A stretch of DNA of 64,000 bases from Opitutaceae bacterium EW11 (GTDB taxonomy: Bacteria > Verrucomicrobiota > Verrucomicrobiia > Opitutales > Opitutaceae). Shown piece after piece: positions 1-64,000 of this stretch. The notes beneath the pieces were generated by a model that worked only from the letters and a program-made list of their open reading frames with translations, did no database searches and was not told the DNA's origin. The stretch spans positions 496,001 through 560,000 of the forward strand of contig QAYY01000003.1 in NCBI GenBank assembly GCA_003054665.1. Direction: 5' to 3'. The position numbers and the translations under genes were made by a program. The first letter of the stretch is position 1. Every line of letters starts with the position of its first letter.

Positions 1-329
1 TGAAGAAGTTCGTTCACGAGAGCCAGTTCATCATCATCACGCACAATAAACGCACGGTCGCTGCGGCGAGCGCGATCTACGGCGTGACGATGGAGGAGCG
101 CGGCGTTTCGAAAACCGTCTCGATGCGCTTCAATCACGAGCGCGGAGAAGCGGAAGCGGCGACGGTCAACATCGCCGACGCGGTCCGCGGAGCCAAAGCG
201 AAGGCGACCGGCGGCATGGCTGCCGCCGCCGCGGCCAATACCTCCGTTGCGACGGCTCCCGTGGTCCAACCCGCGTCTTCGGCCTCCGAAGCTCCGCCGC
301 CGGCCGAGCCTGCACCGGCTGGCGCCTGA
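1..329 (+). CDS. smc: Chromosome segregation protein SMC, C-terminal end (partial)
   Basis: Only the last part of the gene is inside the window; reading starts at base 3. The first visible residues include FIIITHNKRTV and YGVTMEE-GVSK-VS, the conserved end of the SMC ATPase head (the strand and H-loop after the D-loop), which helps bind ATP when two heads engage. SMC acts in the cytoplasm as a ring-shaped dimer that compacts and separates chromosomes. After the conserved FNHE the protein carries about 60 extra residues rich in Ala and Pro, a low-complexity tail beyond the normal end. The gene converges on the protease gene and shares a terminator with it. The family call is firm; the upstream part cannot be judged. 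Confidence 0.9.
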   Translation, partial: KKFVHESQFIIITHNKRTVAAASAIYGVTMEERGVSKTVSMRFNHERGEAEAATVNIADAVRGAKAKATGGMAAAAAANTSVATAPVVQPASSASEAPPPAEPAPAGA

Positions 330-441
330 GCGCTGCGGCCGATTCGTCTATCGGCTCCCGAATCGTGAATTTGGCGCGCCCCGTTCCGCGTTTTCTGCGG
401 ACTGGAGTCGGGCATGCCGCTGCCGCGAATTCAGGCAAAAG

Positions 442-471
442 AAAAACCGCCGGAACGCTCCGGCGGTTTTT
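442..471. terminator. Bidirectional rho-independent terminator
   Basis: A perfect 13-bp stem (442-454 with 459-471) surrounds a four-base loop ACGC. The stem has A5 on its left edge and T5 on its right edge, so it works as an intrinsic terminator on both strands. It lies between the convergent smc and protease genes. Confidence 0.85.
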
Positions 472-493
472 CTTCTGAAGCAGCAAGCTTCGG

Positions 494-2704
494 TCAGCTT
501 CCGCTGCCCGTGTTTGCGGCGGTGAGCGGTGCGTGATCCGCCGCCCAGAGATCGTGCTTCTGGCCCATCGCCAGAGCGTCGTTGATCACGCGCAGGCTTT
601 CGCGCAGCGGGATGTCGAGCTTGGAGAAGTTCTCGTTCTCGTCGGGATCGATATCCACCGCGTCCTCCGGATTGTCGCTATCGGCTTTTTTCGGCGCCTT
701 CACCTTGGGCGGTTTCGGGGTCCCGAGCGTGAATTCCTTGAACGTGAAATGGTTCTTTTCCAGCCGCGTCTTCTCGGCGTCCATGTCCTTGCGGAAGGCG
801 GCGTCGGAGTCCTTCTGCTGCTGGCGTTCCGACAGGTTCAGCGAGAGGCTCTTCTGCTCCTGCTTCGTTTTGAACCAGTCGATGTTCTTCTTGAGATAGC
901 TGAACTCCTCGAGCTGCGACTGGCGCAGCAGGCTGGCTTCGCGCAGCGGCGTGACCACCTTCGGGTCGAGCGCGTGGCCGTCGAAGTAGCTCGACGGGAT
1001 CTCGTCCCACACGAGGGCGTGCGGGAGGTCCTTTTCTCCGATCGGGAGGTAGTCGTCGATCGAGGGAAGAACGATGTCGGGGATCACTCCCTTGAGTTGC
1101 GTCGAGTGCCCGTTCGGCAGGTAGAACTTCTGGACGGTCAGCTTGGTGGCGCCCGTCTTTACCGGAGAACGGCCGAGGCTCGGGTTCAGGTTTTTCATCT
1201 CGATGATGGTCTGAACACTGCCCTTGCCGTGGGTGGAACTGTCTCCGACGACGATGGCGCGCCCGTAATTCTGCAGCGCGCCAGCCACGATTTCCGAGGC
1301 GGAGGCGCTGAAGCGGGAAACCAGGACGGCCAGAGGTCCGGCGTATTCAATCTGTGGATCCTCGTCGCTGTCGACCTTCACCTCGCCGTAGTAGTTCTTC
1401 ACCTGCACGACCGGGCCCTGTTTGATGAAGAGACCCGCGAGGTCGATCGCTTCGGAAAGCAGGCCGCCGCCGTTGTGGCGAAGGTCGAGGACCAAGCCGT
1501 CGATGCCTTCCTTCTGCATGCGCTCGATCAGTTCGGCCACGTCCTTCGTCGCGCTGGTCTTGTCCGCGCCTTCGCTGTTGCTGTCGGGTCCGTAGAAAGC
1601 CGGTAGCGTGATGACGCCGATGGGCCGGGTCTTGCCCGTCGCATCGGGCACCTGGAAAATCGCTCCCTTGGCCCGGGCGGAGTCGAGATTCACGACGTCG
1701 CGTGTGATCTCGATCTCACGGCGCACCGAAGGATCGGTCGCGTCGGCCGGCTGGATCGTGAGTTTTACCGTCGAGCCTTTTTGTCCGCGGATGAGATCGA
1801 CGATGCGGCGAAGCTTCATGCCGATGACCTCGACCGGCTCGCCGGTGGACTGGGCAACGGCGATGATTTTGTCGTTTGGATGGAGCTGCTTGCTCAGGTC
1901 GGCGGGGCCGCCGGTGATGATCTCCTTGATGACGCAATAATCGTCCTCGATTCCGAGGAGCGCACCGATGCCGACCAGCTGCAGGCGCATCTGGATGCCG
2001 AAGTCCTCATAGGTTTCGGCGGAAAAATAGGTCGAATGGGGATCGTACAGACGCGCGATGCTGGAGAGGAACATCTCGGCGATGTCGCTGCTGTCGATGT
2101 CGTCCACGTTCTTCAGCAGGCGTTCGTACCGCTTGCGGACGTTCTGCTTCGCCTCGTCGACGGTCTTCTTGTTCAGGACTTCCTGGATGATTTCGAACTT
2201 CAGCCGCTTCCGCCAGAGGTCGTCGGACTCCGCGGCGTTGGCCGGCCACGGCGACTTGGATCGATCGACGACGTAGGCGTCCTTGGCGGTCAGGTCGAAA
2301 TCCTTCTTTAGCTCTTCGAAGATCCAGCTGACACGGGCCTGGATGCGTTCTTCGTAGGTCGTGAAAATGGAGTACGCGGGATCGATTTTCCCGAGTGACG
2401 CAATGTTGTTGTAGAGCCACGAAGTCGGATACCGCTTCGCAAACTCTTCCTTGTCGCTGCCGAAGAAGAACAGCCGCTGGCCGTCGAGCTCGGTCATGAA
2501 GTCCGGGATAACCTGGTCGTAGTCCTTCGGCTTCACCCCTTCCCGGTTGTAGTGCCACTCTTCCAGGAGCCGGATCAGCGCCGAGGTCTCGAGGGAGAGG
2601 GTGGGGGTCGTCTTGAGCACCCTATCTGTCTTGGCCTGAACGGCGGTCGCGAGGATCGCCAGGACAAGGAAAGAGCGCAGCACGGCGGAGATCGAAAACT
2701 TCAT
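494..2704 (-). CDS. prc: Carboxy-terminal processing (tail-specific) protease, S41 family
   Basis: Predicted 736-residue periplasmic serine protease that degrades or trims proteins from their C-terminus. The start at 2704 is chosen because MKFSISAVLRSFLVLAILA is a clean signal peptide ending near VQA; a further 34 upstream codons are open but would bury it. In order there are an N-terminal helical region, a PDZ domain (around LVGIGALLGIEDDYCV and GGPADLSKQLHPNDKI), and the S41 core with the motif SRFSASASEIVAGALQNYGR carrying the catalytic serine and HGKGSVQ carrying the lysine of the Ser-Lys dyad. A charged C-terminal extension follows, as in the Prc/Tsp class rather than the short CtpA class. 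It lies 85 bp downstream of glnE on the same strand and may be read with it. Confidence 0.93.
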   Translation of the reverse strand: MKFSISAVLRSFLVLAILATAVQAKTDRVLKTTPTLSLETSALIRLLEEWHYNREGVKPKDYDQVIPDFMTELDGQRLFFFGSDKEEFAKRYPTSWLYNNIASLGKIDPAYSIFTTYEERIQARVSWIFEELKKDFDLTAKDAYVVDRSKSPWPANAAESDDLWRKRLKFEIIQEVLNKKTVDEAKQNVRKRYERLLKNVDDIDSSDIAEMFLSSIARLYDPHSTYFSAETYEDFGIQMRLQLVGIGALLGIEDDYCVIKEIITGGPADLSKQLHPNDKIIAVAQSTGEPVEVIGMKLRRIVDLIRGQKGSTVKLTIQPADATDPSVRREIEITRDVVNLDSARAKGAIFQVPDATGKTRPIGVITLPAFYGPDSNSEGADKTSATKDVAELIERMQKEGIDGLVLDLRHNGGGLLSEAIDLAGLFIKQGPVVQVKNYYGEVKVDSDEDPQIEYAGPLAVLVSRFSASASEIVAGALQNYGRAIVVGDSSTHGKGSVQTIIEMKNLNPSLGRSPVKTGATKLTVQKFYLPNGHSTQLKGVIPDIVLPSIDDYLPIGEKDLPHALVWDEIPSSYFDGHALDPKVVTPLREASLLRQSQLEEFSYLKKNIDWFKTKQEQKSLSLNLSERQQQKDSDAAFRKDMDAEKTRLEKNHFTFKEFTLGTPKPPKVKAPKKADSDNPEDAVDIDPDENENFSKLDIPLRESLRVINDALAMGQKHDLWAADHAPLTAANTGSGS

Positions 2705-2789
2705 CGGGCTAATGGGACGAATGAGGTCGGGAAATGTTTCAGCAAGGTCAGGGAAGTGCAAAGCGATCCGCAGGTTTTCCAGCGGCCGG

Positions 2790-5636
2790 TCACACTTGAT
2801 CGTCACCTGGGAAGAGCAAGTTAAGGACGAGTCGGCGGGTTTCCTTCAGACGAGCCGCATGGTCCGCCATGAAGTCCTCCGCAGCGGGGTAACCCAGCCA
2901 GCGGGCGACCTTTGTCCAGTCAGCGGGAAGTACGCTCACCGGAGTGTGGACATCCAACCGCACCACCATCTCCAGCTCCTTCAGGAACTCGTAGTTGCGC
3001 CGCAGAATGGCGGCAGCTTCCGGGCTTAGCCGCCCCGCGCAGACAAGCTCCGATATGGCCGCCCGCGTGTTGGCGGTCTGCACCGACGGCCATGTCCCGG
3101 CATGCCGCATCTGCAGCAGCTGGACCAGAAACTCGTGGTCAACCCGCCCGCCGGCGGCCGTTTTGAAAGCTCGTTCGCGTGGCTCGACCGCGCCTCGTTC
3201 GGTCTCGATCCGCCCGCGCATCCGCCATGCTTCGCGCAACTCGGCGGTGCCCGGCGCCTGCCGAAATGCCTTCTTTTCGACGAACGCCTCCCACACCTCC
3301 CGCAGCTTTGCAGGCCCGGAGACCACCCGCGACCGGACGAGCAGTTGACGCTCCCAGAATTGCGCGCCCCCGCCGTCATGATAATGCTGATACGAGGCGA
3401 TGGTGGCGATCAGCGGCCCGGCTTCGCCGTGGGGGCGCAGGCGGGCGTCCATTTCCAGGACCGTCCCGAGCGGATCCCGGCCGCGCAGAGTCCTCAATGC
3501 CTCTTTCAACGGCCCCTCCAAAGAGGAAACGTCGGCCTCCTCCGCCACAAAGATCACGTCGAGGTCGGCGCCGAATGTGAGTTCCCCGCCGCCGTAGGAG
3601 CCGAGCGCGACGACAAGCAGGCGCTCGAGCGACGGATTCCTTCGCACGACATCCGCGATTGCTGCGTCTGCGAGCCGGGTGAACGCCTTTTCCGTTTCCT
3701 CCAGTGTCGCGAAGCCCAGCAGGTTCGCCGCGGCGTAGCGGACCTGCTCCGCCCGAATGTAGAGCGGAAACCACGTTGCGTAAGCCGCGTGATCCTTCGG
3801 GCCGTGCGCGAGTTCGCGACGCAGCGACGCCGCGTCTTTCCGCTGCCGCAGAATTTCGGGACGGATGATCTCCTCGAGAATCTCCGGATGCGCGCAGAGC
3901 AGCTCGTGGACGAAGGTGCTTCGGTCGAAGAGGAGCGCGAGCGCGCGAAGCAGCTGGGGATTGTCCCCGCAGGAGCTGAAGAAATGGTTTCGCGAGCCAT
4001 AGCGCTCCGCAAACCGGCCGAGGCGGTTCAGCGTTTCCAGAGGGCGCGCCAGGGCGGGCATGAGTTCGTCGAACGACGAAGCGAGGTGCTCAAAGCGCAA
4101 CACCTGCTCACGGGTGACGACATGCGTCGGATTGCCGCAGACGAACCTGCGCAGGCCGTCCGCCGTGTTTTCCGCCGAACCGAACCACCGGACCAGCGAT
4201 TCGGCGATCGCGGCCGGAACGGTGTCCGAAGTGAAGAAGACCCACCAGGCGTCGAAAACCGTCGTCGTGCTTGGGTCCGTGGGAAAGTGCGCGGCGTAGG
4301 TTGCCGTGACCTCCGCGCGGATTGAGCGGAGCGCCTCCTCGAATCCCGCTCGGTCGGAGTAACCGAGCGTACGGGCGAGCGCCTCCCTTTCCGCCGCGTC
4401 TTCCGGCAGGCAGTGGGTTTGGCGCTCCTCGCGCACCTGGAGCCGGTGCTCGAGTTGACGCAGCCACCAGTAGCTCTTGCGGAGCCGATCGGCTTTCTCG
4501 GCCGGCATGAGGCCGTAGCGCACCAGTTGATCGAGCGCGGCGTCGGTGGAATTCGTCTGAAGAAACGGGTACCGGCCCGCGTACATCAGCTGGAGAGCCT
4601 GCACGACAAACTCGACTTCACGGATGCCGCCGGTGCCGGACTTCACGTCGTTCTCGAGCGATTCCGTCCCGACGACTTCCTGCTCCGTGCGCCGTTTCAT
4701 CGCGGAGACCTCCTCGAGGAGCGAGGGCGGGGGATTCCGCGGATAGCGGAACGACTGCAGGCTCTCCAGCAGTTCGAAGCCGAGGGAGAGATCGCCCGCG
4801 ATCGGGCGGGCTTTGAGCAGAGCGAGGCGCTCCCAGGTCTGACCCGCGACGGCGTAGTAGTTTTCCAACGACGTCAGGGATCGCACCAGGGGGCCGAAGG
4901 CTCCTTCGGGACGCAGCCGCGCATCGACGCGAAAAAGGAAGCCTTCCGACGTTTGCGAGCTGAGCGAGGCGGAGATCGTCTCGGCGATCTTGGTGAAATA
5001 CTCGACGTTGGAAACCGGGGTGGGACGGCCCTCCCGACGGCAGACACCCTCGCCGTCGTAGAAGAAGAGGAGGTCGATGTCCGAGGAAAAGTTGAGTTCG
5101 GCTCCTCCGAGTTTTCCGAGGGCGACGATGCAGAAGCGGGCCGACCGCTGGAGGACCTCGTCCCAGGGCGTTCCGTATCGCTCGGTCCAGCGTTTCTCCG
5201 CCAGGTCGAGGCACTCGCGGACGCAGAATTCCGCCACCCGCGTCAACTCCTCCACCGAGGTCTTCTCGCTCGCGAGGCCGTTCACGCTCCGGTACGCGAC
5301 GCGCAGCGACATCAGCCGGCGCCACCGCCGCAGATACTCGAGCCGAGCCGCTGTGTCGCCGGCCGGGATTCCCGCCGATCCGGAGAACGCGGCCCACTCT
5401 TGGCGCACGGCTCCGTAACGGAAATCTGAATGCAGATTTCGGTCTTCCTCGAGCCATAGGGCCCACTCCGGGTGCAATCGAAGCTGGTCGGCGTACAGGG
5501 GGCTTGCTTCCGCCACGCGCTCGAGGCGCTGTCGCGCGTCGGCCGGCAAGTCCTTCCACAAATCCGGGAGGTCGATCCCGAATGCTCCCGCGGCGCTCGG
5601 CGGCTCAGCGCCGGCTGAGGAGGTCTTTCGCGTCAT
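2790..5636 (-). CDS. glnE: Bifunctional glutamine synthetase adenylyltransferase/deadenylase
   Basis: Predicted 948-residue cytoplasmic enzyme, close to the 946 of E. coli GlnE. It adds AMP to a tyrosine of glutamine synthetase and removes it again, tuning nitrogen assimilation. Two nucleotidyltransferase domains are visible. The N-terminal one has LGKLGGAELNFSSDIDLLFF and the C-terminal one LGSYGGGELTFGADLDVIF; both keep the GG plus D-x-D metal-binding pattern. Linker and GlnD-UR_UTase-like helical regions sit after each. The start at 5636 lies inside the rhomboid-like gene (32-bp overlap), which implies co-transcription. A partner PII gene is not in the window. Confidence 0.95.
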   Translation of the reverse strand: MTRKTSSAGAEPPSAAGAFGIDLPDLWKDLPADARQRLERVAEASPLYADQLRLHPEWALWLEEDRNLHSDFRYGAVRQEWAAFSGSAGIPAGDTAARLEYLRRWRRLMSLRVAYRSVNGLASEKTSVEELTRVAEFCVRECLDLAEKRWTERYGTPWDEVLQRSARFCIVALGKLGGAELNFSSDIDLLFFYDGEGVCRREGRPTPVSNVEYFTKIAETISASLSSQTSEGFLFRVDARLRPEGAFGPLVRSLTSLENYYAVAGQTWERLALLKARPIAGDLSLGFELLESLQSFRYPRNPPPSLLEEVSAMKRRTEQEVVGTESLENDVKSGTGGIREVEFVVQALQLMYAGRYPFLQTNSTDAALDQLVRYGLMPAEKADRLRKSYWWLRQLEHRLQVREERQTHCLPEDAAEREALARTLGYSDRAGFEEALRSIRAEVTATYAAHFPTDPSTTTVFDAWWVFFTSDTVPAAIAESLVRWFGSAENTADGLRRFVCGNPTHVVTREQVLRFEHLASSFDELMPALARPLETLNRLGRFAERYGSRNHFFSSCGDNPQLLRALALLFDRSTFVHELLCAHPEILEEIIRPEILRQRKDAASLRRELAHGPKDHAAYATWFPLYIRAEQVRYAAANLLGFATLEETEKAFTRLADAAIADVVRRNPSLERLLVVALGSYGGGELTFGADLDVIFVAEEADVSSLEGPLKEALRTLRGRDPLGTVLEMDARLRPHGEAGPLIATIASYQHYHDGGGAQFWERQLLVRSRVVSGPAKLREVWEAFVEKKAFRQAPGTAELREAWRMRGRIETERGAVEPRERAFKTAAGGRVDHEFLVQLLQMRHAGTWPSVQTANTRAAISELVCAGRLSPEAAAILRRNYEFLKELEMVVRLDVHTPVSVLPADWTKVARWLGYPAAEDFMADHAARLKETRRLVLNLLFPGDDQV

Positions 5637-6501
5637 CGAGCAGCCGCTTTTCCTCTTCGGTGAGCGACTGGAATCCCTCGCTGTTGATCTTGTCGAGGAT
5701 CCGGTCCACCTCGGCGCGGAGACCCTCGCGGTCGAGGTTCACCTTGTAGACGGGATGCGCGCTTTCCGGAGCGGCCTGCTTTTTTCTCAGCCATTTCGGA
5801 AGTTCGATCTCGGTGAGTCCGTCGGGCGTGCGCCATTCCCGCTGGTGAACCAGCTGGAAATAGAGGAAGCCGGCCAACATGCCGCCGAGGTGCATCGAGT
5901 GATAGCCGAAAGGACCGCGGCCGTGGGGCAGCTCGAAAAGGAAGAACCCGCAGAGCTCAAAAATCAGGGCGGCCCACACGAGGTACTTCGGCTTCAGCGT
6001 GACCGGGAATACGAAGAAAACGAGCAGCGGAATGCGCTGATTCGCATTCAGGCAGGCGAAGAGCGTGAACAGCGCGGCAATGCCCGGCCACGCCCCCATC
6101 ACGAGGCCGGTTCCGAAGCGATAGTTGGTCGCGAGCCAAGCCAGCCCGCCCAGAAAAAGGCCCGTGAGGTAGAGCCAGAAAAACCGCTTGGTCCCGAGGA
6201 GACTCTCGAGGTCCCGCCCGAGCAGGTACAGGCAGAGCAGGTTGAAGCCGAAGATCAGGACATCGAGCAAGTCGCCGGGAGCGTGGACGAATCCGTAGCT
6301 CACCAGCTGCCAGAGGAACCCCTTCTTGATCCCGCCGACCGAAAGCGAAAAGACGTTGGTGAACTGGGGGCTGATCGAAAGCCAACGCTCGAAAATGTTG
6401 GCCAAAATAAAGCCCGCGATCGTTGCCGAAACGATCCATACAAGCGCCGACCGCGACGCGCGCGGATAGCTGTCACGCATGTAGGTTCTATCGGAGAGCA
6501 T
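5605..6501 (-). CDS. Rhomboid-fold membrane protein lacking the catalytic serine
   Basis: Predicted 298-residue inner-membrane protein with about six hydrophobic segments between residues 20 and 220, then a soluble charged tail. The fold is that of the rhomboid intramembrane proteases: FVHAPGDLLD and FGFNLLCLYLLGRDLE match the segment around the second helix, and HSMHLGGMLAGFLY (His204) matches the catalytic-histidine helix. The normal GxSG motif is replaced by GAWPG at residues 136-140, so no serine is available. I therefore infer a pseudoprotease that may bind membrane proteins without cutting them. The start could be 6501 or the ATG at 6480; neither has a Shine-Dalgarno sequence. It overlaps glnE and diverges from the ferredoxin gene. 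Confidence 0.82.
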   Translation of the reverse strand: MLSDRTYMRDSYPRASRSALVWIVSATIAGFILANIFERWLSISPQFTNVFSLSVGGIKKGFLWQLVSYGFVHAPGDLLDVLIFGFNLLCLYLLGRDLESLLGTKRFFWLYLTGLFLGGLAWLATNYRFGTGLVMGAWPGIAALFTLFACLNANQRIPLLVFFVFPVTLKPKYLVWAALIFELCGFFLFELPHGRGPFGYHSMHLGGMLAGFLYFQLVHQREWRTPDGLTEIELPKWLRKKQAAPESAHPVYKVNLDREGLRAEVDRILDKINSEGFQSLTEEEKRLLDDAKDLLSRR

Positions 6502-6662
6502 CTGGCGGAAAATTATGGGCGCGCGTCATCAAACACAAGCATCGCGCCGAATTTTCAGAGCAAACTGACGAGCAAGATTTGCGTGGAATCGGACGTGCCG
6601 AACAAACTGCCCGGCGTCCTCTTGACACCCCTCGCGATTCCTTTTTTTCTCGCCGGAAAATC

Positions 6663-6899
6663 ATGGCTAACAAAGCAGACAAGTGGGAACAGAATGCTCC
6701 CGGAAAGTTTTATGTAGATCAGCAGTGCATCGACTGTGATCTTTGCCGCGAGACGGCTCCGGCGTTCTTCACGCGTCATGACGAGGGAGGCTACTCCTAC
6801 GTCTTCAAACAGCCCACGACTGAAGAAGAAATCGCGCTCTGCATGGAAGCCCTCGAAGGCTGCCCGGTCGAGGCGATCGGCAACGACGGCGACGAATAA
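6663..6899 (+). CDS. Small [4Fe-4S] ferredoxin
   Basis: Predicted 78-residue electron carrier. The cluster ligands are in CIDCDLC near residue 20 and CPVEAIG near the C-terminus, the CxxCxxC...CP pattern of single-cluster bacterial ferredoxins. An extra cysteine (LCMEALEGCP) could form a disulfide or be idle. The start MANKADK follows GGAAAATC, a weak ribosome site. A TTGACA hexamer lies at 6622-6627, but no good -10 is visible after it. A strong terminator follows directly, so the gene is probably monocistronic. The redox partner cannot be told from context. Confidence 0.88.
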   Translation: MANKADKWEQNAPGKFYVDQQCIDCDLCRETAPAFFTRHDEGGYSYVFKQPTTEEEIALCMEALEGCPVEAIGNDGDE

Positions 6900-6929
6900 G
6901 CCCCGTATTCATTTTTCCTTTTTCTTCGA

Positions 6930-6957
6930 GCCCCTCCCGCCAAGGAGGGGCTTTTTT
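6930..6957 (+). terminator. Rho-independent terminator after the ferredoxin gene
   Basis: Stem GCCCCTCC (6930-6937) pairs with GGAGGGGC (6944-6951) around a six-base loop and is followed by T6 at 6952-6957. Confidence 0.88.
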
Positions 6958-6973
6958 GTTTCTGGAAGCCAAG

Positions 6974-6999
6974 TACTTATCAAACTTGTTAAGTATAAT
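6974..6999 (+). promoter_or_regulatory. Promoter -10 with overlapping AT-rich dyad operator candidate
   Basis: A perfect TATAAT lies at 6994-6999, about 65 bp before the TonB-dependent receptor start. Overlapping it is a 22-bp dyad (6974-6995) whose two 11-base half-sites read TACTTATCAAA and, on the other strand, TACTTAACAAG, identical at 9 of 11 positions. It stands out as AT-rich in GC-rich surroundings. A repressor bound here would cover the promoter. Metal-responsive control is a guess based on the receptor downstream. No clear -35 is seen. Confidence 0.5.
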
Positions 7000-7063
7000 C
7001 TTTCAGCGATGATAACAAAGGCTTGTCTGGATGCGGGCGCCCCCTGCAGCCTGACCGTCTTCC

Positions 7064-8926
7064 ATGAAGACGTCCTTGTTCGCAGTCCTCGGCGCGGTCT
7101 CTGCCGCGTCGGTCCTGGCCGAAGAAGCAGCGCCGGTCGACCTTCCCCAGGTCACGGTCTACTCGCCCCGCGTGGCGCTACAGGAGCCCGTCGCGACCTT
7201 CGCGATGCCGGTCTCTTCGTTGCGGTACGAGCCGCTGGTCGACGTGCAGGCTCGGAATCTGGCGGAAGGGCAGGCGGACGTCGCGATTCGCGGCGGCATT
7301 TTTGAAGAAAGCGGGTTCCGCATCGGAGCGGTACCGCTCTACGATCCGCAGACCGGCCACTACTTCGCCGAAATCCCGGTTTCTCCTTCGATGCTTGGCG
7401 CGCCGAGCATTATCACCGGAGCGGACAACGCCTCGCGCGGTTGGAACGCGAACGCCGGATCGATCGCGTACGGGTGGAGGCCGATTCGCACGGCCGGCAT
7501 GGCCTCCGTGAGCGGCGGCGATTACGACACCTGGCGCGGTGAGCTGTACCAAGGCTACGCCAGCGATGTCTCCGTGCTGGGCCGCAAGCTGGCCGTCGAT
7601 GCCTCCGTTGCGTCGTCGCAATCCGACGGCTCGCAGCCGTGGGGCGAGCATCGGTTCACGCGGATAAACGCCCGAGTCCAGCTCGCGAATGAGCTTTCGC
7701 AGTCCGATCTGTTTTTCGGCTACCAGCACAAGACGTTCGGCTGGCCCAATCTCTATACGCCGTTCGCGAATGTATTCGAAACCGAGGATCTGAAGACGCA
7801 GCTCCTGGCCTTCAACCACCGCGTCGATCTCGGCGGAGACGACTTCGTCAACGTCGGTGCGTATTATCGGTATAACAAGGACCACTACGTCTTCAACCGC
7901 GCCGATCCCGGGGCCCACAATCCGGCGTTTGCCACGGGCCCGGCGTTTCATCGGACCTGGGTCTATGGTGCGGGCGCTGAGGGCAGCGTGACGTGGGCGA
8001 CGGTGCGCTGGAATTTCGCCGCCACTTGGATCGACGACGAACTTAGCTCGACCAGCCTCATCTACGGACGCTACCGGACGCGCAGTCAGGAGAAGCTTTC
8101 GCTCGTTCCGGAGAAGTCGTGGACACTCTCGTCGGGGCCGACGCTCACCGCCAAGGCCGGAGTCACCTATGACGACAGCAACCGCGACGCTTCGTCCGTC
8201 TCGCCGGTCGCGGAGCTCTCGCTCGACCATTTCGCCTCGGGCAGCGGTCTTTCCCGGCTGTACGTTTCGTACGCTCGCAGCACACAGACCCCCACCTACA
8301 CCGCGCTCAATTCGAATGCGACGCGCGGCCTGTTTCGCGGCAATCCCAACCTCCAGCGGCAAATCGCGCGCAACGTCGAGATCGGCGCCCAGGCTGGCGC
8401 GGGTCCGTGGACCACGACGGCCGCCGTTTTCTATCGGAAGGACGATCGCCTGGTGGACTGGACCTACAGCTTTGCCTCGACGAACGCTCGTGCCGCCAAC
8501 CCGGTCGACATCGGAACGACGGGTTTCGAACTCGTGACCCGCTACACCACGAAGCCGCTGGATGTGGTTTTCGGATACACCGCCATGCACAAGAGCGCCG
8601 ACTACGGGACTGCGGCGGTCGACGCCAGCTTCTATGCCCTGAACTATCCGGAGCAGCGGGTGACCCTCGCGGTCACCGGACGGCTCGGCGGCGGCTGGGA
8701 GCTGCGGATGGACAATGAATATCGCATTCAGGAGGAGAACCGCCTCCGCAAGTCCGGCCGCCATCCGCTGATCAGCTCGGCGGGTGTTTTCTATTCGGTC
8801 CGTCAGGTCCCCGGCCTTCAGGTCTCGCTCGAGGTGGAGAATCTCTGGAACTCCGACTTCGAGGAAGTCCCGGCTGTGCCTGCCGCGAAACGTCAGATTT
8901 CCCTCGGGGCGGTGTATTCGTGGTGA
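7064..8926 (+). CDS. TonB-dependent outer-membrane receptor
   Basis: Predicted 620-residue outer-membrane barrel for energised uptake of a scarce ligand. A signal peptide (MKTSLFAVLGAVSAASVLA) is followed by a TonB-box-like stretch (LPQVTVYSPR), a plug domain (about residues 35-145, including VAIRGGIFEESGFRIG) and a long beta-barrel ending in the aromatic VYSW, as expected for outer-membrane insertion by BamA. The length is close to vitamin B12 and siderophore receptors, but nothing fixes the ligand. It sits alone between two terminators with its own promoter and operator candidate upstream. No cobalamin riboswitch is seen in the 100-bp leader. Confidence 0.85.
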   Translation: MKTSLFAVLGAVSAASVLAEEAAPVDLPQVTVYSPRVALQEPVATFAMPVSSLRYEPLVDVQARNLAEGQADVAIRGGIFEESGFRIGAVPLYDPQTGHYFAEIPVSPSMLGAPSIITGADNASRGWNANAGSIAYGWRPIRTAGMASVSGGDYDTWRGELYQGYASDVSVLGRKLAVDASVASSQSDGSQPWGEHRFTRINARVQLANELSQSDLFFGYQHKTFGWPNLYTPFANVFETEDLKTQLLAFNHRVDLGGDDFVNVGAYYRYNKDHYVFNRADPGAHNPAFATGPAFHRTWVYGAGAEGSVTWATVRWNFAATWIDDELSSTSLIYGRYRTRSQEKLSLVPEKSWTLSSGPTLTAKAGVTYDDSNRDASSVSPVAELSLDHFASGSGLSRLYVSYARSTQTPTYTALNSNATRGLFRGNPNLQRQIARNVEIGAQAGAGPWTTTAAVFYRKDDRLVDWTYSFASTNARAANPVDIGTTGFELVTRYTTKPLDVVFGYTAMHKSADYGTAAVDASFYALNYPEQRVTLAVTGRLGGGWELRMDNEYRIQEENRLRKSGRHPLISSAGVFYSVRQVPGLQVSLEVENLWNSDFEEVPAVPAAKRQISLGAVYSW

Positions 8927-9029
8927 GTTCGTGCCTGATTTGACCGGTAACCGCGGTCGACGCAGACAGGAGGTCGCTGGCTGGCCCGGCGATCTCCCGC
9001 GGAGAGCGGAACGGGACCCTTCGCTGCAG

Positions 9030-9049
9030 GAGCCGCTTCCCGGCTCTTT
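9030..9049 (+). terminator. Weak terminator after the receptor gene
   Basis: GAGCCG (9030-9035) pairs with CGGCTC (9041-9046) around a five-base loop, followed by only three T. Position fits the end of the receptor transcript; the short stem and T tract keep confidence low. Confidence 0.35.
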
Positions 9050-9100
9050 GCCGGCGACGGCACCTTGACAACTGGCGCGTCTCCTAGGTCATTGCGCGGC

Positions 9101-11170
9101 ATGCCGGTATCCCCGTTCCTCGATCCTTCCTTTCAGATTCGGTGGTCCAAACTGACCGCCGACCAAATCGCGCCGGCGATCGAAGACGCGCTTCGGGTAT
9201 CGCAGGCGGCCATCGATCGGATCGCTTCGCAGGATCTCGGGAGCCTCAGCTACGAGAACACGTTTCTCGCGCTGGAACACGCGACGGAGGCCTTGAACGT
9301 GGCATGGGGCAAGGTCACGCACCTGCAGTCTGTCGCCGATTCGCCCGCGTTGCGCGAGGCGCACAACGCGATGCTGCCAAAGGTCTCTGCCTTCTATGCG
9401 AGCATTCCCCTGAATGCGGCGCTGTGGGAACGGCTGAAACGGTTTTCGGAGACACCGGCAGCCCGCGCACTTCAGGGCGTGCATCGGCGTTTTCTCGACG
9501 AAACGGTGGCGGATTTCCGGCAACAGGGAGCGGACCTCTCCGCTGAGAAACGGGCTCGCCTCGAGGCGCTGCAGAGCGAGCTGGCCCAGTTGACACAGAA
9601 GTATTCGGAGAACGTCTTGGACGCGACCAACGCCTGGCAACTCCTGATTGATGATGAAGCTCGGCTCGCAGGCCTGCCTGCCCATGCCAAGGCCGCTGCG
9701 CGCCGAAATGCCGAGGCGAAGGGTATCGGCAGCGCGGATAAACCGGTGTGGCGTTTCACGCTGCACATGCCCTCCCAGGAGCCGTTCATGACGTACCTCG
9801 AAGACGGCGCGCTCCGGCAACAAATGTGGGAAGCGGCCATCGCCGTCGGCGCCCGCGAACCTCATGACAACACGCCGATCATCCCCAAAATCCTCGCTCT
9901 GCGCGCGGAGAAGGCGGAGCTGCTCGGCAAACCGCACTTTTCGGACCTCACGCTCGAACGCCGGATGGCGAAATCGGGCGCGCAGGCGCTGGCCTTCGTC
10001 GCCGATCTCCAGCAGCGCACGCAGTCGGCCTTCCACGGAGAATGCCGGGAACTCGAGATTTTCAGAGCCCAGCAGGCTGGGAGTGATCCCGAGCCGCTGG
10101 CTCCCTGGGAACTGGCGTACTGGTCGGAGAAACTGCGCAAGGCGCGTTACGATCTGGATGAAGAGCAGCTCCGCCCGTATTTCCCGATGGACCGGGTCAT
10201 TTCGGGGCTCTTCGAGATCGCCCAGCGCGTATTCAGGATCCGGATCATCGAGTGTCCGGCAGGCGCGGTCGAGGTGTGGGACCCTCAGGTGAAGTATTAC
10301 CGGCTTGAGGACGGGGCAGGGCGCCACCTCGGCTCGTTCTACGCCGACTGGTACCCGCGCGAGTCGAAGCGCGGGGGTGCCTGGATGAACTACCTGATCA
10401 CCGGCGGCCCGCGGCCGGACGGCTCGCGCGAGCCGCATCTCGGCTTGATCTGCGGGAACATGACGCCCCCGGAAGGCGACCGTCCCGCGCTGCTCACGCA
10501 CAACGAGGTGGAGACGGTTTTTCACGAGTTCGGGCATCTGATCCACCACCTCCTCGGCGACGTGGAGATCAAGTCGCTCAACGGCGTCAACGTCGCCTGG
10601 GACTTCGTCGAGCTTCCGTCGCAGCTGATGGAGAACTGGTGCTGGGAGCGCGAGAGCCTCGATCTGTTCGCCCGACATTTCCAGACCGGCGAGCGCATTC
10701 CGGACGCGCTGTTCGCGAAGATGGTTGCGGCGAAAAACTTCCGGTCGGCCTGCGCCATGATGCGCCAGCTCGCTTTCGCCAAGATGGATTTGGCTCTGCA
10801 CATGCGGGCGGGAGAGTTCTCCAGACTTCCGGACGTCGAGCCTGCCGCGCGTGCCCTCGTCGCAGATTGCCTGATGCCCACGGAGCCGCCCGCGCCGACG
10901 ATCGTGAAGCGTTTCACGCACATTTTCTCCGACCCCGTGGGTTACGCCTCGGGCTACTACTCCTACAAATGGGCCGAGGTTCTCGACGCCGATGCGTTCA
11001 CCCGATTCCAGAGGGAAGGCATCTTCAACGCGGATGTCGGCGCTGAGTTCGTCGACCGCATCCTGAGCAAGGGCAACTCGGTCGATCCGGCGGAACTGTA
11101 CCGTTCATTCATGGGTCGGGAGCCCGACCTCGGCGCGTTGCTCCGACGGAGCGGCTTGGTTGATTCCTGA
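9101..11170 (+). CDS. M3-family oligopeptidase (oligopeptidase A-like)
   Basis: Predicted 689-residue cytoplasmic zinc peptidase that breaks down short peptides. The active-site motif is FHEFGHLIHHLL (HExxH), with a downstream glutamate in the ENWCWERESL region that completes the metal site in this family. Length and overall pattern (GGAWMNYLITGG before the motif, FSDPVGYASGYYSYKWAEVL after it) match OpdA/PrlC and bacterial dipeptidyl carboxypeptidases. The ATG at 9101 is preferred over an in-frame TTG at 9065, which only adds low-complexity residues. It lies 39 bp before tamB; a shared transcript is possible. Confidence 0.92.
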   Translation: MPVSPFLDPSFQIRWSKLTADQIAPAIEDALRVSQAAIDRIASQDLGSLSYENTFLALEHATEALNVAWGKVTHLQSVADSPALREAHNAMLPKVSAFYASIPLNAALWERLKRFSETPAARALQGVHRRFLDETVADFRQQGADLSAEKRARLEALQSELAQLTQKYSENVLDATNAWQLLIDDEARLAGLPAHAKAAARRNAEAKGIGSADKPVWRFTLHMPSQEPFMTYLEDGALRQQMWEAAIAVGAREPHDNTPIIPKILALRAEKAELLGKPHFSDLTLERRMAKSGAQALAFVADLQQRTQSAFHGECRELEIFRAQQAGSDPEPLAPWELAYWSEKLRKARYDLDEEQLRPYFPMDRVISGLFEIAQRVFRIRIIECPAGAVEVWDPQVKYYRLEDGAGRHLGSFYADWYPRESKRGGAWMNYLITGGPRPDGSREPHLGLICGNMTPPEGDRPALLTHNEVETVFHEFGHLIHHLLGDVEIKSLNGVNVAWDFVELPSQLMENWCWERESLDLFARHFQTGERIPDALFAKMVAAKNFRSACAMMRQLAFAKMDLALHMRAGEFSRLPDVEPAARALVADCLMPTEPPAPTIVKRFTHIFSDPVGYASGYYSYKWAEVLDADAFTRFQREGIFNADVGAEFVDRILSKGNSVDPAELYRSFMGREPDLGALLRRSGLVDS

Positions 11171-11209
11171 CGCGACGCCGGACCGACCGCCGGTTTCCCG
11201 CCGGTCGCC

Positions 11210-14200
11210 ATGCGCCGTTTCGTCATCATCCTCCTCTCGTTGGCAGCGCTGGCCGCGCTCGCCGTGGCGCTCTCGCCTTACTGGCTCGACGCCGCCCTTC
11301 CGGCGATCGCCCGAAGGTTCGACGCCACCGTCGGAGCGTATTCGAGAGTCGGCTACGGGCGATTCGTTCTTCGCGACGTGGTTGTCACCAAGCCCTCGGC
11401 TACCGTGAGGATCGCGTCGATCGAGGGCGAAACACCCTGGCTGTGGGCGGCGCGGCGCATCGGAGGAGGAAAAGAACCGGTCGTAGCGGGAGAATGGAGC
11501 GTGGCGGTTCGCCCGACCGGGAACAGGACGAGCGCACCGGCGCCGTCAGGCTGGGTGCCCCTCCAGGACCGGTTGCTCCGGATTTCGGACCTTCTCCACC
11601 GGTGGCTTCCGCTGGCGCGCACCGGGCCCGGGCGGGTTTCGTGGCCGGGGAACGAACTCCGTTTCGCACCGGTGTTTTGGGAAAACCGTACCCTGCGGAC
11701 GGACTCGCTCGAATGGCGGGGCTGCGCCGCGAAGATCGTCGCGGAGTTGCGGAGGGAGCCGTCGCTGGTCCGCGTCCACGCGGAATTCGTCGGACGGCCC
11801 TTGGTCGTCGAGGCTGTCGGCGCAGGAAACGATCTGAAGGGCACAATCGTCGCCTGGGGGCAGACGGCGCCCTGGTCGGCGACGTTTCCCGCCACGGGTT
11901 GGATGCCGTCTTCGGCCGACGTCAACGCGACTTCCTGGACGCTGGACGGTTCCCAGTTGGGACTCGCCGGATACGCAACGATCGCGGGCGATCTCAAGGC
12001 GCGGTGGTCCAACGAACGTTTCCTGGTGCACGCCGACGTACACGGCACGCCGGCGGAGAAACAGGGAGGACCGCAGGCGGCGAAGTTGCCGGCGTTGCAT
12101 ATCGAAGCCGATGCCACGGGCGACAGAACGGCGTACACAGTGGAACGGTTCCGAATCGAGGCTCCAGGCGTGAAAGCCGACCTCAGCGGTCCGGTGCACG
12201 TCGGCTTCCACGAACCACACCCAGGTTGGCGCTCGCGGTTTCACTTCACCGCCGATCTGGCCCAGGTCCGGTGGCTGCGGGCGACCGGCACGCTCACAGG
12301 CGACGTCGATGTGGAGCCGCGCCCCTCCGGCTGGCCCGCGCTGCGCTTCGAGGCGCAGGGTACCGGCTTCGCTGCGGACACCTGGAAACTCAAGTCGCTC
12401 CGAATTGGCGGATCTCTCGATTGGCCAGCCTTGGCGCTGAACGTTCTGGAGATCGAAGCCGATCCGGACGGGAGGCTGAAAGGAACGGCATCGGCCGATT
12501 TGTTAAGAAAAACGCTGACCGAAGCACGGCTCGAAGGGCGCGTTCCTTCCGCGCTCGTGCAGCGGTTTCTTCCGAAGACGGGCGGGTTCGGCGTCGCCGA
12601 TGTCGTCGTGCGCGCCAGCGGGCCGTTTGCGGCGCTACAGCACGAAGGCACGATTCTCGTGAGCGAACTCCGGGTGAAGGGCTTCAGGCCGGCGACGGCG
12701 AGGCTCTGGTGGCGGGGAACCGGCCCGCAGGTGCAGGAGTTCGATGCGGGTATCCAGGCCGGCACGACGGAGTTCGTCGCCAGCGGAGCCCTGCGACCTG
12801 AATCGTGCGTGCTTCAGAAGTTGATCTGGCGGCACGAGAACGTGGACCGATTGACGCTGCAGCATCCGGCGAGGCTGACGTGGAAACCCGGTTTGGCGGT
12901 GGACGCTTTCGATCTCGTCGGACCTGCGGGCGAGCTGCGATTGACGGGAAAGTGGGGTGAGACCGGCGAGGTGCGGTTCTTCGCGAGAGGCATTGCGGCG
13001 GAGTGGTGGCACGACTTCGTGCCCCCAGCGCCCTTCGAATGGACAATCGATCAGCTGTCTCTAAACGGTAAGTGGGATCATGGACCGGCAGCGGTCGAAG
13101 CGTCGGGGCACGTCACGCTCATCCTGCAGGGTGGGCGGCAGGTTGCCCTGGACCTGCAGGCGAAGGGTGACGGAAAGTCGCTCGAACTGGACCGACTTTC
13201 GGCGACGGAGGGCCAGACGCAATTGGCCGCGCTGAAAGGACGTCTGCCGCTCGGGATTGTGGTCGCTCCGAAACCGCGAATCGAGCTGAGCGACTCGAGC
13301 CAGCTGGCCATCCAGGGATCGGTGAACCCGGAGGCGGGCTGGTGGAACGAACTCGCCCGTCGGACCGGCGTAAAGCTCGACCGGCCCGAGCTTTCCCTCG
13401 ACCTATCCGGCACTTGGAGCCAGCCGCAGGGCAGGATGGTGCTGCGACTTTCGGAGCTGGCGTTGTCCGAGAAACCGGGAGTTCCCAAGCTCCCGCGTAT
13501 TCAGGATCTTCATGCAGAGCTCGTGGCCGAGAAGGACCGGATCCGGTTGGAGCCGGTGGAGGTGAACATCGAGGGTCAGCCTGTCAGAATGACTGCGACC
13601 CTGCCTTCCGGTCCGACGCTCTGGCATCGGCTGCGAGCCGATCCCAAGGGCGTGCTCCTGCGGGAGGCGCAGGTGTCGGTTCGCGCCGCGGAGGTTCCGA
13701 TCGCTCCTTTTACTCCGTTTCTCGCCGGAATGCTCACGTCGCAGGGCACGTTGGACGTGGATCTCACGCTCTCGGCGGAAGGTCCGTGCAAGGGCCACGT
13801 GCGGCTCAACGGAGCGGGAACGCGTCCGCTCGGGGCCCTGGGGCCGCTTCGCAATATCCGGGCCGACATCGAGGCGGAGGGCAGGCAACTCCGGCTTAAT
13901 CCTTTGGAGGCCACGCTGGGCGGGCAGCCGATCGTGTTGAATGGAACCGTGGACGTCCCTCCGGGGAAACATCCCCGCTACAGCCTCATCGCGAAAGGCG
14001 AGAACCTTCCCTTCGTGCGCCAGGAGGGCTTGCTGGTGCGTGGCAACGTCGCGCTGAAGCTGGAAACCGGCAATCAAGCGGGGCCGCCGCTGCTCAGCGG
14101 TGAGGTCGCGCTTCGGGACAGCCTGTTTCTCTCCGACGTCCGCGCCCTCGTTCCGAGCGGTGCGGGAGCGGGTCCCCAACGCCGTCCGCCGTATTTTGCG

Positions 14201-14893
14201 GTCTCCCAGTCGCCGTTCAGAGCCTGGCGGCTCGACGTAAATCTGGTCGGTCAGCGCTTTCTGCGGGCGAGAACGACGCTGTTCAACGGCACCGTATCGA
14301 TGAAGTTTCACCTGCTCGGCACCCTGGGCGAACCGCGCGCCATCGGCGACGTGCGAATCGACGAGGGCCAGGTGCTGTTCCCATTTGCGCGGTTCGACCT
14401 GGGGGACGCCAGCGTGCGGCTGACCGAGGAGAACCCGTTCGATCCCCAGCTCGCGGTTTTCGGAACGTCGCGGAGGTACGGATACGATCTGAAGCTCGAA
14501 CTCACCGGCTCCGCCACCACGCCGAACCTGGTTTTCACGTCCAACCCGCCGCTCAGCTCCGAGCAGGTGCTACTCCTCGTCATGGCGGGCGAGACTCCGA
14601 AGAACGAGGTCAGCTACACGACGAGCCAGCGTTTTGCCCGGCTCGGAACGTATTTCGGCCAGAGTCTTCTGGGGAGCTTGAGCGGCGGCCAGGGCGACGA
14701 CCGCCTGACGATCACGAGCGGCGAACGCGTTTCCCGGCAGGGCCGGGAGACGTACGACGTCGAGTACACGCTGAACAAACGCTGGACGGCGGTGGGTGAG
14801 TACGACGAGTTCGACGAATACAACATCGGACTGAAACGGCGCATTCTGCCGCGAGACGGGAAAAGCAAAGAGGCCGGCGATGAACGGAAGTAG
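11210..14893 (+). CDS. tamB: TamB-like inner-membrane-anchored bridge protein
   Basis: Predicted 1227-residue AsmA/TamB-family protein that spans the periplasm as a long hydrophobic groove. An N-terminal signal anchor (MRRFVIILLSLAALAALAVAL) is followed by a very long repetitive beta-rich region and the typical C-terminal domain with FGTSRRYGYDLKLELTGSATTP and NPPLSSEQVLLLVMAGETP. In the known pair TamB and the barrel TamA work together in outer-membrane protein insertion or lipid transport. Here the gene overlaps the following barrel gene by 14 bp, which strongly supports this pairing. Low confidence is reserved for which cargo it carries. Confidence 0.88.
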   Translation: MRRFVIILLSLAALAALAVALSPYWLDAALPAIARRFDATVGAYSRVGYGRFVLRDVVVTKPSATVRIASIEGETPWLWAARRIGGGKEPVVAGEWSVAVRPTGNRTSAPAPSGWVPLQDRLLRISDLLHRWLPLARTGPGRVSWPGNELRFAPVFWENRTLRTDSLEWRGCAAKIVAELRREPSLVRVHAEFVGRPLVVEAVGAGNDLKGTIVAWGQTAPWSATFPATGWMPSSADVNATSWTLDGSQLGLAGYATIAGDLKARWSNERFLVHADVHGTPAEKQGGPQAAKLPALHIEADATGDRTAYTVERFRIEAPGVKADLSGPVHVGFHEPHPGWRSRFHFTADLAQVRWLRATGTLTGDVDVEPRPSGWPALRFEAQGTGFAADTWKLKSLRIGGSLDWPALALNVLEIEADPDGRLKGTASADLLRKTLTEARLEGRVPSALVQRFLPKTGGFGVADVVVRASGPFAALQHEGTILVSELRVKGFRPATARLWWRGTGPQVQEFDAGIQAGTTEFVASGALRPESCVLQKLIWRHENVDRLTLQHPARLTWKPGLAVDAFDLVGPAGELRLTGKWGETGEVRFFARGIAAEWWHDFVPPAPFEWTIDQLSLNGKWDHGPAAVEASGHVTLILQGGRQVALDLQAKGDGKSLELDRLSATEGQTQLAALKGRLPLGIVVAPKPRIELSDSSQLAIQGSVNPEAGWWNELARRTGVKLDRPELSLDLSGTWSQPQGRMVLRLSELALSEKPGVPKLPRIQDLHAELVAEKDRIRLEPVEVNIEGQPVRMTATLPSGPTLWHRLRADPKGVLLREAQVSVRAAEVPIAPFTPFLAGMLTSQGTLDVDLTLSAEGPCKGHVRLNGAGTRPLGALGPLRNIRADIEAEGRQLRLNPLEATLGGQPIVLNGTVDVPPGKHPRYSLIAKGENLPFVRQEGLLVRGNVALKLETGNQAGPPLLSGEVALRDSLFLSDVRALVPSGAGAGPQRRPPYFAVSQSPFRAWRLDVNLVGQRFLRARTTLFNGTVSMKFHLLGTLGEPRAIGDVRIDEGQVLFPFARFDLGDASVRLTEENPFDPQLAVFGTSRRYGYDLKLELTGSATTPNLVFTSNPPLSSEQVLLLVMAGETPKNEVSYTTSQRFARLGTYFGQSLLGSLSGGQGDDRLTITSGERVSRQGRETYDVEYTLNKRWTAVGEYDEFDEYNIGLKRRILPRDGKSKEAGDERK

Positions 14894-16982
14894 GCGGGCG
14901 CTTCTTCTCCTGGTTGTCGTGCTGGGGTTCGTCCTCGGAGCGGACGCGGCCGAACCCAAGCCATCGGTCGCGAAAATTCGAGTGAGCGGATTGGGCTGGC
15001 TGCAGAACCGGCAAACGCGGCTGGCGATCGAGCGCCTGTGGGGGGACAAGCCCGGCCCGACGCTGAATACAAATCAGATCGAAGATGCGGCTCTGTTCAT
15101 CGCTTCGGTGATCGCGCCGAAAGGGTTTCAGCATCCGCAGATCGAGGTCGATGCCATGCTCGCGAATGGAGGGCGGGAGCATTTCACCATCGATCTGACG
15201 CTGCAGCAGGAGCCGCCTCGGTGGGTGCAGGCGCGCGAGGTGGCATTCCATGTTCACGAGGGCGTGCGCTTCCACCTGGAAAACGTCTCGATCACCGGGC
15301 TTCGCGTGATGAGCGACGCGGCTGCGCACGACTTCTTCTTCAACGAAGTGGCGTTGATCCGCGGAAAGGCTGCGCGGGCTTATTCGCCCGAGCGCGCCCG
15401 GCGATCCGCCGACGCGCTTGAGAGCACCCTTCGCCAACAGGGGTACGCCGAAGCTTCGGTCAAGATCGCGAAGACCGAGCAGGATCCGAAGACGGGAAAA
15501 GTCGCGCTGCAGGTGGCGGTGACGGAGGGGCCCAAGTGGATGCTTTCCAGCGTGCGCGTGGAGACGAAGGGTCCGGAACTCGCCGGCGTTGCCCCGATCG
15601 AACAGCGGAAGGGCATTCCCTGGTCGACTTTTCGCAGCCAGGACCTGGCGCAGGAAATCCGCCGGATCTATTTCAAGGACGGCTATCCGGACGTCCGGGT
15701 GCGCGTCGATGCGAAGCCCCGTCCGGCGGGTTCGGGCGAAAGGCCGGTCGATGTGATCGCTCGCGTCGACACCGGCGTGCAGGTGAGGGTGGGGCAGATC
15801 GTCTTCCACGGTCAGGAGAAGACGAAGGAGTCGGTATTGAGACGTCGGGTACAGATCGATCATGGCGATCTGCTCGATCCCCAGGAACTGGATCGCGCGC
15901 GGTACCGGTTGGGCCGTCTCGGCATCTTCCGCTCCGTCGACGTCACTTACCAGCCGCCGGAGGGAGAAGTGCGCGATCCGGTTTTCACCGTGCGCGAGGA
16001 GAACCCGACCGAGCTCAGCCTGATGGGCGGCTACGGGAGCTACGAACAGTTGCGCGGTGGAGCCGAGTTGGTGAGGCGCAATCTCTTCGGTCGGGCGCAC
16101 GAGGCGCGGCTCACGGTGGTGCAATCGATGAAGAGCAGCCGCGGTGATCTCACGTACACTGTTCCGGAGATATTCGGGGAGACGATCGACGGGTCGGTGA
16201 GACTTTTCGGACTTCAGCGAGAGGAGCGCGCCTTTCTACGCCAGGAATACGGCGGCACGGCCACGCTGAAACGCAGTTTTCCCGCCATCTCGGCAGACGG
16301 GACGATTGGCTACACGTATCAGTCGCTGCGCAACGACCAGAATCAGCTCTCGACCTACACCTCGGACGGTCGCCAAGTCACCGTCGCCAGTATCGACGTG
16401 GGCCTGACTCACGACAGCCGTGACAACCCTCTGCGGCCTCGCCGCGGCTATCGCTGGGCGCTTCAGTCGGAGCTCGCGAGCCAGGGCCTCGGCGGCGAAG
16501 TGAACTACCAGCGTGTTGAGCTGAGCGCTTCGTATCACACCTCGTGGGGCCGCGGCCGTTGGGTGCATGCCGGAATCAGCCACGGGGTGGTGACGACGCT
16601 CGGGTCGACGGACGCGCTTCTCCCGGTGAACAAACGATTCTATCCCGGGGGCGAAAGCAGCATCCGCGGTTACGGCGAAGGCGAAGCAGCCCCGCGAGGA
16701 TCGGATGGAAAATACATTGGCGCGAAGAGTTATATCCTCGTCGATCTGGAAGCCGAACAATCGCTGACGAAGAATCTGTCGTTTGTCCTCTTTACCGATC
16801 TGTTGGGCGAGTCGGTGACGTTGGCGAAGTACCCCTTCGATACGGAGCTCATCTCCGTCGGCGCCGGACTCCGCTATCATACATTGATAGGCCCCGTGCG
16901 CCTCGAATACGGCCACAACGTCCGCAAACGCGAAGGCGACCCCACCGGCGCCGTCCAATTCTCGATCGGCTTTCCGTTCTGA
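14880..16982 (+). CDS. tamA: TamA/BamA-type outer-membrane barrel with POTRA domains
   Basis: Predicted 700-residue Omp85-superfamily protein. After a signal peptide ending near GADA it has POTRA-like repeats (about residues 25-370) and a 16-strand barrel of the surface-antigen class with the conserved lid motif SSIRGYGEGE (the VRGY/IRGY box of strand 13 and loop 6). It ends in phenylalanine (SIGFPF), the usual outer-membrane sorting signal. Overlap with tamB suggests translational coupling, and TamA is the better reading than BamA because no skp, lpx or bamA-type neighbours are present. Confidence 0.88.
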   Translation: MNGSRRALLLLVVVLGFVLGADAAEPKPSVAKIRVSGLGWLQNRQTRLAIERLWGDKPGPTLNTNQIEDAALFIASVIAPKGFQHPQIEVDAMLANGGREHFTIDLTLQQEPPRWVQAREVAFHVHEGVRFHLENVSITGLRVMSDAAAHDFFFNEVALIRGKAARAYSPERARRSADALESTLRQQGYAEASVKIAKTEQDPKTGKVALQVAVTEGPKWMLSSVRVETKGPELAGVAPIEQRKGIPWSTFRSQDLAQEIRRIYFKDGYPDVRVRVDAKPRPAGSGERPVDVIARVDTGVQVRVGQIVFHGQEKTKESVLRRRVQIDHGDLLDPQELDRARYRLGRLGIFRSVDVTYQPPEGEVRDPVFTVREENPTELSLMGGYGSYEQLRGGAELVRRNLFGRAHEARLTVVQSMKSSRGDLTYTVPEIFGETIDGSVRLFGLQREERAFLRQEYGGTATLKRSFPAISADGTIGYTYQSLRNDQNQLSTYTSDGRQVTVASIDVGLTHDSRDNPLRPRRGYRWALQSELASQGLGGEVNYQRVELSASYHTSWGRGRWVHAGISHGVVTTLGSTDALLPVNKRFYPGGESSIRGYGEGEAAPRGSDGKYIGAKSYILVDLEAEQSLTKNLSFVLFTDLLGESVTLAKYPFDTELISVGAGLRYHTLIGPVRLEYGHNVRKREGDPTGAVQFSIGFPF

Positions 16983-17260
16983 GGGCGAGTTGTCGATAGC
17001 AGGGCGGCGCGCGCCGCCTTACCAGATACGTCTGATCCGAATCGGAGGTCGCTCGCGGAGGGCCTTCCGAATCGTCGCGGTAAGTTGGCCTTCGTTACAA
17101 CGGATCGTGGCGTTTCCAAGTAGCTGCTGGCTTAGTTGTAAGCTTCGGAATCCTAGTGGCTTGCCTGAGTTTTTTCGTGGGGCGCGTGCGGTTGCCAAAT
17201 GGGGGTTGGAAATGCTCATTTATCGCGTTCATTTCAGCCTAACCTTCAACCTTTCCCACC
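16983..17260. other. Intergenic region without recognised gene
   Basis: A 278-bp stretch between tamA and the zinc peptidase gene. Open frames here are short and give arginine/proline-rich shadow peptides. It presumably carries the promoter of the downstream gene, but I cannot point to clear hexamers, hairpins or RNA genes. Confidence 0.4.
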
Positions 17261-17956
17261 ATGAGTCTCGGACTTTGGGTCATCCTCATCATCATTCCCA
17301 TCCTTCTCGGCCTGTATGCGCAGATGCGTGTATCCAGCGCTTACCAGAAGAATCTGGAGATCCCGTCCCGCGGGAATATCACCGGCGCGGAAGCCGCCTC
17401 GGCGGTGATGCGCGGCGCCGGGATCGACGACGTCGAAATCGTCGAAGTCGAGGGTCAACTCAGCGACCACTACGACCCGATGCACAAGCGGCTCGCGCTC
17501 TCGAGCGACAACTACCGCGGCACCAGCCTCGCGGCTCTGGGCGTCGCGGCGCACGAAGCCGGCCACGCCATTCAGCACAAAGTCGGCTATTCGATGATGT
17601 CGCTCCGGCAGAATATGGTGCCGGCGGTGCGGTTTGCGGCCCCCGTGGCGTATTTCCTCACCGGATTCGGCTTCATGTTCTTGGGCTCGTTTGGCGGCAT
17701 CCTGCTCCAGATCGGCATCGCGGCGCTCGCCGTCATGACGGTGTTTCAGTTGGTGACCCTGCCGGTCGAATTCGACGCGAGCCGGCGGGCCAAGGTCCAG
17801 TTGGTCAACCTCGGCATCCTGGAGCGGGACGAGATGCCGGGCGTCAACGAAACGCTAGACGCCGCGGCGCTGACCTATGTCGCCGCGTTCATCTCCTCCC
17901 TCGGCAACCTGCTGTATCTTCTCGCAATCCTTTCCGGCGGCCGGCGCGACGACTGA
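17261..17956 (+). CDS. Membrane zinc metallopeptidase, YugP family
   Basis: Predicted 231-residue integral membrane protein. An N-terminal hydrophobic segment (LGLWVILIIIPILLGLYA) is followed by the active-site motif AAHEAGHAIQH (HExxH class), two hydrophobic segments around residues 125-165, and VEFDASRRA, whose glutamate and aspartate are conserved in the YugP family (neutral zinc peptidase 2). The physiological substrate of these proteins is unknown; a role in membrane protein turnover is assumed. It has its own terminator directly downstream, and the C/T-rich sequence CTTTCCCACC stands before the ATG. Confidence 0.88.
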   Translation: MSLGLWVILIIIPILLGLYAQMRVSSAYQKNLEIPSRGNITGAEAASAVMRGAGIDDVEIVEVEGQLSDHYDPMHKRLALSSDNYRGTSLAALGVAAHEAGHAIQHKVGYSMMSLRQNMVPAVRFAAPVAYFLTGFGFMFLGSFGGILLQIGIAALAVMTVFQLVTLPVEFDASRRAKVQLVNLGILERDEMPGVNETLDAAALTYVAAFISSLGNLLYLLAILSGGRRDD

Positions 17957-18000
17957 TCCATCACCTGCGCGCCGGTAAACACGCCGGCATCACACACGAC

Positions 18001-18033
18001 GAAGCCGCACGGTGACGTGCGGCTTCTTTCTTT
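18001..18033 (+). terminator. Rho-independent terminator after the zinc peptidase gene
   Basis: A perfect 10-bp stem, GAAGCCGCAC (18001-18010) with GTGCGGCTTC (18017-18026), encloses a six-base loop and is followed by TTTCTTT. Confidence 0.8.
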
Positions 18034-18119
18034 CGGTGCGGATCGGGAATGGGGCGGCTGCCGTGCCCCGCGGCGCCCCGATCTGAGAACAAGGCGGGGC
18101 CGCAGGCTTCAGAGCGACA

Positions 18120-19397
18120 TCACTGCGTGGTCAGCACGGTGTACGTCCGCTTGCCCTTCCGGAGGAGCAGGTATTTCCCGAACAGGAGATCGTTGTTCGT
18201 GATCGCCCGGGCGACGGCGCTTTCGCGGATGTTGTTCACGTAGATGCCGCCGCCCTCGACGTCCTTGCGGGCCTGTCCTTTCGACGGAGCGAGCCCGGCC
18301 TGGATGAGAGCGTCGACGAGCGCGAGGCCCGCGCCTTCGAACGCGCCAGCATCGACGCGTTTGGTCGGGATTTCACCGACGACGTCTTTGAACAACGCCT
18401 CGCTGATGCCTTCGACGCCGCCGCCGAACATGATCTCGCTGGCCCGGATCGCATCTTCGCAGGCGACCTTGCCGTGGACGAGAGTCGTGACTTCCCGCGC
18501 CAGAGCCTTGTGGGCTTCGCGCGCGCCGGGATTCGCAGCGAGTTCGCTTTCGAGACGCGTGATTTCCTCGTGCGAGAGGAACGTCAGCACCTTGAGGAGC
18601 TTGATCACGTCGCGGTCGTCGCTCTGGACGAAAAACTGGTACATCCGGTACGGGCTCGTCCGTTTGGGATCGAGGTAAACCGCGCCGCTGGCGCTTTTCC
18701 CGTATTTGGTGCCGTCGGCTTTCGTGAGCAGCGGGAAGGTGAGGCCCCACGCCGAAGCGCCGGCTTTCTTTCGGCAGAGCTCGGTTCCGGCGGTGATGTT
18801 GCCCCATTGGTCCGTCGCGCCGACCTGCAACTCGCAGTTCGTCGTGGTCCGGAGATGATAGAAATCGAAAGCTTGGAGCAGCATGTAGCTGAACTCCGTG
18901 TAGCTGATCCCGGCGTCGCTCTCCATGCGCGTCCGCACGGAGTCCTTCGCCATCATCCAATTGATCGTAAAATGCTTTCCGACGTCGCGGAGGAAATCCA
19001 GGTACGACATCGGCGCGACCCAGTCGGCGTTGTTCACCAGGCGGGCCGCGTTTCCAACCGCGTCGAAATCGAGGAAGCGCGCCAGCTGGGTCTTGATGCA
19101 GGCGATGTTGTGCGCGACCTGTTCCGACGTCTGGAGATTGCGTTCCGCCGACTTGCCGGACGGATCGCCGATCATGCCCGTGGCGCCTCCCGCGAGGGCG
19201 ATCGGCTTGTGACCGAACATCTGGAATCGCCGAAGCGCGAGCAGCGGGACGAGATTGCCGACATGAAGCGAATCCGCGGTCGGATCGAAGCCGCAATACA
19301 GCGTGATCGGCCCCTGCGTCAGGCGCTCGGCGAGCGCGCTTTCGTCAGTGCAGTCGGCCAGCAGGCCGCGCCATTTGAGGTCTTCGAGGATGGTCAT
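18120..19397 (-). CDS. tyrS: Tyrosyl-tRNA synthetase
   Basis: Predicted 425-residue cytoplasmic enzyme that charges tRNA-Tyr. The class I signatures are present: the HIGH-like box is SLHVGNLVP (residues 44-51) and the KMSKS loop reads TKYGKSASGAVYLD. CGFDPTADSLH is the typical tyrosine-binding entry strand. A C-terminal S4-like RNA-binding domain covers the last 70 residues (VDALIQAGLAPSKGQARKDVEGGGIYVNN). The ATG at 19397 starts MTILEDL; a TTG 18 bp upstream is also in frame but less likely. No T-box leader is visible upstream. The length is normal. Confidence 0.96.
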   Translation of the reverse strand: MTILEDLKWRGLLADCTDESALAERLTQGPITLYCGFDPTADSLHVGNLVPLLALRRFQMFGHKPIALAGGATGMIGDPSGKSAERNLQTSEQVAHNIACIKTQLARFLDFDAVGNAARLVNNADWVAPMSYLDFLRDVGKHFTINWMMAKDSVRTRMESDAGISYTEFSYMLLQAFDFYHLRTTTNCELQVGATDQWGNITAGTELCRKKAGASAWGLTFPLLTKADGTKYGKSASGAVYLDPKRTSPYRMYQFFVQSDDRDVIKLLKVLTFLSHEEITRLESELAANPGAREAHKALAREVTTLVHGKVACEDAIRASEIMFGGGVEGISEALFKDVVGEIPTKRVDAGAFEGAGLALVDALIQAGLAPSKGQARKDVEGGGIYVNNIRESAVARAITNNDLLFGKYLLLRKGKRTYTVLTTQ

Positions 19398-19788
19398 GGA
19401 AGGTTCAGAAAACAACGGGACGCGAGACCGGACAAGAGGGAATTCTCGCGCGGACTCGGTGCGGCGAAGTTCGCAGTTGGAACCCGGCCGATCCGACTTA
19501 TCCTCGATCTTCTTGCGCCGCGCGGGCAGCCCCGCGGCTTGGACGATTTGGACCGCGCAGCCGCACGCACCGTCGCATCCGCATGCATTCCGCCTTCTCG
19601 TCGACGTTGCCGGCCGGCAGAAACTCTAATGTCGAAAACTGCCAGATAAGAACGACGGCTTCTTTTGGGAAAAACGGTTTGTCTCGGCGCGAAGCGACTC
19701 ACTAGCTTCCGCTTTTTTCCGGCAGGTGTTCAGCCGGCCGGAGTGTTCCGCAACGCAATCCAATCCATCAACTTTAACCCTCTCCATC
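19398..19788. other. Divergent intergenic region (tyrS / peroxiredoxin)
   Basis: About 390 bp between two divergent genes. It must hold both promoters. The half next to the peroxiredoxin gene is less GC-rich, including TTTTGGGAAAAACGG near 19664-19678. I see no convincing small gene, T-box or other riboswitch; open frames here are arginine-rich and look like shadows. Confidence 0.4.
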
Positions 19789-20262
19789 ATGCCTATCGCT
19801 GTTGGTTCGAAAGCCCCGGATTTCACCTTGAAGACGATGACCGCGGACGGTCTCAAAGACGTCAAGTTGAGCGACCAGCTCGGCAAGAAGCAGGTTGTCC
19901 TTCTCTTCTTCCCGCTCGCTTTCACCGGCGTCTGCACGCAGGAGCTCTGCGACATCACCTCGGGCCTCTCGCAATACTCGGGTCTGAATGCCGAGGTTTA
20001 CGGGATCAGCGTGGACAGCCCGTTCTCCCAGGATGCCTGGGCGAAGCAGCACAAGATCGGGATCACGCTTTTGTCCGACCTGAACAAGCAGGTGACCAAG
20101 GCGTATGACGTGCTCTTCCCGATGCTCGCCGGCGTGGGCGACACCTCGGCGCGCGCGGCCTTCGTCATCGGCAAGGATGGAGTGGTCAAATACGCCGAAC
20201 AGACGCCGACCCCGAAGGACCTTCCGAATTTCACCGCGGTCAAAGCCGCCCTCGCGAAGTAA
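19789..20262 (+). CDS. Peroxiredoxin (AhpC/TSA-Redoxin family)
   Basis: Predicted 157-residue thiol peroxidase that reduces hydrogen peroxide and organic peroxides in the cytoplasm. The active-site motif PLAFTGVC (P42, T46, C49) contains the peroxidatic cysteine; a second cysteine, C54 in TQELC, is a candidate resolving residue. GSKAPDFTL at the N-terminus is the normal first strand. The start at 19789 (MPIAVGSK) matches the family; in-frame codons upstream add a non-homologous stretch. The ATG follows a C/T-rich leader (CCCTCTCCATC). acnA follows 84 bp later, which would pair an oxidant defence gene with an oxidant-sensitive Fe-S enzyme. Confidence 0.92.
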   Translation: MPIAVGSKAPDFTLKTMTADGLKDVKLSDQLGKKQVVLLFFPLAFTGVCTQELCDITSGLSQYSGLNAEVYGISVDSPFSQDAWAKQHKIGITLLSDLNKQVTKAYDVLFPMLAGVGDTSARAAFVIGKDGVVKYAEQTPTPKDLPNFTAVKAALAK

Positions 20263-20346
20263 TCTCTTCCCCATGACGAGGCGGAGCCGCATGGCCCGCC
20301 TCGTCCAACGGCCGCCGCATAGCGCTCCGGCAATTCCCCTTCACTC

Positions 20347-23193
20347 ATGAGCCTTCCCAACCCGTTCAACACGCTCCAGACGTTCGCCGCCGCCGGAGCC
20401 TCGCACAAGTTCTACTCCCTGCCCGCGCTCGAGAAAGCCGGCGTGGGCAAGGTGTCCCGCCTGCCCGTATCGATCCGGCTGGTACTGGAGTCGCTCCTGC
20501 GCAACTGCGATGGGAAGCGTGTTTCGGAGCCCGCGGTGCGCGCGCTCGCTACCTGGGCCGCCAAGGCTCCCCGGACGGAGGAGATTCCGTTCGTCGTCGC
20601 CCGCATCGTGCTGCAGGACTTCACCGGCGTTCCGCTGCTGGTGGATCTCGCGGCAATGCGATCGGCGGTCGTGAAGCTGGGCAAAAACCCGAAGATCATC
20701 GAGCCGCTCGTGCCGGTCGACCTGGTGGTCGATCACTCCGTCCAAGTCGATTTCAACGGCACGCCCGACGCGTACTCGCGCAACCTGGAGATCGAGTTTC
20801 AGCGCAACCGCGAGCGTTACCAGTTCCTGAAATGGGGCATGCAGGCGTTCGACACCTTCAAGGTGGTCCCGCCGGGCATCGGCATCGTCCACCAGGTGAA
20901 CCTCGAGTATCTGGCCAAGGGCGTGCTGCGCGACGAGCAGGGTATCTATTATCCCGATACCCTCGTCGGCACCGATTCGCACACGACGATGATCAACGGC
21001 ATCGGCATCGTCGGCTGGGGCGTGGGCGGCATCGAGGCGGAGGCCGGCATGCTCGGCCAGCCGGTGTATTTCCTGACGCCGGATGTTGTCGGCGTTCACC
21101 TGACGGGCGCCCTCCGCGAAGGCGTTACCGCGACCGACCTTGCGCTCACGCTCACGCAGCTCCTCCGGAAGGCGAAAGTGGTCGGCAAATTTGTCGAGTT
21201 CTACGGCCCGGGCGCCGCGGCGCTCCCCGTCGTCGACCGCGCGACGATCGCCAACATGGCGCCCGAATACGGCGCGACGATGGGCTTCTTCCCGGTCGAC
21301 GCCGAGTGCGTCAATTACCTCCGCGCCACCGGGCGCCCGCAAAGTCACCTCGACATTTACGAGGCCTACTACAAGGCGCAGGGCCTGTGGGGCATCCCGC
21401 AGAAGGGGCAGGTCGATTATTCGACCGATCTTGAGTTGGACCTCAGCACGGTGTCGCCGAGCGTCGCCGGACCGAAACGTCCGCAAGATCGCATCGAGCT
21501 TCCGAAACTGAAGCAGGAATTTGTCACCGCCTTCTCGCGTCCCGTGACCGAAAACGGTTTCGGAAAACGCCCGGAAGACTACGACCAGACCGTCTGGCTG
21601 GGCAGCGACGCGCAGCATGCCGCCCCGGGCGGCGGCAGCCAGACCCCCGTCTCGCGCCAGCGCTCGATCGCGCAGAACACCAATCCGGCGACCGAGCTGG
21701 AAATGGCGAATAATCGCCCGACGCCCGATCCCGTTCCGCAGGCTGCCGCCACTCCGTCGAAGGGCTCCATTGGCCACGGAAGCGTTTTGATCGCAGCCAT
21801 CACGAGCTGCACCAACACCTCCAATCCCTCCGTGATGCTCGCGGCCGGACTCCTGGCGAAGAAGGCCGTCGAGAAGGGACTGAGCGTCAAGTCGACCGTC
21901 AAAGCATCGCTCGCCCCCGGTTCCCGCGTGGTTTCCGACTATCTCGCGAAGACGGATCTGCAGCGTTACCTGGATCAACTCGGCTTCAACCTCGTCGGCT
22001 ACGGCTGCACGACCTGCATCGGCAACTCGGGACCGCTTCCGAGCGTGATCGAGGAGGCCGTGGTGAAGAACGATCTCGTGGCCGCGGCGGTGCTTTCCGG
22101 CAACCGCAATTTCGAGGCCCGCGTGCACCAGAACATCAAGGCCAACTTCCTCATGTCTCCGCCGCTGGTCGTCGCCTTCGCGCTCGCCGGCCGCGTCGAC
22201 ATCGACATGACGACCGAGCCGATCGGCGTGAATGCCCAGGGGGAAAAGGTGTTTCTCAAGGACATCTGGCCGACGTTGAAGGAAGTCCGCGACCAGATGC
22301 AGGCGGCGCTCAAGCCCGAGGTCTTCCAAAAGCTCTACAGCGACTTCGTTTCCCAAAACCCGAAGTGGAACGAAATTCCGACCACGGCGGGCGACGTCTA
22401 TGCGTTCGACTCGAAGTCGACGTACATCCAGGAGCCGCCGTTCTTCCAGAACTTCGGCATGCAGCCGGGCACGATCGCGAACGTTTCCGGCGCCCGCGCG
22501 CTCGGCATTTTCGGCGACTCGGTCACGACCGACCACATCTCGCCTGCCGGCGCGATCAAGAAATCGTCTCCAGCCGGCCAATACCTGCTGCAGAACGGCG
22601 TGTCGTTCGAGGACTTCAACAGCTACGGCTCGCGGCGCGGCAACGACCGCGTCATGACCCGCGGCACCTTCGCCAATGTTCGAATCAAGAACCTGATGCT
22701 CGGCGGCGAAGAGGGCGGCAACACGCTCTACCAGCCGACCCGCGAAAAGATGCCGATCTTCGATGCGGCGGTTAAGTACCGCCAGGCGGGCGTGCCGCTC
22801 ATCATCTTCGCCGGGCAGGAGTATGGCACCGGATCCTCCCGCGACTGGGCCGCCAAAGGCACGAACCTCCTGGGCGTCAGAGTCGTCGTGGCCCAGAGCT
22901 TCGAACGTATCCACCGCAGCAATCTCGTCGGCATGGGCGTCCTTCCTCTGCAGTTCAAGGAGGGCGTCACGGCCCAGACGCTCAAACTCGACGGCAGCGA
23001 GACGTTCGACGTCGTCGGTTTGGATCAACACCTCAAACCGCAGCAGGACGTCACCCTAGTGATCCACCGCGCCAGCGGCGCCCGTGAAGAAGTCGCCGTC
23101 CGCTGCCGGATCGATACGCCGATTGAGATCGATTACTACCAGCATGGAGGAATTTTGCCCTTTGTGCTGAGGCAGATCGTGTCGAAGAATTGA
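20347..23193 (+). CDS. acnA: Aconitate hydratase A
   Basis: Predicted 948-residue cytoplasmic [4Fe-4S] enzyme of the TCA cycle that converts citrate to isocitrate. The cluster cysteines lie in [13 protein letters not shown] and [15 protein letters not shown]; the C-terminal swivel domain shows [16 protein letters not shown] and [16 protein letters not shown], with the substrate-binding arginine and serine. The protein is about 55 residues longer than E. coli AcnA. The excess sits at residues 420-475, a Gly/Gln/Pro/Asn-rich low-complexity linker just before the first cluster motif. Everything else is in frame and conserved, so the linker looks tolerated rather than damaging. Confidence 0.95.
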
Positions 23194-23278
23194 TCGCCCT
23201 TCAGCGATAGATTTCGGTGTCGGGAGCTTGAAGCTTGTCGGACCGCCGTCAGGCTTCTGCTCCCGTTCGCTGTTACGC

Positions 23279-23788
23279 ATGCCCGAAGTCCTCAAGCCTG
23301 TCTTTCTCGTCGACGCCTATTCCGATCCCGTGGTCGTACGGATCGAGGGCCGCGCGTCGTTTCAAAACAGCGGGTGCCTGCACGATTTCTTCGGAGAGAT
23401 GCAGCGCCAGGGCAAAAACCGCTTTGTCCTGGATTTCCGGCACTGTTCGAGCATGGACAGCACGTTTCTCGGCGTGCTGGCGGGCGCCGCTCTTCAGCTG
23501 CGCAAGACGCAGCCTGCGGGCCGGCTGATTTTCTCCCGGCTGAGCGAACGCAACCTCGAACTCGTCCGGAACCTGGGACTGCATCGGCTCGTGACCGTCG
23601 ATGCCGGCGATTTTCCCATGGCCTTCAGTTCTCAGGCGACTCCGCTGCAGGAATGCGATCGCACCGAGCTGGAAAACGCGCGCCTCGTGCTCGAGGCCCA
23701 CGAAAACCTGGTTGCGACCGACGACAGCAATCGGAGCAAATTCCAGGACGTTTTGGCGTTCCTCCGCAATCGGGTGAACGGCAAATAG
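23279..23788 (+). CDS. STAS-domain protein (anti-anti-sigma-like)
   Basis: Predicted 169-residue soluble protein. Residues 7-105 have the STAS pattern: VVRIEGRASFQNSG, then FVLDFRHCSSMDSTFLGVLAGA, where Ser61 in the MDST motif is the position phosphorylated by a partner kinase in SpoIIAA-type antagonists. The C-terminal 60 residues are polar and helical and not recognised. No RsbW-like kinase or sigma factor lies nearby, so the partner is unknown. The ATG at 23279 is chosen over an in-frame TTG at 23228 because it opens directly on the domain. Confidence 0.82.
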   Translation: MPEVLKPVFLVDAYSDPVVVRIEGRASFQNSGCLHDFFGEMQRQGKNRFVLDFRHCSSMDSTFLGVLAGAALQLRKTQPAGRLIFSRLSERNLELVRNLGLHRLVTVDAGDFPMAFSSQATPLQECDRTELENARLVLEAHENLVATDDSNRSKFQDVLAFLRNRVNGK

Positions 23789-23929
23789 CGGCGCTCCGAG
23801 CCAGCGCGTGGAGCGTTTCGACGAGATTGGGTCGAAGGGCGGTTCTGAGCACTTGGCCGAGGTCGGGTCGTTCGGCGGGCGGAGACACGGCGCTTGCCGC
23901 GGGAGAGGCCGGCCTTCAGAACTCTCCGG

Positions 23930-24730
23930 ATGAAACGCCGCCAATTGCGCGGTTTCGACCTCAAGCAGATCATTGGTTTCTCCGGACTCATCGGCGTCGA
24001 TGAGGCAGGCCGCGGCGCGCTGGCCGGTCCCGTGGTGGCCGCGGCGGTGCTCGTGAACCCGGAGTTCTTGAAAAGCCGGTGGGCTCTGACCCATGCGCGG
24101 CGCGTCAACGATTCGAAGCAGCTCACGCCGGCGGAGCGGGACGCGCTGTGGTTCGAATTCGAGACGCTGCTCGCCCAGCGCCAGATTCATGCGCACTACG
24201 GCGTCGCTTCGGTCGAGGAGATCGAGCAGCTGAACATCCTGGGCGCCACCAAACTCGCGATGCGCCGCGCCCTCGAGGCCATTTACCCTCCGAGTGCCTT
24301 CCAGCAGCAGCGCGAGGCCGATCTTTTTGCTGTTGCGGCGGAGCCAGTCGCCGGCCGGCTGCCCGAGGCGATCTCGTGTCGGATCCTGATCGACGGTCTT
24401 CCGCTTCGCTCGTTTCCGTATCCGCACGATGGGATCGTGGAGGGCGACGCGCGTTCGCTCTGCATCGCGATGGCGTCCATCATCGCGAAGGTGACCCGCG
24501 ACCGGTTGATGTGCGAACTGGATGTCCAGTTTCCCGGCTACGGTTTCGCCCAGCACAAGGGCTACGGAACGGACGAACACCGGGAGGCCCTGCTGAAGCT
24601 CGGACGCTGCGTGCAGCACCGGGAACTCTTCCTCCGAAAGCTCCTGGCCCAGCGGATCGATCCCGATCAAATGGACTTTCTCGTCACCGAGGAGATGTCC
24701 GAGCAGGAGCCGGCTGCCGGGGGCTCCTGA
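23930..24730 (+). CDS. rnhB: Ribonuclease HII
   Basis: Predicted 266-residue endonuclease that cuts the RNA strand of RNA-DNA hybrids and single ribonucleotides in DNA. The four carboxylates of the active site are recognisable in GVDEAGRGALAGPVV (Asp and Glu), LIDGLP (Asp) and GDARSLCIAMASIIAKV (Asp); NDSKQLTPAER is the second signature. The protein is longer than the usual 200-220 residues owing to an N-terminal leader and an insertion around FQQQREADLFAVAAEPVAG. The start at 23930 (MKRRQLRGFD) is preferred; an upstream TTG adds 12 residues. Confidence 0.93.
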   Translation: MKRRQLRGFDLKQIIGFSGLIGVDEAGRGALAGPVVAAAVLVNPEFLKSRWALTHARRVNDSKQLTPAERDALWFEFETLLAQRQIHAHYGVASVEEIEQLNILGATKLAMRRALEAIYPPSAFQQQREADLFAVAAEPVAGRLPEAISCRILIDGLPLRSFPYPHDGIVEGDARSLCIAMASIIAKVTRDRLMCELDVQFPGYGFAQHKGYGTDEHREALLKLGRCVQHRELFLRKLLAQRIDPDQMDFLVTEEMSEQEPAAGGS

Positions 24731-24807
24731 TCTTGCCTTCCGGACACCGGCGGCGTCGGGCCACTCGCTACTTGCCGGCGGATCGCCGACCTTTAGCTTC
24801 CGGAGCC

Positions 24808-25986
24808 ATGGCCGGCAAGAAGCACAGCTCGCTCGACCGCGTACTTGGACGCCTGGATACGCTCGATACGGCGAATCTGACGTTTCTCGTGCAACGCTTG
24901 GCGCGCGAACGCTCCCTTTTCGAGGACATCTTCAACACGCTCCAGGAAGGCGTGCTCGTGATCAACGCCGACGGCGTGATCGAATACGCCAATCAGGCGG
25001 CTCACCGGCTGATCGGCCTCGGCGAAAACGACCTCAGCGGCGCGACCCTCTGGCGTCTCGTGCCGGGGCTCCGGCCGTCGCTGGAGACCGCGCTCGACAG
25101 CGCGGGCCCGGCCCTTCCGGTCGTTGCCCGCGAAATCGAACTGAATTACCCGGAGAGCCGCGTTGTCCGGCTCTACATGGTGCCGTTTCAAGGCGAGGGC
25201 AGGGGGGCAGCGCGCCGCTTCGCCGTGATTCTGAGCGACATCACGCGCGACAAACAGAGCACGGAAGAGCGGATCGAAAACGAGCGCACGTCGTCCATCC
25301 TGCTGCTGGCCGCCGGCGTGGCTCACGAACTGGGGAATCCGCTCAACTCGCTCACGATCCACCTGCAGCTGATCGAGCGCCGGCTCAAGAAGCTCAAGCC
25401 GGCGAAGGACCGCGACAGCGCGGCCTTGTCGGAATCGATCAAGATCTGCCGCGACGAAGTGCAGAGGCTCGACGGCATTATCAGCAACTTTCTCGACGCG
25501 ATCCGCCCGCGTCCGCCGGACCTTGCCGATACCAATTTGTCCGACGTCCTCGGCGAGGTGCTGCAGTTCCAGCAGGGCGAGCTGGAGGATCGCCGGATAT
25601 CGGTGGAAGCGGAGATTCCGGAAGTGCTCCCAGTCGTGATGGCGGACCGAAACCAGCTGAAGCAGGTTTTCTTCAACATCATCAAGAACGCGGTGGAGGC
25701 GATGCAGCCCGGCGGGACGATGCGCATCAAGACGCGCGTCGACGACGACCACGTGTATCTGATGTTCGGAGACACCGGAGCGGGCATCAAGCAGGAGGAC
25801 CTCGTCCGCCTGTTTCAACCCTACCACACCACCAAGCCCGACGGCACCGGCCTGGGATTGATGATCGTGCAGCGCATCATGCGCGACCACGGGGGCCAGG
25901 TCGGGATCGAGAGCAAGGAAGGCGTCGGCACGGTCGTGACGCTCCAGTTTCCGCAGAAGAACCGGCGCGTCCGCATGCTGAAGTGA
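24808..25986 (+). CDS. Soluble PAS-domain sensor histidine kinase (NtrB-like)
   Basis: Predicted 392-residue cytoplasmic kinase without membrane segments. Residues 36-150 form a PAS domain (EDIFNTLQEGVLVINADGVIEYAN). Next come the dimerisation and phosphoacceptor domain with AAGVAHELGNPLNSL (His173) and an ATP-binding domain with NIIKNAVEAMQPGG, FGDTGAGI and GTGLGLMIV. The H-box and overall plan resemble NtrB/AtoS-type kinases that partner sigma-54 activators. No response-regulator gene follows within the window, so it is an orphan here. The ATG at 24808 is set just before the first conserved helix and lies 77 bp after rnhB. Confidence 0.9.
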   Translation: MAGKKHSSLDRVLGRLDTLDTANLTFLVQRLARERSLFEDIFNTLQEGVLVINADGVIEYANQAAHRLIGLGENDLSGATLWRLVPGLRPSLETALDSAGPALPVVAREIELNYPESRVVRLYMVPFQGEGRGAARRFAVILSDITRDKQSTEERIENERTSSILLLAAGVAHELGNPLNSLTIHLQLIERRLKKLKPAKDRDSAALSESIKICRDEVQRLDGIISNFLDAIRPRPPDLADTNLSDVLGEVLQFQQGELEDRRISVEAEIPEVLPVVMADRNQLKQVFFNIIKNAVEAMQPGGTMRIKTRVDDDHVYLMFGDTGAGIKQEDLVRLFQPYHTTKPDGTGLGLMIVQRIMRDHGGQVGIESKEGVGTVVTLQFPQKNRRVRMLK

Positions 25987-26036
25987 GGCCCCGAGACTTC
26001 GGAGCTGTTAAAGGTGTGAGGCCGCCGCCGTGATCG

Positions 26037-26666
26037 TCAGGCGGCGAGCACGTGCAGGCGGGCGGACAGCTCCCGCTCCGAAACCGACTGACGGCGCTGC
26101 AGGAGAGCTCCCGCGAGCGGACTCCAGAGCGCTTCGCGCAGGTCGGCGAGCAGGCGCCGGGCAACGTCGGGCTCTTCGAGCGAGCCTAGGGTGTCGAGCG
26201 TGCGGCGCGTGGCGGGAAGCCCTAGCCACTCGAGTAGACCGAAAATCCCACCGCGTTCGTACACCGCCGACGCTTCGCTCCAGGCGGGGGCCGCGCCTCC
26301 GCGCAGAGCCACGTGGGCGGCGACGAAAGCGGTGAGGGCCGGAACGGCCGCCAGTTCGCCGAGGAGTGCCGGACAGCGGGTGACCACGGCGAGCGCGGCG
26401 AGGCGATTCCAGGAGAACGTTTCGAGGAAGGCCCGCTCGGCCGCCGGAACGAAATCGAGGTACCGGTTCCACTCGGCGCGGCCGAGCATGACGGCGGCGG
26501 AGGCGAAAACCTCGTCGGACGGATCCGGCTCGAAGGCGACCCAGGCGCCATCGCACTGGCGCTGGAATTCGACCTCAGGCCATGCGGTCGCCCGGTAGAG
26601 GACTCCCAAGCAGGACCACGTGAGCTGAACCGGAGCGGAGATTTTTCTGGAGGCGGCGGGCTTCAT
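26037..26666 (-). CDS. Hypothetical protein, 209 residues
   Basis: I do not recognise this protein. It has the codon use of its neighbours and no signal peptide or membrane span. The composition is Ala/Leu/Glu-rich and mostly helical, with a tryptophan-containing N-terminal part (WSCLGVLYRATAWPEVEFQ) and helical repeats after residue 70. It is transcribed away from the WYL regulator and converges on the NtrB-like kinase. A perfect 10-bp inverted repeat lies 22 bp before its start (26688-26712). It may belong to the same regulon as the WYL gene; that is inference. Confidence 0.6.
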   Translation of the reverse strand: MKPAASRKISAPVQLTWSCLGVLYRATAWPEVEFQRQCDGAWVAFEPDPSDEVFASAAVMLGRAEWNRYLDFVPAAERAFLETFSWNRLAALAVVTRCPALLGELAAVPALTAFVAAHVALRGGAAPAWSEASAVYERGGIFGLLEWLGLPATRRTLDTLGSLEEPDVARRLLADLREALWSPLAGALLQRRQSVSERELSARLHVLAA

Positions 26667-26687
26667 GATGGTAGCAGTCTACACGCC

Positions 26688-26712
26688 GGGTGGGACATTC
26701 GCTGTCCCACCC
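26688..26712. repeat. Perfect 10-bp inverted repeat, operator candidate
   Basis: GGGTGGGACA (26688-26697) and its exact complement TGTCCCACCC (26703-26712) flank TTCGC. It lies between the divergent hypothetical and WYL-regulator genes. It may be an operator for the WYL protein or one copy of a dispersed palindromic repeat. There is no T tract, so it is not a normal terminator. Confidence 0.5.
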
Positions 26713-26900
26713 TTGTTGGAGATCGGAGACCAGAGGTTGGATGTCGGACGACGGAAGGCAGGTGGCAGATACGTTTAGGGCGAATTGGACTCGGCTGCAC
26801 CTTGCGGTCGTTGTGCTCCTGCTTCCGTTGTGAGGTTTCCGGACTTCTCAGAACGATCCACTTCCCACCACACACCTTTCCGCGCAGAGCGCGGTCTTCC

Positions 26901-27902
26901 ATGCCCTCTTCCGCTTCCGCGCCTGGTCCGCGCCTCTCACGTCCGCCGCTCGAACGCATGCTTCGTATTCACGAGGAGCTGCGGCGGGGAGCGTTCACCA
27001 ACTGCACCAAGCTCGCGAAGCTGTTGGAGGTTTCGAGGAAGACGGTGGTGCGCGACATCGCGTTCATGCGCGACCGGCTGGATTTGCCGGTGGAGTTCGA
27101 TTCCGGGATCCAGGCGTATCGCTACACCCATCCCGTCACGGCGTTCCCGACGGTGCAGGTGACCGAGGGCGAACTCCTGGCGCTTCTCGTCGCCCGGCGG
27201 GCGTTGGAACAGTACCAGGGGACGCCCTTTCACCGTCAGCTGGAACTCGCGTTTGAGAAACTCACAGGCGGCCTGAAGGACCGGATTTCCTTTTCCCCCG
27301 CCGACGAACTCCAGGCGGTTTCGTTCAAGAACGTCGGTCTCGGAAAGACGGATCTGACGGCGTTCAATCTCCTCAGCTCAGCCGTGCTCCGGCAGTTCGA
27401 GGTCGAGTTCGAGTATCGGAAGCCTGGTGACAAAACCGGTTCGGTGCGCCGGGTGCAGCCGTATCACCTCTCGCACCGCGAGAACCTCTGGTACCTCGTC
27501 GGGATGGACACGGAGCGCGGGGCGCTTCGCACATTCGCCCTGCCGCGCATGAATCGCGTGAAGGTGACCCACCGGAAATTCGCACGGCCCGAGGAGTTTT
27601 CTCCCGAGCGCTTTTTTGCCAACGCCCTCGGTGTGTTCGGCGGCTCGGGGGACTACCGCGTGCGGATTCGCTTTGCGGCGGAGGCGGCGGATCGCGTGCG
27701 CGAACGCGTCTGGCACGAATCGCAGGAATTGACCGAGCTTCCGGACTGCGGCGTGGAGCTGAGGCTGCGGCTCGGCGCGCTCGCGGAAGTGCAGCGGTGG
27801 GTGCTCGGCTGGGGGCCGCTCGCCGAAGTGCTCGAGCCTGCGGAACTGCGCGAGCTGATTTCGCGGTCGGCCCGCGCGATGGCGGCGACGTACGAAAAAT
27901 GA
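26901..27902 (+). CDS. WYL-domain transcriptional regulator (YafY type)
   Basis: Predicted 333-residue regulator. The N-terminal helix-turn-helix (about residues 20-65) reads TNCTKLAKLLEVSRKTVVRDIAFM. The central part contains the WYL fold with VRRVQPYHLSHRENLWYLVGMD, where the WYL triplet is literally present, and a WCX-like C-terminal extension follows (YRVRIRFAAEAADRVRERVW). WYL proteins sense small ligands or nucleic acids and often control defence or catabolic genes. The start MPSSASA at 26901 follows a C/T-rich leader. It stands upstream of the carbohydrate island and may act on it; no direct evidence. Confidence 0.9.
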   Translation: MPSSASAPGPRLSRPPLERMLRIHEELRRGAFTNCTKLAKLLEVSRKTVVRDIAFMRDRLDLPVEFDSGIQAYRYTHPVTAFPTVQVTEGELLALLVARRALEQYQGTPFHRQLELAFEKLTGGLKDRISFSPADELQAVSFKNVGLGKTDLTAFNLLSSAVLRQFEVEFEYRKPGDKTGSVRRVQPYHLSHRENLWYLVGMDTERGALRTFALPRMNRVKVTHRKFARPEEFSPERFFANALGVFGGSGDYRVRIRFAAEAADRVRERVWHESQELTELPDCGVELRLRLGALAEVQRWVLGWGPLAEVLEPAELRELISRSARAMAATYEK

Positions 27903-27948
27903 TCCGAGCGGCATCCAACCGTCAGACTACAGCCCGCATTGGATTTCC

Positions 27949-27966
27949 AGCTCGTCCGGACAAGCT
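27949..27966. promoter_or_regulatory. Near-palindrome with central CG before the CE12 esterase gene
   Basis: AGCTCGTCCGGACAAGCT is an 18-bp dyad with a single mismatched pair, centred on CG as in many LacI-family operators. It lies 22 bp before the esterase start, so a bound repressor would block the promoter or early transcription. Regulator identity is not shown by the sequence. Confidence 0.4.
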
Positions 27967-27987
27967 GAACGGGTTCGCGCACTCCCC

Positions 27988-29319
27988 ATGAAACCACTGC
28001 CTCGTCGATTCCGCCCCGTGTTTTTCCTCCTCCTCGTCGGAGCCGTGCCTTCGCTGAATGCGGCCGATGCGCCTTTCGTGCGCCGCTTCGATTTTGGCTC
28101 GGGCGCGGTGGCGGAGGGATGGACAGCGGTGCGCGCAGACTCCGTCTACTCAAAAGAAACCGGCTTTGGTTTTGAACCCGGTTACGCGGTCGAGGCCGTG
28201 GACCGGGGCGGCGACGCGCTTCGCGGCGACTTTGTCACCTCGAGCCGCCCGTTTCTTTTTTCGGTGGCGGTGCCCGAGGGAACGTATCGGGTGACGGTCA
28301 CAATGGGCGACCGTCGAGGCACGTCGTCAGCGACCATCAAAGCCGAATCGCGGCAACTCATGGTGGAAAACGCGAACACCTCCGAAGGCGCATTCGTGGA
28401 GAGGCCGTTCGTCGTCAACGTGCGCAACGCCTCGCTTCCGCCGCCGCCGCCGAACGCTCCTGGAGGCTCCGAAGTGCGGCTGAACGATCGCGAACGCGGG
28501 CTGTTTCGGTGGGACGACAAACTCACGATCGAGTTCAACGGTGCCGCGCCGAAGGTCTGTGCGGTTCAGCTCGAACGGGTGGAAGTGCCGACGATTTTCC
28601 TGGCGGGCGATTCGACCGTGACCGACCAGCCGTACGAACCGACCGCCAGCTGGGGCCAGATGCTGCCGCGCTTCTTCAAGCCGGTCGTTGCGGTGGCCAA
28701 CCACGCCGAATCGGGCGAGACGCTGAAGTCGTTCCTGACCGAACTCCGCCTCGATAAAATCCTCAGCCAGGTGCGCCGGGGGGACTATCTGTTCATTCAA
28801 TTCGGGCATAACGACTCGAAGGTCCAGTGGCCGCAGACGTACGTCGAGGCGGCCACCACCTACCGCAGCTATCTCCGCGCGTACATCGCCGAGGCACGGA
28901 GGCGAGGAGTGACGCCGGTATTGGTCACGTCGATGCACCGGCGAACCTTTGATGCGAACGGCAGAATCAAGAACTCGCTTGGAGACTACCCGGACGCGGT
29001 TCGCGCCGTGGCGCGGGAGGAAAACGTCGCCCTCATCGATCTTCAGGCAATGAGCGCGGCGTTCTACGAGGCGCTTGGACCCGACAAGGCGCCGAAAGCC
29101 TTTTCGGCCGGAGGCAAGGACGCGACCCACCACGATAACTACGGCGCGTACGAACTCGCCCGGTGCGTGGTCCAGGGTATTCGCGACGCACGGTTGCCGC
29201 TGGTTGATTTCCTGTCCGAAGACGCGGGCGAGTTTGATCCCGCGAAACCGGACAACGTGGATACGTTTGCTCTCCCTTCGAGCCCGGAGCGGAGCGACCT
29301 CCGGCCGCGCGGTAACTGA
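27988..29319 (+). CDS. Rhamnogalacturonan acetylesterase-like SGNH hydrolase (CE12)
   Basis: Predicted 443-residue exported esterase that removes acetyl groups from plant cell-wall polysaccharide. A signal peptide (VFFLLLVGAVPSLNAA) is followed by an N-terminal beta-sandwich region (about 30-190) and an SGNH catalytic domain. The blocks are FLAGDSTVTD (serine nucleophile), the Gly in AESGETLKSF, FGHND (oxyanion Asn) and DATHHDNYGAYELA (Asp-His of the triad). This order matches CE12 rhamnogalacturonan acetylesterases; xylan or other acetylated glycans are also possible given the GH115 neighbour. It is followed by the convergent lacI-type gene. Confidence 0.88.
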   Translation: MKPLPRRFRPVFFLLLVGAVPSLNAADAPFVRRFDFGSGAVAEGWTAVRADSVYSKETGFGFEPGYAVEAVDRGGDALRGDFVTSSRPFLFSVAVPEGTYRVTVTMGDRRGTSSATIKAESRQLMVENANTSEGAFVERPFVVNVRNASLPPPPPNAPGGSEVRLNDRERGLFRWDDKLTIEFNGAAPKVCAVQLERVEVPTIFLAGDSTVTDQPYEPTASWGQMLPRFFKPVVAVANHAESGETLKSFLTELRLDKILSQVRRGDYLFIQFGHNDSKVQWPQTYVEAATTYRSYLRAYIAEARRRGVTPVLVTSMHRRTFDANGRIKNSLGDYPDAVRAVAREENVALIDLQAMSAAFYEALGPDKAPKAFSAGGKDATHHDNYGAYELARCVVQGIRDARLPLVDFLSEDAGEFDPAKPDNVDTFALPSSPERSDLRPRGN

Positions 29320-29436
29320 GTTCTTCGCGGCGGGGCGCGTCAGGCGGTGCCGGATCTCGGAGCGAACGGAGCGAAGGCGAAACGTCTTCCCGGCTCCGGG
29401 CTTTGGGGCGCCGACGCGTTCGCTTTCAGCGGGCGC

Positions 29437-30495
29437 CTAGCGGGCGATCGCGGGTTCGGCTTCCGGACTGACGGTGAGGTCAGGGAGGGAACGGCCGTCA
29501 AACCAGGTGCCCTCGACGTAGGTGGTGGTCGGAATCTGGGGCACGCCGCGTTTGTTGTGCTGGAGAAGGCCGGCGAGAATCTCGACGGCGAGTGCGCCCA
29601 CGGTCTGATGGTTCTGGCGCACGCCGGCAGTCTTCCCGGTGAAGTCGTCGAGAAAGAGGTCCGCGAACGCGATATCCTGCGGCACGCGCCAGCCGAGGTT
29701 TTTGAGCGGGCCGAGGATGAAGTCCTTTTTCCCGATCAGCACCTGAGGCTTCGTTTCCCGCAGCCACTGTTCGATCGGTTTGGTTTGGGGAAAGAGATAC
29801 GGCGGGATGCGGTCCTCGGGCGCGAGGCTTTGCTGCTCCCAGAGGAATCCGGCGCTCCAAAGACGGTCCACGGTGATGTCCCAGCCCTCGTCCATCACGA
29901 AGCCGATCCGTTTGTAGCCGGCGGCAATGACCTTCTGCATCGCGAGCCGGACGATGTGCAGCTGGTTGTTGGTGACGTTCAACAGCTCCGGCTGGTGGGG
30001 AAAATAGTCGATCTTCACCGCGCTGAATCGATCCCAATCGAGGCGCAGCGTGTCGTCGATTTCACGGACGTGCGAGGCGATGATGATGCCCTGGATGCCG
30101 CGTGTATTCAGAATCTGGCTGAGACGCCCGTGCGTCAGCCCCGGTTCGCGCATCCAGAAGTGCTCGAGGTTGAAGCCGAGTTCGGTCGCGGCGTTGGACG
30201 CGCCTTGGAAAAAATCGGGGTGGGCGGTGACCTGCTTCCAGCCCCAGCGCGTATTCCAATTGGTTATGTAGGCGAGAGTCGGGGCGGTGCGGCGCGGGGC
30301 GAGGCGGCTGCGGTACGAGACGAGGGCGCGCAGCCAAGGGTCGGGCGTGTAGCCGAGACGGCGGGCGGTTTCCTGGATCCGATCGCGGGTGGACGCGGGC
30401 AGGCGGGGGCTGTTGCGCAGGGCGAGGGAGACCGTCGTGACATGGACGCCGCAGAGGCTGGCGATGTCAGCGAGCGTGACGCGGTGTTCGTTCAT
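29437..30495 (-). CDS. LacI-family transcriptional regulator
   Basis: Predicted 352-residue repressor. Residues 6-55 form the LacI helix-turn-helix and hinge (VTLADIASLCGVHVTTVSLAL, then RIQETARRLGYTPDPWL). The rest is a periplasmic-binding-protein-like sensor domain with IQGIIIASHVREID and GYKRIGFVMDEGWD. The sensor is likely to bind a sugar or sugar acid. The gene sits between the CE12 esterase and GH115 genes and is divergent from GH115, so it is the natural candidate for their regulator. Two copies of TCTAAAGTTAG(A/C) lie upstream of it. The start at 30495 gives the standard MNEHRVTLADIA opening. Confidence 0.93.
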   Translation of the reverse strand: MNEHRVTLADIASLCGVHVTTVSLALRNSPRLPASTRDRIQETARRLGYTPDPWLRALVSYRSRLAPRRTAPTLAYITNWNTRWGWKQVTAHPDFFQGASNAATELGFNLEHFWMREPGLTHGRLSQILNTRGIQGIIIASHVREIDDTLRLDWDRFSAVKIDYFPHQPELLNVTNNQLHIVRLAMQKVIAAGYKRIGFVMDEGWDITVDRLWSAGFLWEQQSLAPEDRIPPYLFPQTKPIEQWLRETKPQVLIGKKDFILGPLKNLGWRVPQDIAFADLFLDDFTGKTAGVRQNHQTVGALAVEILAGLLQHNKRGVPQIPTTTYVEGTWFDGRSLPDLTVSPEAEPAIAR

Positions 30496-30567
30496 GGGGC
30501 GCTCGGGCGTCGAGGGGTGAAGGGCCGACGTTTGCCTTGTGATACGCGCTGGCGAACCGGTGAAAAG

Positions 30568-30579
30568 TCTAAAGTTAGA
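30568..30579. promoter_or_regulatory. Operator candidate 1, TCTAAAGTTAGA
   Basis: Perfect dyad TCTAA-AG-TTAGA, 73 bp upstream of the lacI-type start. Extended by GAAGATTC on the other strand, which is shared with the second copy. Confidence 0.45.
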
Positions 30580-30655
30580 ATCTTCGGTCTCAAAGTGACG
30601 GTCGCTCGGTTCACTCTTCAGCCGGCTCAGAGGAGGATTTTGACGTGCGGAAGAT

Positions 30656-30667
30656 TCTAAAGTTAGC
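30656..30667. promoter_or_regulatory. Operator candidate 2, TCTAAAGTTAGC
   Basis: Second copy of the site, 88 bp away from the first and matching it at 11 of 12 bases. Paired sites at this distance would allow repressor looping between the divergent promoters. Confidence 0.42.
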
Positions 30668-30975
30668 GCAGAGCCGCTTTTGAAGACGAGGATCGCGGCG
30701 CCCACGTTTTGCGACAGGCGCGGATCGCCTCGATCCCGCGCCTTCCCCCCTGAACCGCCCACTTGGCGACCGCGCCCATTGCGGCCGCCCCACGATCAGC
30801 CAAGCCGTCCCATCGTGTATCCAACGAGTCACCACATACTCGCCAGCCGCATGCCGGCCGTGGCGGTGCAGACGGCCCGGCTCACCGACTTTCTTCGAAT
30901 TGGCATCCAGCGTGGGGGCCTCGCGTCGCGGTCTCGCGACCTAAACGCGGGGTTCTGAACTGGGTTCCTGGGGGT

Positions 30976-31009
30976 GGGAGGCGCCGGATGGGACCGGCGC
31001 CTCCCCGTT
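30976..31009 (+). terminator. Strong hairpin in the GH115 leader, terminator or attenuator-like
   Basis: GGGAGGCGCCGG (30976-30987) pairs perfectly with CCGGCGCCTCCC (30994-31005) around ATGGGA. The following CGTTCTTT is only partly T-rich. It points toward GH115 and lies about 140 bp before its start. Confidence 0.45.
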
Positions 31010-31037
31010 CTTTCCGGGACGGATGTTTCCATCCGGC

Positions 31038-31055
31038 AACGCTGATGTCAGCGTT
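31038..31055. promoter_or_regulatory. Perfect 18-bp palindrome upstream of GH115
   Basis: AACGCTGA (31038-31045) and TCAGCGTT (31048-31055) are exact complements around TG. It lies 92 bp before the GH115 start. Size and symmetry fit a LacI- or GntR-type operator; a short hairpin (31020-31035) precedes it. Confidence 0.42.
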
Positions 31056-31146
31056 CGGGAAACCTGGACCGCTCGGCGGCCTACGGCTTTCGTTCCGCCC
31101 GCATTTTTGCCCGCGGGAACTCCCGGGCCCAACTCCCTTTGATCCG

Positions 31147-34125
31147 ATGATCGTTTTCCGCCTTCCGCGCCTGCTGCGTTCGTTTGGCCTATTGGCCGTC
31201 GTCTGCATGTCGACCGTGCCGCTCGTTCGGGCCGCGGGAGAGGCGACGTATGTCTCGTTTGCTCCGGTCGACGGAGGAATCGCCCTGGTTGCCGACGGCA
31301 GGCTCGCTCCGCTTTGGGTGGACGCGGCCGATTTTCCCGGGGTGATTCGCGCGGTGGGCGATCTGCAGTCCGACGTGGAGCGCGTGACCGGAAAGAGACT
31401 CCGAGTCGTGCATCGGCAGCCTCCGGGGGCGCCGGAAATCGTGATCGTCGGCACGCTGGAAAAGAGCCCGCTGCTGGCGCAGCTCGTGCAGGCGGGAAAG
31501 CTCGATGTCTCCGCGATTCGCGGAAAGTGGGAATCGTGGGTGAGCGAAGTCGTCTCGGCGCCTTTCCCCGGAATCGACCGCGCGCTGGTGATCGCCGGGA
31601 GCGACAAGCGCGGCGCAATCTACGGCGTTTACAGCCTCTCGGAGCAGATCGGCGTTTCGCCTTGGTATTGGTGGGCTGACTCCGTTCCCACGCACCGCGA
31701 CGCGCTTTTTGTCCAGCCCGGACGCCGCGTGCAGGGCGAACCTTCGGTGAAATACCGCGGCATCTTCCTGAACGACGAGGCGCCCGACCTGACGCGCTGG
31801 GTGGCGGCGAAGTACGGGGCGGTCACGCCGGAGATGAATCCCCATGCACCTCCTGGCGTCGCCAACTACGGCCGTGAGTTCTATCGGCGAATTTTCGAGG
31901 TGATCCTTCGACTGCGGGGCAACTACCTCTGGCCGGCGATGTGGAACAACGCCTTCAACGAGGACGATCCCGAGAATGCGCGACTCGCGGACGAATACGG
32001 GGTGGTGATGGGCACGTCGCACCAGGAACCGATGCTCCGGGCGCAGAAGGAGTGGGACTGGCGCTATTTCAAACAGGTGGGCACCTGGAACTACTCCACG
32101 CACCCGTTGCTGCTCGAGGATTTCTGGCGCGAGGGCGTTCGTCGGAACAAGGCCTACGAGAGCATCGTGACGATCGGGCTCCGCGGCGCGAACGACACTG
32201 AAATGGCGCCGGGCGGACCGAAGGAGAACATGGCGCTCCTCCAGAAGATCGTCGCCCGCCAGCGGGAAATCCTGGCGCAGGAGGTCAATCCCGATGTCGC
32301 CCGCATCCCGCAGCTCTGGTGTCTCTACAAGGAGGTTCAGGACTTCTACGAGGAGGGCATGACCGTCCCCGACGACGTGACGCTGCTCTGGGCGGAGGAC
32401 AATTGGGGCAACGTTCGCCGCCTTCCGACCGCGGAGGAGCGGAAGCGCAGCGGCGGAGCCGGCGTGTATTATCATTTCGACTACCACGGCGGCCCGCGGA
32501 GCTATCAGTGGCTGAACACCACGCAGCTTCCGAAGATCTGGGACCAGCTCTCGCTCGCGAAACAGTACGGGGCGGACCGGATCTGGATCGTGAACGTCGG
32601 GCATTTCCGCGGCTATGAACTCCCTCTCGAGTTCTTCATGGACCTGGCCTGGAACACCGGCCGATGGACGGGCGGGAATCTCGGCGAATACACCCGGCTC
32701 TGGGCGGAGCGCGAATTCGGCCCGGGGCACGCGGCCGAGATCGCGGACATCCTCTCGAAATACTGCAAGTACAACGCCCGGCGGAAGCCGGAGCTGCTGG
32801 CGCCCGACACCTACAGCCTGAGCGACTACGACGAGGCGGAGCGTGTTGTTTCCGACTACGATGCGATTGCCGCGCGGGCTGAGAAGCTCGCCGCGGCGCT
32901 GCCGGCAGAGAAGCGGGATGCGTTTTTCCAACTCGTCCTGTTTCCGACGAAAGCCTCGGCGCTTGTGAACGCACTCTACCTGGCCGCGGCAAAGAACGCC
33001 CTCTACGCGCGGCAGGGGAGGGCGAGTGCCGCCGATTTCGCCCGCCGCACGCGCGAGCTGTTCAAGCAGGATCTCGACCTGATGCGGTATTACGACAACG
33101 ACTACGCGGGCGGACGCTGGAAACACTTCATGGATCAGACGCATCTCGGCTACACGAGCTGGCGCGATCCCGAGGAAAACAGCCTGAGGGCGATACCGTT
33201 GGTCGATCCGGTCGCGCCCGACGAGCCCGCGCTGGGCGTGGCGGTCACCGGTTCGGAGGCCGCATGGCCGGGCGAAAAGACGCCGGCGAGTATTCCGCGA
33301 TTCGACGTCTTCAATCGGCAGCGGCAGTGGATCGACGTCTTCAACCGGGGAAAAGGGACGCTTGCTTTCAGCGCGAAGACGAACGTTCCGTGGATCCAGC
33401 TGAGTTCCGACCGCGGGACGTTGGCGAAGGATCAGCGGCTCTGGGTCTCCATCGACTGGGCGCAGGCGCCGCAGGGCCTGGCCCATGGCGTCGTCACGAT
33501 TGCAGGCGGAGGCGCCCGTGTCGCAGTGAACCTCGAAGCCTTCAAGCCTGCGGAACTCGCGCCCGAAGCCCTCCGGGGCTTCGTGGAAGGCGAGGGGGTT
33601 GTCGCAATCGAAGCGGAGCATTTCGACCGCAATGTGGCCGCGGGGGCGCTCAGCTGGCAGCGGATCGAAGACTATGGTCACACGCTTTCCGGCATGCGCG
33701 CGAGCGCTCCGGCCGACGCCCCGAGCGTCACTCCCGGCAGCGGCGCTCCTTGCCTGGAGTACCGCGCGTATCTTTTCAGCACAGGCACGTTCGAGCTCAC
33801 AGCGGTTGTTGCGCCGACGTTGAACTTCATGGCCGGCCGTCCCCTGCAGGTCGCATTTTCCGTCGACGACCAGACGCCGCAGACGGCCACGCTGGTGCCC
33901 GCCGGATACCGTGCGCAGAACGGCAATGCCGATTGGGAGAAGACCGTGGCGAACAACTTCCGTCTCGCAGTCACGAAGCACGTTTTCTCCTCGCCGGGGT
34001 ACCACACGCTGAAGGTGTGGATGGTGGATCCCGGCGTTGTGGTGCAAAAGCTGATACTCAACACCGGCGGCCTCAGGCCGAGCTACCTCGGACCGCAAGA
34101 GAGTTATCGCGGAGAGGCGCATTGA
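31147..34125 (+). CDS. GH115 xylan alpha-1,2-glucuronidase
   Basis: Predicted 992-residue exported enzyme that cuts alpha-1,2-linked glucuronate and 4-O-methylglucuronate side chains from xylan. A signal peptide (residues 1-29, ending near VRA) is followed by the N-terminal glucuronidase-like domain, the catalytic barrel (about 170-520, with KYRGIFLNDEAPDLTRW, NYLWPAMWNNAFNEDDP and MGTSHQEPMLRAQKEWDW), a helical middle part and a C-terminal GH115_C domain (about 800-990). Length and blocks fit the family throughout. The start at 31147 is chosen for the signal peptide. Mannonate dehydratase follows after 51 bp, so release and catabolism of the sugar acid are probably co-transcribed. Confidence 0.92.
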   Translation: MIVFRLPRLLRSFGLLAVVCMSTVPLVRAAGEATYVSFAPVDGGIALVADGRLAPLWVDAADFPGVIRAVGDLQSDVERVTGKRLRVVHRQPPGAPEIVIVGTLEKSPLLAQLVQAGKLDVSAIRGKWESWVSEVVSAPFPGIDRALVIAGSDKRGAIYGVYSLSEQIGVSPWYWWADSVPTHRDALFVQPGRRVQGEPSVKYRGIFLNDEAPDLTRWVAAKYGAVTPEMNPHAPPGVANYGREFYRRIFEVILRLRGNYLWPAMWNNAFNEDDPENARLADEYGVVMGTSHQEPMLRAQKEWDWRYFKQVGTWNYSTHPLLLEDFWREGVRRNKAYESIVTIGLRGANDTEMAPGGPKENMALLQKIVARQREILAQEVNPDVARIPQLWCLYKEVQDFYEEGMTVPDDVTLLWAEDNWGNVRRLPTAEERKRSGGAGVYYHFDYHGGPRSYQWLNTTQLPKIWDQLSLAKQYGADRIWIVNVGHFRGYELPLEFFMDLAWNTGRWTGGNLGEYTRLWAEREFGPGHAAEIADILSKYCKYNARRKPELLAPDTYSLSDYDEAERVVSDYDAIAARAEKLAAALPAEKRDAFFQLVLFPTKASALVNALYLAAAKNALYARQGRASAADFARRTRELFKQDLDLMRYYDNDYAGGRWKHFMDQTHLGYTSWRDPEENSLRAIPLVDPVAPDEPALGVAVTGSEAAWPGEKTPASIPRFDVFNRQRQWIDVFNRGKGTLAFSAKTNVPWIQLSSDRGTLAKDQRLWVSIDWAQAPQGLAHGVVTIAGGGARVAVNLEAFKPAELAPEALRGFVEGEGVVAIEAEHFDRNVAAGALSWQRIEDYGHTLSGMRASAPADAPSVTPGSGAPCLEYRAYLFSTGTFELTAVVAPTLNFMAGRPLQVAFSVDDQTPQTATLVPAGYRAQNGNADWEKTVANNFRLAVTKHVFSSPGYHTLKVWMVDPGVVVQKLILNTGGLRPSYLGPQESYRGEAH

Positions 34126-34176
34126 GGCGGCGCGTCTTGCCGGCTAACGTCGCTTCCTCCTCAGGATCTTTTCCCT

Positions 34177-35247
34177 ATGAAACTCGGCCTAGGCCTTTAC
34201 CGACACATGCTCACCCGGGAGAACTACCAGTTCGCCCGCCAAGCAGGAGCGACTCACCTGGTGATTCACCTGGTGGATTACTTCCGGGGAGGTGCGCACA
34301 GCAAGGACGACAACCAACCCACGGGTAACGATCAGGGCTGGGGACTCGCCGGCGATGCGAACCAGCTTTGGACGCTGGAGGAACTGGTCGCGATCAGGAA
34401 GGCGATCGAGGCGGAGGGCCTGAAGCTCGAGGCGATCGAGAATTTCGATCCGGCGCACTGGCACGACGTGCTGCTGGACGGGCCCAAGCGCCCGCAGCAC
34501 ATCGAGAACGTGAAGACCCTGATCCGGCGCATGGGCAAGGCCGGCATTCCCGTCATGGGCTACAACTTCAGCATCGCGGGTGTCGCCGGCCGGACGAGCG
34601 GGCCGTACGCGCGCGGCTCCGCACCGTCGGTCGGCATGGAGGGGCCGGTCGACACGCCGATCCCGAACGGAATGGTCTGGAACATGATTTATGATCCCAA
34701 GGCGCCGGTGGGGACGCTTCCGCCGATCACGCACGAGGAGCTCTGGCGCCGGCTGCAGCGCTTCCTCGAGGACGTCCTGCCCGTGGCCGAAGAGGCCGGG
34801 GTGAAGTTGGCGGCTCATCCGGACGATCCGCCGATGCCGACCGTCCGTGGCCAGCCGCGACTCGTGTACCAGCCGCGTCACTACCAGAAGCTCATCGACC
34901 TGAATCTCAGTCCGGCGAATACCCTCGAATTCTGCATCGGGTCTCTGGCCGAGATGACGGAAGGCGACATCTACGACGTCGTCGACCAGTACAGCCGGCA
35001 GGGACGGCTCGGCTACGTGCACTTCCGCAACATTCGCGGCAAGGTTCCGACCTACAAGGAGACGTTCATCGACGACGGCGACGTCGACATGCTCCGGGTC
35101 CTCGAGATTTTGAAACGCAACCGTTTCGAGGGCGTGCTGATTCCCGACCACACGCCGCAGATGTCCTGCTCCGCCCCGTGGCACGCCGGGATGGCGTACG
35201 CGATGGGCTACATGAAGGCCGCCATGAAGACGCTCGGGATCTCCTGA
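34177..35247 (+). CDS. uxuA: Mannonate dehydratase
   Basis: Predicted 356-residue cytoplasmic TIM-barrel enzyme that dehydrates D-mannonate to 2-keto-3-deoxygluconate in hexuronate breakdown. Family features include the N-terminal LGLGLYRHMLTRENYQFARQ, the metal-site motif LAAHPDDPP, HFRNIRGKVPTYKETFIDDGDVDM and the C-terminal IPDHTPQM. The normal length supports a complete enzyme. Directly after GH115 it would process the glucuronate released outside; uronate isomerase (uxaC) is not in the window, and the SDR at 39960 could supply the fructuronate reductase step. The ATG follows the C/T-rich leader TCTTTTCCCT. Confidence 0.9.
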   Translation: MKLGLGLYRHMLTRENYQFARQAGATHLVIHLVDYFRGGAHSKDDNQPTGNDQGWGLAGDANQLWTLEELVAIRKAIEAEGLKLEAIENFDPAHWHDVLLDGPKRPQHIENVKTLIRRMGKAGIPVMGYNFSIAGVAGRTSGPYARGSAPSVGMEGPVDTPIPNGMVWNMIYDPKAPVGTLPPITHEELWRRLQRFLEDVLPVAEEAGVKLAAHPDDPPMPTVRGQPRLVYQPRHYQKLIDLNLSPANTLEFCIGSLAEMTEGDIYDVVDQYSRQGRLGYVHFRNIRGKVPTYKETFIDDGDVDMLRVLEILKRNRFEGVLIPDHTPQMSCSAPWHAGMAYAMGYMKAAMKTLGIS

Positions 35248-35365
35248 CCGCCGTGATGCTCGTTTCTCCCACGCTTCGGAAAGGGCTCGCGGCCCGCGAT
35301 GCGTTTTTTGCGGGAGGCGATGGCGCCGCAGCGCGACGCTGCCGCGCCCCGGCCCGCCTTGCGAG

Positions 35366-37039
35366 ATGAGCGTCGAGCTTCACTTCGACCATCACGTTTC
35401 CGAAGCGGCCCGCGGGCGTTCGCTGTTCGAGTGCGGGGAGGCGATGGGAGAGCGGATCCCGTCCTCGTGTCGAAAGAGCGGGCGCTGCAAGGAGTGCGTC
35501 GTGGAGGTGTCCGAGGGCATGGACCGCCTTTCTGCTCGCGGCGACGAGGAGCGGCATCTGAAAGGCGAGTTCCGCCTGTCGTGTCGCGCCCGCATCGCCG
35601 CTGAAGACGGCGTGGTCCGCTGCCACACCCTGCGGCGCGGTCGGATGGCCATCGAGCGTCGCGCCTTCCAGTTGCCCGCCTCGGGCGCCGAATGGACGCT
35701 CGATCCGGCGGTTACGCGCGTGGGCGATCGTGTCTTACTGGAGGGCGTGGAAGTAGGACGGAGCGACGTTCCTGTCCACGGTCTGGCCGTCGACGTGGGC
35801 ACGACCACGGTCGTTCTCCGGCTGTTGAATATCGAAACCGGTGAAACCGTCGCCGATTCCTCGTTCGAAAACCCGCAGCGCTTCGGCGGCTCCGACGTGA
35901 TGTCGCGGATCGCGTACGACACCGAAGACGGCACGTCGCTGCTGCGGCGCACGCTGATCGGATACCTGAACCATGCGATCGAGGAATTGCCGGTCGATCC
36001 GGGATCCATTTTCGAGGTGGTCGTCGCCGGCAACTCGACGATGCGGGATCTGTTTTTCGGCCTGACGGTGTATCCGATCGGGCAGAGCCCTTATCAATCG
36101 GTGACGGAGACGGAGCTGGCGGACGGTAGTCGGACGAGCACGAGCCTTTCGACTCCGGCCGAAAAGCTTGGCCTCGTCGTGAACCCGCAGGCCCGCGTCT
36201 ACGGACTGCCGCTCGTCGCCGGTCATGTCGGGGCCGACGCCGCCGCATGTATGCTGGCGGTGGATATACCGCACGAGGAGCGGCACGTCGCGGTGATGGA
36301 CATCGGCACCAACACGGAGCTTGTCGTCGGCAATTGCCGGAAGGTCCTGGCGGCCTCCTGTCCGGCCGGGCCCGCGTTTGAGGGCGGACAGATCCGCTGC
36401 GGGATGCCGGCCCTCCCCGGCGCGATCGATAAGCTGTCCATCGACGACGACGGTTCGGTGTGTGTCTCAGTGATCGGCGCGGAGCAAGCGGAGGGGCTCT
36501 GCGGCTCGGGCCTCGTCGACCTGCTTTCGGAGTTGCTTCGAACGGGGCGGATGAACGCGCTCGGACGCTTTTCGGGCGACGCCGGCGACTTTGTCGTGCA
36601 GGCCGACGAAGAGCGCCCGGTGGTGTTCACCGAGTCGGACGTGAATGCGCTCGCACAGGCGAAAGGTGCCAATGTCGCCGGGCTGCAGATCGCCTTTCAG
36701 CGTTATGGAATCCGATTCGACGATTTGGACGTGCTGTACCTGGCGGGTGGCTTTGGCCGGCATCTCGACGTCGCATCGGCGAAGCGGATCGGACTGATCC
36801 CGAACATCCCGGACGACCGGGTGGTGCAGATCGGAAATGGATCCATCGAAGGCGCGACGATCGCTCTGCTCTCGAAAACGAAGCGCCGGGAAATCGAAAG
36901 CTTCGTGCGCGGGGTCTCGCACTGCCGCCTTGAGACGCACCCGGCGTTCTTCGACTATTTCGTGGAAGGCTGCCAGTTCGCGCCGGTGGAGCATTGCGCC
37001 GGACCCACGGGCGGCCTGCCCGGGAAGACCCATGTTTGA
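35366..37039 (+). CDS. Reductive activator of corrinoid enzymes (RACE; RamA/DUF4445-like)
   Basis: Predicted 557-residue cytoplasmic protein that uses ATP to reduce an inactivated Co(II) corrinoid to Co(I). The N-terminal ferredoxin-like domain has Cys35, Cys41, Cys44 and Cys73 (C-x5-C-x2-C-x28-C), a plant-type [2Fe-2S] pattern. From about residue 135 there is an ASKHA ATPase fold: LAVDVGTTTVVLRLLNIETGE, VAGNSTMRDL, MDIGTNTELVVG and LYLAGGFGRHLD. Such proteins accompany corrinoid O-, N- or S-methyltransferases and core methionine synthases. The next gene starts 8 bp inside its end, so they are coupled. The corrinoid protein it acts on is not visible here. Confidence 0.9.
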   Translation: MSVELHFDHHVSEAARGRSLFECGEAMGERIPSSCRKSGRCKECVVEVSEGMDRLSARGDEERHLKGEFRLSCRARIAAEDGVVRCHTLRRGRMAIERRAFQLPASGAEWTLDPAVTRVGDRVLLEGVEVGRSDVPVHGLAVDVGTTTVVLRLLNIETGETVADSSFENPQRFGGSDVMSRIAYDTEDGTSLLRRTLIGYLNHAIEELPVDPGSIFEVVVAGNSTMRDLFFGLTVYPIGQSPYQSVTETELADGSRTSTSLSTPAEKLGLVVNPQARVYGLPLVAGHVGADAAACMLAVDIPHEERHVAVMDIGTNTELVVGNCRKVLAASCPAGPAFEGGQIRCGMPALPGAIDKLSIDDDGSVCVSVIGAEQAEGLCGSGLVDLLSELLRTGRMNALGRFSGDAGDFVVQADEERPVVFTESDVNALAQAKGANVAGLQIAFQRYGIRFDDLDVLYLAGGFGRHLDVASAKRIGLIPNIPDDRVVQIGNGSIEGATIALLSKTKRREIESFVRGVSHCRLETHPAFFDYFVEGCQFAPVEHCAGPTGGLPGKTHV

Positions 37040-37820
37040 GTCGCTCGACAACTCCCCCTCGGTGACGGTGCGGGATCGGGAACTGCGCCGGCTCCTCGGC
37101 TATCCTCCGGGCCGAGCGCTGGAGCCCTCCGTCGCCGAGTTGGCGCACGCCGCGCGCGACGCTTTTGGGAAGACGGCGCGCCCGTGGACCTACGTTCGCG
37201 AGGTGGCGCTCGAGCTGGACGCCGGAAGCCTGCGCCTCGGAGGCATCGATTTTCCGTCGAGGCGGCTTTGCGAGCTTTTTGCCGATGCCGGAGCGGAACG
37301 CGCTCTCGTGCTGGCGGTAAGCGCCGGGCCGGGGCCGGACGAACTGGCTCGAATTCTGTGGCTCGAAGGCAAACCCGACGAAGCGTTTTTCCTCGAGAGT
37401 TATGGCTCGACGGCCGTCGAAGCGCTGGTCAACGCGACCAACGGGCGGATCTGCGCGTGGGCCGAGGAAGCCGGTTGGTATTCCGTGCCTCACTACAGCC
37501 CTGGGTACAGCGGCTGGGACATGGAGGATCAGCCGAAACTGTTCGAATTGATCGTGGGCGGGATGACGACGACCGCTCCCCAACCGCTTTCGATCCTGGA
37601 CAGCGGCATGCTTTATCCCCGGAAATCGCTGCTCGGGGTCGTCGGACTGGCGCCGAAGAGCCCCGGTCGCACGGTTGCGTCCCGTGGTTCGAGTTGTCGG
37701 CGGTGCAGCCTGTCGCCCTGCGCGTATCGCCGCGTGCGGTACAAAGAGTCGCGCCGACTGGCGACCTCGGTTCCACTCTCGAACCCCGCAACGTCCAATC
37801 AAGCCACCTGCCGATCATGA
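37032..37820 (+). CDS. Free-standing MetH activation-domain-like protein
   Basis: Predicted 262-residue soluble protein related to the AdoMet-binding reactivation domain of cobalamin-dependent methionine synthase. The strongest match is EEAGWYSVPHYSPGYSGWDMEDQPKLF (residues about 145-171) with SGMLYPRKSLLGVVGLAP behind it, equivalent to the substrate-binding loops of that domain. The C-terminus carries Cys222, Cys225 and Cys230 in SSCRRCSLSPCAYRR, a motif absent from MetH itself that may bind metal or an Fe-S cluster. It overlaps the RACE gene by 8 bp and the next methyltransferase gene by 4 bp (ATGA). Likely role: helping the corrinoid partner back to the methylated state. Confidence 0.82.
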   Translation: MFESLDNSPSVTVRDRELRRLLGYPPGRALEPSVAELAHAARDAFGKTARPWTYVREVALELDAGSLRLGGIDFPSRRLCELFADAGAERALVLAVSAGPGPDELARILWLEGKPDEAFFLESYGSTAVEALVNATNGRICAWAEEAGWYSVPHYSPGYSGWDMEDQPKLFELIVGGMTTTAPQPLSILDSGMLYPRKSLLGVVGLAPKSPGRTVASRGSSCRRCSLSPCAYRRVRYKESRRLATSVPLSNPATSNQATCRS

Positions 37821-38872
37821 GACCCGAACAATGGGAAACGTTCAAAAAGGCCGCGCGCCTGGAGAAACTCGACCAGGTGCCGATGGCCCTGATCGTCGAT
37901 AGCCCGTGGATCCCGGGATATGTCGGCGTCAATCACCTCGATTTCTACCTCGACCGGGAAATCTGGTTCAACTCGCACCTGAAGATCCACCGCGAGTTTC
38001 CGGACATCACGTTCGTTCCGTCATGGTGGATGGAATACGGGATGGCGGCGGAGCCCTCGGCGCTCGGGGCGAAGATCAAGTTCTGGCCGAACAACACGCC
38101 GAGCGAGTGCCACACCCTCTGTCGCATCGAGGACATCGAGACGTGGTCGGATTACGAGGTGCAGGCCGACGCCTTCATGGCGCTCACCCTGCATCGTATC
38201 CGGATGGAGCGGCAGCGGATCCTCGACCACGGATACATCCTGCCGATCGCGACCTCGCGCGGGCCGATGTGCACCGCCGGATTTCTGCGCGGCACGACGG
38301 AGTTCATGATGGATCTGCTCGACCAGCCCGAGTGGGCTCACCGGCTCCTGGATCTCTGCACCCGGATGATCATCGACTGGCTGAAGGCGCAGGCCGAGGC
38401 GATGGGGCCGACCGTGGAAGGCATCTTCCTCCTCGATGACATTGTCGGCTTCGTGAACGAGGAGCACTACAAGGAATTCTGCCATCCGTACCTGAAGCGG
38501 ATCTGCGACGCGTTTCCCAAGGATTGGGTGAAGATTTACCACAATGACGCCTCGATCGAGGCGTGCCTGGAGCACCTCCCGGACGTCGGCTTTAACGTGC
38601 TCAACTGGGGCAAACAGACGGACATCGCCGACGTGAAAGAGCGGATCGGCAACCGCCTTTGCCTTATGGGCAACGTGAACCCGCTCGAGATTGGCGTGCG
38701 CGGCACGCCGGAGCAGGTGCGCCGGGCGACGCTCGAGGTGCTGGAGAAGAGCAAGGGAGAGGCCATCATTCTCTCCCTCGGCGGCGGCACGAGCCCCGGA
38801 ATGCCGAAGGCCAACATCCTCGCCATGCAAGCCGCGCTGGCGGAGTTCAATGCCGCTCACCATCGCCGCTGA
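37817..38872 (+). CDS. Uroporphyrinogen decarboxylase-family (MtaA/CmuA-like) methyltransferase
   Basis: Predicted 351-residue TIM-barrel protein of the UroD superfamily. Its place next to corrinoid-activation genes argues for a corrinoid methyltransferase rather than haem synthesis. Family blocks include SPWIPGYVGVNHLDFYLD, VEGIFLLDDIVGF, KIYHNDASIEACLEHL and GNVNPLEIGVRGTPEQV. In MtaA-type enzymes that act on thiols, zinc is held by H-x-C and a later G-C motif; the equivalent stretches here are YHND (241-244) and LGGGTSPGMP (321-330), without the cysteines. It may therefore act on a methyl donor such as an ether instead of a thiol. The start overlaps the previous stop. Confidence 0.82.
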   Translation: MRPEQWETFKKAARLEKLDQVPMALIVDSPWIPGYVGVNHLDFYLDREIWFNSHLKIHREFPDITFVPSWWMEYGMAAEPSALGAKIKFWPNNTPSECHTLCRIEDIETWSDYEVQADAFMALTLHRIRMERQRILDHGYILPIATSRGPMCTAGFLRGTTEFMMDLLDQPEWAHRLLDLCTRMIIDWLKAQAEAMGPTVEGIFLLDDIVGFVNEEHYKEFCHPYLKRICDAFPKDWVKIYHNDASIEACLEHLPDVGFNVLNWGKQTDIADVKERIGNRLCLMGNVNPLEIGVRGTPEQVRRATLEVLEKSKGEAIILSLGGGTSPGMPKANILAMQAALAEFNAAHHRR

Positions 38873-38918
38873 GCGGCGCCCAACCCTCCGAGTCGCTGGA
38901 CACCGAATTTTCTCTCCG

Positions 38919-39830
38919 ATGAATCCACTCCTTCACGAAGTCTGCCGCGTTCGCCGCTTGGTTTGCGACGGCGCAATGGGCACGCAGCTCATGCTGGCCG
39001 GCCTGGAACAGGGCGAGTGCGGCGAGGCCTGGAACCTCAGCCACCCAGATCGGGTGCTTGCGATCCAGAAGCGCTACGTCGAGGCAGGCACGGATTGCCT
39101 CATCACCAATACGTTCGGCGGAAGCCGGACAAATCTGGCCCGCCACGGTCAGGAGGGAGCGTTGAAGGAGATCAACGCCGCGGCGGTGCGGATCGCGCGC
39201 GAGGCGTTTGGCGGCCGTGCGGGTTATGTGCTTGGGGACGTCGGTCCGCTCGGCGCGCTGCTCGAGCCTTACGGCGATCTGACGATCGAGGCGGCGCAGG
39301 CCGCGTATCTTGAACAGACCGCGGTGCTCGTGGAGGCGGGAGTCGACGCGATCATCATCGAGACGCAGACGGCTTTCGAGGAACTCGGACTGGCGCTTGC
39401 CGCCGCGAAGACGGCCGGGGCGAAATCGATCATCGCGTCGGTCGCCTATGACGCCGCTCCGGACGGAGTCACCTTTCGCACGATGATGGGAGTGGCGCCG
39501 GAACCGGTGGCGGCGTTCGCGGCGGAGAACGGAGCGCACATCGTCGCTCTGAACTGCGGACGCGGCATGGACATGCCGTCCGCGGCCCGCGTGGCGCGGG
39601 TGTATCGGAATTCCTGCGACCTGCCGATCATGGTTCAACCCAATGCCGGCCAGCCGGTGCTCGAGGGGATGCGCGCCGTCTACAAACAGCTCCCGGCCGA
39701 CATGGGGCGCTGCGTGCCGGAGGCGCTCGAGGCGGGAGCCGCCATCATCGGCTCCTGCTGCGGCAGCACGCCGGAGCATACCCGGGCGATCCGCCAGGCG
39801 GTGGACCGCTGGGTCGCCGAACACCGGTAG
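38919..39830 (+). CDS. Zinc-dependent homocysteine S-methyltransferase family protein
   Basis: Predicted 303-residue cytoplasmic enzyme like the N-terminal module of MetH and betaine-homocysteine methyltransferase. DGAMGTQLMLAGL opens the barrel, NTFGGSRTNLARHG is the homocysteine-binding loop, and the zinc ligands are Cys213 (LNCGRG) and Cys280-Cys281 (IGSCCGSTPEHTRAI). It has neither pterin-binding nor B12-binding domains, so it probably takes a methyl group from a separate methyl-corrinoid protein and makes methionine. It follows the UroD-family gene by 46 bp. A direct donor such as S-methylmethionine is the alternative. Confidence 0.9.
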   Translation: MNPLLHEVCRVRRLVCDGAMGTQLMLAGLEQGECGEAWNLSHPDRVLAIQKRYVEAGTDCLITNTFGGSRTNLARHGQEGALKEINAAAVRIAREAFGGRAGYVLGDVGPLGALLEPYGDLTIEAAQAAYLEQTAVLVEAGVDAIIIETQTAFEELGLALAAAKTAGAKSIIASVAYDAAPDGVTFRTMMGVAPEPVAAFAAENGAHIVALNCGRGMDMPSAARVARVYRNSCDLPIMVQPNAGQPVLEGMRAVYKQLPADMGRCVPEALEAGAAIIGSCCGSTPEHTRAIRQAVDRWVAEHR

Positions 39831-39959
39831 GCTCCAGGTTGTCCGACCTGCCTCGGAGAGTTTCCGTGCTATCGTGCGCACGGCGCTTGCGTCCCGAAGC
39901 TGCTGCCGGGGCGACTCGCGTCGCAGACCTCGCCGATTCCATTTTCCCTCTTCTCATCC

Positions 39960-40733
39960 ATGAATTCACCCGCATTTCCCGACGTCTTCTCCCTCCGTGG
40001 GGAGACCGCTCTCATCACCGGTGGCGGCACCGGCATCGGCCTCGCCATCGCCCGCGGCATGCACGCTGCCGGCGCGAAGGTCGTCCTGGTCGGCCGGCGC
40101 GAGTCCGAGCTGTCCGCCGCCGTGAAGTCGCTGGGTGGCGGCGCGGCGTACGCGGTGCACGACATCACGCAGTACGACGCTGCGACCGCGCTGATCGAGC
40201 GTGTGACGAAGGAGCACGGTCCGATTACCTGCCTGGTGAACAATGCCGGGATTCACCTGAAGAAGCCCGCCGTGGATACCGCGGTGGACGAGTTTCAGAA
40301 GGTGCTGGCGACGCATGTGCTCGGGGCGCATGCGCTCACTCGGCTGGTTGCGCCGGGCATGATGGAGCGCAAACACGGCACGATCCTGTTCACCGCCTCG
40401 ATGGCTTCGCTTTTCGGAATTCCGATGGTGATCGCGTACACCGCGGCGAAGTCGGCGATTGTCGGCATGGTCAAAGGCTATGCCACCGAACTGTCGCCGC
40501 ACGGCGTACGCGTGAACGCCATCGCGCCGGGCTGGATCGAAACGGAAATGTCCAGAAAAGCGCTCGAGGGCGACCTCGCCCGGAAGAGCAAAATTCTCGG
40601 TCGCACGCCCATGGCAAGGCTCGGCGCACCGAGCGACATCGGATGGGCTGCGGTGTATCTCGCCTCCCCGGCGGGGCAGTTTGTTACCGGCGCCACGCTG
40701 GCGATCGACGGCGGCGTGAGCGTCGGATTCTGA
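39960..40733 (+). CDS. Short-chain dehydrogenase/reductase, possible fructuronate reductase
   Basis: Predicted 257-residue cytoplasmic NAD(P)-dependent oxidoreductase. It has the nucleotide-binding TGGGTGIG, the structural NNAG, the catalytic Ser in TASMAS and Tyr-x3-Lys in YTAAK, and the closing GATLAIDGGVSVGF. The sequence type (LRGETALITGGGTGIGLAIA, GVRVNAIAPGWIETEM) is that of gluconate 5-dehydrogenase and mannonate oxidoreductase-like SDRs. Next to mannonate dehydratase it could catalyse fructuronate to mannonate (UxuB role), which SDR enzymes do in some bacteria. Another sugar or polyol substrate is possible. Confidence 0.88.
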   Translation: MNSPAFPDVFSLRGETALITGGGTGIGLAIARGMHAAGAKVVLVGRRESELSAAVKSLGGGAAYAVHDITQYDAATALIERVTKEHGPITCLVNNAGIHLKKPAVDTAVDEFQKVLATHVLGAHALTRLVAPGMMERKHGTILFTASMASLFGIPMVIAYTAAKSAIVGMVKGYATELSPHGVRVNAIAPGWIETEMSRKALEGDLARKSKILGRTPMARLGAPSDIGWAAVYLASPAGQFVTGATLAIDGGVSVGF

Positions 40734-40751
40734 ACGCCGGGGCTCTCTGCG

Positions 40752-40782
40752 CCGGAGTGCGGTTTCGAAATCGCACTTCCGG
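40752..40782. terminator. Hairpin between convergent genes
   Basis: CCGGAGTGCG (40752-40761) pairs with CGCACTTCCGG (40772-40782) with one bulged base, and the inner TTTCGAAA is itself palindromic. There is no T tract, so termination is uncertain; position between two gene ends is suggestive. Confidence 0.4.
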
Positions 40783-40861
40783 CTCGTTGGACGCGGCGGC
40801 CGCGCGGGAGGAATTCCGGACGTGACCGATACCCCCGTGGCCCCTCTCGTCTGCGCCGCTT

Positions 40862-42082
40862 CTATTTCGTCGGCCTGAGAAACGCCTTCAGCAGCCGGTC
40901 GTCCCCGTCGTTCCGGGCGGGAGCGAGGCCCGCGGCGGCGCAGAGGAGATTGTAGATGTGGACGTTCTCCACGGGTTCGCACGCGGCGCCGTCGTTGCGG
41001 AAGGTAGGACCGTGGGCGATCAGAATGCCCCGCATGCCCTCGTAGGCAGGGTCGTAGCCGTGTTCGCCCTTGTTGTAGTGGTCTTTTTGATGCGCGAAAT
41101 GTTCGCGGGTGGTGAGATAGGCGCCCTCGTCCAGGATGACCCAGACCGGAGGCAGGCGATCGTTGGGCCCGATGTGAAAACGCGCGGGCAGGTCGGCGGT
41201 GGCAACGGCGTGGGCGTAAGGAGGGAGCTTCGCCAGGCTGCGGAGCAGTCCGGCGTTGTCGCCGTCGCGGGCGCGAAGGCCGGCAGCGGTCCCGTCGAAG
41301 TCGACCTGCACCCGATCGAGGCTAACGTAATCGTCGATCAGCACCACGTGGTCGGCGATGGTGGAGACCATCCCGTGATCCGAGACGATGACGAGATTTC
41401 CGCCGGCGGCGGCGACCGCGTCGGCGATGGCGTCGACCTGGCCGTCGACCTTGTGGACTGTTTCGCGAAGCTCGGGAGAGTCGGGGCCGAAGTCATGTCC
41501 GACGCTGTTGGTGATCTCGATGTAGAACGTGATGACGCTGGGTCTTGTGGCGACGGGCTCTGCCAGCCACTGCCGGAGCGTCTCGACGCGGGTCTCGAAC
41601 GGCACCTGTTCGGAGTACGGTTTCCAGACCGAGGCATGCACTCCCTCGATTTCCGCCTCGGAACCGGGCCAGTAATAACACGCGCTCCGTTTCCCCTGGC
41701 GAACCGCAGTGATCCAGATCGGTTCTCCGCCCCACCAGCGCCCGTCGCGCGAGGCCTTGACCGTCTTGGAGACGAAAAACTCGCCGCGGGCAGCAGAGAA
41801 GAACTGGTTGTTGATGATGCCGTGGTGACTCGGGTAGAGGCCGGTCGCGATGGAGTAGTGGTTGGGGAAGGTGTTTGACGGATACACGGGAATCAGCGCC
41901 TTGGCCGAGGCGCCGTGGGCAGCCAGATCGCGGAGGTGCGGCGTCTCGTCGGGGAAACGCTGGCAGTAGTCCCACCGAAAAGCGTCGAGCGAAACGAGAA
42001 CGAGCGGCGGAGCGCCGGCGGCTCGAAGCGCGCAGAAACCCAGCGAGAGCAACGCGACGGCGATTCGGAAGGTCAGGAGCAT
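40862..42082 (-). CDS. Exported nucleotide pyrophosphatase/phosphodiesterase (NPP family)
   Basis: Predicted 406-residue periplasmic or secreted zinc enzyme of the alkaline-phosphatase fold. The signal peptide MLLTFRIAVALLSLGFCALRAA sets the start at 42082, although upstream frame is open to 42274. Metal and catalytic motifs: VSLDAFRWDY, SNTFPNHYSIATGLYPSHHG (Thr nucleophile in NTFPNH), NSVGHDFGP, VSDHGM and GEHGYDP. NPP enzymes cleave phosphodiesters such as nucleotides or phospholipid head groups; the substrate is not evident. It converges on the SDR and diverges from treZ. Confidence 0.9.
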   Translation of the reverse strand: MLLTFRIAVALLSLGFCALRAAGAPPLVLVSLDAFRWDYCQRFPDETPHLRDLAAHGASAKALIPVYPSNTFPNHYSIATGLYPSHHGIINNQFFSAARGEFFVSKTVKASRDGRWWGGEPIWITAVRQGKRSACYYWPGSEAEIEGVHASVWKPYSEQVPFETRVETLRQWLAEPVATRPSVITFYIEITNSVGHDFGPDSPELRETVHKVDGQVDAIADAVAAAGGNLVIVSDHGMVSTIADHVVLIDDYVSLDRVQVDFDGTAAGLRARDGDNAGLLRSLAKLPPYAHAVATADLPARFHIGPNDRLPPVWVILDEGAYLTTREHFAHQKDHYNKGEHGYDPAYEGMRGILIAHGPTFRNDGAACEPVENVHIYNLLCAAAGLAPARNDGDDRLLKAFLRPTK

Positions 42083-42281
42083 TCGCGGAAAAAGCCACGG
42101 CTCCGAGCGAACCGCAATGCGGTTTACGGCCGCCGACGGCATGTCGACCGGCCGAGTCCCTGACCGCCGGACCCGAAAAGCGCCCCATTGTCCCGCAACA
42201 CCCCGGGCGATACGATCCTGCGCGTCGCCCTGCGGCGAACGTCCCGGGATTCCCGTGTGCACGGCGTCACCCAATTTTCAC

Positions 42282-44186
42282 ATGAGCATTCCGACCACGA
42301 GGATCCTGCCGATCGGCGCCGAAGCTCAACCCGGAGGAGTGCATTTCCGAGTCTGGGCGCCGGATTCGCCCACGGTGTCGGTCGAGTTGACGAATGGCCG
42401 CGGCGAGGCGCAGCGCACAGTTCCGCTGAGCGCGGAAGCCGGCGGATATTTCTTCGGATGGGTGGAAGAGGCGACCGCCGGCACTCGCTACCGCTATCGC
42501 CTCGCTTCGGGTTCGTTCCCGGACCCCGCCTCGCGGTTTCAGCCGGACGGACCGCATGGCGATTCCGAGGTGGTGGACGGTCGGAGCTTCGGCTGGACGG
42601 ACGGCGCCTGGCGTGGACGCGAGGCCCGCGAGGCGGTCATCTACGAATTGCACCTCGGAACTTTCACCCCGGAGGGCACCTGGCGATCCGCGACTGCTCA
42701 GCTGCCCGAACTGGCGCGGCTGGGCATCACTGCGATCGAGATCATGCCGGTGGCGGAGTTTCCGGGCCGTTTTGGGTGGGGGTACGACGGTGTGTATCCG
42801 TTCGCGCCGTGCCGCGCCTACGGCAGGCCCGAGGACGCCCGTGCGTTTGTCGACCGGGCGCACTCGCTCGGGCTGATGGTCGTGCTTGACGTCGTCTACA
42901 ACCACCTCGGCCCTGACGGAAATTTCCTCCGGTCCTACTCGAACGACTATTTCAGCTCGCGCTACACCTGCGAGTGGGGAGAGGCGCTCAATTTCGACGG
43001 ACCGAACTCCGGGCCTGTGCGAGAGTTTTTCGTCAGCAACGCGCGGTACTGGATCGAGGAATACCACCTCGACGGACTCCGGCTCGATGCGACCCAGCAG
43101 ATCTTCGACGCGTCGCCGAAGCATGTTCTGATCGAGATTGCGCGGACGGCGCGACAGGCTGGCGGCGAACGCACGCTGCTCCTGGTGGCGGAAAACGAAT
43201 CGCAGGATGGCAGGCTGGTGCGCTCGCCGGAGCGCGGCGGCTACGGTCTGGATGCCGTCTGGAACGACGATTTCCACCATTCAGCGATGGTCGCCGCGGT
43301 GGGCAGAATCGAAACGTACTACACCGACCATCGCGGCCTGGCGCAGGAGTTCGTATCCGCGTTCAAATACGGGTATCTCTACCAGGGCCAATGGTACCAA
43401 TGGCAGCAGAAGCGGCGGGGGCGGCCGGCCCTCGATCTGCCGCCGCGCTCCTTCGTCGTGTATCTGCAGAACCACGACCAGGTGGCGAATTCGCTCCGCG
43501 GTTTGCGCCTGCACCAGCAAACCAGCCCGGGAGATTTCCGAGCTCTCACGGCCGTGCTTCTGCTGACGCCGGGGATTCCGATGCTTTTCCAGGGGCAGGA
43601 GTTTGCGGCATCGACGCCGTTTCTCTATTTCGCCGACCACTCCGGCGAGCTGCGGAAACGCGTGCGTTCCGGGCGTGAGGGTTTCCTGGCCCAGTTTCGT
43701 ACGATCGCCTGTCCGGAGAACCGCGAGCTGCTTCAGGATCCGTCCGCGGAGGCGACGTTTTCGCAGTGCAAGCTGGACCTCGCCGAGCGCGAAACCCACC
43801 GCCCGGCCTATCGGATGCACGAGGATCTCCTGCGCGTCCGACGCGAGAACGCCGCAATCACGGATGCCGCGCGCATCGACGGGGCGATGCTGAGAGACGA
43901 CGCTTTCGTGATCCGCTATTTTTCAAAGAACGGCGACGATCGGCTCCTCGTCGTGAATCTGGGCACCGACCTTTTCTACGCTCCCGTCAGCGAACCGCTC
44001 CTGGCCCCGCTCGAGGACCGCGGCTGGAGCGTTTGCTGGTCGAGCGAGTCGCCCGACTACGGCGGCGCAGGGACGCCGCCGCTGGAAACGACCGCAGGCT
44101 GGGTGATTCCCGGCCGGGCGGCGGTCCTGTTAGCTCCCGATGAAAACTGCGAACTCCCGAGTGTCCGACTCACTGAGAAGAATTGA
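42282..44186 (+). CDS. treZ: Malto-oligosyltrehalose trehalohydrolase (GH13)
   Basis: Predicted 634-residue cytoplasmic enzyme that releases trehalose from maltooligosyl-trehalose. An N-terminal E-set domain (VHFRVWAPDSPTVSVEL) is followed by the GH13 barrel with the TreZ-specific FGWGYDGVYPFAPCRAYGRP, DVVYNHLGPDGNFL, the nucleophile region GLRLDATQ, the acid/base region LVAENES and QNHDQVANSLRG. The start at 42282 gives MSIPTTRILPIGAEAQPGG; 55 upstream codons are open but lack homologous character. The usual partner treY is not adjacent; instead a glycogen debranching enzyme gene overlaps its end by 47 bp. Confidence 0.92.
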   Translation: MSIPTTRILPIGAEAQPGGVHFRVWAPDSPTVSVELTNGRGEAQRTVPLSAEAGGYFFGWVEEATAGTRYRYRLASGSFPDPASRFQPDGPHGDSEVVDGRSFGWTDGAWRGREAREAVIYELHLGTFTPEGTWRSATAQLPELARLGITAIEIMPVAEFPGRFGWGYDGVYPFAPCRAYGRPEDARAFVDRAHSLGLMVVLDVVYNHLGPDGNFLRSYSNDYFSSRYTCEWGEALNFDGPNSGPVREFFVSNARYWIEEYHLDGLRLDATQQIFDASPKHVLIEIARTARQAGGERTLLLVAENESQDGRLVRSPERGGYGLDAVWNDDFHHSAMVAAVGRIETYYTDHRGLAQEFVSAFKYGYLYQGQWYQWQQKRRGRPALDLPPRSFVVYLQNHDQVANSLRGLRLHQQTSPGDFRALTAVLLLTPGIPMLFQGQEFAASTPFLYFADHSGELRKRVRSGREGFLAQFRTIACPENRELLQDPSAEATFSQCKLDLAERETHRPAYRMHEDLLRVRRENAAITDAARIDGAMLRDDAFVIRYFSKNGDDRLLVVNLGTDLFYAPVSEPLLAPLEDRGWSVCWSSESPDYGGAGTPPLETTAGWVIPGRAAVLLAPDENCELPSVRLTEKN

Positions 44187-46194
44187 TCTCTCCGGGGCCG
44201 ACACGCTGCACAAGCGCCGCTACCTGCACCGGCAGTGGCTGGTGACGAACGGCCTGGGCGGGTATGCCTCGGAGACGATCGCCGGCGCTGTGACCTGGCG
44301 GTACCACGGACTTCTGGTCGCGGCTCTGCCGGCTCCGCACGGCCGCGTCGTGATGCTGAATCATCTCTCCGAATACCTCGTCCGACCGGATGGATGCGCC
44401 ATTCAGTTCGGAGGGCTAGAGCCGGAGAAGGACGGGGAGCCGACCATGGCGAACTACCTGCGCGAGTTTCGACTCGAGAACCAGATCCCCGTCTGGATTT
44501 ACGACATCGAGGGCGTTCGCATCGAACGCCGACTGCTCATGCCGTACCTGCAGAACACGGTCCATGTCACTTACCGGCTCGTGACGGAGCACTCGGGGTT
44601 CTCCCTCGAGATTCGTCCTGGGCTGAACTTTCGGCGGATCGAAGCAAATCTCGAGCAGACGCCGGCGCGCGCTTACGAAATCCGGGCGGTCGGATCGCGC
44701 TACGAGGTGGACTCGCACGATCGTTTCCCGCCGTTGCGGCTGACAGTGCACGGTGCGGCGGCTTCTTTCACCCAGGACGGGGGATCGCTGCGGCAGCTGG
44801 TCTACGAGCGCGACGCCGAGCGCGGACTGGACTCGCGAGGATCCCTTTGGTCTCCGGGTTACTTTCGGATCAACCTCAACACCGGGCAGCCGGCGACGCT
44901 CATCGGGTCGACCGAGTCATGGCACACACTCGAGGCGCTCGATCCCGACGCGGCTTACCAGACGGAGAAAGAGCGGCATGCGAGGCTCCTGCGCATCGCG
45001 GATCCGCGCGTGCAGCACGGACCGGCCGCGGAACTCGTGATGGCGGCGGATCAATTCATCATCACGCCGGCGGGCCGCGTGAAGGACGCAGCCCGCGCTC
45101 GCGCGGCGGGGGACGAACTGCGCAGCGTGATTGCCGGCTACCACTGGTTCACGGACTGGGGTCGAGACACGATGATCAGCCTGGAGGGACTCACGCTGAC
45201 GACGGGGCGGCTGCACGAGGCCGCCTGGATTCTGCGGACCTTCGCCCAGTATGTGCGCGACGGGCTGATCCCGAACATGTTTCCCGAGGGGCAGAACGAG
45301 GGCCTGTACCACACCGCCGACGCGACGCTGTGGTTTTTCCACGCGGTCAACCGGTACGTGCAGGTCTCGAAGGACGACAGCATGGTGGCGGATCTCCTGC
45401 CGGTGCTGAGGGAGATCGCCGCCGCGCATCTGCGTGGCACGAAATTCGGTATCCACGTGGATCCGACAGACGGCCTGCTGAGCCAGGGCGAGGAAGGCTA
45501 CCAGCTGACCTGGATGGATGCGAAGGTGGGCGACTGGGTCGTGACGCCGCGCCGGGGGAAAGCCGTCGAGATCAACGCGCTTTGGTACAACGCGCTTCGC
45601 CTGCTCGAGCGCTGGCTGGGCGATTCCGGGGATGCCATTGGCTCGAGCGAGTATGAGCGGCACGCGGATCGCGCCCGGGAGTCGTTCAATCGAAGGTTCT
45701 GGAATCCGAAGCGGCGATGCCTCTTCGACGTGGTCGACGGCGACACCGGCGACGATCCGGCCGTGCGGCCCAACCAGCTTTTCGCGCTGTCGCTGGAGTT
45801 CCCGGTGCTCAATCCGGAACGATGGGCCGAGGTGCTGGAGATCGTCGAAGCCGAGCTGGTGACGCCCGTCGGCCTGCGTTCGCTGAGTCGCGACCATCCC
45901 GACTACAAGCCGAAGTATTTCGGGGACCTTCGTGCGCGGGATGCAGCGTACCATCAGGGCACGGTCTGGGCGTGGTTGATCGGGCCTTTCATCGACGCCT
46001 GGATGAAGGTGCATCCCGGGGCGAAGGACGCGGCGCGTCAGTTCCTGCACGGTTTTGTCCCGCAACTCGAGGAGGGGTGCGTCGGGTCGATCAACGAGAT
46101 TTTCGACGCCGAGCCGCCCTACACCGAGCGCGGATGCGTGGCCCAGGCCTGGAGCGTGGCGGAAGTCCTTCGTTGTTTCGCGCTCACGGCGTAA
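44140..46194 (+). CDS. Amylo-alpha-1,6-glucosidase / glycogen debranching enzyme (GH133)
   Basis: Predicted 684-residue cytoplasmic enzyme that removes alpha-1,6 branches from glycogen. The N-terminal domain (about 20-250) opens with HRQWLVTNGLGGYASETIAG, and the C-terminal (alpha/alpha)6 catalytic domain shows YHWFTDWGRDTMISLEGLTL, IPNMFPEGQNEGLYHTADATLWF and YHQGTVWAWLIGPFIDAW, all typical of GDE_C. It begins inside treZ, so debranching and trehalose release appear coupled in starch or glycogen turnover. Confidence 0.92.
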   Translation: MKTANSRVSDSLRRIDLSGADTLHKRRYLHRQWLVTNGLGGYASETIAGAVTWRYHGLLVAALPAPHGRVVMLNHLSEYLVRPDGCAIQFGGLEPEKDGEPTMANYLREFRLENQIPVWIYDIEGVRIERRLLMPYLQNTVHVTYRLVTEHSGFSLEIRPGLNFRRIEANLEQTPARAYEIRAVGSRYEVDSHDRFPPLRLTVHGAAASFTQDGGSLRQLVYERDAERGLDSRGSLWSPGYFRINLNTGQPATLIGSTESWHTLEALDPDAAYQTEKERHARLLRIADPRVQHGPAAELVMAADQFIITPAGRVKDAARARAAGDELRSVIAGYHWFTDWGRDTMISLEGLTLTTGRLHEAAWILRTFAQYVRDGLIPNMFPEGQNEGLYHTADATLWFFHAVNRYVQVSKDDSMVADLLPVLREIAAAHLRGTKFGIHVDPTDGLLSQGEEGYQLTWMDAKVGDWVVTPRRGKAVEINALWYNALRLLERWLGDSGDAIGSSEYERHADRARESFNRRFWNPKRRCLFDVVDGDTGDDPAVRPNQLFALSLEFPVLNPERWAEVLEIVEAELVTPVGLRSLSRDHPDYKPKYFGDLRARDAAYHQGTVWAWLIGPFIDAWMKVHPGAKDAARQFLHGFVPQLEEGCVGSINEIFDAEPPYTERGCVAQAWSVAEVLRCFALTA

Positions 46195-46360
46195 GGCAAC
46201 GCGGATACAGGCAGAAAGACGCGGGCGAACGCGAACGGGTTGTCGCAGGGACGCGCCGGGCCACCCGCAAGCATGGACGCTGGGCTGAGGCGAAAAAGTC
46301 GCGCGGATCGATCCGCCGAGCGTCTGCATTCGCCCGCGCCGTCGCCCGCGGGGGCGCGGC

Positions 46361-46894
46361 TCAGCTTCTGGCTGTGGCGGCGGGAAGGGGAGTGGCGAAT
46401 CCGTTGGCCGTGCCGTTCGTCACGGCGCCGTTCGACGAGTTTTTCCCGGGCGGGATCGGTTTCGAAAGCACGATGAGCTGTTCCGTGGTAACGAAGCCGC
46501 AACTACGATAGAAGCCGTGGGCGGTGGATTCTCGCGTCGTCTGGACGTAGAGTTTGGCCACGTTGCGCTGCTGGAGTTGACGTTCCAAGTGGCCGAGGAG
46601 CGCCGATCCGATGCCGGTGTGCTGCCGCTCGGGCCAGACGCAGAGCTCCTTGAGGTGGAAGAAACGTTTGGCCTCCCAACGCTCGAGACGTCCGATGAGC
46701 ACTCCGACGATCGTGGGGCCCTCGAGGGCAACATAGCCCAGGAACCCCGCGAAGTGCATCCATTCGAGGAGCATCTCCCGCGCATGCTCCTCGGTCCAGT
46801 TCTCGTTGGTTGGTGGGCTGGCGAAAGCGGCTCGGATCAGTTTCGCGACCGCGTTTTGATCGGCAGGCGTGATTTCCCGAAGCGTGAGTTCCAT
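46361..46894 (-). CDS. GNAT-family N-acetyltransferase
   Basis: Predicted 177-residue soluble acetyltransferase. The acetyl-CoA-binding motif A is LKELCVWPERQHTGIGSALLGHLE (R/Q-x-x-G-x-G/A), followed by VQTTRESTAHGFYRSCGFV (motif B). The substrate is not predictable. The last 25 residues are an Asn/Ala-rich tail beyond the fold. It converges on the debranching enzyme gene. A GGGAACA/TGTTCCC inverted repeat lies 64 bp upstream of its start. Confidence 0.85.
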   Translation of the reverse strand: MELTLREITPADQNAVAKLIRAAFASPPTNENWTEEHAREMLLEWMHFAGFLGYVALEGPTIVGVLIGRLERWEAKRFFHLKELCVWPERQHTGIGSALLGHLERQLQQRNVAKLYVQTTRESTAHGFYRSCGFVTTEQLIVLSKPIPPGKNSSNGAVTNGTANGFATPLPAATARS

Positions 46895-47577
46895 GTGAGC
46901 GCCGGTTCGGACACACTTTCGCTGCCTGAGCGCAGTGGGGAAAGTGCGTCAGCGGCAGGGAACAGATACTCGATGTTCCCAGGGATGTCCACGCGGCATT
47001 GCGAAAATAGGTGAGTTAAGTCGCGAATTTGCAGATGAATGCCGAAACGATGCAGTTTCATTCCGCGCAGCCCCAAGCTGGAGTCGGCGTGTTGCTGCGG
47101 ACCGGCGCCGTAGCCTCCGTCGCCGTTTTCGAGCGGGATCGTCAACCGCCTGGGCGGGTCAGCGGGGCCTGTCGGACGTCGCGATGTATTCGTTTTCGAC
47201 GGACATGAATGGTTCGGGGCCTTTCGCTTTCTACGAAGCCGCATTTGCGATCGGGTCCGATCTCTGGCTCGGGGGTACCGAAATCCGCGTTTCGCCGGGC
47301 CGAGGGCGGCGGAGGTATCCGGGAGAGCCGGCAAGCGAGCAAGGGTGAATCGGTCCACTTGGGAAAAGAACGCCCGGACGGGCCGCGAGCAGAGGGCGAG
47401 CATCGTGCCCTGCCGGTAAAGTCCCCGACATGCCCCCGCCGGCTGGTGGATTCCGAGGTTCGTGGAATCGCTTAAGAGACCTTATGCAAGGCAGATAGCT
47501 AGACCGTGGATGCGTGCTGCTCTTGTGTGCCGCTGGGCTTCATTTGGGCGCAAAACGACCGATGACTAGGGAAGAAC
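46895..47577. other. 683-bp intergenic region with possible kinase remnant
   Basis: No intact gene is recognised. It contains an inverted repeat GGGAACA-N9-TGTTCCC (46958-46980) near the GNAT start. On the minus strand, 47145-47023 translates to a stretch resembling a sensor-kinase ATPase domain (ENGDGGY, then GLRGMKLHRFG), possibly a decayed remnant. The rest shows only arginine-rich shadow frames. The promoter of the hybrid kinase should lie at the right end. Confidence 0.4.
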
Positions 47578-50500
47578 GTGTTTTATTTGCGCCCAATTTC
47601 CCGCTGCCTGCGACTGGCCGGCCTCGGACTAGCGGTAGCTTTGGCTCCGGGCGGGAGGACTGCGTTCGCGGCGGACGTCGAGGCTCCGGCGGCCCAGCCG
47701 GATGTGATCACCACGTTTTCGAGCTATTGGAAGGTGGGAAGCCGGGACGTGGTCCGGCCGATACACGTCGAGATGCTGGTCAGCTACTACGACCCGACGT
47801 GGGGGCACATCTGGGGCAGCATCGGCGACGAAGTGGGATACGTGCGCGGCGCGCGCGATCTGCCGATCCGGTCCGGAGACCGCGTTCGAATCGAGGGTTC
47901 CTGCCTCGCGCGCACAGGGATTCAGTCGGACCTGGTGAAGATCACGGCGCTGGAGCACGACGTGCGTATTCAAGCACTGGATGCCAACCGCCAGATCTCC
48001 GACTGGGGCCGCTTTCGCTCCCGCATCGTGACCTTCGACGCGATTTTCGACTGGCAGCGGCTCAACATGGAGGAAGAGCACCTCGAAGCGACGTTCGCGG
48101 CCCAGGGCTATCGCGTGCATGTGTACTCCTGGGAGAAATCGCCGAAGCTCCTGACTCTGGAGCAGGGGGATCGCGTGAGGCTCACCGGGGTCTACAACTC
48201 GAATATCGACGCGCGAACCGGAACGGTGGAAATCGACCTCTGGGTGTCCCGCGCGGAAAACATCGTCCGCCTGGGAGGGTCGGAGACGAACCCCGTTTTT
48301 GACCGCCCGCTGAACCCGATCTCGGACGTGATGAAGCTCTGGCTAGAACGCGTGTCGCTCGCCCACGTGGTGGGCACCGTGAGCGCTTACTCGCCGGGTC
48401 GTTCGATCACGTTGCGCGACGATTCAGGGGCGGTGATCGTGCAGTGCCCGCAGACCCTGCCCGTCCGGGTGGGCGATCGGGTGGAGGCGGTGGGGTACCC
48501 CTTTGCCGGAGGCGCCGAATGGCTCCTTCAGTTCGCCGCCGCCCGACTGGCTCCGAGCGGCCGTTTCCATGCGGTGTCACCGCAGAAGCCCGGTGGGCCT
48601 ATCCGCCTCGCGGATACCACGCTTTCGCTTTCCCCGAAGGAAGCCGCTCTCGAGCGGCCGGTTGAACTTCAGCTTCTGGTCGTCTGGTCGAATCCCAAGG
48701 CGGATTTCTTCTTCGGCGCCGACACGAGCGGTTCCATTCGCGTGCGACTGGGCCCGGGCGCGCTGGCCGCCGTCGGTCGAATGCCGCGTCCGGGGTCGCA
48801 GCTGCGCGTCGTCGGCGTCACCGCGATGGGCGATTTCACTCCCGAAGTGCGGGCGACGTATCTCGAGCAATGGGGAACGGCACTCCCGCCCGACCCGCGC
48901 AACCTCACGCTGACAGAGGCGCAAACCGGGGCGATGGAAGGCCGGATGGTTCAGATTCGCGGGCTGCTCCAAAGCGTGGAGCAGAAGGACGGCTGGACGA
49001 TCCTGAGCGTGGGCACGGATACCGGAATCTTTCATGCGAAGCTCGGCCACAACGCCTCGTTGGCCGGTCTGGTGGGATCGATCGTTTCCGTCCGCGGCGT
49101 ATGCAGCGCGATCACGAACGATCGGCGCCAGCTCACGAGCATCGAGGTACTGCTGGATGAGGATTCGGACGTACGGCTCGAGCAGGCGGCGCCGGTAAAC
49201 CCCTTCTCCGTTCCTCTCCAGGAAATCGGCGCGCTCCGACAGTTTCGCGCCAACTCGGACCAGAACCACTGGGTCCGTATCCAGGGACTCGTGACCCTGC
49301 AGCTTCCCGGCCGCCTGCTTTTCGTTCAGGATGGAGCCGACGGGCTCCTTCTCCTCGGCAAACAATCCAGTCGCGTCGTTCCAGGGGACTGGATCGAAGC
49401 GACCGGTCTTCCGGGCGTGGAGAGCGGCCGGGCCGTGTTGCGGGAGGTCGTGTACCGGAAGCTGGAGCACCGCCAGGAACCCGTTCCCGTCTACCTTTCC
49501 GAAGCCGCACGGGTCGACGAGGACCTGGACGGGCGTCTGGTGCAGACGGAAGGCGAGCTTGTGTCCTCTACGCTCGACGCGGACGGCGCGGCCCTCGTGA
49601 TCCGGCGTGGCTCATCCATCTTTTCGGCCCGGATCGCCGGTGCGCAGCCGCGGGAGGAGTGGAGCCGCTGGCTCCCGGGCTCGAGGCTGGGCCTCGCGGG
49701 CGTCTACGAGGTGCTGCGCGACGAGCGCCGCAACGCCCACGGGTTCCGCCTCCAACTGCGTTCGACGAAGGATGTTCGGGTTATCCAGGCTCGTTCGTGG
49801 TGGACGCCCGGCAGGGCGTTCGCGGTCACCGGCTGCCTCGTCGGGCTGATCGGCCTCGGGCTTGGCTGGGTCGGAGCGCTGCGCCGCCGCGTCAACCGGC
49901 AGACGGAGCAGATCCGCAAGCAGCTTCAGAAGGAAGCCAATCTCGAGGCGCACAACCGCGCGATGGTGGCGACCGCCACCGATTTCATCTTCACGGTGAA
50001 CTTCGCTGGGCATTTCACCTCATTCAACCCCGCCGGCGAGCACCTCCTCGGGTATAGCCGTGCCGAGGGAATGAAGATGAACCTCGCCCAGCTCCTGTCG
50101 CCCGTGGACGGCGATACGAAGGACCGCGTGCTTGCCGCTCTCGCCAAGGTCCGCGAGAAACCGGCCCAGTTTCAGGTCCGCCTCGTGAAGAAGGACGGCA
50201 CTCCGATCTGGGTCGAGATCAACGCCTGCAGCGTCGAGCGAGGCGGCGAGGCGCTCGGTGTGCTGGGCGTCGCCCGCGATATCGGCCCCCGCAAGCAGAT
50301 GGAGGAGGCGCTGACGAAGGCCCGCGACGCCGCTGAGGCCGCCACCCGGGCGAAGAGCGCCTTTCTCGCCAACATGAGCCACGAGATTCGAACTCCGATG
50401 AACGGAGTCATTGGCATGAGCAATTTGATGCTCGATACGCCGCTCAACCGTGAGCAGCGTGATCTCGCCGAAACGATTCGCAACAGTGCCGAATCGCTCA

Positions 50501-51480
50501 TGACCGTGCTCAACGACATCCTGGATTTCTCAAAGATCGAGGCAGGCAAGCTCAACTTCGACGCTCACGATTTCGACCTCCGTGAGATGCTCGGCGATAC
50601 GCTGAACCTCCTGCGGAATCGCGCCGTCGCGAAAGGTCTCGCGCTCGGTCTGGCGGTCGACACGTCGCTGCCCAGGCGCTTCCGGGGCGATGCGGGCCGC
50701 CTTCGCCAGGTCGTGCTCAACCTCGTCGGCAATGCCATCAAGTTCACCGAACGCGGCGGTATCACCGTAGCGGTTACGTCCAGGGGTGCCGGCAAGCGCG
50801 GGACCGTCCTGAGATTCGAGGTGCGCGACACCGGCTTGGGCATCTCTCCCGACGATTTGCAGCGGCTCTTCCAGCCGTTCAGCCAGGCGGATGCCTCCAC
50901 CACGCGCCGCTTCGGCGGCACCGGTCTGGGTCTCGCGATCAGCAAGCAGATCGTGGAGCTGATGCAGGGAACGATCGGCGTGGAGAGCCAGGTGGGCGCC
51001 GGCTCGACATTCTGGTTCACCTGCGACTTGGAGCGTCCGGAGGTGCCCGACCCGGAGGAGCCGGTTCGGCCGCCCGAGCCGGCGCCGGCACCCGCCGCGT
51101 CGACCGTTCCGGGCCGCCGCGTGCTGGTCGCCGAGGACAACGTGGTGAATCAAAAGCTGATTCTCATGCAGCTGAAGAAGCTGGGCCTGTCGGCCGACGT
51201 GGTGAACAACGGCCGCGAGGCGGTCGAGGCCGTCGTGAGAAAACCGTACGACGTGATCCTGATGGATTGCCAGATGCCGGAAATGGACGGCTACGAAGCG
51301 ACGGTCCAGATCCGCCGCGACCCGAAAAACGCCGGCATCCTCATCGTCGCGATGACGGCCAACGCCATGCAGGGCGATCGCGAAAAGTGCCTCGCGTCCG
51401 GCATGGACGAATACCTTTCAAAGCCCGCGCGACTCGAAGAGCTCCGCGTGGTCCTGGACAAGCAACTACAGCAGAACTAG
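47578..51480 (+). CDS. Large hybrid sensor histidine kinase/response regulator with OB-like sensor repeats
   Basis: Predicted 1300-residue inner-membrane protein. A signal-like N-terminus is followed by about 700 periplasmic residues that appear to be several OB-like beta-barrel repeats (similar turns such as RSGDRVRIEG, RVGDRVEAVGYP, VVPGDWIEATG), then one membrane span (746-770), a PAS domain (about 800-910), HisKA with FLANMSHEIRTPMNGVIGM (His935), an ATPase domain (DTGLGISPDD, GGTGLGLAIS) and a receiver with ILMDCQMPEMDG (Asp1230). The start is GTG at 47578 with GGAAG six bases upstream. It presumably relays an external signal to an unlinked HPt or regulator. Confidence 0.9.
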   Translation: MFYLRPISRCLRLAGLGLAVALAPGGRTAFAADVEAPAAQPDVITTFSSYWKVGSRDVVRPIHVEMLVSYYDPTWGHIWGSIGDEVGYVRGARDLPIRSGDRVRIEGSCLARTGIQSDLVKITALEHDVRIQALDANRQISDWGRFRSRIVTFDAIFDWQRLNMEEEHLEATFAAQGYRVHVYSWEKSPKLLTLEQGDRVRLTGVYNSNIDARTGTVEIDLWVSRAENIVRLGGSETNPVFDRPLNPISDVMKLWLERVSLAHVVGTVSAYSPGRSITLRDDSGAVIVQCPQTLPVRVGDRVEAVGYPFAGGAEWLLQFAAARLAPSGRFHAVSPQKPGGPIRLADTTLSLSPKEAALERPVELQLLVVWSNPKADFFFGADTSGSIRVRLGPGALAAVGRMPRPGSQLRVVGVTAMGDFTPEVRATYLEQWGTALPPDPRNLTLTEAQTGAMEGRMVQIRGLLQSVEQKDGWTILSVGTDTGIFHAKLGHNASLAGLVGSIVSVRGVCSAITNDRRQLTSIEVLLDEDSDVRLEQAAPVNPFSVPLQEIGALRQFRANSDQNHWVRIQGLVTLQLPGRLLFVQDGADGLLLLGKQSSRVVPGDWIEATGLPGVESGRAVLREVVYRKLEHRQEPVPVYLSEAARVDEDLDGRLVQTEGELVSSTLDADGAALVIRRGSSIFSARIAGAQPREEWSRWLPGSRLGLAGVYEVLRDERRNAHGFRLQLRSTKDVRVIQARSWWTPGRAFAVTGCLVGLIGLGLGWVGALRRRVNRQTEQIRKQLQKEANLEAHNRAMVATATDFIFTVNFAGHFTSFNPAGEHLLGYSRAEGMKMNLAQLLSPVDGDTKDRVLAALAKVREKPAQFQVRLVKKDGTPIWVEINACSVERGGEALGVLGVARDIGPRKQMEEALTKARDAAEAATRAKSAFLANMSHEIRTPMNGVIGMSNLMLDTPLNREQRDLAETIRNSAESLMTVLNDILDFSKIEAGKLNFDAHDFDLREMLGDTLNLLRNRAVAKGLALGLAVDTSLPRRFRGDAGRLRQVVLNLVGNAIKFTERGGITVAVTSRGAGKRGTVLRFEVRDTGLGISPDDLQRLFQPFSQADASTTRRFGGTGLGLAISKQIVELMQGTIGVESQVGAGSTFWFTCDLERPEVPDPEEPVRPPEPAPAPAASTVPGRRVLVAEDNVVNQKLILMQLKKLGLSADVVNNGREAVEAVVRKPYDVILMDCQMPEMDGYEATVQIRRDPKNAGILIVAMTANAMQGDREKCLASGMDEYLSKPARLEELRVVLDKQLQQN

Positions 51481-51565
51481 CCGCCCGTGGGCGCGCGGGA
51501 GGGCGCGGCCGCTGTCCGCGCCTCGGCACCGGAATCCGATGCCGGTGGAATGCGCCTCCCTGGGA

Positions 51566-51582
51566 GCGGGCGTCCCGCCCGC
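51566..51582. repeat. GC hairpin, likely dispersed intergenic palindrome
   Basis: GCGGGC (51566-51571) and GCCCGC (51577-51582) flank GTCCC, followed shortly by CCTTTT. It lies in the 264-bp gap after the hybrid kinase, which has several further GC inverted repeats and no gene. It may terminate the kinase transcript weakly or be one copy of a genome-wide repeat. Confidence 0.4.
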
Positions 51583-51744
51583 AGCCTTTTCGACCGCGGG
51601 CCAGCGGCGCGGGGGCCCACATCGAACCAGACGTGGGCGCCTCGCCGCTGTTATTGCTTTCGAGGCCGTGGATTCTCAAATCGCCGTCGGTCGTGACTGA
51701 CGCCGCACGTCTGTTAGCGTCCTCGGTTTCGCCCGGCCTTCTCC

Positions 51745-53148
51745 ATGCCACAAAACCTTCATTCGATTCCGCGTCTCGTCGTCGCCGGCACCGCCTCCGG
51801 TGTCGGGAAAACCACGGTCACCTCCGGGCTGATCGCGGCGCTTCGACGCCGAGGGCTCGTCGTGCAGCCGTTCAAGTGCGGGCCGGACTATATCGATCCC
51901 TCGTATCATACCCGCGCCGCCGGTCGTCCCTGCCGGAACCTGGACTCCTGGATGCTCGACGACCAAGGGGTGAGGGAGACCTTCGTCCGCGGCTGCGAGG
52001 GCGCGGACATCGCGATCGTGGAAGGCGTGATGGGGCTTTTCGACGGCTGCGACTACCTCGACGAACGCGCGTCGGCGGCGCAGATCGCAAAACTTCTCGG
52101 CGCCCCCGTGCTGCTGGTCGCGGAGATATCCGGGGCGGCCCGGAGCGCCGCCGCGCTCGTGTCCGGCTTCGTTTCGTTCGACCCGGGTGTGCGGATAGCC
52201 GGGGTCGTGTTGAACCTCGCGGGCTCGGAGTCCCACGCGCGAGGCTGTGCCTCGGCAATTCAACGCCACGGAGGACCGCCGATGGTGGGGTGGCTGCCGA
52301 GGCAGAAACCACTCTCGATTCCCGAACGGCACCTCGGCTTGGTGGGCGCCGGCGAACAGGGCGGACACCCGGAGCTGATCGATCATCTCGCGACCGCCGT
52401 CGAGCAACGGTTCGATCTCGACGCCGTGATCCAACTTGCCCGAGGCGCGGACCCGATGGAATCGATCACGGCGGCGACGCCGGCGAGCGCCGCAGGTGAA
52501 CGGCCTCTGCTCGCGGTGGCTCGCGACGAGGCGTTCTGCTTTTATTACCCGGAAAACCTGGACCTGCTCGAGGCCGCGGGGGCGCGAATCGCCTGGTTCA
52601 GCCCGGTGCAAGGGGACCGTCTGCCGGCGGGCGCGGCCGGCGTGTATTTGGGCGGTGGTTACCCGGAACTCCATGCTCCGGCGTTGGCGGCGAACGACGG
52701 ATTGTGGAACGATTTGCGGGCGCTCCACCGGCGCGGCGCCCCGATTCTGGCCGAGTGCGGAGGCTTTATGGCGCTCGCCGAGGCACTGATCGACCAGGAG
52801 GGGCAGCGCTGGCCGATGGCCGGACTGGTTCCCGGCGTCACTCGAATGCGCCGCGATCTCGTGGCTTTGGGATATCGACACGCCACGGCGCTGGGTTCGA
52901 ACCTCCTTGCCGAAGCCGGCGAGACCCTGCGTGGCCACGAATTTCATTATTCGAGCTGGGAAACATCGGTTTCCGAGGAGACTGGAGCGGCTTGGCGAAT
53001 TCGAGGCTTGCGCCCGGACGACCCAGGCCAGCTCGCCGGATTCACGAAGAACGGCCTTCTGGCGAGTTACCTCCACCTGCACCTCGGGCAACGCCCCGAT
53101 CTCGCGCCGCGGTTTGTGTCCGCGCTGGCCCGCTCGGGTTCGATGTAG
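51745..53148 (+). CDS. cbiA: Cobyrinate a,c-diamide synthase
   Basis: Predicted 467-residue cytoplasmic enzyme that uses ATP and glutamine to amidate the a and c side chains of cobyrinate (CbiA/CobB) during corrinoid synthesis. The N-terminal ATPase has a P-loop GTASGVGKTTVTSGL and the signature FKCGPDYIDPSYH; the C-terminal glutamine amidotransferase domain shows GGGYPELHAPAL, the nucleophile in AECGGFMAL and HEFHYSSWE. No other cob/cbi genes are adjacent and no cobalamin riboswitch is seen upstream. Its presence shows that the organism makes or remodels corrinoids, in line with the corrinoid methyltransferase genes at 35366-39830. Confidence 0.93.
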   Translation: MPQNLHSIPRLVVAGTASGVGKTTVTSGLIAALRRRGLVVQPFKCGPDYIDPSYHTRAAGRPCRNLDSWMLDDQGVRETFVRGCEGADIAIVEGVMGLFDGCDYLDERASAAQIAKLLGAPVLLVAEISGAARSAAALVSGFVSFDPGVRIAGVVLNLAGSESHARGCASAIQRHGGPPMVGWLPRQKPLSIPERHLGLVGAGEQGGHPELIDHLATAVEQRFDLDAVIQLARGADPMESITAATPASAAGERPLLAVARDEAFCFYYPENLDLLEAAGARIAWFSPVQGDRLPAGAAGVYLGGGYPELHAPALAANDGLWNDLRALHRRGAPILAECGGFMALAEALIDQEGQRWPMAGLVPGVTRMRRDLVALGYRHATALGSNLLAEAGETLRGHEFHYSSWETSVSEETGAAWRIRGLRPDDPGQLAGFTKNGLLASYLHLHLGQRPDLAPRFVSALARSGSM

Positions 53149-53182
53149 TCCAGGGTGCCCGCACAAGGCCTGTTGCGACGTC

Positions 53183-53270
53183 GCTCAGCGCGGCGAGAGC
53201 ACGGCGCCGTCCAACGTGGATACAGCGGAATTCCGGAGTGCGCTCCGCTGGGCGCTGAGCTTCGAGGTTT
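53183..53270 (+). terminator. Structured region with nested inverted repeats after cbiA
   Basis: GCTCAGCGC (53183-53191) and GCGCTGAGC (53252-53260) are exact complements; inside them AGCGGA (53224-53229) pairs with TCCGCT (53244-53249). Downstream lies GGTTTTTCTT. The T tract favours termination of cbiA, but the long loop is unusual. Confidence 0.4.
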
Positions 53271-53273
53271 TTC

Positions 53274-54083
53274 TTAACCCGCCTTGGCCATCAACCGATC
53301 GCTGTTTTCCAGGCGGCCGAGCAGGCGAAGCAGCCCGTCGAGAATCGTCAGCGGGTGGGGCGGGCAACCGGGGATGTAGAGGTCGACTGGCACGACCGAG
53401 CCGGCGCCGTTGAGGATTTCGGGATGGCCGATGAAAGGTCCGCCGGAGATGGCGCAAGCGCCGACTGCGATCACGATCTTCGGGGCGGGCACTGCGTCCC
53501 AGGCCTTTTTCAGCGCGAGCTCCATGTTGCGCGAGACGGTGCCGGTGACGAGCAGGCCGTCGGCGTGGCGCGGAGAAGCGACGTACGAGATTCCGAAGCG
53601 GCTCAGGTCCCAACCGATCGTGCCGAGCACGTTGACGTCGGCTTCGCAGGCTCCGCAGCCGCCGGCGCTCACTTGGCGCAGCCGCAGGGAACGGCCAAAC
53701 AGCTTGCGCAGCTTCTCGTCGAGCGCCGCGGCGAGCCGAAGCTCCTCCTGCCCGGGAGCGCCGAGGAGCAGGTCCTCGCGTTTGCGCACGGCCATGCGGT
53801 GATCGTTGGTCTGCTGGATCGCGCCGGGTTCGCAGGCTTCGACACACGCTTTGCAGAAGAGACAGCGCCCGAGATCGAGCTGGATGGGGCCCCCGGGAAT
53901 GCGTCCGATCGCCTGCGTCGGGCACGCCGGAATGCAGTCGCTGCAGCCGCCGGCGCACTTCGAGGCGTCGACCCGGAGCGCGCCGCCATGGCGATCGGGC
54001 AGAGGGGGCGGAGCGGCGTGCGGATACGCCATGGTTTCGCAGCCGCGCTTCAGCCGATGGGTGAGAGTATCGAGAACGAACAT
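53274..54083 (-). CDS. Ehr complex small subunit fused to a 2[4Fe-4S] ferredoxin domain (HycG/NuoB-like)
   Basis: Predicted 269-residue peripheral subunit on the cytoplasmic face of the membrane complex. Residues 35-95 are a ferredoxin domain with Cys43/47/50/54 and Cys74/77/80/84, two [4Fe-4S] sites as in HycF/HyfH; the first has one extra residue (C-x3-C). Residues 130-245 are NuoB/HycG-like with Cys143, Cys146, Cys210 and Cys240 (GGCGAC, GACAISGG, IPGCPP), ligands of the N2-type proximal cluster. The fusion puts the whole electron wire on one polypeptide. It is the last gene of the operon, 21 bp after the large-subunit gene. A separate electron-input subunit is not seen. Confidence 0.9.
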   Translation of the reverse strand: MFVLDTLTHRLKRGCETMAYPHAAPPPLPDRHGGALRVDASKCAGGCSDCIPACPTQAIGRIPGGPIQLDLGRCLFCKACVEACEPGAIQQTNDHRMAVRKREDLLLGAPGQEELRLAAALDEKLRKLFGRSLRLRQVSAGGCGACEADVNVLGTIGWDLSRFGISYVASPRHADGLLVTGTVSRNMELALKKAWDAVPAPKIVIAVGACAISGGPFIGHPEILNGAGSVVPVDLYIPGCPPHPLTILDGLLRLLGRLENSDRLMAKAG

Positions 54084-54104
54084 ACGGGACGGTCGGAACG
54101 GCGA

Positions 54105-55586
54105 TCAGAGATCGTGGCCGCAGTACGACAGGTTGAAGCTCTTGTTGCAGATCGGGAAATCGGATACCGCCGTCCCGCGGAGCGCCAGCGCGAGGCCGGT
54201 CCAGTTGTGGAAGGACGGATCGGTGATCTTGTAGCGGCGGAACTTGCCCGCGGAGTCGGTCAGCGCGACGTGGCAGACCTCGCCGCGCCAGCCTTCCACG
54301 AGCGCGACAGCGAGGGCGTCGGGCGTGGCCGGCGGGAGTTCTGAGAAGATTTCCCCCTCGGGCGGCGCGAGCAGCTGCTCCTTGAGGAACTGCCCGGAGC
54401 GCTGAATCTCCAGCGAACGGACACGGGCGCGGGCGAAAACGTCGCCGCCCGGCCAGACCGCCACGGGCACCTGGCCGAAACGATGCCAGCCGGTGGGATG
54501 GTCGAAGCGAACGTCGCGGACGAGGCCGCAGGCGCGCGCCGCGACGCCGACGAGGCCGATCTCCGCGCCCTGACTGGCGTGGACCGTGCCGACGTTTTCA
54601 AAACGTCCGCGGACCGAGGCGGCGTCCCAGAACCAAGTCGCGGCCTGCTCCACATCCTTGAGCGCGGCGGCGAGCTTTTCGAAGAGGCGCGAGGAGCGGT
54701 CCGGATCGAGATCGTAGCCGCAGCCGCCCGGGCGGACGATGCCGCGGCTGAAGCGGTTGCCGCAGATGATGGCGGTGAGATTCAGGAAATCGCCGCGAAT
54801 CTTGCCGCACGCCGACATGGTGGGCAGAAATGCCACGTCCCCGGCGAGCGCGCCGATGTCGCCGGTGTGATTGGCGAGACGTTCAAGCTCGAGTGCAACG
54901 GCGCGGAGCCATTGGGCGCGGAGCGGCGCTTCGGTGCCGGCCAGCGCCTCGAGCACGGTGGCATAGGCGGTGGCGTGTCCCATCGTGGTATCGCCCGCGA
55001 CCGTCTCCATCTGGAACATCGTGGTGCGGTGCGGCCCACCGGGCAGCGCCCGCTCGGCGCCGCGGTGCTGATAGCCAAGGGCGATTTCGAGGTGCAGCAC
55101 CTCCTCGCCGGCGCACTGGAAGCGGAAATGGCCGGGCTCGATCACGCCGGCATGGATCGGACCGACCGCGACTTCGTGGACCTCGCGTCCATCGACGCGG
55201 AAAAACTCGCCGTTGGCGGGGGCGTCTCCGGCGATCCGGCGGACCGGCTTCAGCCAGGGATGGCCTTCCGGAACGATGCCGTGCTGTTCCCACAATTCGC
55301 GTTCGAAGAGATGGGCCTGCGGATGGGTGAGCGTCAGCGCCGGGTAACCGCCGCGGATCGGTGCGCTGCGCGCGGCGGCGAGGGTGTTGTCGGCGTCGAA
55401 GCCGACGATCGAGACCAGGCGTACGGCATCGCCGTCCGGCACGCCGAACCACGAGCAAAGGCGTCCGCCGCGGTCGAGTTCGGAACGCGTGGCCTGGAGA
55501 AACTCGGCAAGCGAGCTTTCCGGCACTTCCGACCAGGGAAGGCACGTGCCGTTGGCGAGCAGAGCGAAGGCAGTCGAGGTGCTCAT
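54105..55586 (-). CDS. Ehr complex large subunit (HycE/HyfG-like) without NiFe ligands
   Basis: Predicted 493-residue subunit. Residues 1-115 resemble the NuoC-like N-terminus and the rest the NiFe-hydrogenase/NuoD fold: EVHEVAVGPIHAGVIEPGHFRF, EIALGYQHRGAE and the closing SDFPICNKSFNLSYCGHDL. In true hydrogenases the first metal motif has C-x2-C; here it is ETVAGDT (194-200). The second, DPCxxC, is DPSFHNW near 456. With all four cysteines missing a NiFe centre cannot form, so the site may bind another small molecule or only couple electron transfer to ion pumping. The start at 55586 overlaps the preceding gene by 4 bp. Confidence 0.9.
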   Translation of the reverse strand: MSTSTAFALLANGTCLPWSEVPESSLAEFLQATRSELDRGGRLCSWFGVPDGDAVRLVSIVGFDADNTLAAARSAPIRGGYPALTLTHPQAHLFERELWEQHGIVPEGHPWLKPVRRIAGDAPANGEFFRVDGREVHEVAVGPIHAGVIEPGHFRFQCAGEEVLHLEIALGYQHRGAERALPGGPHRTTMFQMETVAGDTTMGHATAYATVLEALAGTEAPLRAQWLRAVALELERLANHTGDIGALAGDVAFLPTMSACGKIRGDFLNLTAIICGNRFSRGIVRPGGCGYDLDPDRSSRLFEKLAAALKDVEQAATWFWDAASVRGRFENVGTVHASQGAEIGLVGVAARACGLVRDVRFDHPTGWHRFGQVPVAVWPGGDVFARARVRSLEIQRSGQFLKEQLLAPPEGEIFSELPPATPDALAVALVEGWRGEVCHVALTDSAGKFRRYKITDPSFHNWTGLALALRGTAVSDFPICNKSFNLSYCGHDL

Positions 55587-57025
55587 GGCGTGGGAGTCAG
55601 TTGGACGACGGCGGCGGACCACGCGTCGCGGAGAACGGCGGGCGTGCCGATGCCCACCCAGACCGAAAGGGCCATCAGGATGAGCGCCGGAGCGATGACG
55701 CCGAAAGTCTCGGGAAACCGTTTCCCGGTGGTGCGCGACGCGGTGCGGGGCCGTCCGTCGACAATCGCGAAAACCAGGCGCGTGAGACCAAAGAAGGCGA
55801 ACAGCAGGCAGGCGAGGAACACGCCGACCGCCCACGGATGGTCGGAGGCGATGCCGGACCGCACCAGCGAGAGTTCGCTGAAGAACGGCCCGAACGGCGG
55901 GCACGCCGTCACGGCGAACAGGCCGGCGACGAAGATCCCGGCGGAAATCGGAGTGAGGGCGGACATGCCGCCGACCTCGTCCATCGTGCGGGCACCGGCG
56001 GCGCGGCGGATGTTGCCCGCGCTGAGGAAGAGCGCGCCCTTGGTCAGGCTGTTGCTCCAGACGTGGAAGAGTGAGGCCCAGATGCCCGCTCCGCCGAAGC
56101 CGGCGCCGATCACGAGGATGCCCATGTGTTCGACGCTCGAATACGCCAGCATGCGTTTGAAATCGCGGGTACCGAGGAGAAACAGGGCCGCGACGATCAT
56201 CGAGAAGAGTCCGATCACGATCAGCGTGCGGTCGGCGATCGCGCCCGAACCCGCGGCGTGAACGACGGCGCGAACGCGGAGAATCGCGGTAAACGCCACG
56301 GTCGTAACGCCGCCGGCGAGAATCGCGCCGACGATCGCCGGAGCCTCGCCGTAGGCGTCGGGCTTCCAGGTGTGCACCGGGGCGAGACCCATTTTCGTGC
56401 CGTAGCCGACGAGGATCATGACCCACGCGCTGAGCACCCACGGACGCGAGAGACCGGCGCCCTGGGACGTCAACGTCGTGAACGTCAGGTCGCCGTTACC
56501 GCCGCCGTGCAGCGAGGCGTAGCCGAGGCAGAACGAGCCGAAGAGCGAAAGCGCCACGCCGGTGCCGCCGACGAGCAGGTATTTCCAGGTCGCCTCGAAG
56601 GCGCGGGGCGTGCCGTTGAAGTGGAGCAGCGGGACGGCTGCGAGCGTCACGGCTTCCGTCGTGATCCAGAGCAGGCCGAGGTGACGCGCCTGGTGACCGG
56701 CGCTGAGTAGTCCGAGGACCATCAGCATGAGGGCCACGAAAACGCGATTGGGGCGCTCGGTGCGCAGCTGCAGGTACGAGACGGCGTAGATCGCGCAGGT
56801 GAGGAAGAGCAGCGAGACGGCCGGAAGGACCGCGCGGGCGAGCGGGTCGAACGCCAGCCACGCACCGGGTTTGACCGGCGGCGGCGCGAGCAGGAGCCAG
56901 AGCGAAAGCACCGCATGGACGAGCCCGACGATCGGCAGCAGCCAGGGCCGGGAACGCTGGTTCGGCCAGGCGGCGGCGAGGGCCGCGCCCACAAAGGGCA
57001 CCACGATGAGAAGGAGTTCTTTCAT
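55583..57025 (-). CDS. HyfF-like antiporter-type membrane subunit
   Basis: Predicted 480-residue integral membrane protein with about 14 hydrophobic segments, of the proton-conducting transporter family (NuoM/N, MrpD, HyfF). Signature stretches are WKYLLVGGTGVALSLFGSF, YGTKMGLAPVHTWKPDAYGEAP with the buried lysine used in ion translocation, and DFKRMLAYSSVEHMGILVIG. The start MKELLLIVVPFVG at 57025 overlaps the HyfE-like gene by 4 bp. It likely pumps protons or sodium ions driven by the attached redox arm. Confidence 0.9.
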   Translation of the reverse strand: MKELLLIVVPFVGAALAAAWPNQRSRPWLLPIVGLVHAVLSLWLLLAPPPVKPGAWLAFDPLARAVLPAVSLLFLTCAIYAVSYLQLRTERPNRVFVALMLMVLGLLSAGHQARHLGLLWITTEAVTLAAVPLLHFNGTPRAFEATWKYLLVGGTGVALSLFGSFCLGYASLHGGGNGDLTFTTLTSQGAGLSRPWVLSAWVMILVGYGTKMGLAPVHTWKPDAYGEAPAIVGAILAGGVTTVAFTAILRVRAVVHAAGSGAIADRTLIVIGLFSMIVAALFLLGTRDFKRMLAYSSVEHMGILVIGAGFGGAGIWASLFHVWSNSLTKGALFLSAGNIRRAAGARTMDEVGGMSALTPISAGIFVAGLFAVTACPPFGPFFSELSLVRSGIASDHPWAVGVFLACLLFAFFGLTRLVFAIVDGRPRTASRTTGKRFPETFGVIAPALILMALSVWVGIGTPAVLRDAWSAAVVQLTPTP

Positions 57026-57663
57026 TCGCGAAGGATGGTCAGTTTGCGGGTGTCCAGGGAGTCGAAGGCCCGCTGGATGCGGTCCACGATGATGCCGATG
57101 ACGAACACGCCGACGGTGAGATCGAGGAGGATGCCGGCGTCCACCAGGAGCGGCGTGGCCTTGAGGAGCAGCAGGCCGAAGAGGTAGATGCCGTTTTCCA
57201 GAATCAGGTAGCCGCAGACTTGGGAGATGGCCTTGGTCCGGCCGATCAGCATGACAAAGCCGGTGAGGACGGAGGCCAGCGCACCGGGAACGAGAAGCGA
57301 ACCCGCGTGCTCGGGCAGAAGCGGAAGCACCCGTGCCACCGCCACCGCGCCGATCGTTCCGCCCGCGCCGAGGAGAAGCGACGGAATGAAGCCGATGAAC
57401 GGTTCGATTTCGCGGTCGATGTTGGCCGCGCGCATCGCGCGCTGAAGCAACTGGGGGATCACGAAGCCTTTCACCGCGACCGTGCCGACGGCGATCGCGA
57501 GCGCGAGCCACTGGATGTGCTCCTCGATCAACAGCGGCATGACGCCGAGCACCATGCCCTGGATGGCGACGGTGCGAATGACGGACGGAAGCCGTCCGCT
57601 GCCGAGCGCCATCAGGTTGAGGCCCATGGCCAGGCCGATGAGAAGATTCAGCGTGTTGTTCAT
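57022..57663 (-). CDS. HyfE-like membrane subunit
   Basis: Predicted 213-residue integral membrane protein with about six helices, the NuoK-like subunit typical of Hyf and Ehr complexes. Characteristic is GYLILENGIYLFGLLL, containing the conserved glutamate of the NuoK fold, and IGIIVDRIQRAFDSLDTRKLTILRE at the C-terminus, close to HyfE. It overlaps both neighbours by 4 bp (ATGA), consistent with equal production of subunits. Confidence 0.9.
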   Translation of the reverse strand: MNNTLNLLIGLAMGLNLMALGSGRLPSVIRTVAIQGMVLGVMPLLIEEHIQWLALAIAVGTVAVKGFVIPQLLQRAMRAANIDREIEPFIGFIPSLLLGAGGTIGAVAVARVLPLLPEHAGSLLVPGALASVLTGFVMLIGRTKAISQVCGYLILENGIYLFGLLLLKATPLLVDAGILLDLTVGVFVIGIIVDRIQRAFDSLDTRKLTILRE

Positions 57664-58568
57664 GCTTCACCGCCTTTCCACGCCACGAGCAGGGCGAACA
57701 GGCAGAGGAGAAAAGCCATCGTCAGAAGCAGCGGCACGCGTCGGAAGGCGAAGCGTGCGAGGAGCGATTCCACCAGCCCGACGCCCACCGTCACGGCGAG
57801 CACGCCGCCTGCCAGGGCGCCGGCGGCAGCCACCGGCGAGAGTTCGCCGACGGGCAGCACGGCCTCGGTGAGGAGCAGCGCGAAAAGCAGGAGTTTCATC
57901 GATGCGCCATGCAGGATCGCCGCGAACGGCGGGCCGCTGTGATCGAGCACCATCACCTCGTGGATCATGGTCAGCTCGAGGTGCGTGTTCGGATCGTCGA
58001 ACGGCACGCGGCAGTTCTCCGCCAGCAGCACGACGAAGAGGCCCGCGCCGAGCAGGACCGCGCCGGCCCCGGCGGCCGGGGCGAGCATGGTCACGAGCGT
58101 CACGCTGCCGGTGTGGACGCTGAGGGAAAGGACTGCCGTGATCATCGCCGCCTCGGCGAGGACGGCGTAACTCACCTCGCGGGCGGTGCCCATACCTTCG
58201 AAAGCGGAGCCGGTCTCGAGCGCGGCCCAGGCGGTGCAGAAACGCGCCGTCGCAAGCAGGTAGATCAGGAGGAGAACGTCGCCGCGGAAGCTCAGGGCCG
58301 CGCCGGCCGGTCCGAGCGGCAGGAGCTGCGCCGCGCACAGCACCGCGACCCAGGCGATCGCCGGACCGGCGATGAAGCCGGGCGACGCCAGCGTGCTGAG
58401 CACGACGCCCTTTCTCCACAGGCGGGCGAGGTCGTAATAAAGCTGGAGCACCGGCGGGCCCCGCCGGCCCGCGACCCACGCCTTCACCTTGTTGATGATG
58501 CCGGGCAGTAGCGGCGCGATCAGAAGCCAGCCGGCCAGGCGAAGGACTGTTTCCAGAATCACGTTCAT
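57660..58568 (-). CDS. HyfC/NuoH-like membrane subunit
   Basis: Predicted 302-residue membrane protein with about eight helices, corresponding to NuoH (subunit 1), which connects the redox arm to the pump. The family motifs LLPGIINKVKAWVAGRRGPPVLQLYYDLARLWRKG (split here across residues 20-54), ETGSAFEGMGTAREVSY and LLAENCRVPFDDPNTHLELTMIHEVMVLD are complete, including the acidic residues of the E-channel. It overlaps neighbours on both sides by 4 bp. Confidence 0.92.
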   Translation of the reverse strand: MNVILETVLRLAGWLLIAPLLPGIINKVKAWVAGRRGPPVLQLYYDLARLWRKGVVLSTLASPGFIAGPAIAWVAVLCAAQLLPLGPAGAALSFRGDVLLLIYLLATARFCTAWAALETGSAFEGMGTAREVSYAVLAEAAMITAVLSLSVHTGSVTLVTMLAPAAGAGAVLLGAGLFVVLLAENCRVPFDDPNTHLELTMIHEVMVLDHSGPPFAAILHGASMKLLLFALLLTEAVLPVGELSPVAAAGALAGGVLAVTVGVGLVESLLARFAFRRVPLLLTMAFLLCLFALLVAWKGGEA

Positions 58569-60520
58569 TGGAAAACCTCCAGGACGAGCACCAGCCCGGC
58601 CATCGTGGCCAGACCGGCGAGTAGATATAGAATGTAGCTCTGCAGATGCCCGTGCTGCAGGCGTCGTACCGCCGTCGATACACGGAGAACCCCGCCGCCG
58701 AATGGCGCGATCACCCGCTCGAGCATGGTTTCAGGCGTGCGTTCGAGCCGGATTGACTCGAGCGGGAAAAAGCCGCGCGGACGCCGAAGCCGCTTTTCCG
58801 GCTGCAGAATCCAGAAGAACCAGCCCGACGCGATGCCCGCCAGGGAACCGCTGGTGTACTGCATCCGGGCGGTCGGCAGGGCGTAACCGCAATCCCAGGT
58901 GCCCGTGCGGGGAACCCCGCGGCGGGAGGAATACCAGGACAGCCCGATGGCTGCGACGACCGCGAGCAGCGCGATCGCGACCTGCACGGGTGTGAGCGTG
59001 GCGAGCGGCGCGGCGGGCGCGATATTCGCCCAGGCCGGATTCCACGTGCCGATGGCGCGGGAGATCGCGGGCAGGAAAAAGAGCGGCGCAAGACCGATCG
59101 CAACGCAGAGCAGGGCGAGGACGAGCATCGGCCGCCGCATGCCGGGCGTACAGTCGTGGGCGTGCCGAGCTGCCTTGGTTCTCGGCGCGCCGAGAAAGAC
59201 GATCGAGGTCGCTTTCACGAACGTCGCCAGGGCCAGCGCGCCGGTGATGGCCAGGAAGAGGGTTGCGGTCAGCGCGGCCCACGCGGTCGGTCCGCGGCCG
59301 GTCACGGAATCGAAGAGGCCGAGGTAGATCAGCCACTCGCTGACGAAGCCGTTGAGGGGCGGGAGCCCGGAGATCGCCGCGGCGCCGAGGCCGAAAAGCG
59401 CGGCCGTCCACGGCATCGTTTTCCAGAGTCCGCCGAGCCGGCTCATCTCGCGCGTGCCCGTCGAATGCAGCACCGCGCCGGCTCCGTAGAAGAGCAGGGC
59501 CTTGAACAAAGCGTGGTTCCAGACGTGGAGCAGCGCACCCGCGAGAGCGAGCTGGCCCCAGGCGGCATGGCCGTGCGACGCGCCGAGCAATGCCAGGCCG
59601 AGGCCAATGGTGATCACGCCGACATTTTCGACGGAGCAGTAGGCGAGGAGCCGCTTGAGGTCGTTTTGGGCGAGCGCGAAAGCGATGCCGAGGAGCGCGC
59701 TGATCGCGCCGATGGAAATGATCGCGGTGCCGAAGCCGGACGGCTGCGGCAGCCAGCCGGTGAACCGCATCAGTCCGTAAACGCCCATCTTGATCGCCGC
59801 GCCGGACATGATGGCCGAAACGTGGCTGGGAGCGTTGGCGTGGGCCGAAGGAAGCCAGATGTGCAGCGGAAAAAGGCCGGCTTTTACGCCGAAGCCAAAA
59901 AGCGCCACCCAGAGCAGCGGGGCCAGATCGGCACGGTCGCGGAGCGGACCGAGGTCCCAGCTACCGGTTTTGGCGGAGAGGGTGGAGAAAAAGGCGAAGA
60001 GACACACGGTGCCGACGTGCGAGGCGGCGAGGTAGAGCCAGCCCGCCGCGCGCACCTGCCGCCATCCGCGATCGAGCGTGATGAGGAAGTAGGCCGACAC
60101 GGTGAAGACCTCCCAGCCGATGAGGAAATGCAGACCGTTCGACGCCACCAGGACGCTGACCAGACTGAGCACCAGCGCGCTCCACCAGGCGCGCCCGCGC
60201 GGGGCCGAGCGCGGGTAGTGATGATCGCTCCAATACGTCAGCGAGTAGGCCGCACCCGCTCCGCCCAGCACCGAGACGAGCGCGACGAAAATCGCGCTCA
60301 GGCCGTCGAGCCGGAGATGGATCGGGTCCCCGCCGGGAGCCCAGGCGAATCTCCATTCCGCAGCCGGCGCGGCTCCGCTCAGGACGAAAACCGCCGAGCC
60401 GAGCAGGGAAACGGTTCCGACGAGTACCAGGGCAAGCCACACGCGCGGGAACTTCGGGCCAGCGACGATGCTGACCGCGAGAGCGCATGCGGCGACGAAC
60501 AGGAGAAGACCAGGCGTCAT
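58565..60520 (-). CDS. HyfB-like proton-conducting membrane subunit, copy 2
   Basis: Predicted 651-residue membrane protein (about 16 helices) of the HycC/HyfB/NuoL class. Motifs: FLIGWEVFTVSAYFLITLD, FGVKAGLFPLHIWLPSAHANAPSHVSA, NDLKRLLAYCSVENVGVITIG and SGLPPLNGFVSEWL. The C-terminal 150 residues (GTWDCGYALPTARMQYTSGS to the last helix) match those of the paralogue at 61275-63227 closely, pointing to an in-operon duplication. It overlaps the EIIA-like gene upstream and the HyfC gene downstream by 4 bp each. Confidence 0.92.
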   Translation of the reverse strand: MTPGLLLFVAACALAVSIVAGPKFPRVWLALVLVGTVSLLGSAVFVLSGAAPAAEWRFAWAPGGDPIHLRLDGLSAIFVALVSVLGGAGAAYSLTYWSDHHYPRSAPRGRAWWSALVLSLVSVLVASNGLHFLIGWEVFTVSAYFLITLDRGWRQVRAAGWLYLAASHVGTVCLFAFFSTLSAKTGSWDLGPLRDRADLAPLLWVALFGFGVKAGLFPLHIWLPSAHANAPSHVSAIMSGAAIKMGVYGLMRFTGWLPQPSGFGTAIISIGAISALLGIAFALAQNDLKRLLAYCSVENVGVITIGLGLALLGASHGHAAWGQLALAGALLHVWNHALFKALLFYGAGAVLHSTGTREMSRLGGLWKTMPWTAALFGLGAAAISGLPPLNGFVSEWLIYLGLFDSVTGRGPTAWAALTATLFLAITGALALATFVKATSIVFLGAPRTKAARHAHDCTPGMRRPMLVLALLCVAIGLAPLFFLPAISRAIGTWNPAWANIAPAAPLATLTPVQVAIALLAVVAAIGLSWYSSRRGVPRTGTWDCGYALPTARMQYTSGSLAGIASGWFFWILQPEKRLRRPRGFFPLESIRLERTPETMLERVIAPFGGGVLRVSTAVRRLQHGHLQSYILYLLAGLATMAGLVLVLEVFQ

Positions 60521-61275
60521 GATTTGGCTGCGGGCGAAGCGCCGCCCGGGGAGGCGACATCGCTCTGGGCGATCGCCTGATAGAGCTCATCGTCCGACGC
60601 GCCGCGCAGGACGGCGGCGCGCAGCGGCCCGCGGCTGAGCGCCCGGCTCAACTGGCCGAGCAGGTCGAGGTGGGCGCGAGGAGAGGGCGCGATGAAAAAG
60701 AAAAGCCGCGTGATCGGCACGTCGTCCGGCGGAGGATCGGAAAGCGGCAGCGGTTCGCGCAGGAGAATCAGGGCGAGCGAACCCGAGTCGCGCCCGAGAG
60801 CGACGCGCGTGCTGAGATGCGGAAGAGCGAAACCGTGCCCGACCGGAGCGGCGGTCACCCCGCCGGGGGCGCGAAGGCGCTGCGCGAGCAGCTGACGGAC
60901 AGGCGGCGTCGAGCCCGGAAGGCGTCCCGCCACCTGCGCGTAGATCTCCGTCACGTTCGCAATCGGCACGTCGCGCCAGATCCCGCCGGCGCGCAGCAGG
61001 GGTTCCAACCGCCAGCCGGTGGAAAACGCGGGGGTGCCTGGCGCGAGGAAGCCGGCCTGGGCGGCCAGCCCGCGGGCCGCGGCCCAGTCCGCCACCTGGG
61101 CGCGATCGAACAGCACCCGGCCGCGTTCCGGGATGTGCGGCAGCCCTTCGCTGCGTATCCAGTCTTCGACGACCTTTTCCGAAACTCCGAACGACTCAGC
61201 GATCTGGACGAGGTTCAGGTACATGGCGGGGTAGGGTTGGGTGTTTTGGGGCGTGGCTTGCGTGGGTGTGGCCAT
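60517..61275 (-). CDS. Excisionase-type HTH domain fused to a PTS EIIA(Ntr)-like domain
   Basis: Predicted 252-residue soluble regulator. Residues 18-70 form a MerR/excisionase-like DNA-binding helix-turn-helix (LNLVQIAESFGVSEKVVEDWIRSEGLP, shortened here to its core IAESFGVSEKVVEDWI). Residues 88-240 are a PTS EIIA type-2 domain with the phosphorylation motif VGHGFALPH, where His153 is kept, and FFFIAPSPRAHLDLLGQLSRAL. It probably takes phosphate from NPr or HPr and reports carbon or nitrogen status. It lies between the two HyfB-like genes, overlapping them by 1 and 4 bp. An alternative start is the ATG at 61224. Confidence 0.85.
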   Translation of the reverse strand: MATPTQATPQNTQPYPAMYLNLVQIAESFGVSEKVVEDWIRSEGLPHIPERGRVLFDRAQVADWAAARGLAAQAGFLAPGTPAFSTGWRLEPLLRAGGIWRDVPIANVTEIYAQVAGRLPGSTPPVRQLLAQRLRAPGGVTAAPVGHGFALPHLSTRVALGRDSGSLALILLREPLPLSDPPPDDVPITRLFFFIAPSPRAHLDLLGQLSRALSRGPLRAAVLRGASDDELYQAIAQSDVASPGGASPAAKS

Positions 61276-63227
61276 CAACCGACTCCAATCAGCACGAGAG
61301 CGGCCAGGAGCGCGAGCCCGGCCACGATGTATGCCAGGTAGCTTTGCACGCGCCCGTGCTGGAGGCGTCGTGCCGCGGTGGACACGTGCATGACGAGCGT
61401 CCCCGCGGGGGCGACGACATGATCGAGCACCGTCTCTGGCGTGTGTTGTTCGAAATGGGCGTGTGCAGGAAGAACCGCTTCCGGGATCTCCTTGTGCCGC
61501 GTCGGTCGGAGTATCCAGTCGAACCACTCCGTGATCGTGCTCGCGAACGAGCCGGCGGTGTACTGCATCCGCGCGTCCGGCGCGGTGTATCCGCAGCTCC
61601 AGGTCTCCGTCCGGGCGAAACCGTAGCGGTGCGCGCGCCGGGCGAGGTAGCCGGCGATCAAAAGGGCGGCGAGTGCGAGGACCAGATGGCAGAGTCCGAG
61701 CGTGAAAAGGGGCGCGGGTGCCGCGGGCGGGACGAGCCCGGGACGCCAGGCGTCCGCCGCGCGGGCGACGGCGGGCCAGAAGGCCGCGGGAGCCAGGCCG
61801 ATCGCGACGCAGCAACCCGCGAGAAGGAGCATCGGGCCGCGCATCGCCGGTCCGGCCTCGTGCGCGTGCAGCGCCGCCTCCGATCGCGGCGCGCCGAGGA
61901 AAACCACGCCGCAGACTTTCACGAAACAGGCGAGGGCGAGCGCGCCCGTGACGCCGAGGAGCACGGTGGCGGGGAGCGACGCCCACGATGCGGTCGTGTG
62001 GGAGATGGTCGCATCGAACAGGCCGAGATAGACGAGAAATTCGCTGACGAAGCCGTTGAGCGGCGGCAGGCCGGAGATCGCCGCCGCGCCGAGGCCGAAG
62101 AGCGCCGCCGTCCACGGCATCGAGCGCCAGAGTCCTCCGAGGCGGCTCATTTCGCGGGTTCGCGTGGCGTGCAGGACGGAGCCGGCACCGAGGAAGAGCA
62201 GCGATTTGAAAAGCCCGTGGTTCCAGACGTGGAGCAGCCCGCCGGCGAGCGCGAGCTGGCCCCAGGCTGCATTGCCTTCCTGGATACCGATCAGCGCGAA
62301 GCCGAAACCGATCAGGATGATCCCGATGTTCTCCACGCTGTGGTATGCGAGCAGACGCTTCAGGTCGTGCTGCCCGAGCGCGAAGGCCACGCCGAGCACC
62401 GCACTGGCGACGCCGAGCGCCGCTACGACCCAGCCCGCTTGCGACGGAACGGGATACCAGCCCGTGAAACGCACAAGGCCGTAGATGCCCATCTTGATCG
62501 TCACGCCGGAGAGGATCGCGGAGACGTGGCTGGGCGCATTGGCGTGCGCGGAGGGCAGCCAGATGTGCAGCGGAAACATGCCCGATTTGAGGCCGAAGCC
62601 GATCAGGGCGAACCAGAACAGCGGAGCCAGCTCGGGGCGGTTCAGGGCCGGGCCGAGGTCCCAGCTGCCCGTGGCCGCCGCCAGGCAGCTAAAGTAGGCG
62701 AACAGGCACAATGTCCCGACATGCGAGGCGCCAAGGTACAGCCAGCCGGCGGAGCGAACTTCCGCGCGCTGCCGATCGAGGGTGACGAGAAAATACGCGC
62801 TGAGGGTGAAGAGCTCCCACGCGATGAGGAAATGGAGACCGTTCGCGGCGATCACGACGTACTCCAGGCTGAGAAGCAGCACACTCCACCAGAAGCGTCC
62901 CGCCCGCGCCGACCGCGGGTGCTGGGCGTCGGTCCAGTAGCCGCGGCTGTAGATCGCGCCGGCGGCGCCCACGACGCTGAGCAGCGCGAGAAACAGCGCG
63001 CTCACCGCGTCGAGATGAAGATGGTCTGCCTCACCACCGAGCGAAAATCCTCCGCGCGATTCGACGGACATTCCCGTGCTGAGAACGACGGCCGCCGCGA
63101 GCGCCCCGAATACGCATCCAGCGACGACTCCCGCCAGCCACATCCGCGACAGCCAACGCGCGAACACGAGGCTGAGCGCAAGGCTGAGTCCGGAGAGGAC
63201 GATCAGAGCTGCCGGGTTCAGGAGCAT
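61275..63227 (-). CDS. HyfB-like proton-conducting membrane subunit, copy 1
   Basis: Predicted 650-residue membrane protein and first gene of the Ehr operon. It has the same blocks as its paralogue: FLIAWELFTLSAYFLVTLD, FGLKSGMFPLHIWLPSAHANAPSHVSA, HDLKRLLAYHSVENIGIILIG and SGLPPLNGFVSEFL. The lysines and histidines of the ion path are intact, so both copies look functional. The ATG at 63227 (MLLNPAALIVLSGLSLAL) begins directly on a membrane helix; an in-frame GTG at 63263 is less likely. The operon promoter should lie in 63228-63334, where I see no clear hexamers. Confidence 0.92.
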   Translation of the reverse strand: MLLNPAALIVLSGLSLALSLVFARWLSRMWLAGVVAGCVFGALAAAVVLSTGMSVESRGGFSLGGEADHLHLDAVSALFLALLSVVGAAGAIYSRGYWTDAQHPRSARAGRFWWSVLLLSLEYVVIAANGLHFLIAWELFTLSAYFLVTLDRQRAEVRSAGWLYLGASHVGTLCLFAYFSCLAAATGSWDLGPALNRPELAPLFWFALIGFGLKSGMFPLHIWLPSAHANAPSHVSAILSGVTIKMGIYGLVRFTGWYPVPSQAGWVVAALGVASAVLGVAFALGQHDLKRLLAYHSVENIGIILIGFGFALIGIQEGNAAWGQLALAGGLLHVWNHGLFKSLLFLGAGSVLHATRTREMSRLGGLWRSMPWTAALFGLGAAAISGLPPLNGFVSEFLVYLGLFDATISHTTASWASLPATVLLGVTGALALACFVKVCGVVFLGAPRSEAALHAHEAGPAMRGPMLLLAGCCVAIGLAPAAFWPAVARAADAWRPGLVPPAAPAPLFTLGLCHLVLALAALLIAGYLARRAHRYGFARTETWSCGYTAPDARMQYTAGSFASTITEWFDWILRPTRHKEIPEAVLPAHAHFEQHTPETVLDHVVAPAGTLVMHVSTAARRLQHGRVQSYLAYIVAGLALLAALVLIGVG

Positions 63228-63334
63228 GCTGGGCGGATTGCGTGCGCCGGATTGCCGTCGCACCTCGCGAGAGGGGCGGTGGGCGGGAAGGGCAGGAAAG
63301 GCGATTTCACCCGATTGACGAGGAAGGCGCCGCT

Positions 63335-63757
63335 TCAGCGACGCGCCGGTTTCGGCTTCGACGTGGATTTCACCGCGGACTTCGCGGCGGGGGCCGGCGC
63401 CGGCGGAGGTATTGGTGAATTGGATCCTGCTCCGGCCTCACCGCCGGACCACAGGAATATGCCGCAATTCGGACAAATGCCGAAGCGGCCGGGCTGCGCC
63501 AATTCGGCGACGGTTCCCGAAGGCAGCTTGAGGTGGCAGTTGCCGCAGCTCGTTCCGCTCACGTTGGCGACACTCGGAAGGTTCTTCTTCGCGCGGTCGT
63601 CGTGGTAGCGGAGAATTGAGAGAGGAAGGCGCTCCCTCAGTGCGGTGACTTGCTTGTCGAGCAACGATCGTTCGGGGCTTTCAGCTGGTAGGCGCGAGGC
63701 CTCTCTGCCGAGCCAGGACAACGTGCGCAGTTGGCTCAAAACGTCAGCGGAGTACAC
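63335..63757 (-). CDS. Small C4 zinc-ribbon protein
   Basis: Predicted 140-residue soluble protein. After a helical region (SWLGREASRLPAESPERSLLDKQVTALRERLP) comes a zinc ribbon with two CxxC knuckles, SCGNCHLKL and ICPNCGIFLW, like the C-terminal domain of the CT398/YbgI-type zinc-ribbon proteins. A Pro/Ala/Lys-rich tail closes it. The frame is open up to 63973, but upstream codons look non-coding; GTG at 63757, with AGGTGG three bases before it, is my preferred start. It lies 107 bp upstream of the Ehr operon on the same strand. Function unknown; nucleic-acid or protein binding is likely. Confidence 0.65.
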   Translation of the reverse strand: MYSADVLSQLRTLSWLGREASRLPAESPERSLLDKQVTALRERLPLSILRYHDDRAKKNLPSVANVSGTSCGNCHLKLPSGTVAELAQPGRFGICPNCGIFLWSGGEAGAGSNSPIPPPAPAPAAKSAVKSTSKPKPARR

Positions 63758-63932
63758 GGGCCACCTGATTGCATCGTGGATGCCAAAACCGAATGAGTGA
63801 CGGTAGCGTTTGGATCCCAAAGAGAAGGAAGTTTTCTGCCTCTGCAGCAGACGAAGGTGTGCCCCCCGGCGGCCGACCTGTGCGCAAAATATGCGCTCGC
63901 GCCGTGCACAATGTGCGCTCAGCCTCGCCGCC

Positions 63933-64000
63933 GTGAATCCTGCGAAAATCACCATTGCGGTTTTGGATCGCAATGCGGCCGATCTCGCGGCGCTGACGCG
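63933..64000 (+). CDS. Start of a gene cut by the window end (unidentified)
   Basis: From GTG at 63933 the frame reads as NPAKITIAVLDRNAADLAALT, a beta-strand and helix opening like that of receiver or nucleotide-binding domains, and stays open to the window end. It is divergent from the zinc-ribbon gene. Only 22 codons are visible, so neither the start nor the family is certain. Confidence 0.4.
   Translation, partial: MNPAKITIAVLDRNAADLAALT

Follow-up and report, generated by a model that had tools for sequence, protein, structure and literature searches.

An Ehr-type operon of an Opitutaceae bacterium with two HyfB genes and a probable EIIA phospho-switch

An eight-gene operon on the minus strand of Opitutaceae bacterium EW11 encodes an energy-converting hydrogenase-related (Ehr) complex with two HyfB subunits and an HTH-EIIA protein. 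It lies at positions 53274–63227 of the window, the whole 64,000-nucleotide stretch of DNA that was analysed. That this is an Ehr pump regulated by EIIA is very probable. The fuller proposal, a ferredoxin-type pump that lacks NiFe and has a dedicated EIIA phospho-switch, with the window-type EIIA probably acting by protein contact, is rather likelier to be right than wrong. Taken on its own, action of the window's EIIA by protein contact has slightly less than an even chance. The proposal is drawn from what can be read in the sequences, namely gene content, loss of the NiFe ligands, the EIIA-Ehr linkage, an invariant His, two HyfB clades, and a repeat array upstream of relatives that is absent here.

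63338–63757, minus strand: probable head gene, small zinc-ribbon-like protein; Zn_ribbon_9 25.8 bits, below the cut-off of 29.1; probable GTG start at 63757, suggested by locus L075
61275–63227, minus strand: HyfB1, antiporter-like pump subunit, first copy; 650 aa from ATG; Proton_antipo_M 168.6 bits
60517–61275, minus strand: HTH-EIIA protein; 252 aa from the ATG at 61275, 235 aa from the probable start at 61224; Pfam EIIA_2 and HTH_17; PtsN-like in sequence and fold
58565–60520, minus strand: HyfB2, antiporter-like pump subunit, second copy; 651 aa; Proton_antipo_M 167.2 bits
57660–58568, minus strand: HyfC, NuoH-like membrane anchor; 302 aa; NADHdh 90.2 bits
57022–57663, minus strand: HyfE, small membrane subunit; 213 aa; NCBIfam hydrogenase 4 membrane subunit 4.6e-20, below cut-off; position conserved among relatives
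55583–57025, minus strand: HyfF, third antiporter-like subunit; 480 aa; Proton_antipo_M 162.8 bits
54105–55586, minus strand: HyfG-like large subunit without NiFe ligands; 493 aa; Pfam Complex1_49kDa and 30kDa; best PDB match HycE 7z0s_E, 2.6e-45
53274–54083, minus strand: two-cluster ferredoxin domain fused to a HycG/NuoB-like subunit; 269 aa; Pfam Fer4 and Oxidored_q6

Coordinates and profile matches agree with the eight identities given in an earlier note on this DNA (HyfB, HTH-EIIA, HyfB, HyfC, HyfE, HyfF, HyfG-like and HycG-ferredoxin). HyfE scores 20 against Pfam Oxidored_q2, below the cut-off of 26.1. Relatives keep the same gene content and order, with 58–88% identity per protein, and therefore the arrangement is not a chance one. 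Genes overlap by 4 nt at the EIIA/HyfB2, HyfB2/HyfC, HyfC/HyfE, HyfE/HyfF and HyfF/HyfG junctions, and HyfG and HycG are separated by 21 nt. The earlier description, overlaps of 1–4 bp except before the last gene, thus holds for these five junctions and for the final gap, but probably not for HyfB1/EIIA, where a 1-nt overlap depends on EIIA starting at the ATG at 61275. EIIA conservation starts at the Met of ‘MYLN’ (61224), the preceding residues are not conserved in the open reading frames of relatives, and at locus L069 the EIIA frame opens just one codon ahead of this Met. The start is therefore probably 61224, which is 50 nt from hyfB1. It should be pointed out that rows of EIIA alignments A1 and A3 were trimmed by hand at the ‘MYLN’ Met, and its invariance there is no added evidence. 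EIIA residues are numbered here from the probable start (His136, His185).

Ehr complexes (Marreiros et al. 2013, as cited in PMC10284858) are defined, in the available parts of PMC6349859 and PMC10284858, by group-4-like subunits, an antiporter-like membrane arm and missing NiFe ligands. The window operon has all of these: a group-4-related large subunit without the Ni-Fe cysteines, and antiporter-like HyfB1, HyfB2 and HyfF encoded in the same operon. It differs in its two HyfB paralogues and embedded HTH-EIIA gene, neither of which is mentioned in those parts of the two papers. In the large subunit, VCGIC of HycE aligns with VAGDT. Among 119 HyfG-like rows, the first-motif Cys positions are occupied by Ala/Ser in 116 and Thr/Ser/Ala in 117, and the DPCxxC positions by Ser in 118 and Gly in 117; Cys is found at each of the first two NiFe-ligand positions in 1 of the 119. 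The HycG-like fusion, aligned to 7z0s_G, retains the CxxC, GAC and PGCPP cluster motifs. His38 and Tyr87 of Nqo4 are quinone-site residues of complex I, according to the available part of PMC7684303; their equivalents in the HyfG-like subunit are Ile149 (117/119 rows) and Gly198 (119/119), which does not fit a complex I quinone site.

HyfB1 and HyfB2 are 59.5% identical and each falls in its own clade of a HyfB tree (102 of 124 rows kept), by which they are old paralogues. A Glu in TM5 and a Lys in each of TM7 and TM12 are present in 85 of 85 HyfB rows, with the helix assignment presumed from the NuoL/M family. The ion-pumping membrane arm with doubled HyfB that the earlier note put forward finds support in both observations.

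Given the overall likeness to the HycE/HyfB family, the operon might be taken for a true group-4 NiFe hydrogenase. The two CxxC NiFe motifs have lost their Cys, and HypD (PF01924), by which the Hyp machinery was judged, has no match in the whole host genome (it was found in 5 of 11 operon-bearing genomes, the host's not among them). A hydrogenase identity is rejected on these grounds, its probability being negligible, and the same two findings uphold the Ehr-type assignment made earlier. A different possibility, by analogy with the MBS of Pyrococcus furiosus, is sulfane sulfur, polysulfide or disulfide as redox partner. MBS, too, has two H-type pumps and lacks both NiFe and equivalents of Nqo4 H38 and Y87 (PMC7684303, available part); the Ile149 and Gly198 described above are in keeping with the sulfur reading, as are Cys480 (kept in 114/119 rows) and Cys489 (115/119). 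However, the equivalent of MbhL E21 is lost in MBS and kept here as Glu150 in 119/119 rows, the MBS proximal cluster has three Cys ligands, supplied by a shortened loop, whereas the fusion subunit has CxxC as in HycG and MbhJ, and in a PDB search the HyfG-like subunit matches HycE far better than MBS. The MBS signature, a three-Cys proximal cluster with loss of the E21 equivalent, is thus not found, and the sulfur reading is improbable. More broadly, MBS/Mbx (6u8y; PMC7684303, available part) resembles the window's complex in being NiFe-less and ferredoxin-type, with a duplicated proton-pump subunit and no quinone-site His/Tyr; the window operon differs in retaining Glu150 and the CxxC motif, in having an EIIA gene, and in lacking Mrp-type sodium module genes.

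The EIIA gene accompanies the pump widely. It is in the operon at 56 of 80 related loci, with 2 lacking it and 22 not judged, and at 15 of 36 more divergent Verrucomicrobiota loci, with 16 lacking it and 5 not judged. In a second phylum, searched around a Desulfovibrionales genome, EIIA is present at 24 of 38 loci and absent from 14, and 5 loci have it in a neighbouring unit. There are just 7 EIIA_2 matches across the host's 6.4-Mb genome. The earlier note had staked the linkage on the HTH-EIIA gene not being missing from all related operons, and these counts sustain it. The absences among the divergent and second-phylum loci indicate that EIIA is not essential to Ehr. Locus L076, counted as lacking EIIA, opens within hyfF and is followed by another Ehr cluster; its EIIA gene may therefore be beyond the contig end. 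This leaves L119 as the sole clear exception, in whose genome a search at E 1e-5 gave no A1-type EIIA. A simple history of EIIA loss was not upheld. On a HyfG tree (L024–L029, L181 and L184 omitted as repeats) the label needs 25 changes, and none of 500 shuffles was as low, but the branches of this tree are long and 27 of its rows unjudged.

The HTH-EIIA protein exceeds the Pfam cut-off of 27 for both EIIA_2 (33.7 bits) and HTH_17 (30.5 bits). Its predicted structure (mean pLDDT 88) has a winged-HTH-like pattern, with helices at residues 5–12 and 16–26 and a beta hairpin. The best Foldseek match is 3urr_A (E 3.2e-6), and no HTH chain is among the 50 matches listed. The fold is that of EIIA-Ntr (PtsN; 3urr, 1a6j), and the active-site His of that family is present as His136. 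Both His136 and His185 are invariant in 66/66 window-type proteins, which are not fully independent because several genomes were entered under two names, a G handle and a contig name (e.g. L024/L087, L077/L181). Fold and phosphorylatable His therefore place the protein with PTS EIIA of the Ntr/Fru type, but unlike PtsN it has an N-terminal HTH and is encoded inside a pump operon. Genes for EI and HPr are found in 11 of 11 operon-bearing genomes, the host included, and EIIC in 2 of 11; the host lacks EIIC and has a regulatory-only PTS, as befits a PtsN-like protein. Phosphorylation at His136 via EI and HPr would follow, and the phosphotransfer link proposed earlier is well founded in this respect.

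Two types of EIIA can be distinguished: a canonical type with a mostly basic recognition helix, and the window-type, whose gene lies within the operon and whose recognition helix is acidic. A 44% identity cut separated them, by which L230, a clade-type operon, landed in the canonical class. Mean net charge of the helix is −2.08 in the window-type (65/65 negative) and +0.90 in the canonical type (n=48), as counted in 65 of 66 window-type, 48 of 52 canonical and 6 of 8 non-Ehr paralogue sequences. The EIIA part is not more acidic in the window-type (+1.76 vs −1.38). Helix charge is a weak proxy for DNA binding, since 6 of the 48 canonical helices are negative, Glu at helix position 20 also occurs in 5 of 6 non-Ehr HTH-EIIA paralogues, and Arg24 is retained in 61 of 65 window-type helices.

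Canonical EIIA genes often have TGTCC repeats 10 bp apart upstream (18 of 45 independent upstreams vs about 1% of background windows). Phased pairs occur in 9/18, 6/25 and 4/6 canonical upstreams; the corresponding rates for 150-bp windows from the same loci are 1.1%, 0.8% and 1.2%. Over half of canonical upstreams have no pair. The commonest TGTC/GACA spacings are 10, 20, 30 and 40 bp (24, 14, 6 and 6 cases), counts to which some −35-like TTGACA boxes contribute their GACA. A word-pair scan of 38 upstreams came first, and the array was then picked out by visual inspection. Just 6 upstreams lie outside this discovery set; 4 of them have the pair, and 0 of 2000 shuffles were as good. The array was absent ahead of 18 hyfB genes from Ehr operons without EIIA, and likewise ahead of 8 HTH-EIIA paralogues not associated with Ehr. 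Counts in seven genomes do not show TGTCCN5TGTCCA to be exclusive to the Ehr promoter (1, 2, 3, 1, 2, 10 [G667] and 4; backward control 4, 0, 1, 0, 0, 0 and 1). The array is likely, from its pattern of occurrence, to be the operator of canonical EIIA. Euo and TorI-like excisionase regulators have the same type of HTH and also target several short boxes; they have no EIIA domain, and PTS is not mentioned in the available part of PMC4989314.

In the window-type, none of 31 operon heads (at hyfB1) has a phased pair, and of 56 upstreams of EIIA itself only that of L138 does. This one looks false, as its last 100 bases contain no TGTCC repeat. A conserved phased TGTC operator is therefore rejected for the window-type, which may have an operator of a different kind. 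A palindromic operator, looked for in the scan of 38 upstreams mentioned above, was not adopted either; the best palindromes reached 4 loci, against shuffle maxima of 2–3. A family-wide sigma-54 promoter was likewise rejected, with 9 two-mismatch sites in the window, fewer than the chance mean of 21, and little found in 38 operon heads. Upstream of the operon, the zinc-ribbon-like gene recurs beside related operons (cluster c3, 8 loci). An identical TGGCATN5ATGCA precedes it in the window and L136, and is absent in L120, a third locus with the same neighbours.

These findings bear on whether the window's EIIA simply regulates transcription of its own operon, with its HTH on the operon promoter and tuned by phosphorylation. 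The HTH_17 score, the winged pattern in a confident model and the array of canonical relatives speak for this. The uniformly acidic helix and the near absence of the array speak against it, as do five loci (L078, L082, L106, L117 and L146) whose first operon gene is an additional canonical HTH-EIIA, accompanied by the array in four cases, as though DNA binding fell to that copy. Of the features of an HTH_17 regulator, the window's protein has the fold, but not the basic helix or repeated upstream site. The label ‘DNA-binding’ in the earlier note is thus doubtful on sequence grounds, the transcription-factor reading is unlikely, and a phospho-switch by protein contact is favoured. Another reading ties the pump to anion uptake (bicarbonate or sulfate), as some members of the family have a SulP permease in the operon. 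At 11 of 50 judged loci the operon is headed, on the same strand and within 500 bp, by SulP with STAS; L075 apparently keeps a C-terminal remnant. However, the other 39 and the window lack SulP, operon heads of the second phylum gave no match, and SulP substrates vary. SulP is rejected as a general partner, and the anion reading is highly improbable.

The preferred reading, an EIIA-switched Ehr pump, may be pictured as follows. The fusion subunit would take up electrons at its two [4Fe-4S] clusters from a reduced carrier, for which ferredoxin is the simplest candidate. They would then move to the proximal cluster and on to an acceptor occupying the place of the hydrogenase NiFe site. The redox energy would drive ions through HyfC, HyfB and HyfF. 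Phosphate would travel from PEP through EI and HPr to His136 of EIIA, so that the PEP/pyruvate state would set pump level or activity. Canonical relatives are probably DNA-binding regulators acting on the 10-bp-spaced array, and the window-type, with its gene between the two hyfB genes, probably makes contact with the complex, perhaps at the HyfB subunits. A more specific version is offered tentatively, its chance being well below even: the window's EIIA gave up DNA binding and became a PEP-phosphorylated regulatory subunit, docked on the HyfB1/HyfB2 arm and gating pumping, while the DNA-binding ancestor still controls sister operons via the phased arrays. There is precedent for contact-type control: in Escherichia coli, the K+/H+ antiporter YcgO is bound by unphosphorylated PtsN and thereby inhibited (PMC11808508, available part). 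The proposed analogy is that of an EIIA controlling an ion antiporter phospho-dependently, although YcgO is a CPA1 protein, not HyfB-like, and PtsN has no HTH.

Ehr complexes are common, and the available part of PMC10284858 states, for comammox Nitrospira, that their substrate and trigger in bacteria are not known. A dedicated EIIA is common to two phyla and hence old, which suggests that the cell ties the pump to its PEP/pyruvate state. The EIIA pairing and the regular upstream motif make the pump's switch testable, and the TGTCC array gives direct access to the question of when sister operons are switched on. Should the window's EIIA indeed act by protein contact, it would regulate a pump of the complex I family much as a subunit might.

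The operon on the minus strand of the window has eight genes:

53274-63227, minus strand: operon encoding HyfB1, HTH-EIIA, HyfB2, HyfC, HyfE, HyfF, an HyfG-like large subunit and a ferredoxin-HycG fusion

The earlier note had the genes overlapping throughout, except for the last. This holds for five junctions, each with a 4-nt overlap, and there is a 21-nt gap between the HyfG-like gene and the HycG fusion; the EIIA gene, however, probably starts at 61224, 50 nt beyond hyfB1.

The complex encoded by the operon is Ehr, a relative of group 4 hydrogenases without the NiFe ligands. The best match of the HyfG profile is HycE (7z0s_E, 2.6e-45), followed by MbhL and Nqo4, and in this same alignment the HycE motifs VCGIC and DPCxxC are replaced by VAGDT and NLSYCG in the window's HyfG-like protein. 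Over 119 aligned rows, the four NiFe cysteine positions carry A/S (116), T/S/A (117), S (118) and G (117), and Cys is found at each of the first two positions in one row. Cys480 (114/119) and Cys489 (115/119) are kept near the pocket but outside the four aligned ligand positions; Cys489 adjoins the last of these, where the alignment may be off by one residue. The Nqo4 quinone-site positions are Ile149 (117/119) and Gly198 (119/119), and Glu150, aligned opposite MbhL Glu21, is invariant (119/119). The role of MbhL Glu21 in proton reduction and those of the Nqo4 quinone-site residues are as described in PMC7684303. By alignment, the HycG proximal-cluster motifs are retained in the fusion protein. 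HypD has zero matches in the EW11 genome and a match in 5 of 11 operon-bearing genomes.

The HyfB duplication is old. The window's two copies, HyfB1 and HyfB2, share 59.5% identity, and a quick FastTree analysis of 102 rows separates most first copies (set of 33 rows, support 96) from most second copies (set of 39 rows, support 99); first copies of L089 and L135 fall outside the first-copy set, and HyfB from single-copy operons is found within both sets. Helices TM5, TM7, TM8 and TM12 presumably have roles in pumping. Since TM5 Glu, TM7 Lys and TM12 Lys are present in 85/85 HyfB rows and TM8 Lys in 81, both copies look able to pump, judging from these residues.

The EIIA gene is widely linked to Ehr operons. 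EIIA proteins 57–69% identical are present in six relatives in the same family, and Hyf genes adjoin in all six. Among 80 named loci collected via a large-subunit search, EIIA is inside the operon in 56, 22 are not judgeable, and two (L076, L119) are without it. Upstream of hyfC the 56 show the order hyfB-EIIA-hyfB (24), EIIA-hyfB (17), hyfB-EIIA (7), two EIIA genes (6) or others (2). Thirty-six loci of more divergent Verrucomicrobiota, hand-picked among the matching genomes (122/387), divide into 15 with EIIA, 16 without and five not judgeable. The search of the phylum around G414, a Desulfovibrionales genome, gave a large-subunit match in 51/247 genomes, a count that may include other family members through weak matches, and EIIA is present in 24 of 38 loci fetched. 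In five of these 24 (L204, L206, L207, L210, L225) the EIIA gene belongs to an adjacent unit that often has an additional HyfB, and scores are weaker in three (L212, L221, L222). Organism names follow the records, and several odd-phylum MAGs that cluster with Verrucomicrobiota may be misbinned. No report of an Ehr–EIIA link or a TGTC array was found in the open-licence PMC literature, nor was hyfB found together with an EIIA term among the matches listed there.

These neighbourhoods have several other features. The small EIIA–HyfB units beside the Ehr operon in the five loci give the impression that the two genes travel together as a module. EIIA_2 proteins with no detected HTH also lie beside Ehr operons (L084:1845-2342, L099:1337-2347 and L121:3729-4319, minus strand); that of L084 is immediately ahead of hyfB1 and additional to the HTH-EIIA. 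A divergent NtrC-type sigma-54 response regulator (L188:936-2294, plus strand; start near window 63936, just past the window end) adjoins the zinc-ribbon gene that is the probable operon head, and has relatives in L120 and L136. A sigma-54-like site, TGGCATCCACGATGCA (window 63770-63785, minus strand), has the same form in L136. A SulP-STAS permease is the head gene in 11/50 judged loci (L069, a piece only, L079, L081, L099, L100, L113, L122, L126, L136, L143, L145). A second Ehr cluster, 36–41% similar, lies next to the first in L076, L146, L029/L184 and L073; in L076 and L029/L184 it separates the hyfF of the first cluster from its hyfG. In L068, L073, L096, L127 and L129 the operon is directly upstream of genes that probably encode EF-Tu, NusG and ribosomal proteins.

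The HTH-EIIA is a predicted phospho-acceptor. The structural model (mean pLDDT 88.2, pTM 0.72, built with 24 sequences) has PtsN structures (3urr) as top matches. His136 and His185 are both present in 25/25 aligned members of both EIIA types and in 66/66 of the window's type; 52 canonical sequences have His136 in 48 and His185 in 46. EI and HPr were found in 11/11 genomes and EIIC in 2/11; in EW11, with seven EIIA_2 matches, EIIC was not found, and the PTS looks regulatory.

The two EIIA types differ in the recognition helix. Canonical Ehr-linked proteins have a mean helix charge of +0.90 (48 sequences, six negative) and mostly Tyr20-Arg21, whereas the window's type has a mean of -2.08, negative in 65/65, with Glu/Asp20 in 61/65 and Gly/Asp21 in 60/65. 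The EIIA part shows the opposite trend (canonical -1.38, window's type +1.76). Non-Ehr HTH-EIIA paralogues are intermediate (-0.17, six sequences), and since 5/6 of them also have Glu20, this residue by itself is no proof.

A TGTC repeat array is found upstream of canonical EIIA genes. An unguided scan of 38 upstream regions placed TGTC pairs at 10 bp among the top word pairs, with 7 loci compared with shuffle maxima of 4–5. Phased TGTC/GACA pairs occur in 9/18 upstream regions of divergent Verrucomicrobiota, 6/25 in the G414 phylum and 4/6 canonical genes of the window's own clade, compared with 1.1%, 0.8% and 1.2% of 150-bp windows from the same loci, respectively. The last six regions were outside the set used for motif choice, and 4/6 was reached by 0 of 2000 shuffles. 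The dominant spacings are 10 bp (24), 20 bp (14), 30 bp (6) and 40 bp (6), and after merging of similar upstream regions a phased pair remains in 18/45 groups. There are none upstream of 18 hyfB genes in EIIA-less Ehr operons or of eight non-Ehr HTH-EIIA paralogues. With the window's EIIA type, a phased pair is found in 1/56 upstream regions and in 0/31 operon heads before hyfB1. The exact double site TGTCCN5TGTCCA is at the Ehr operon in seven genomes, with further matches elsewhere. The genome of L082, G667, has ten matches versus none for the backward control; these ten sites could belong to a wider regulon or to a family of repeats.

The HTH-EIIA of relatives is probably a DNA-binding switch that controls expression of Ehr. 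The switch gene of the window's clade would have been relocated into the operon with loss of the DNA-binding features, and a canonical copy persists at the operon head in L078, L082, L106, L117 and L146. A role through protein contact fits this arrangement, and EIIA of the window's type might act on a protein partner. A reported precedent is the E. coli YcgO antiporter, which is controlled by unphosphorylated PtsN (PMC11808508).
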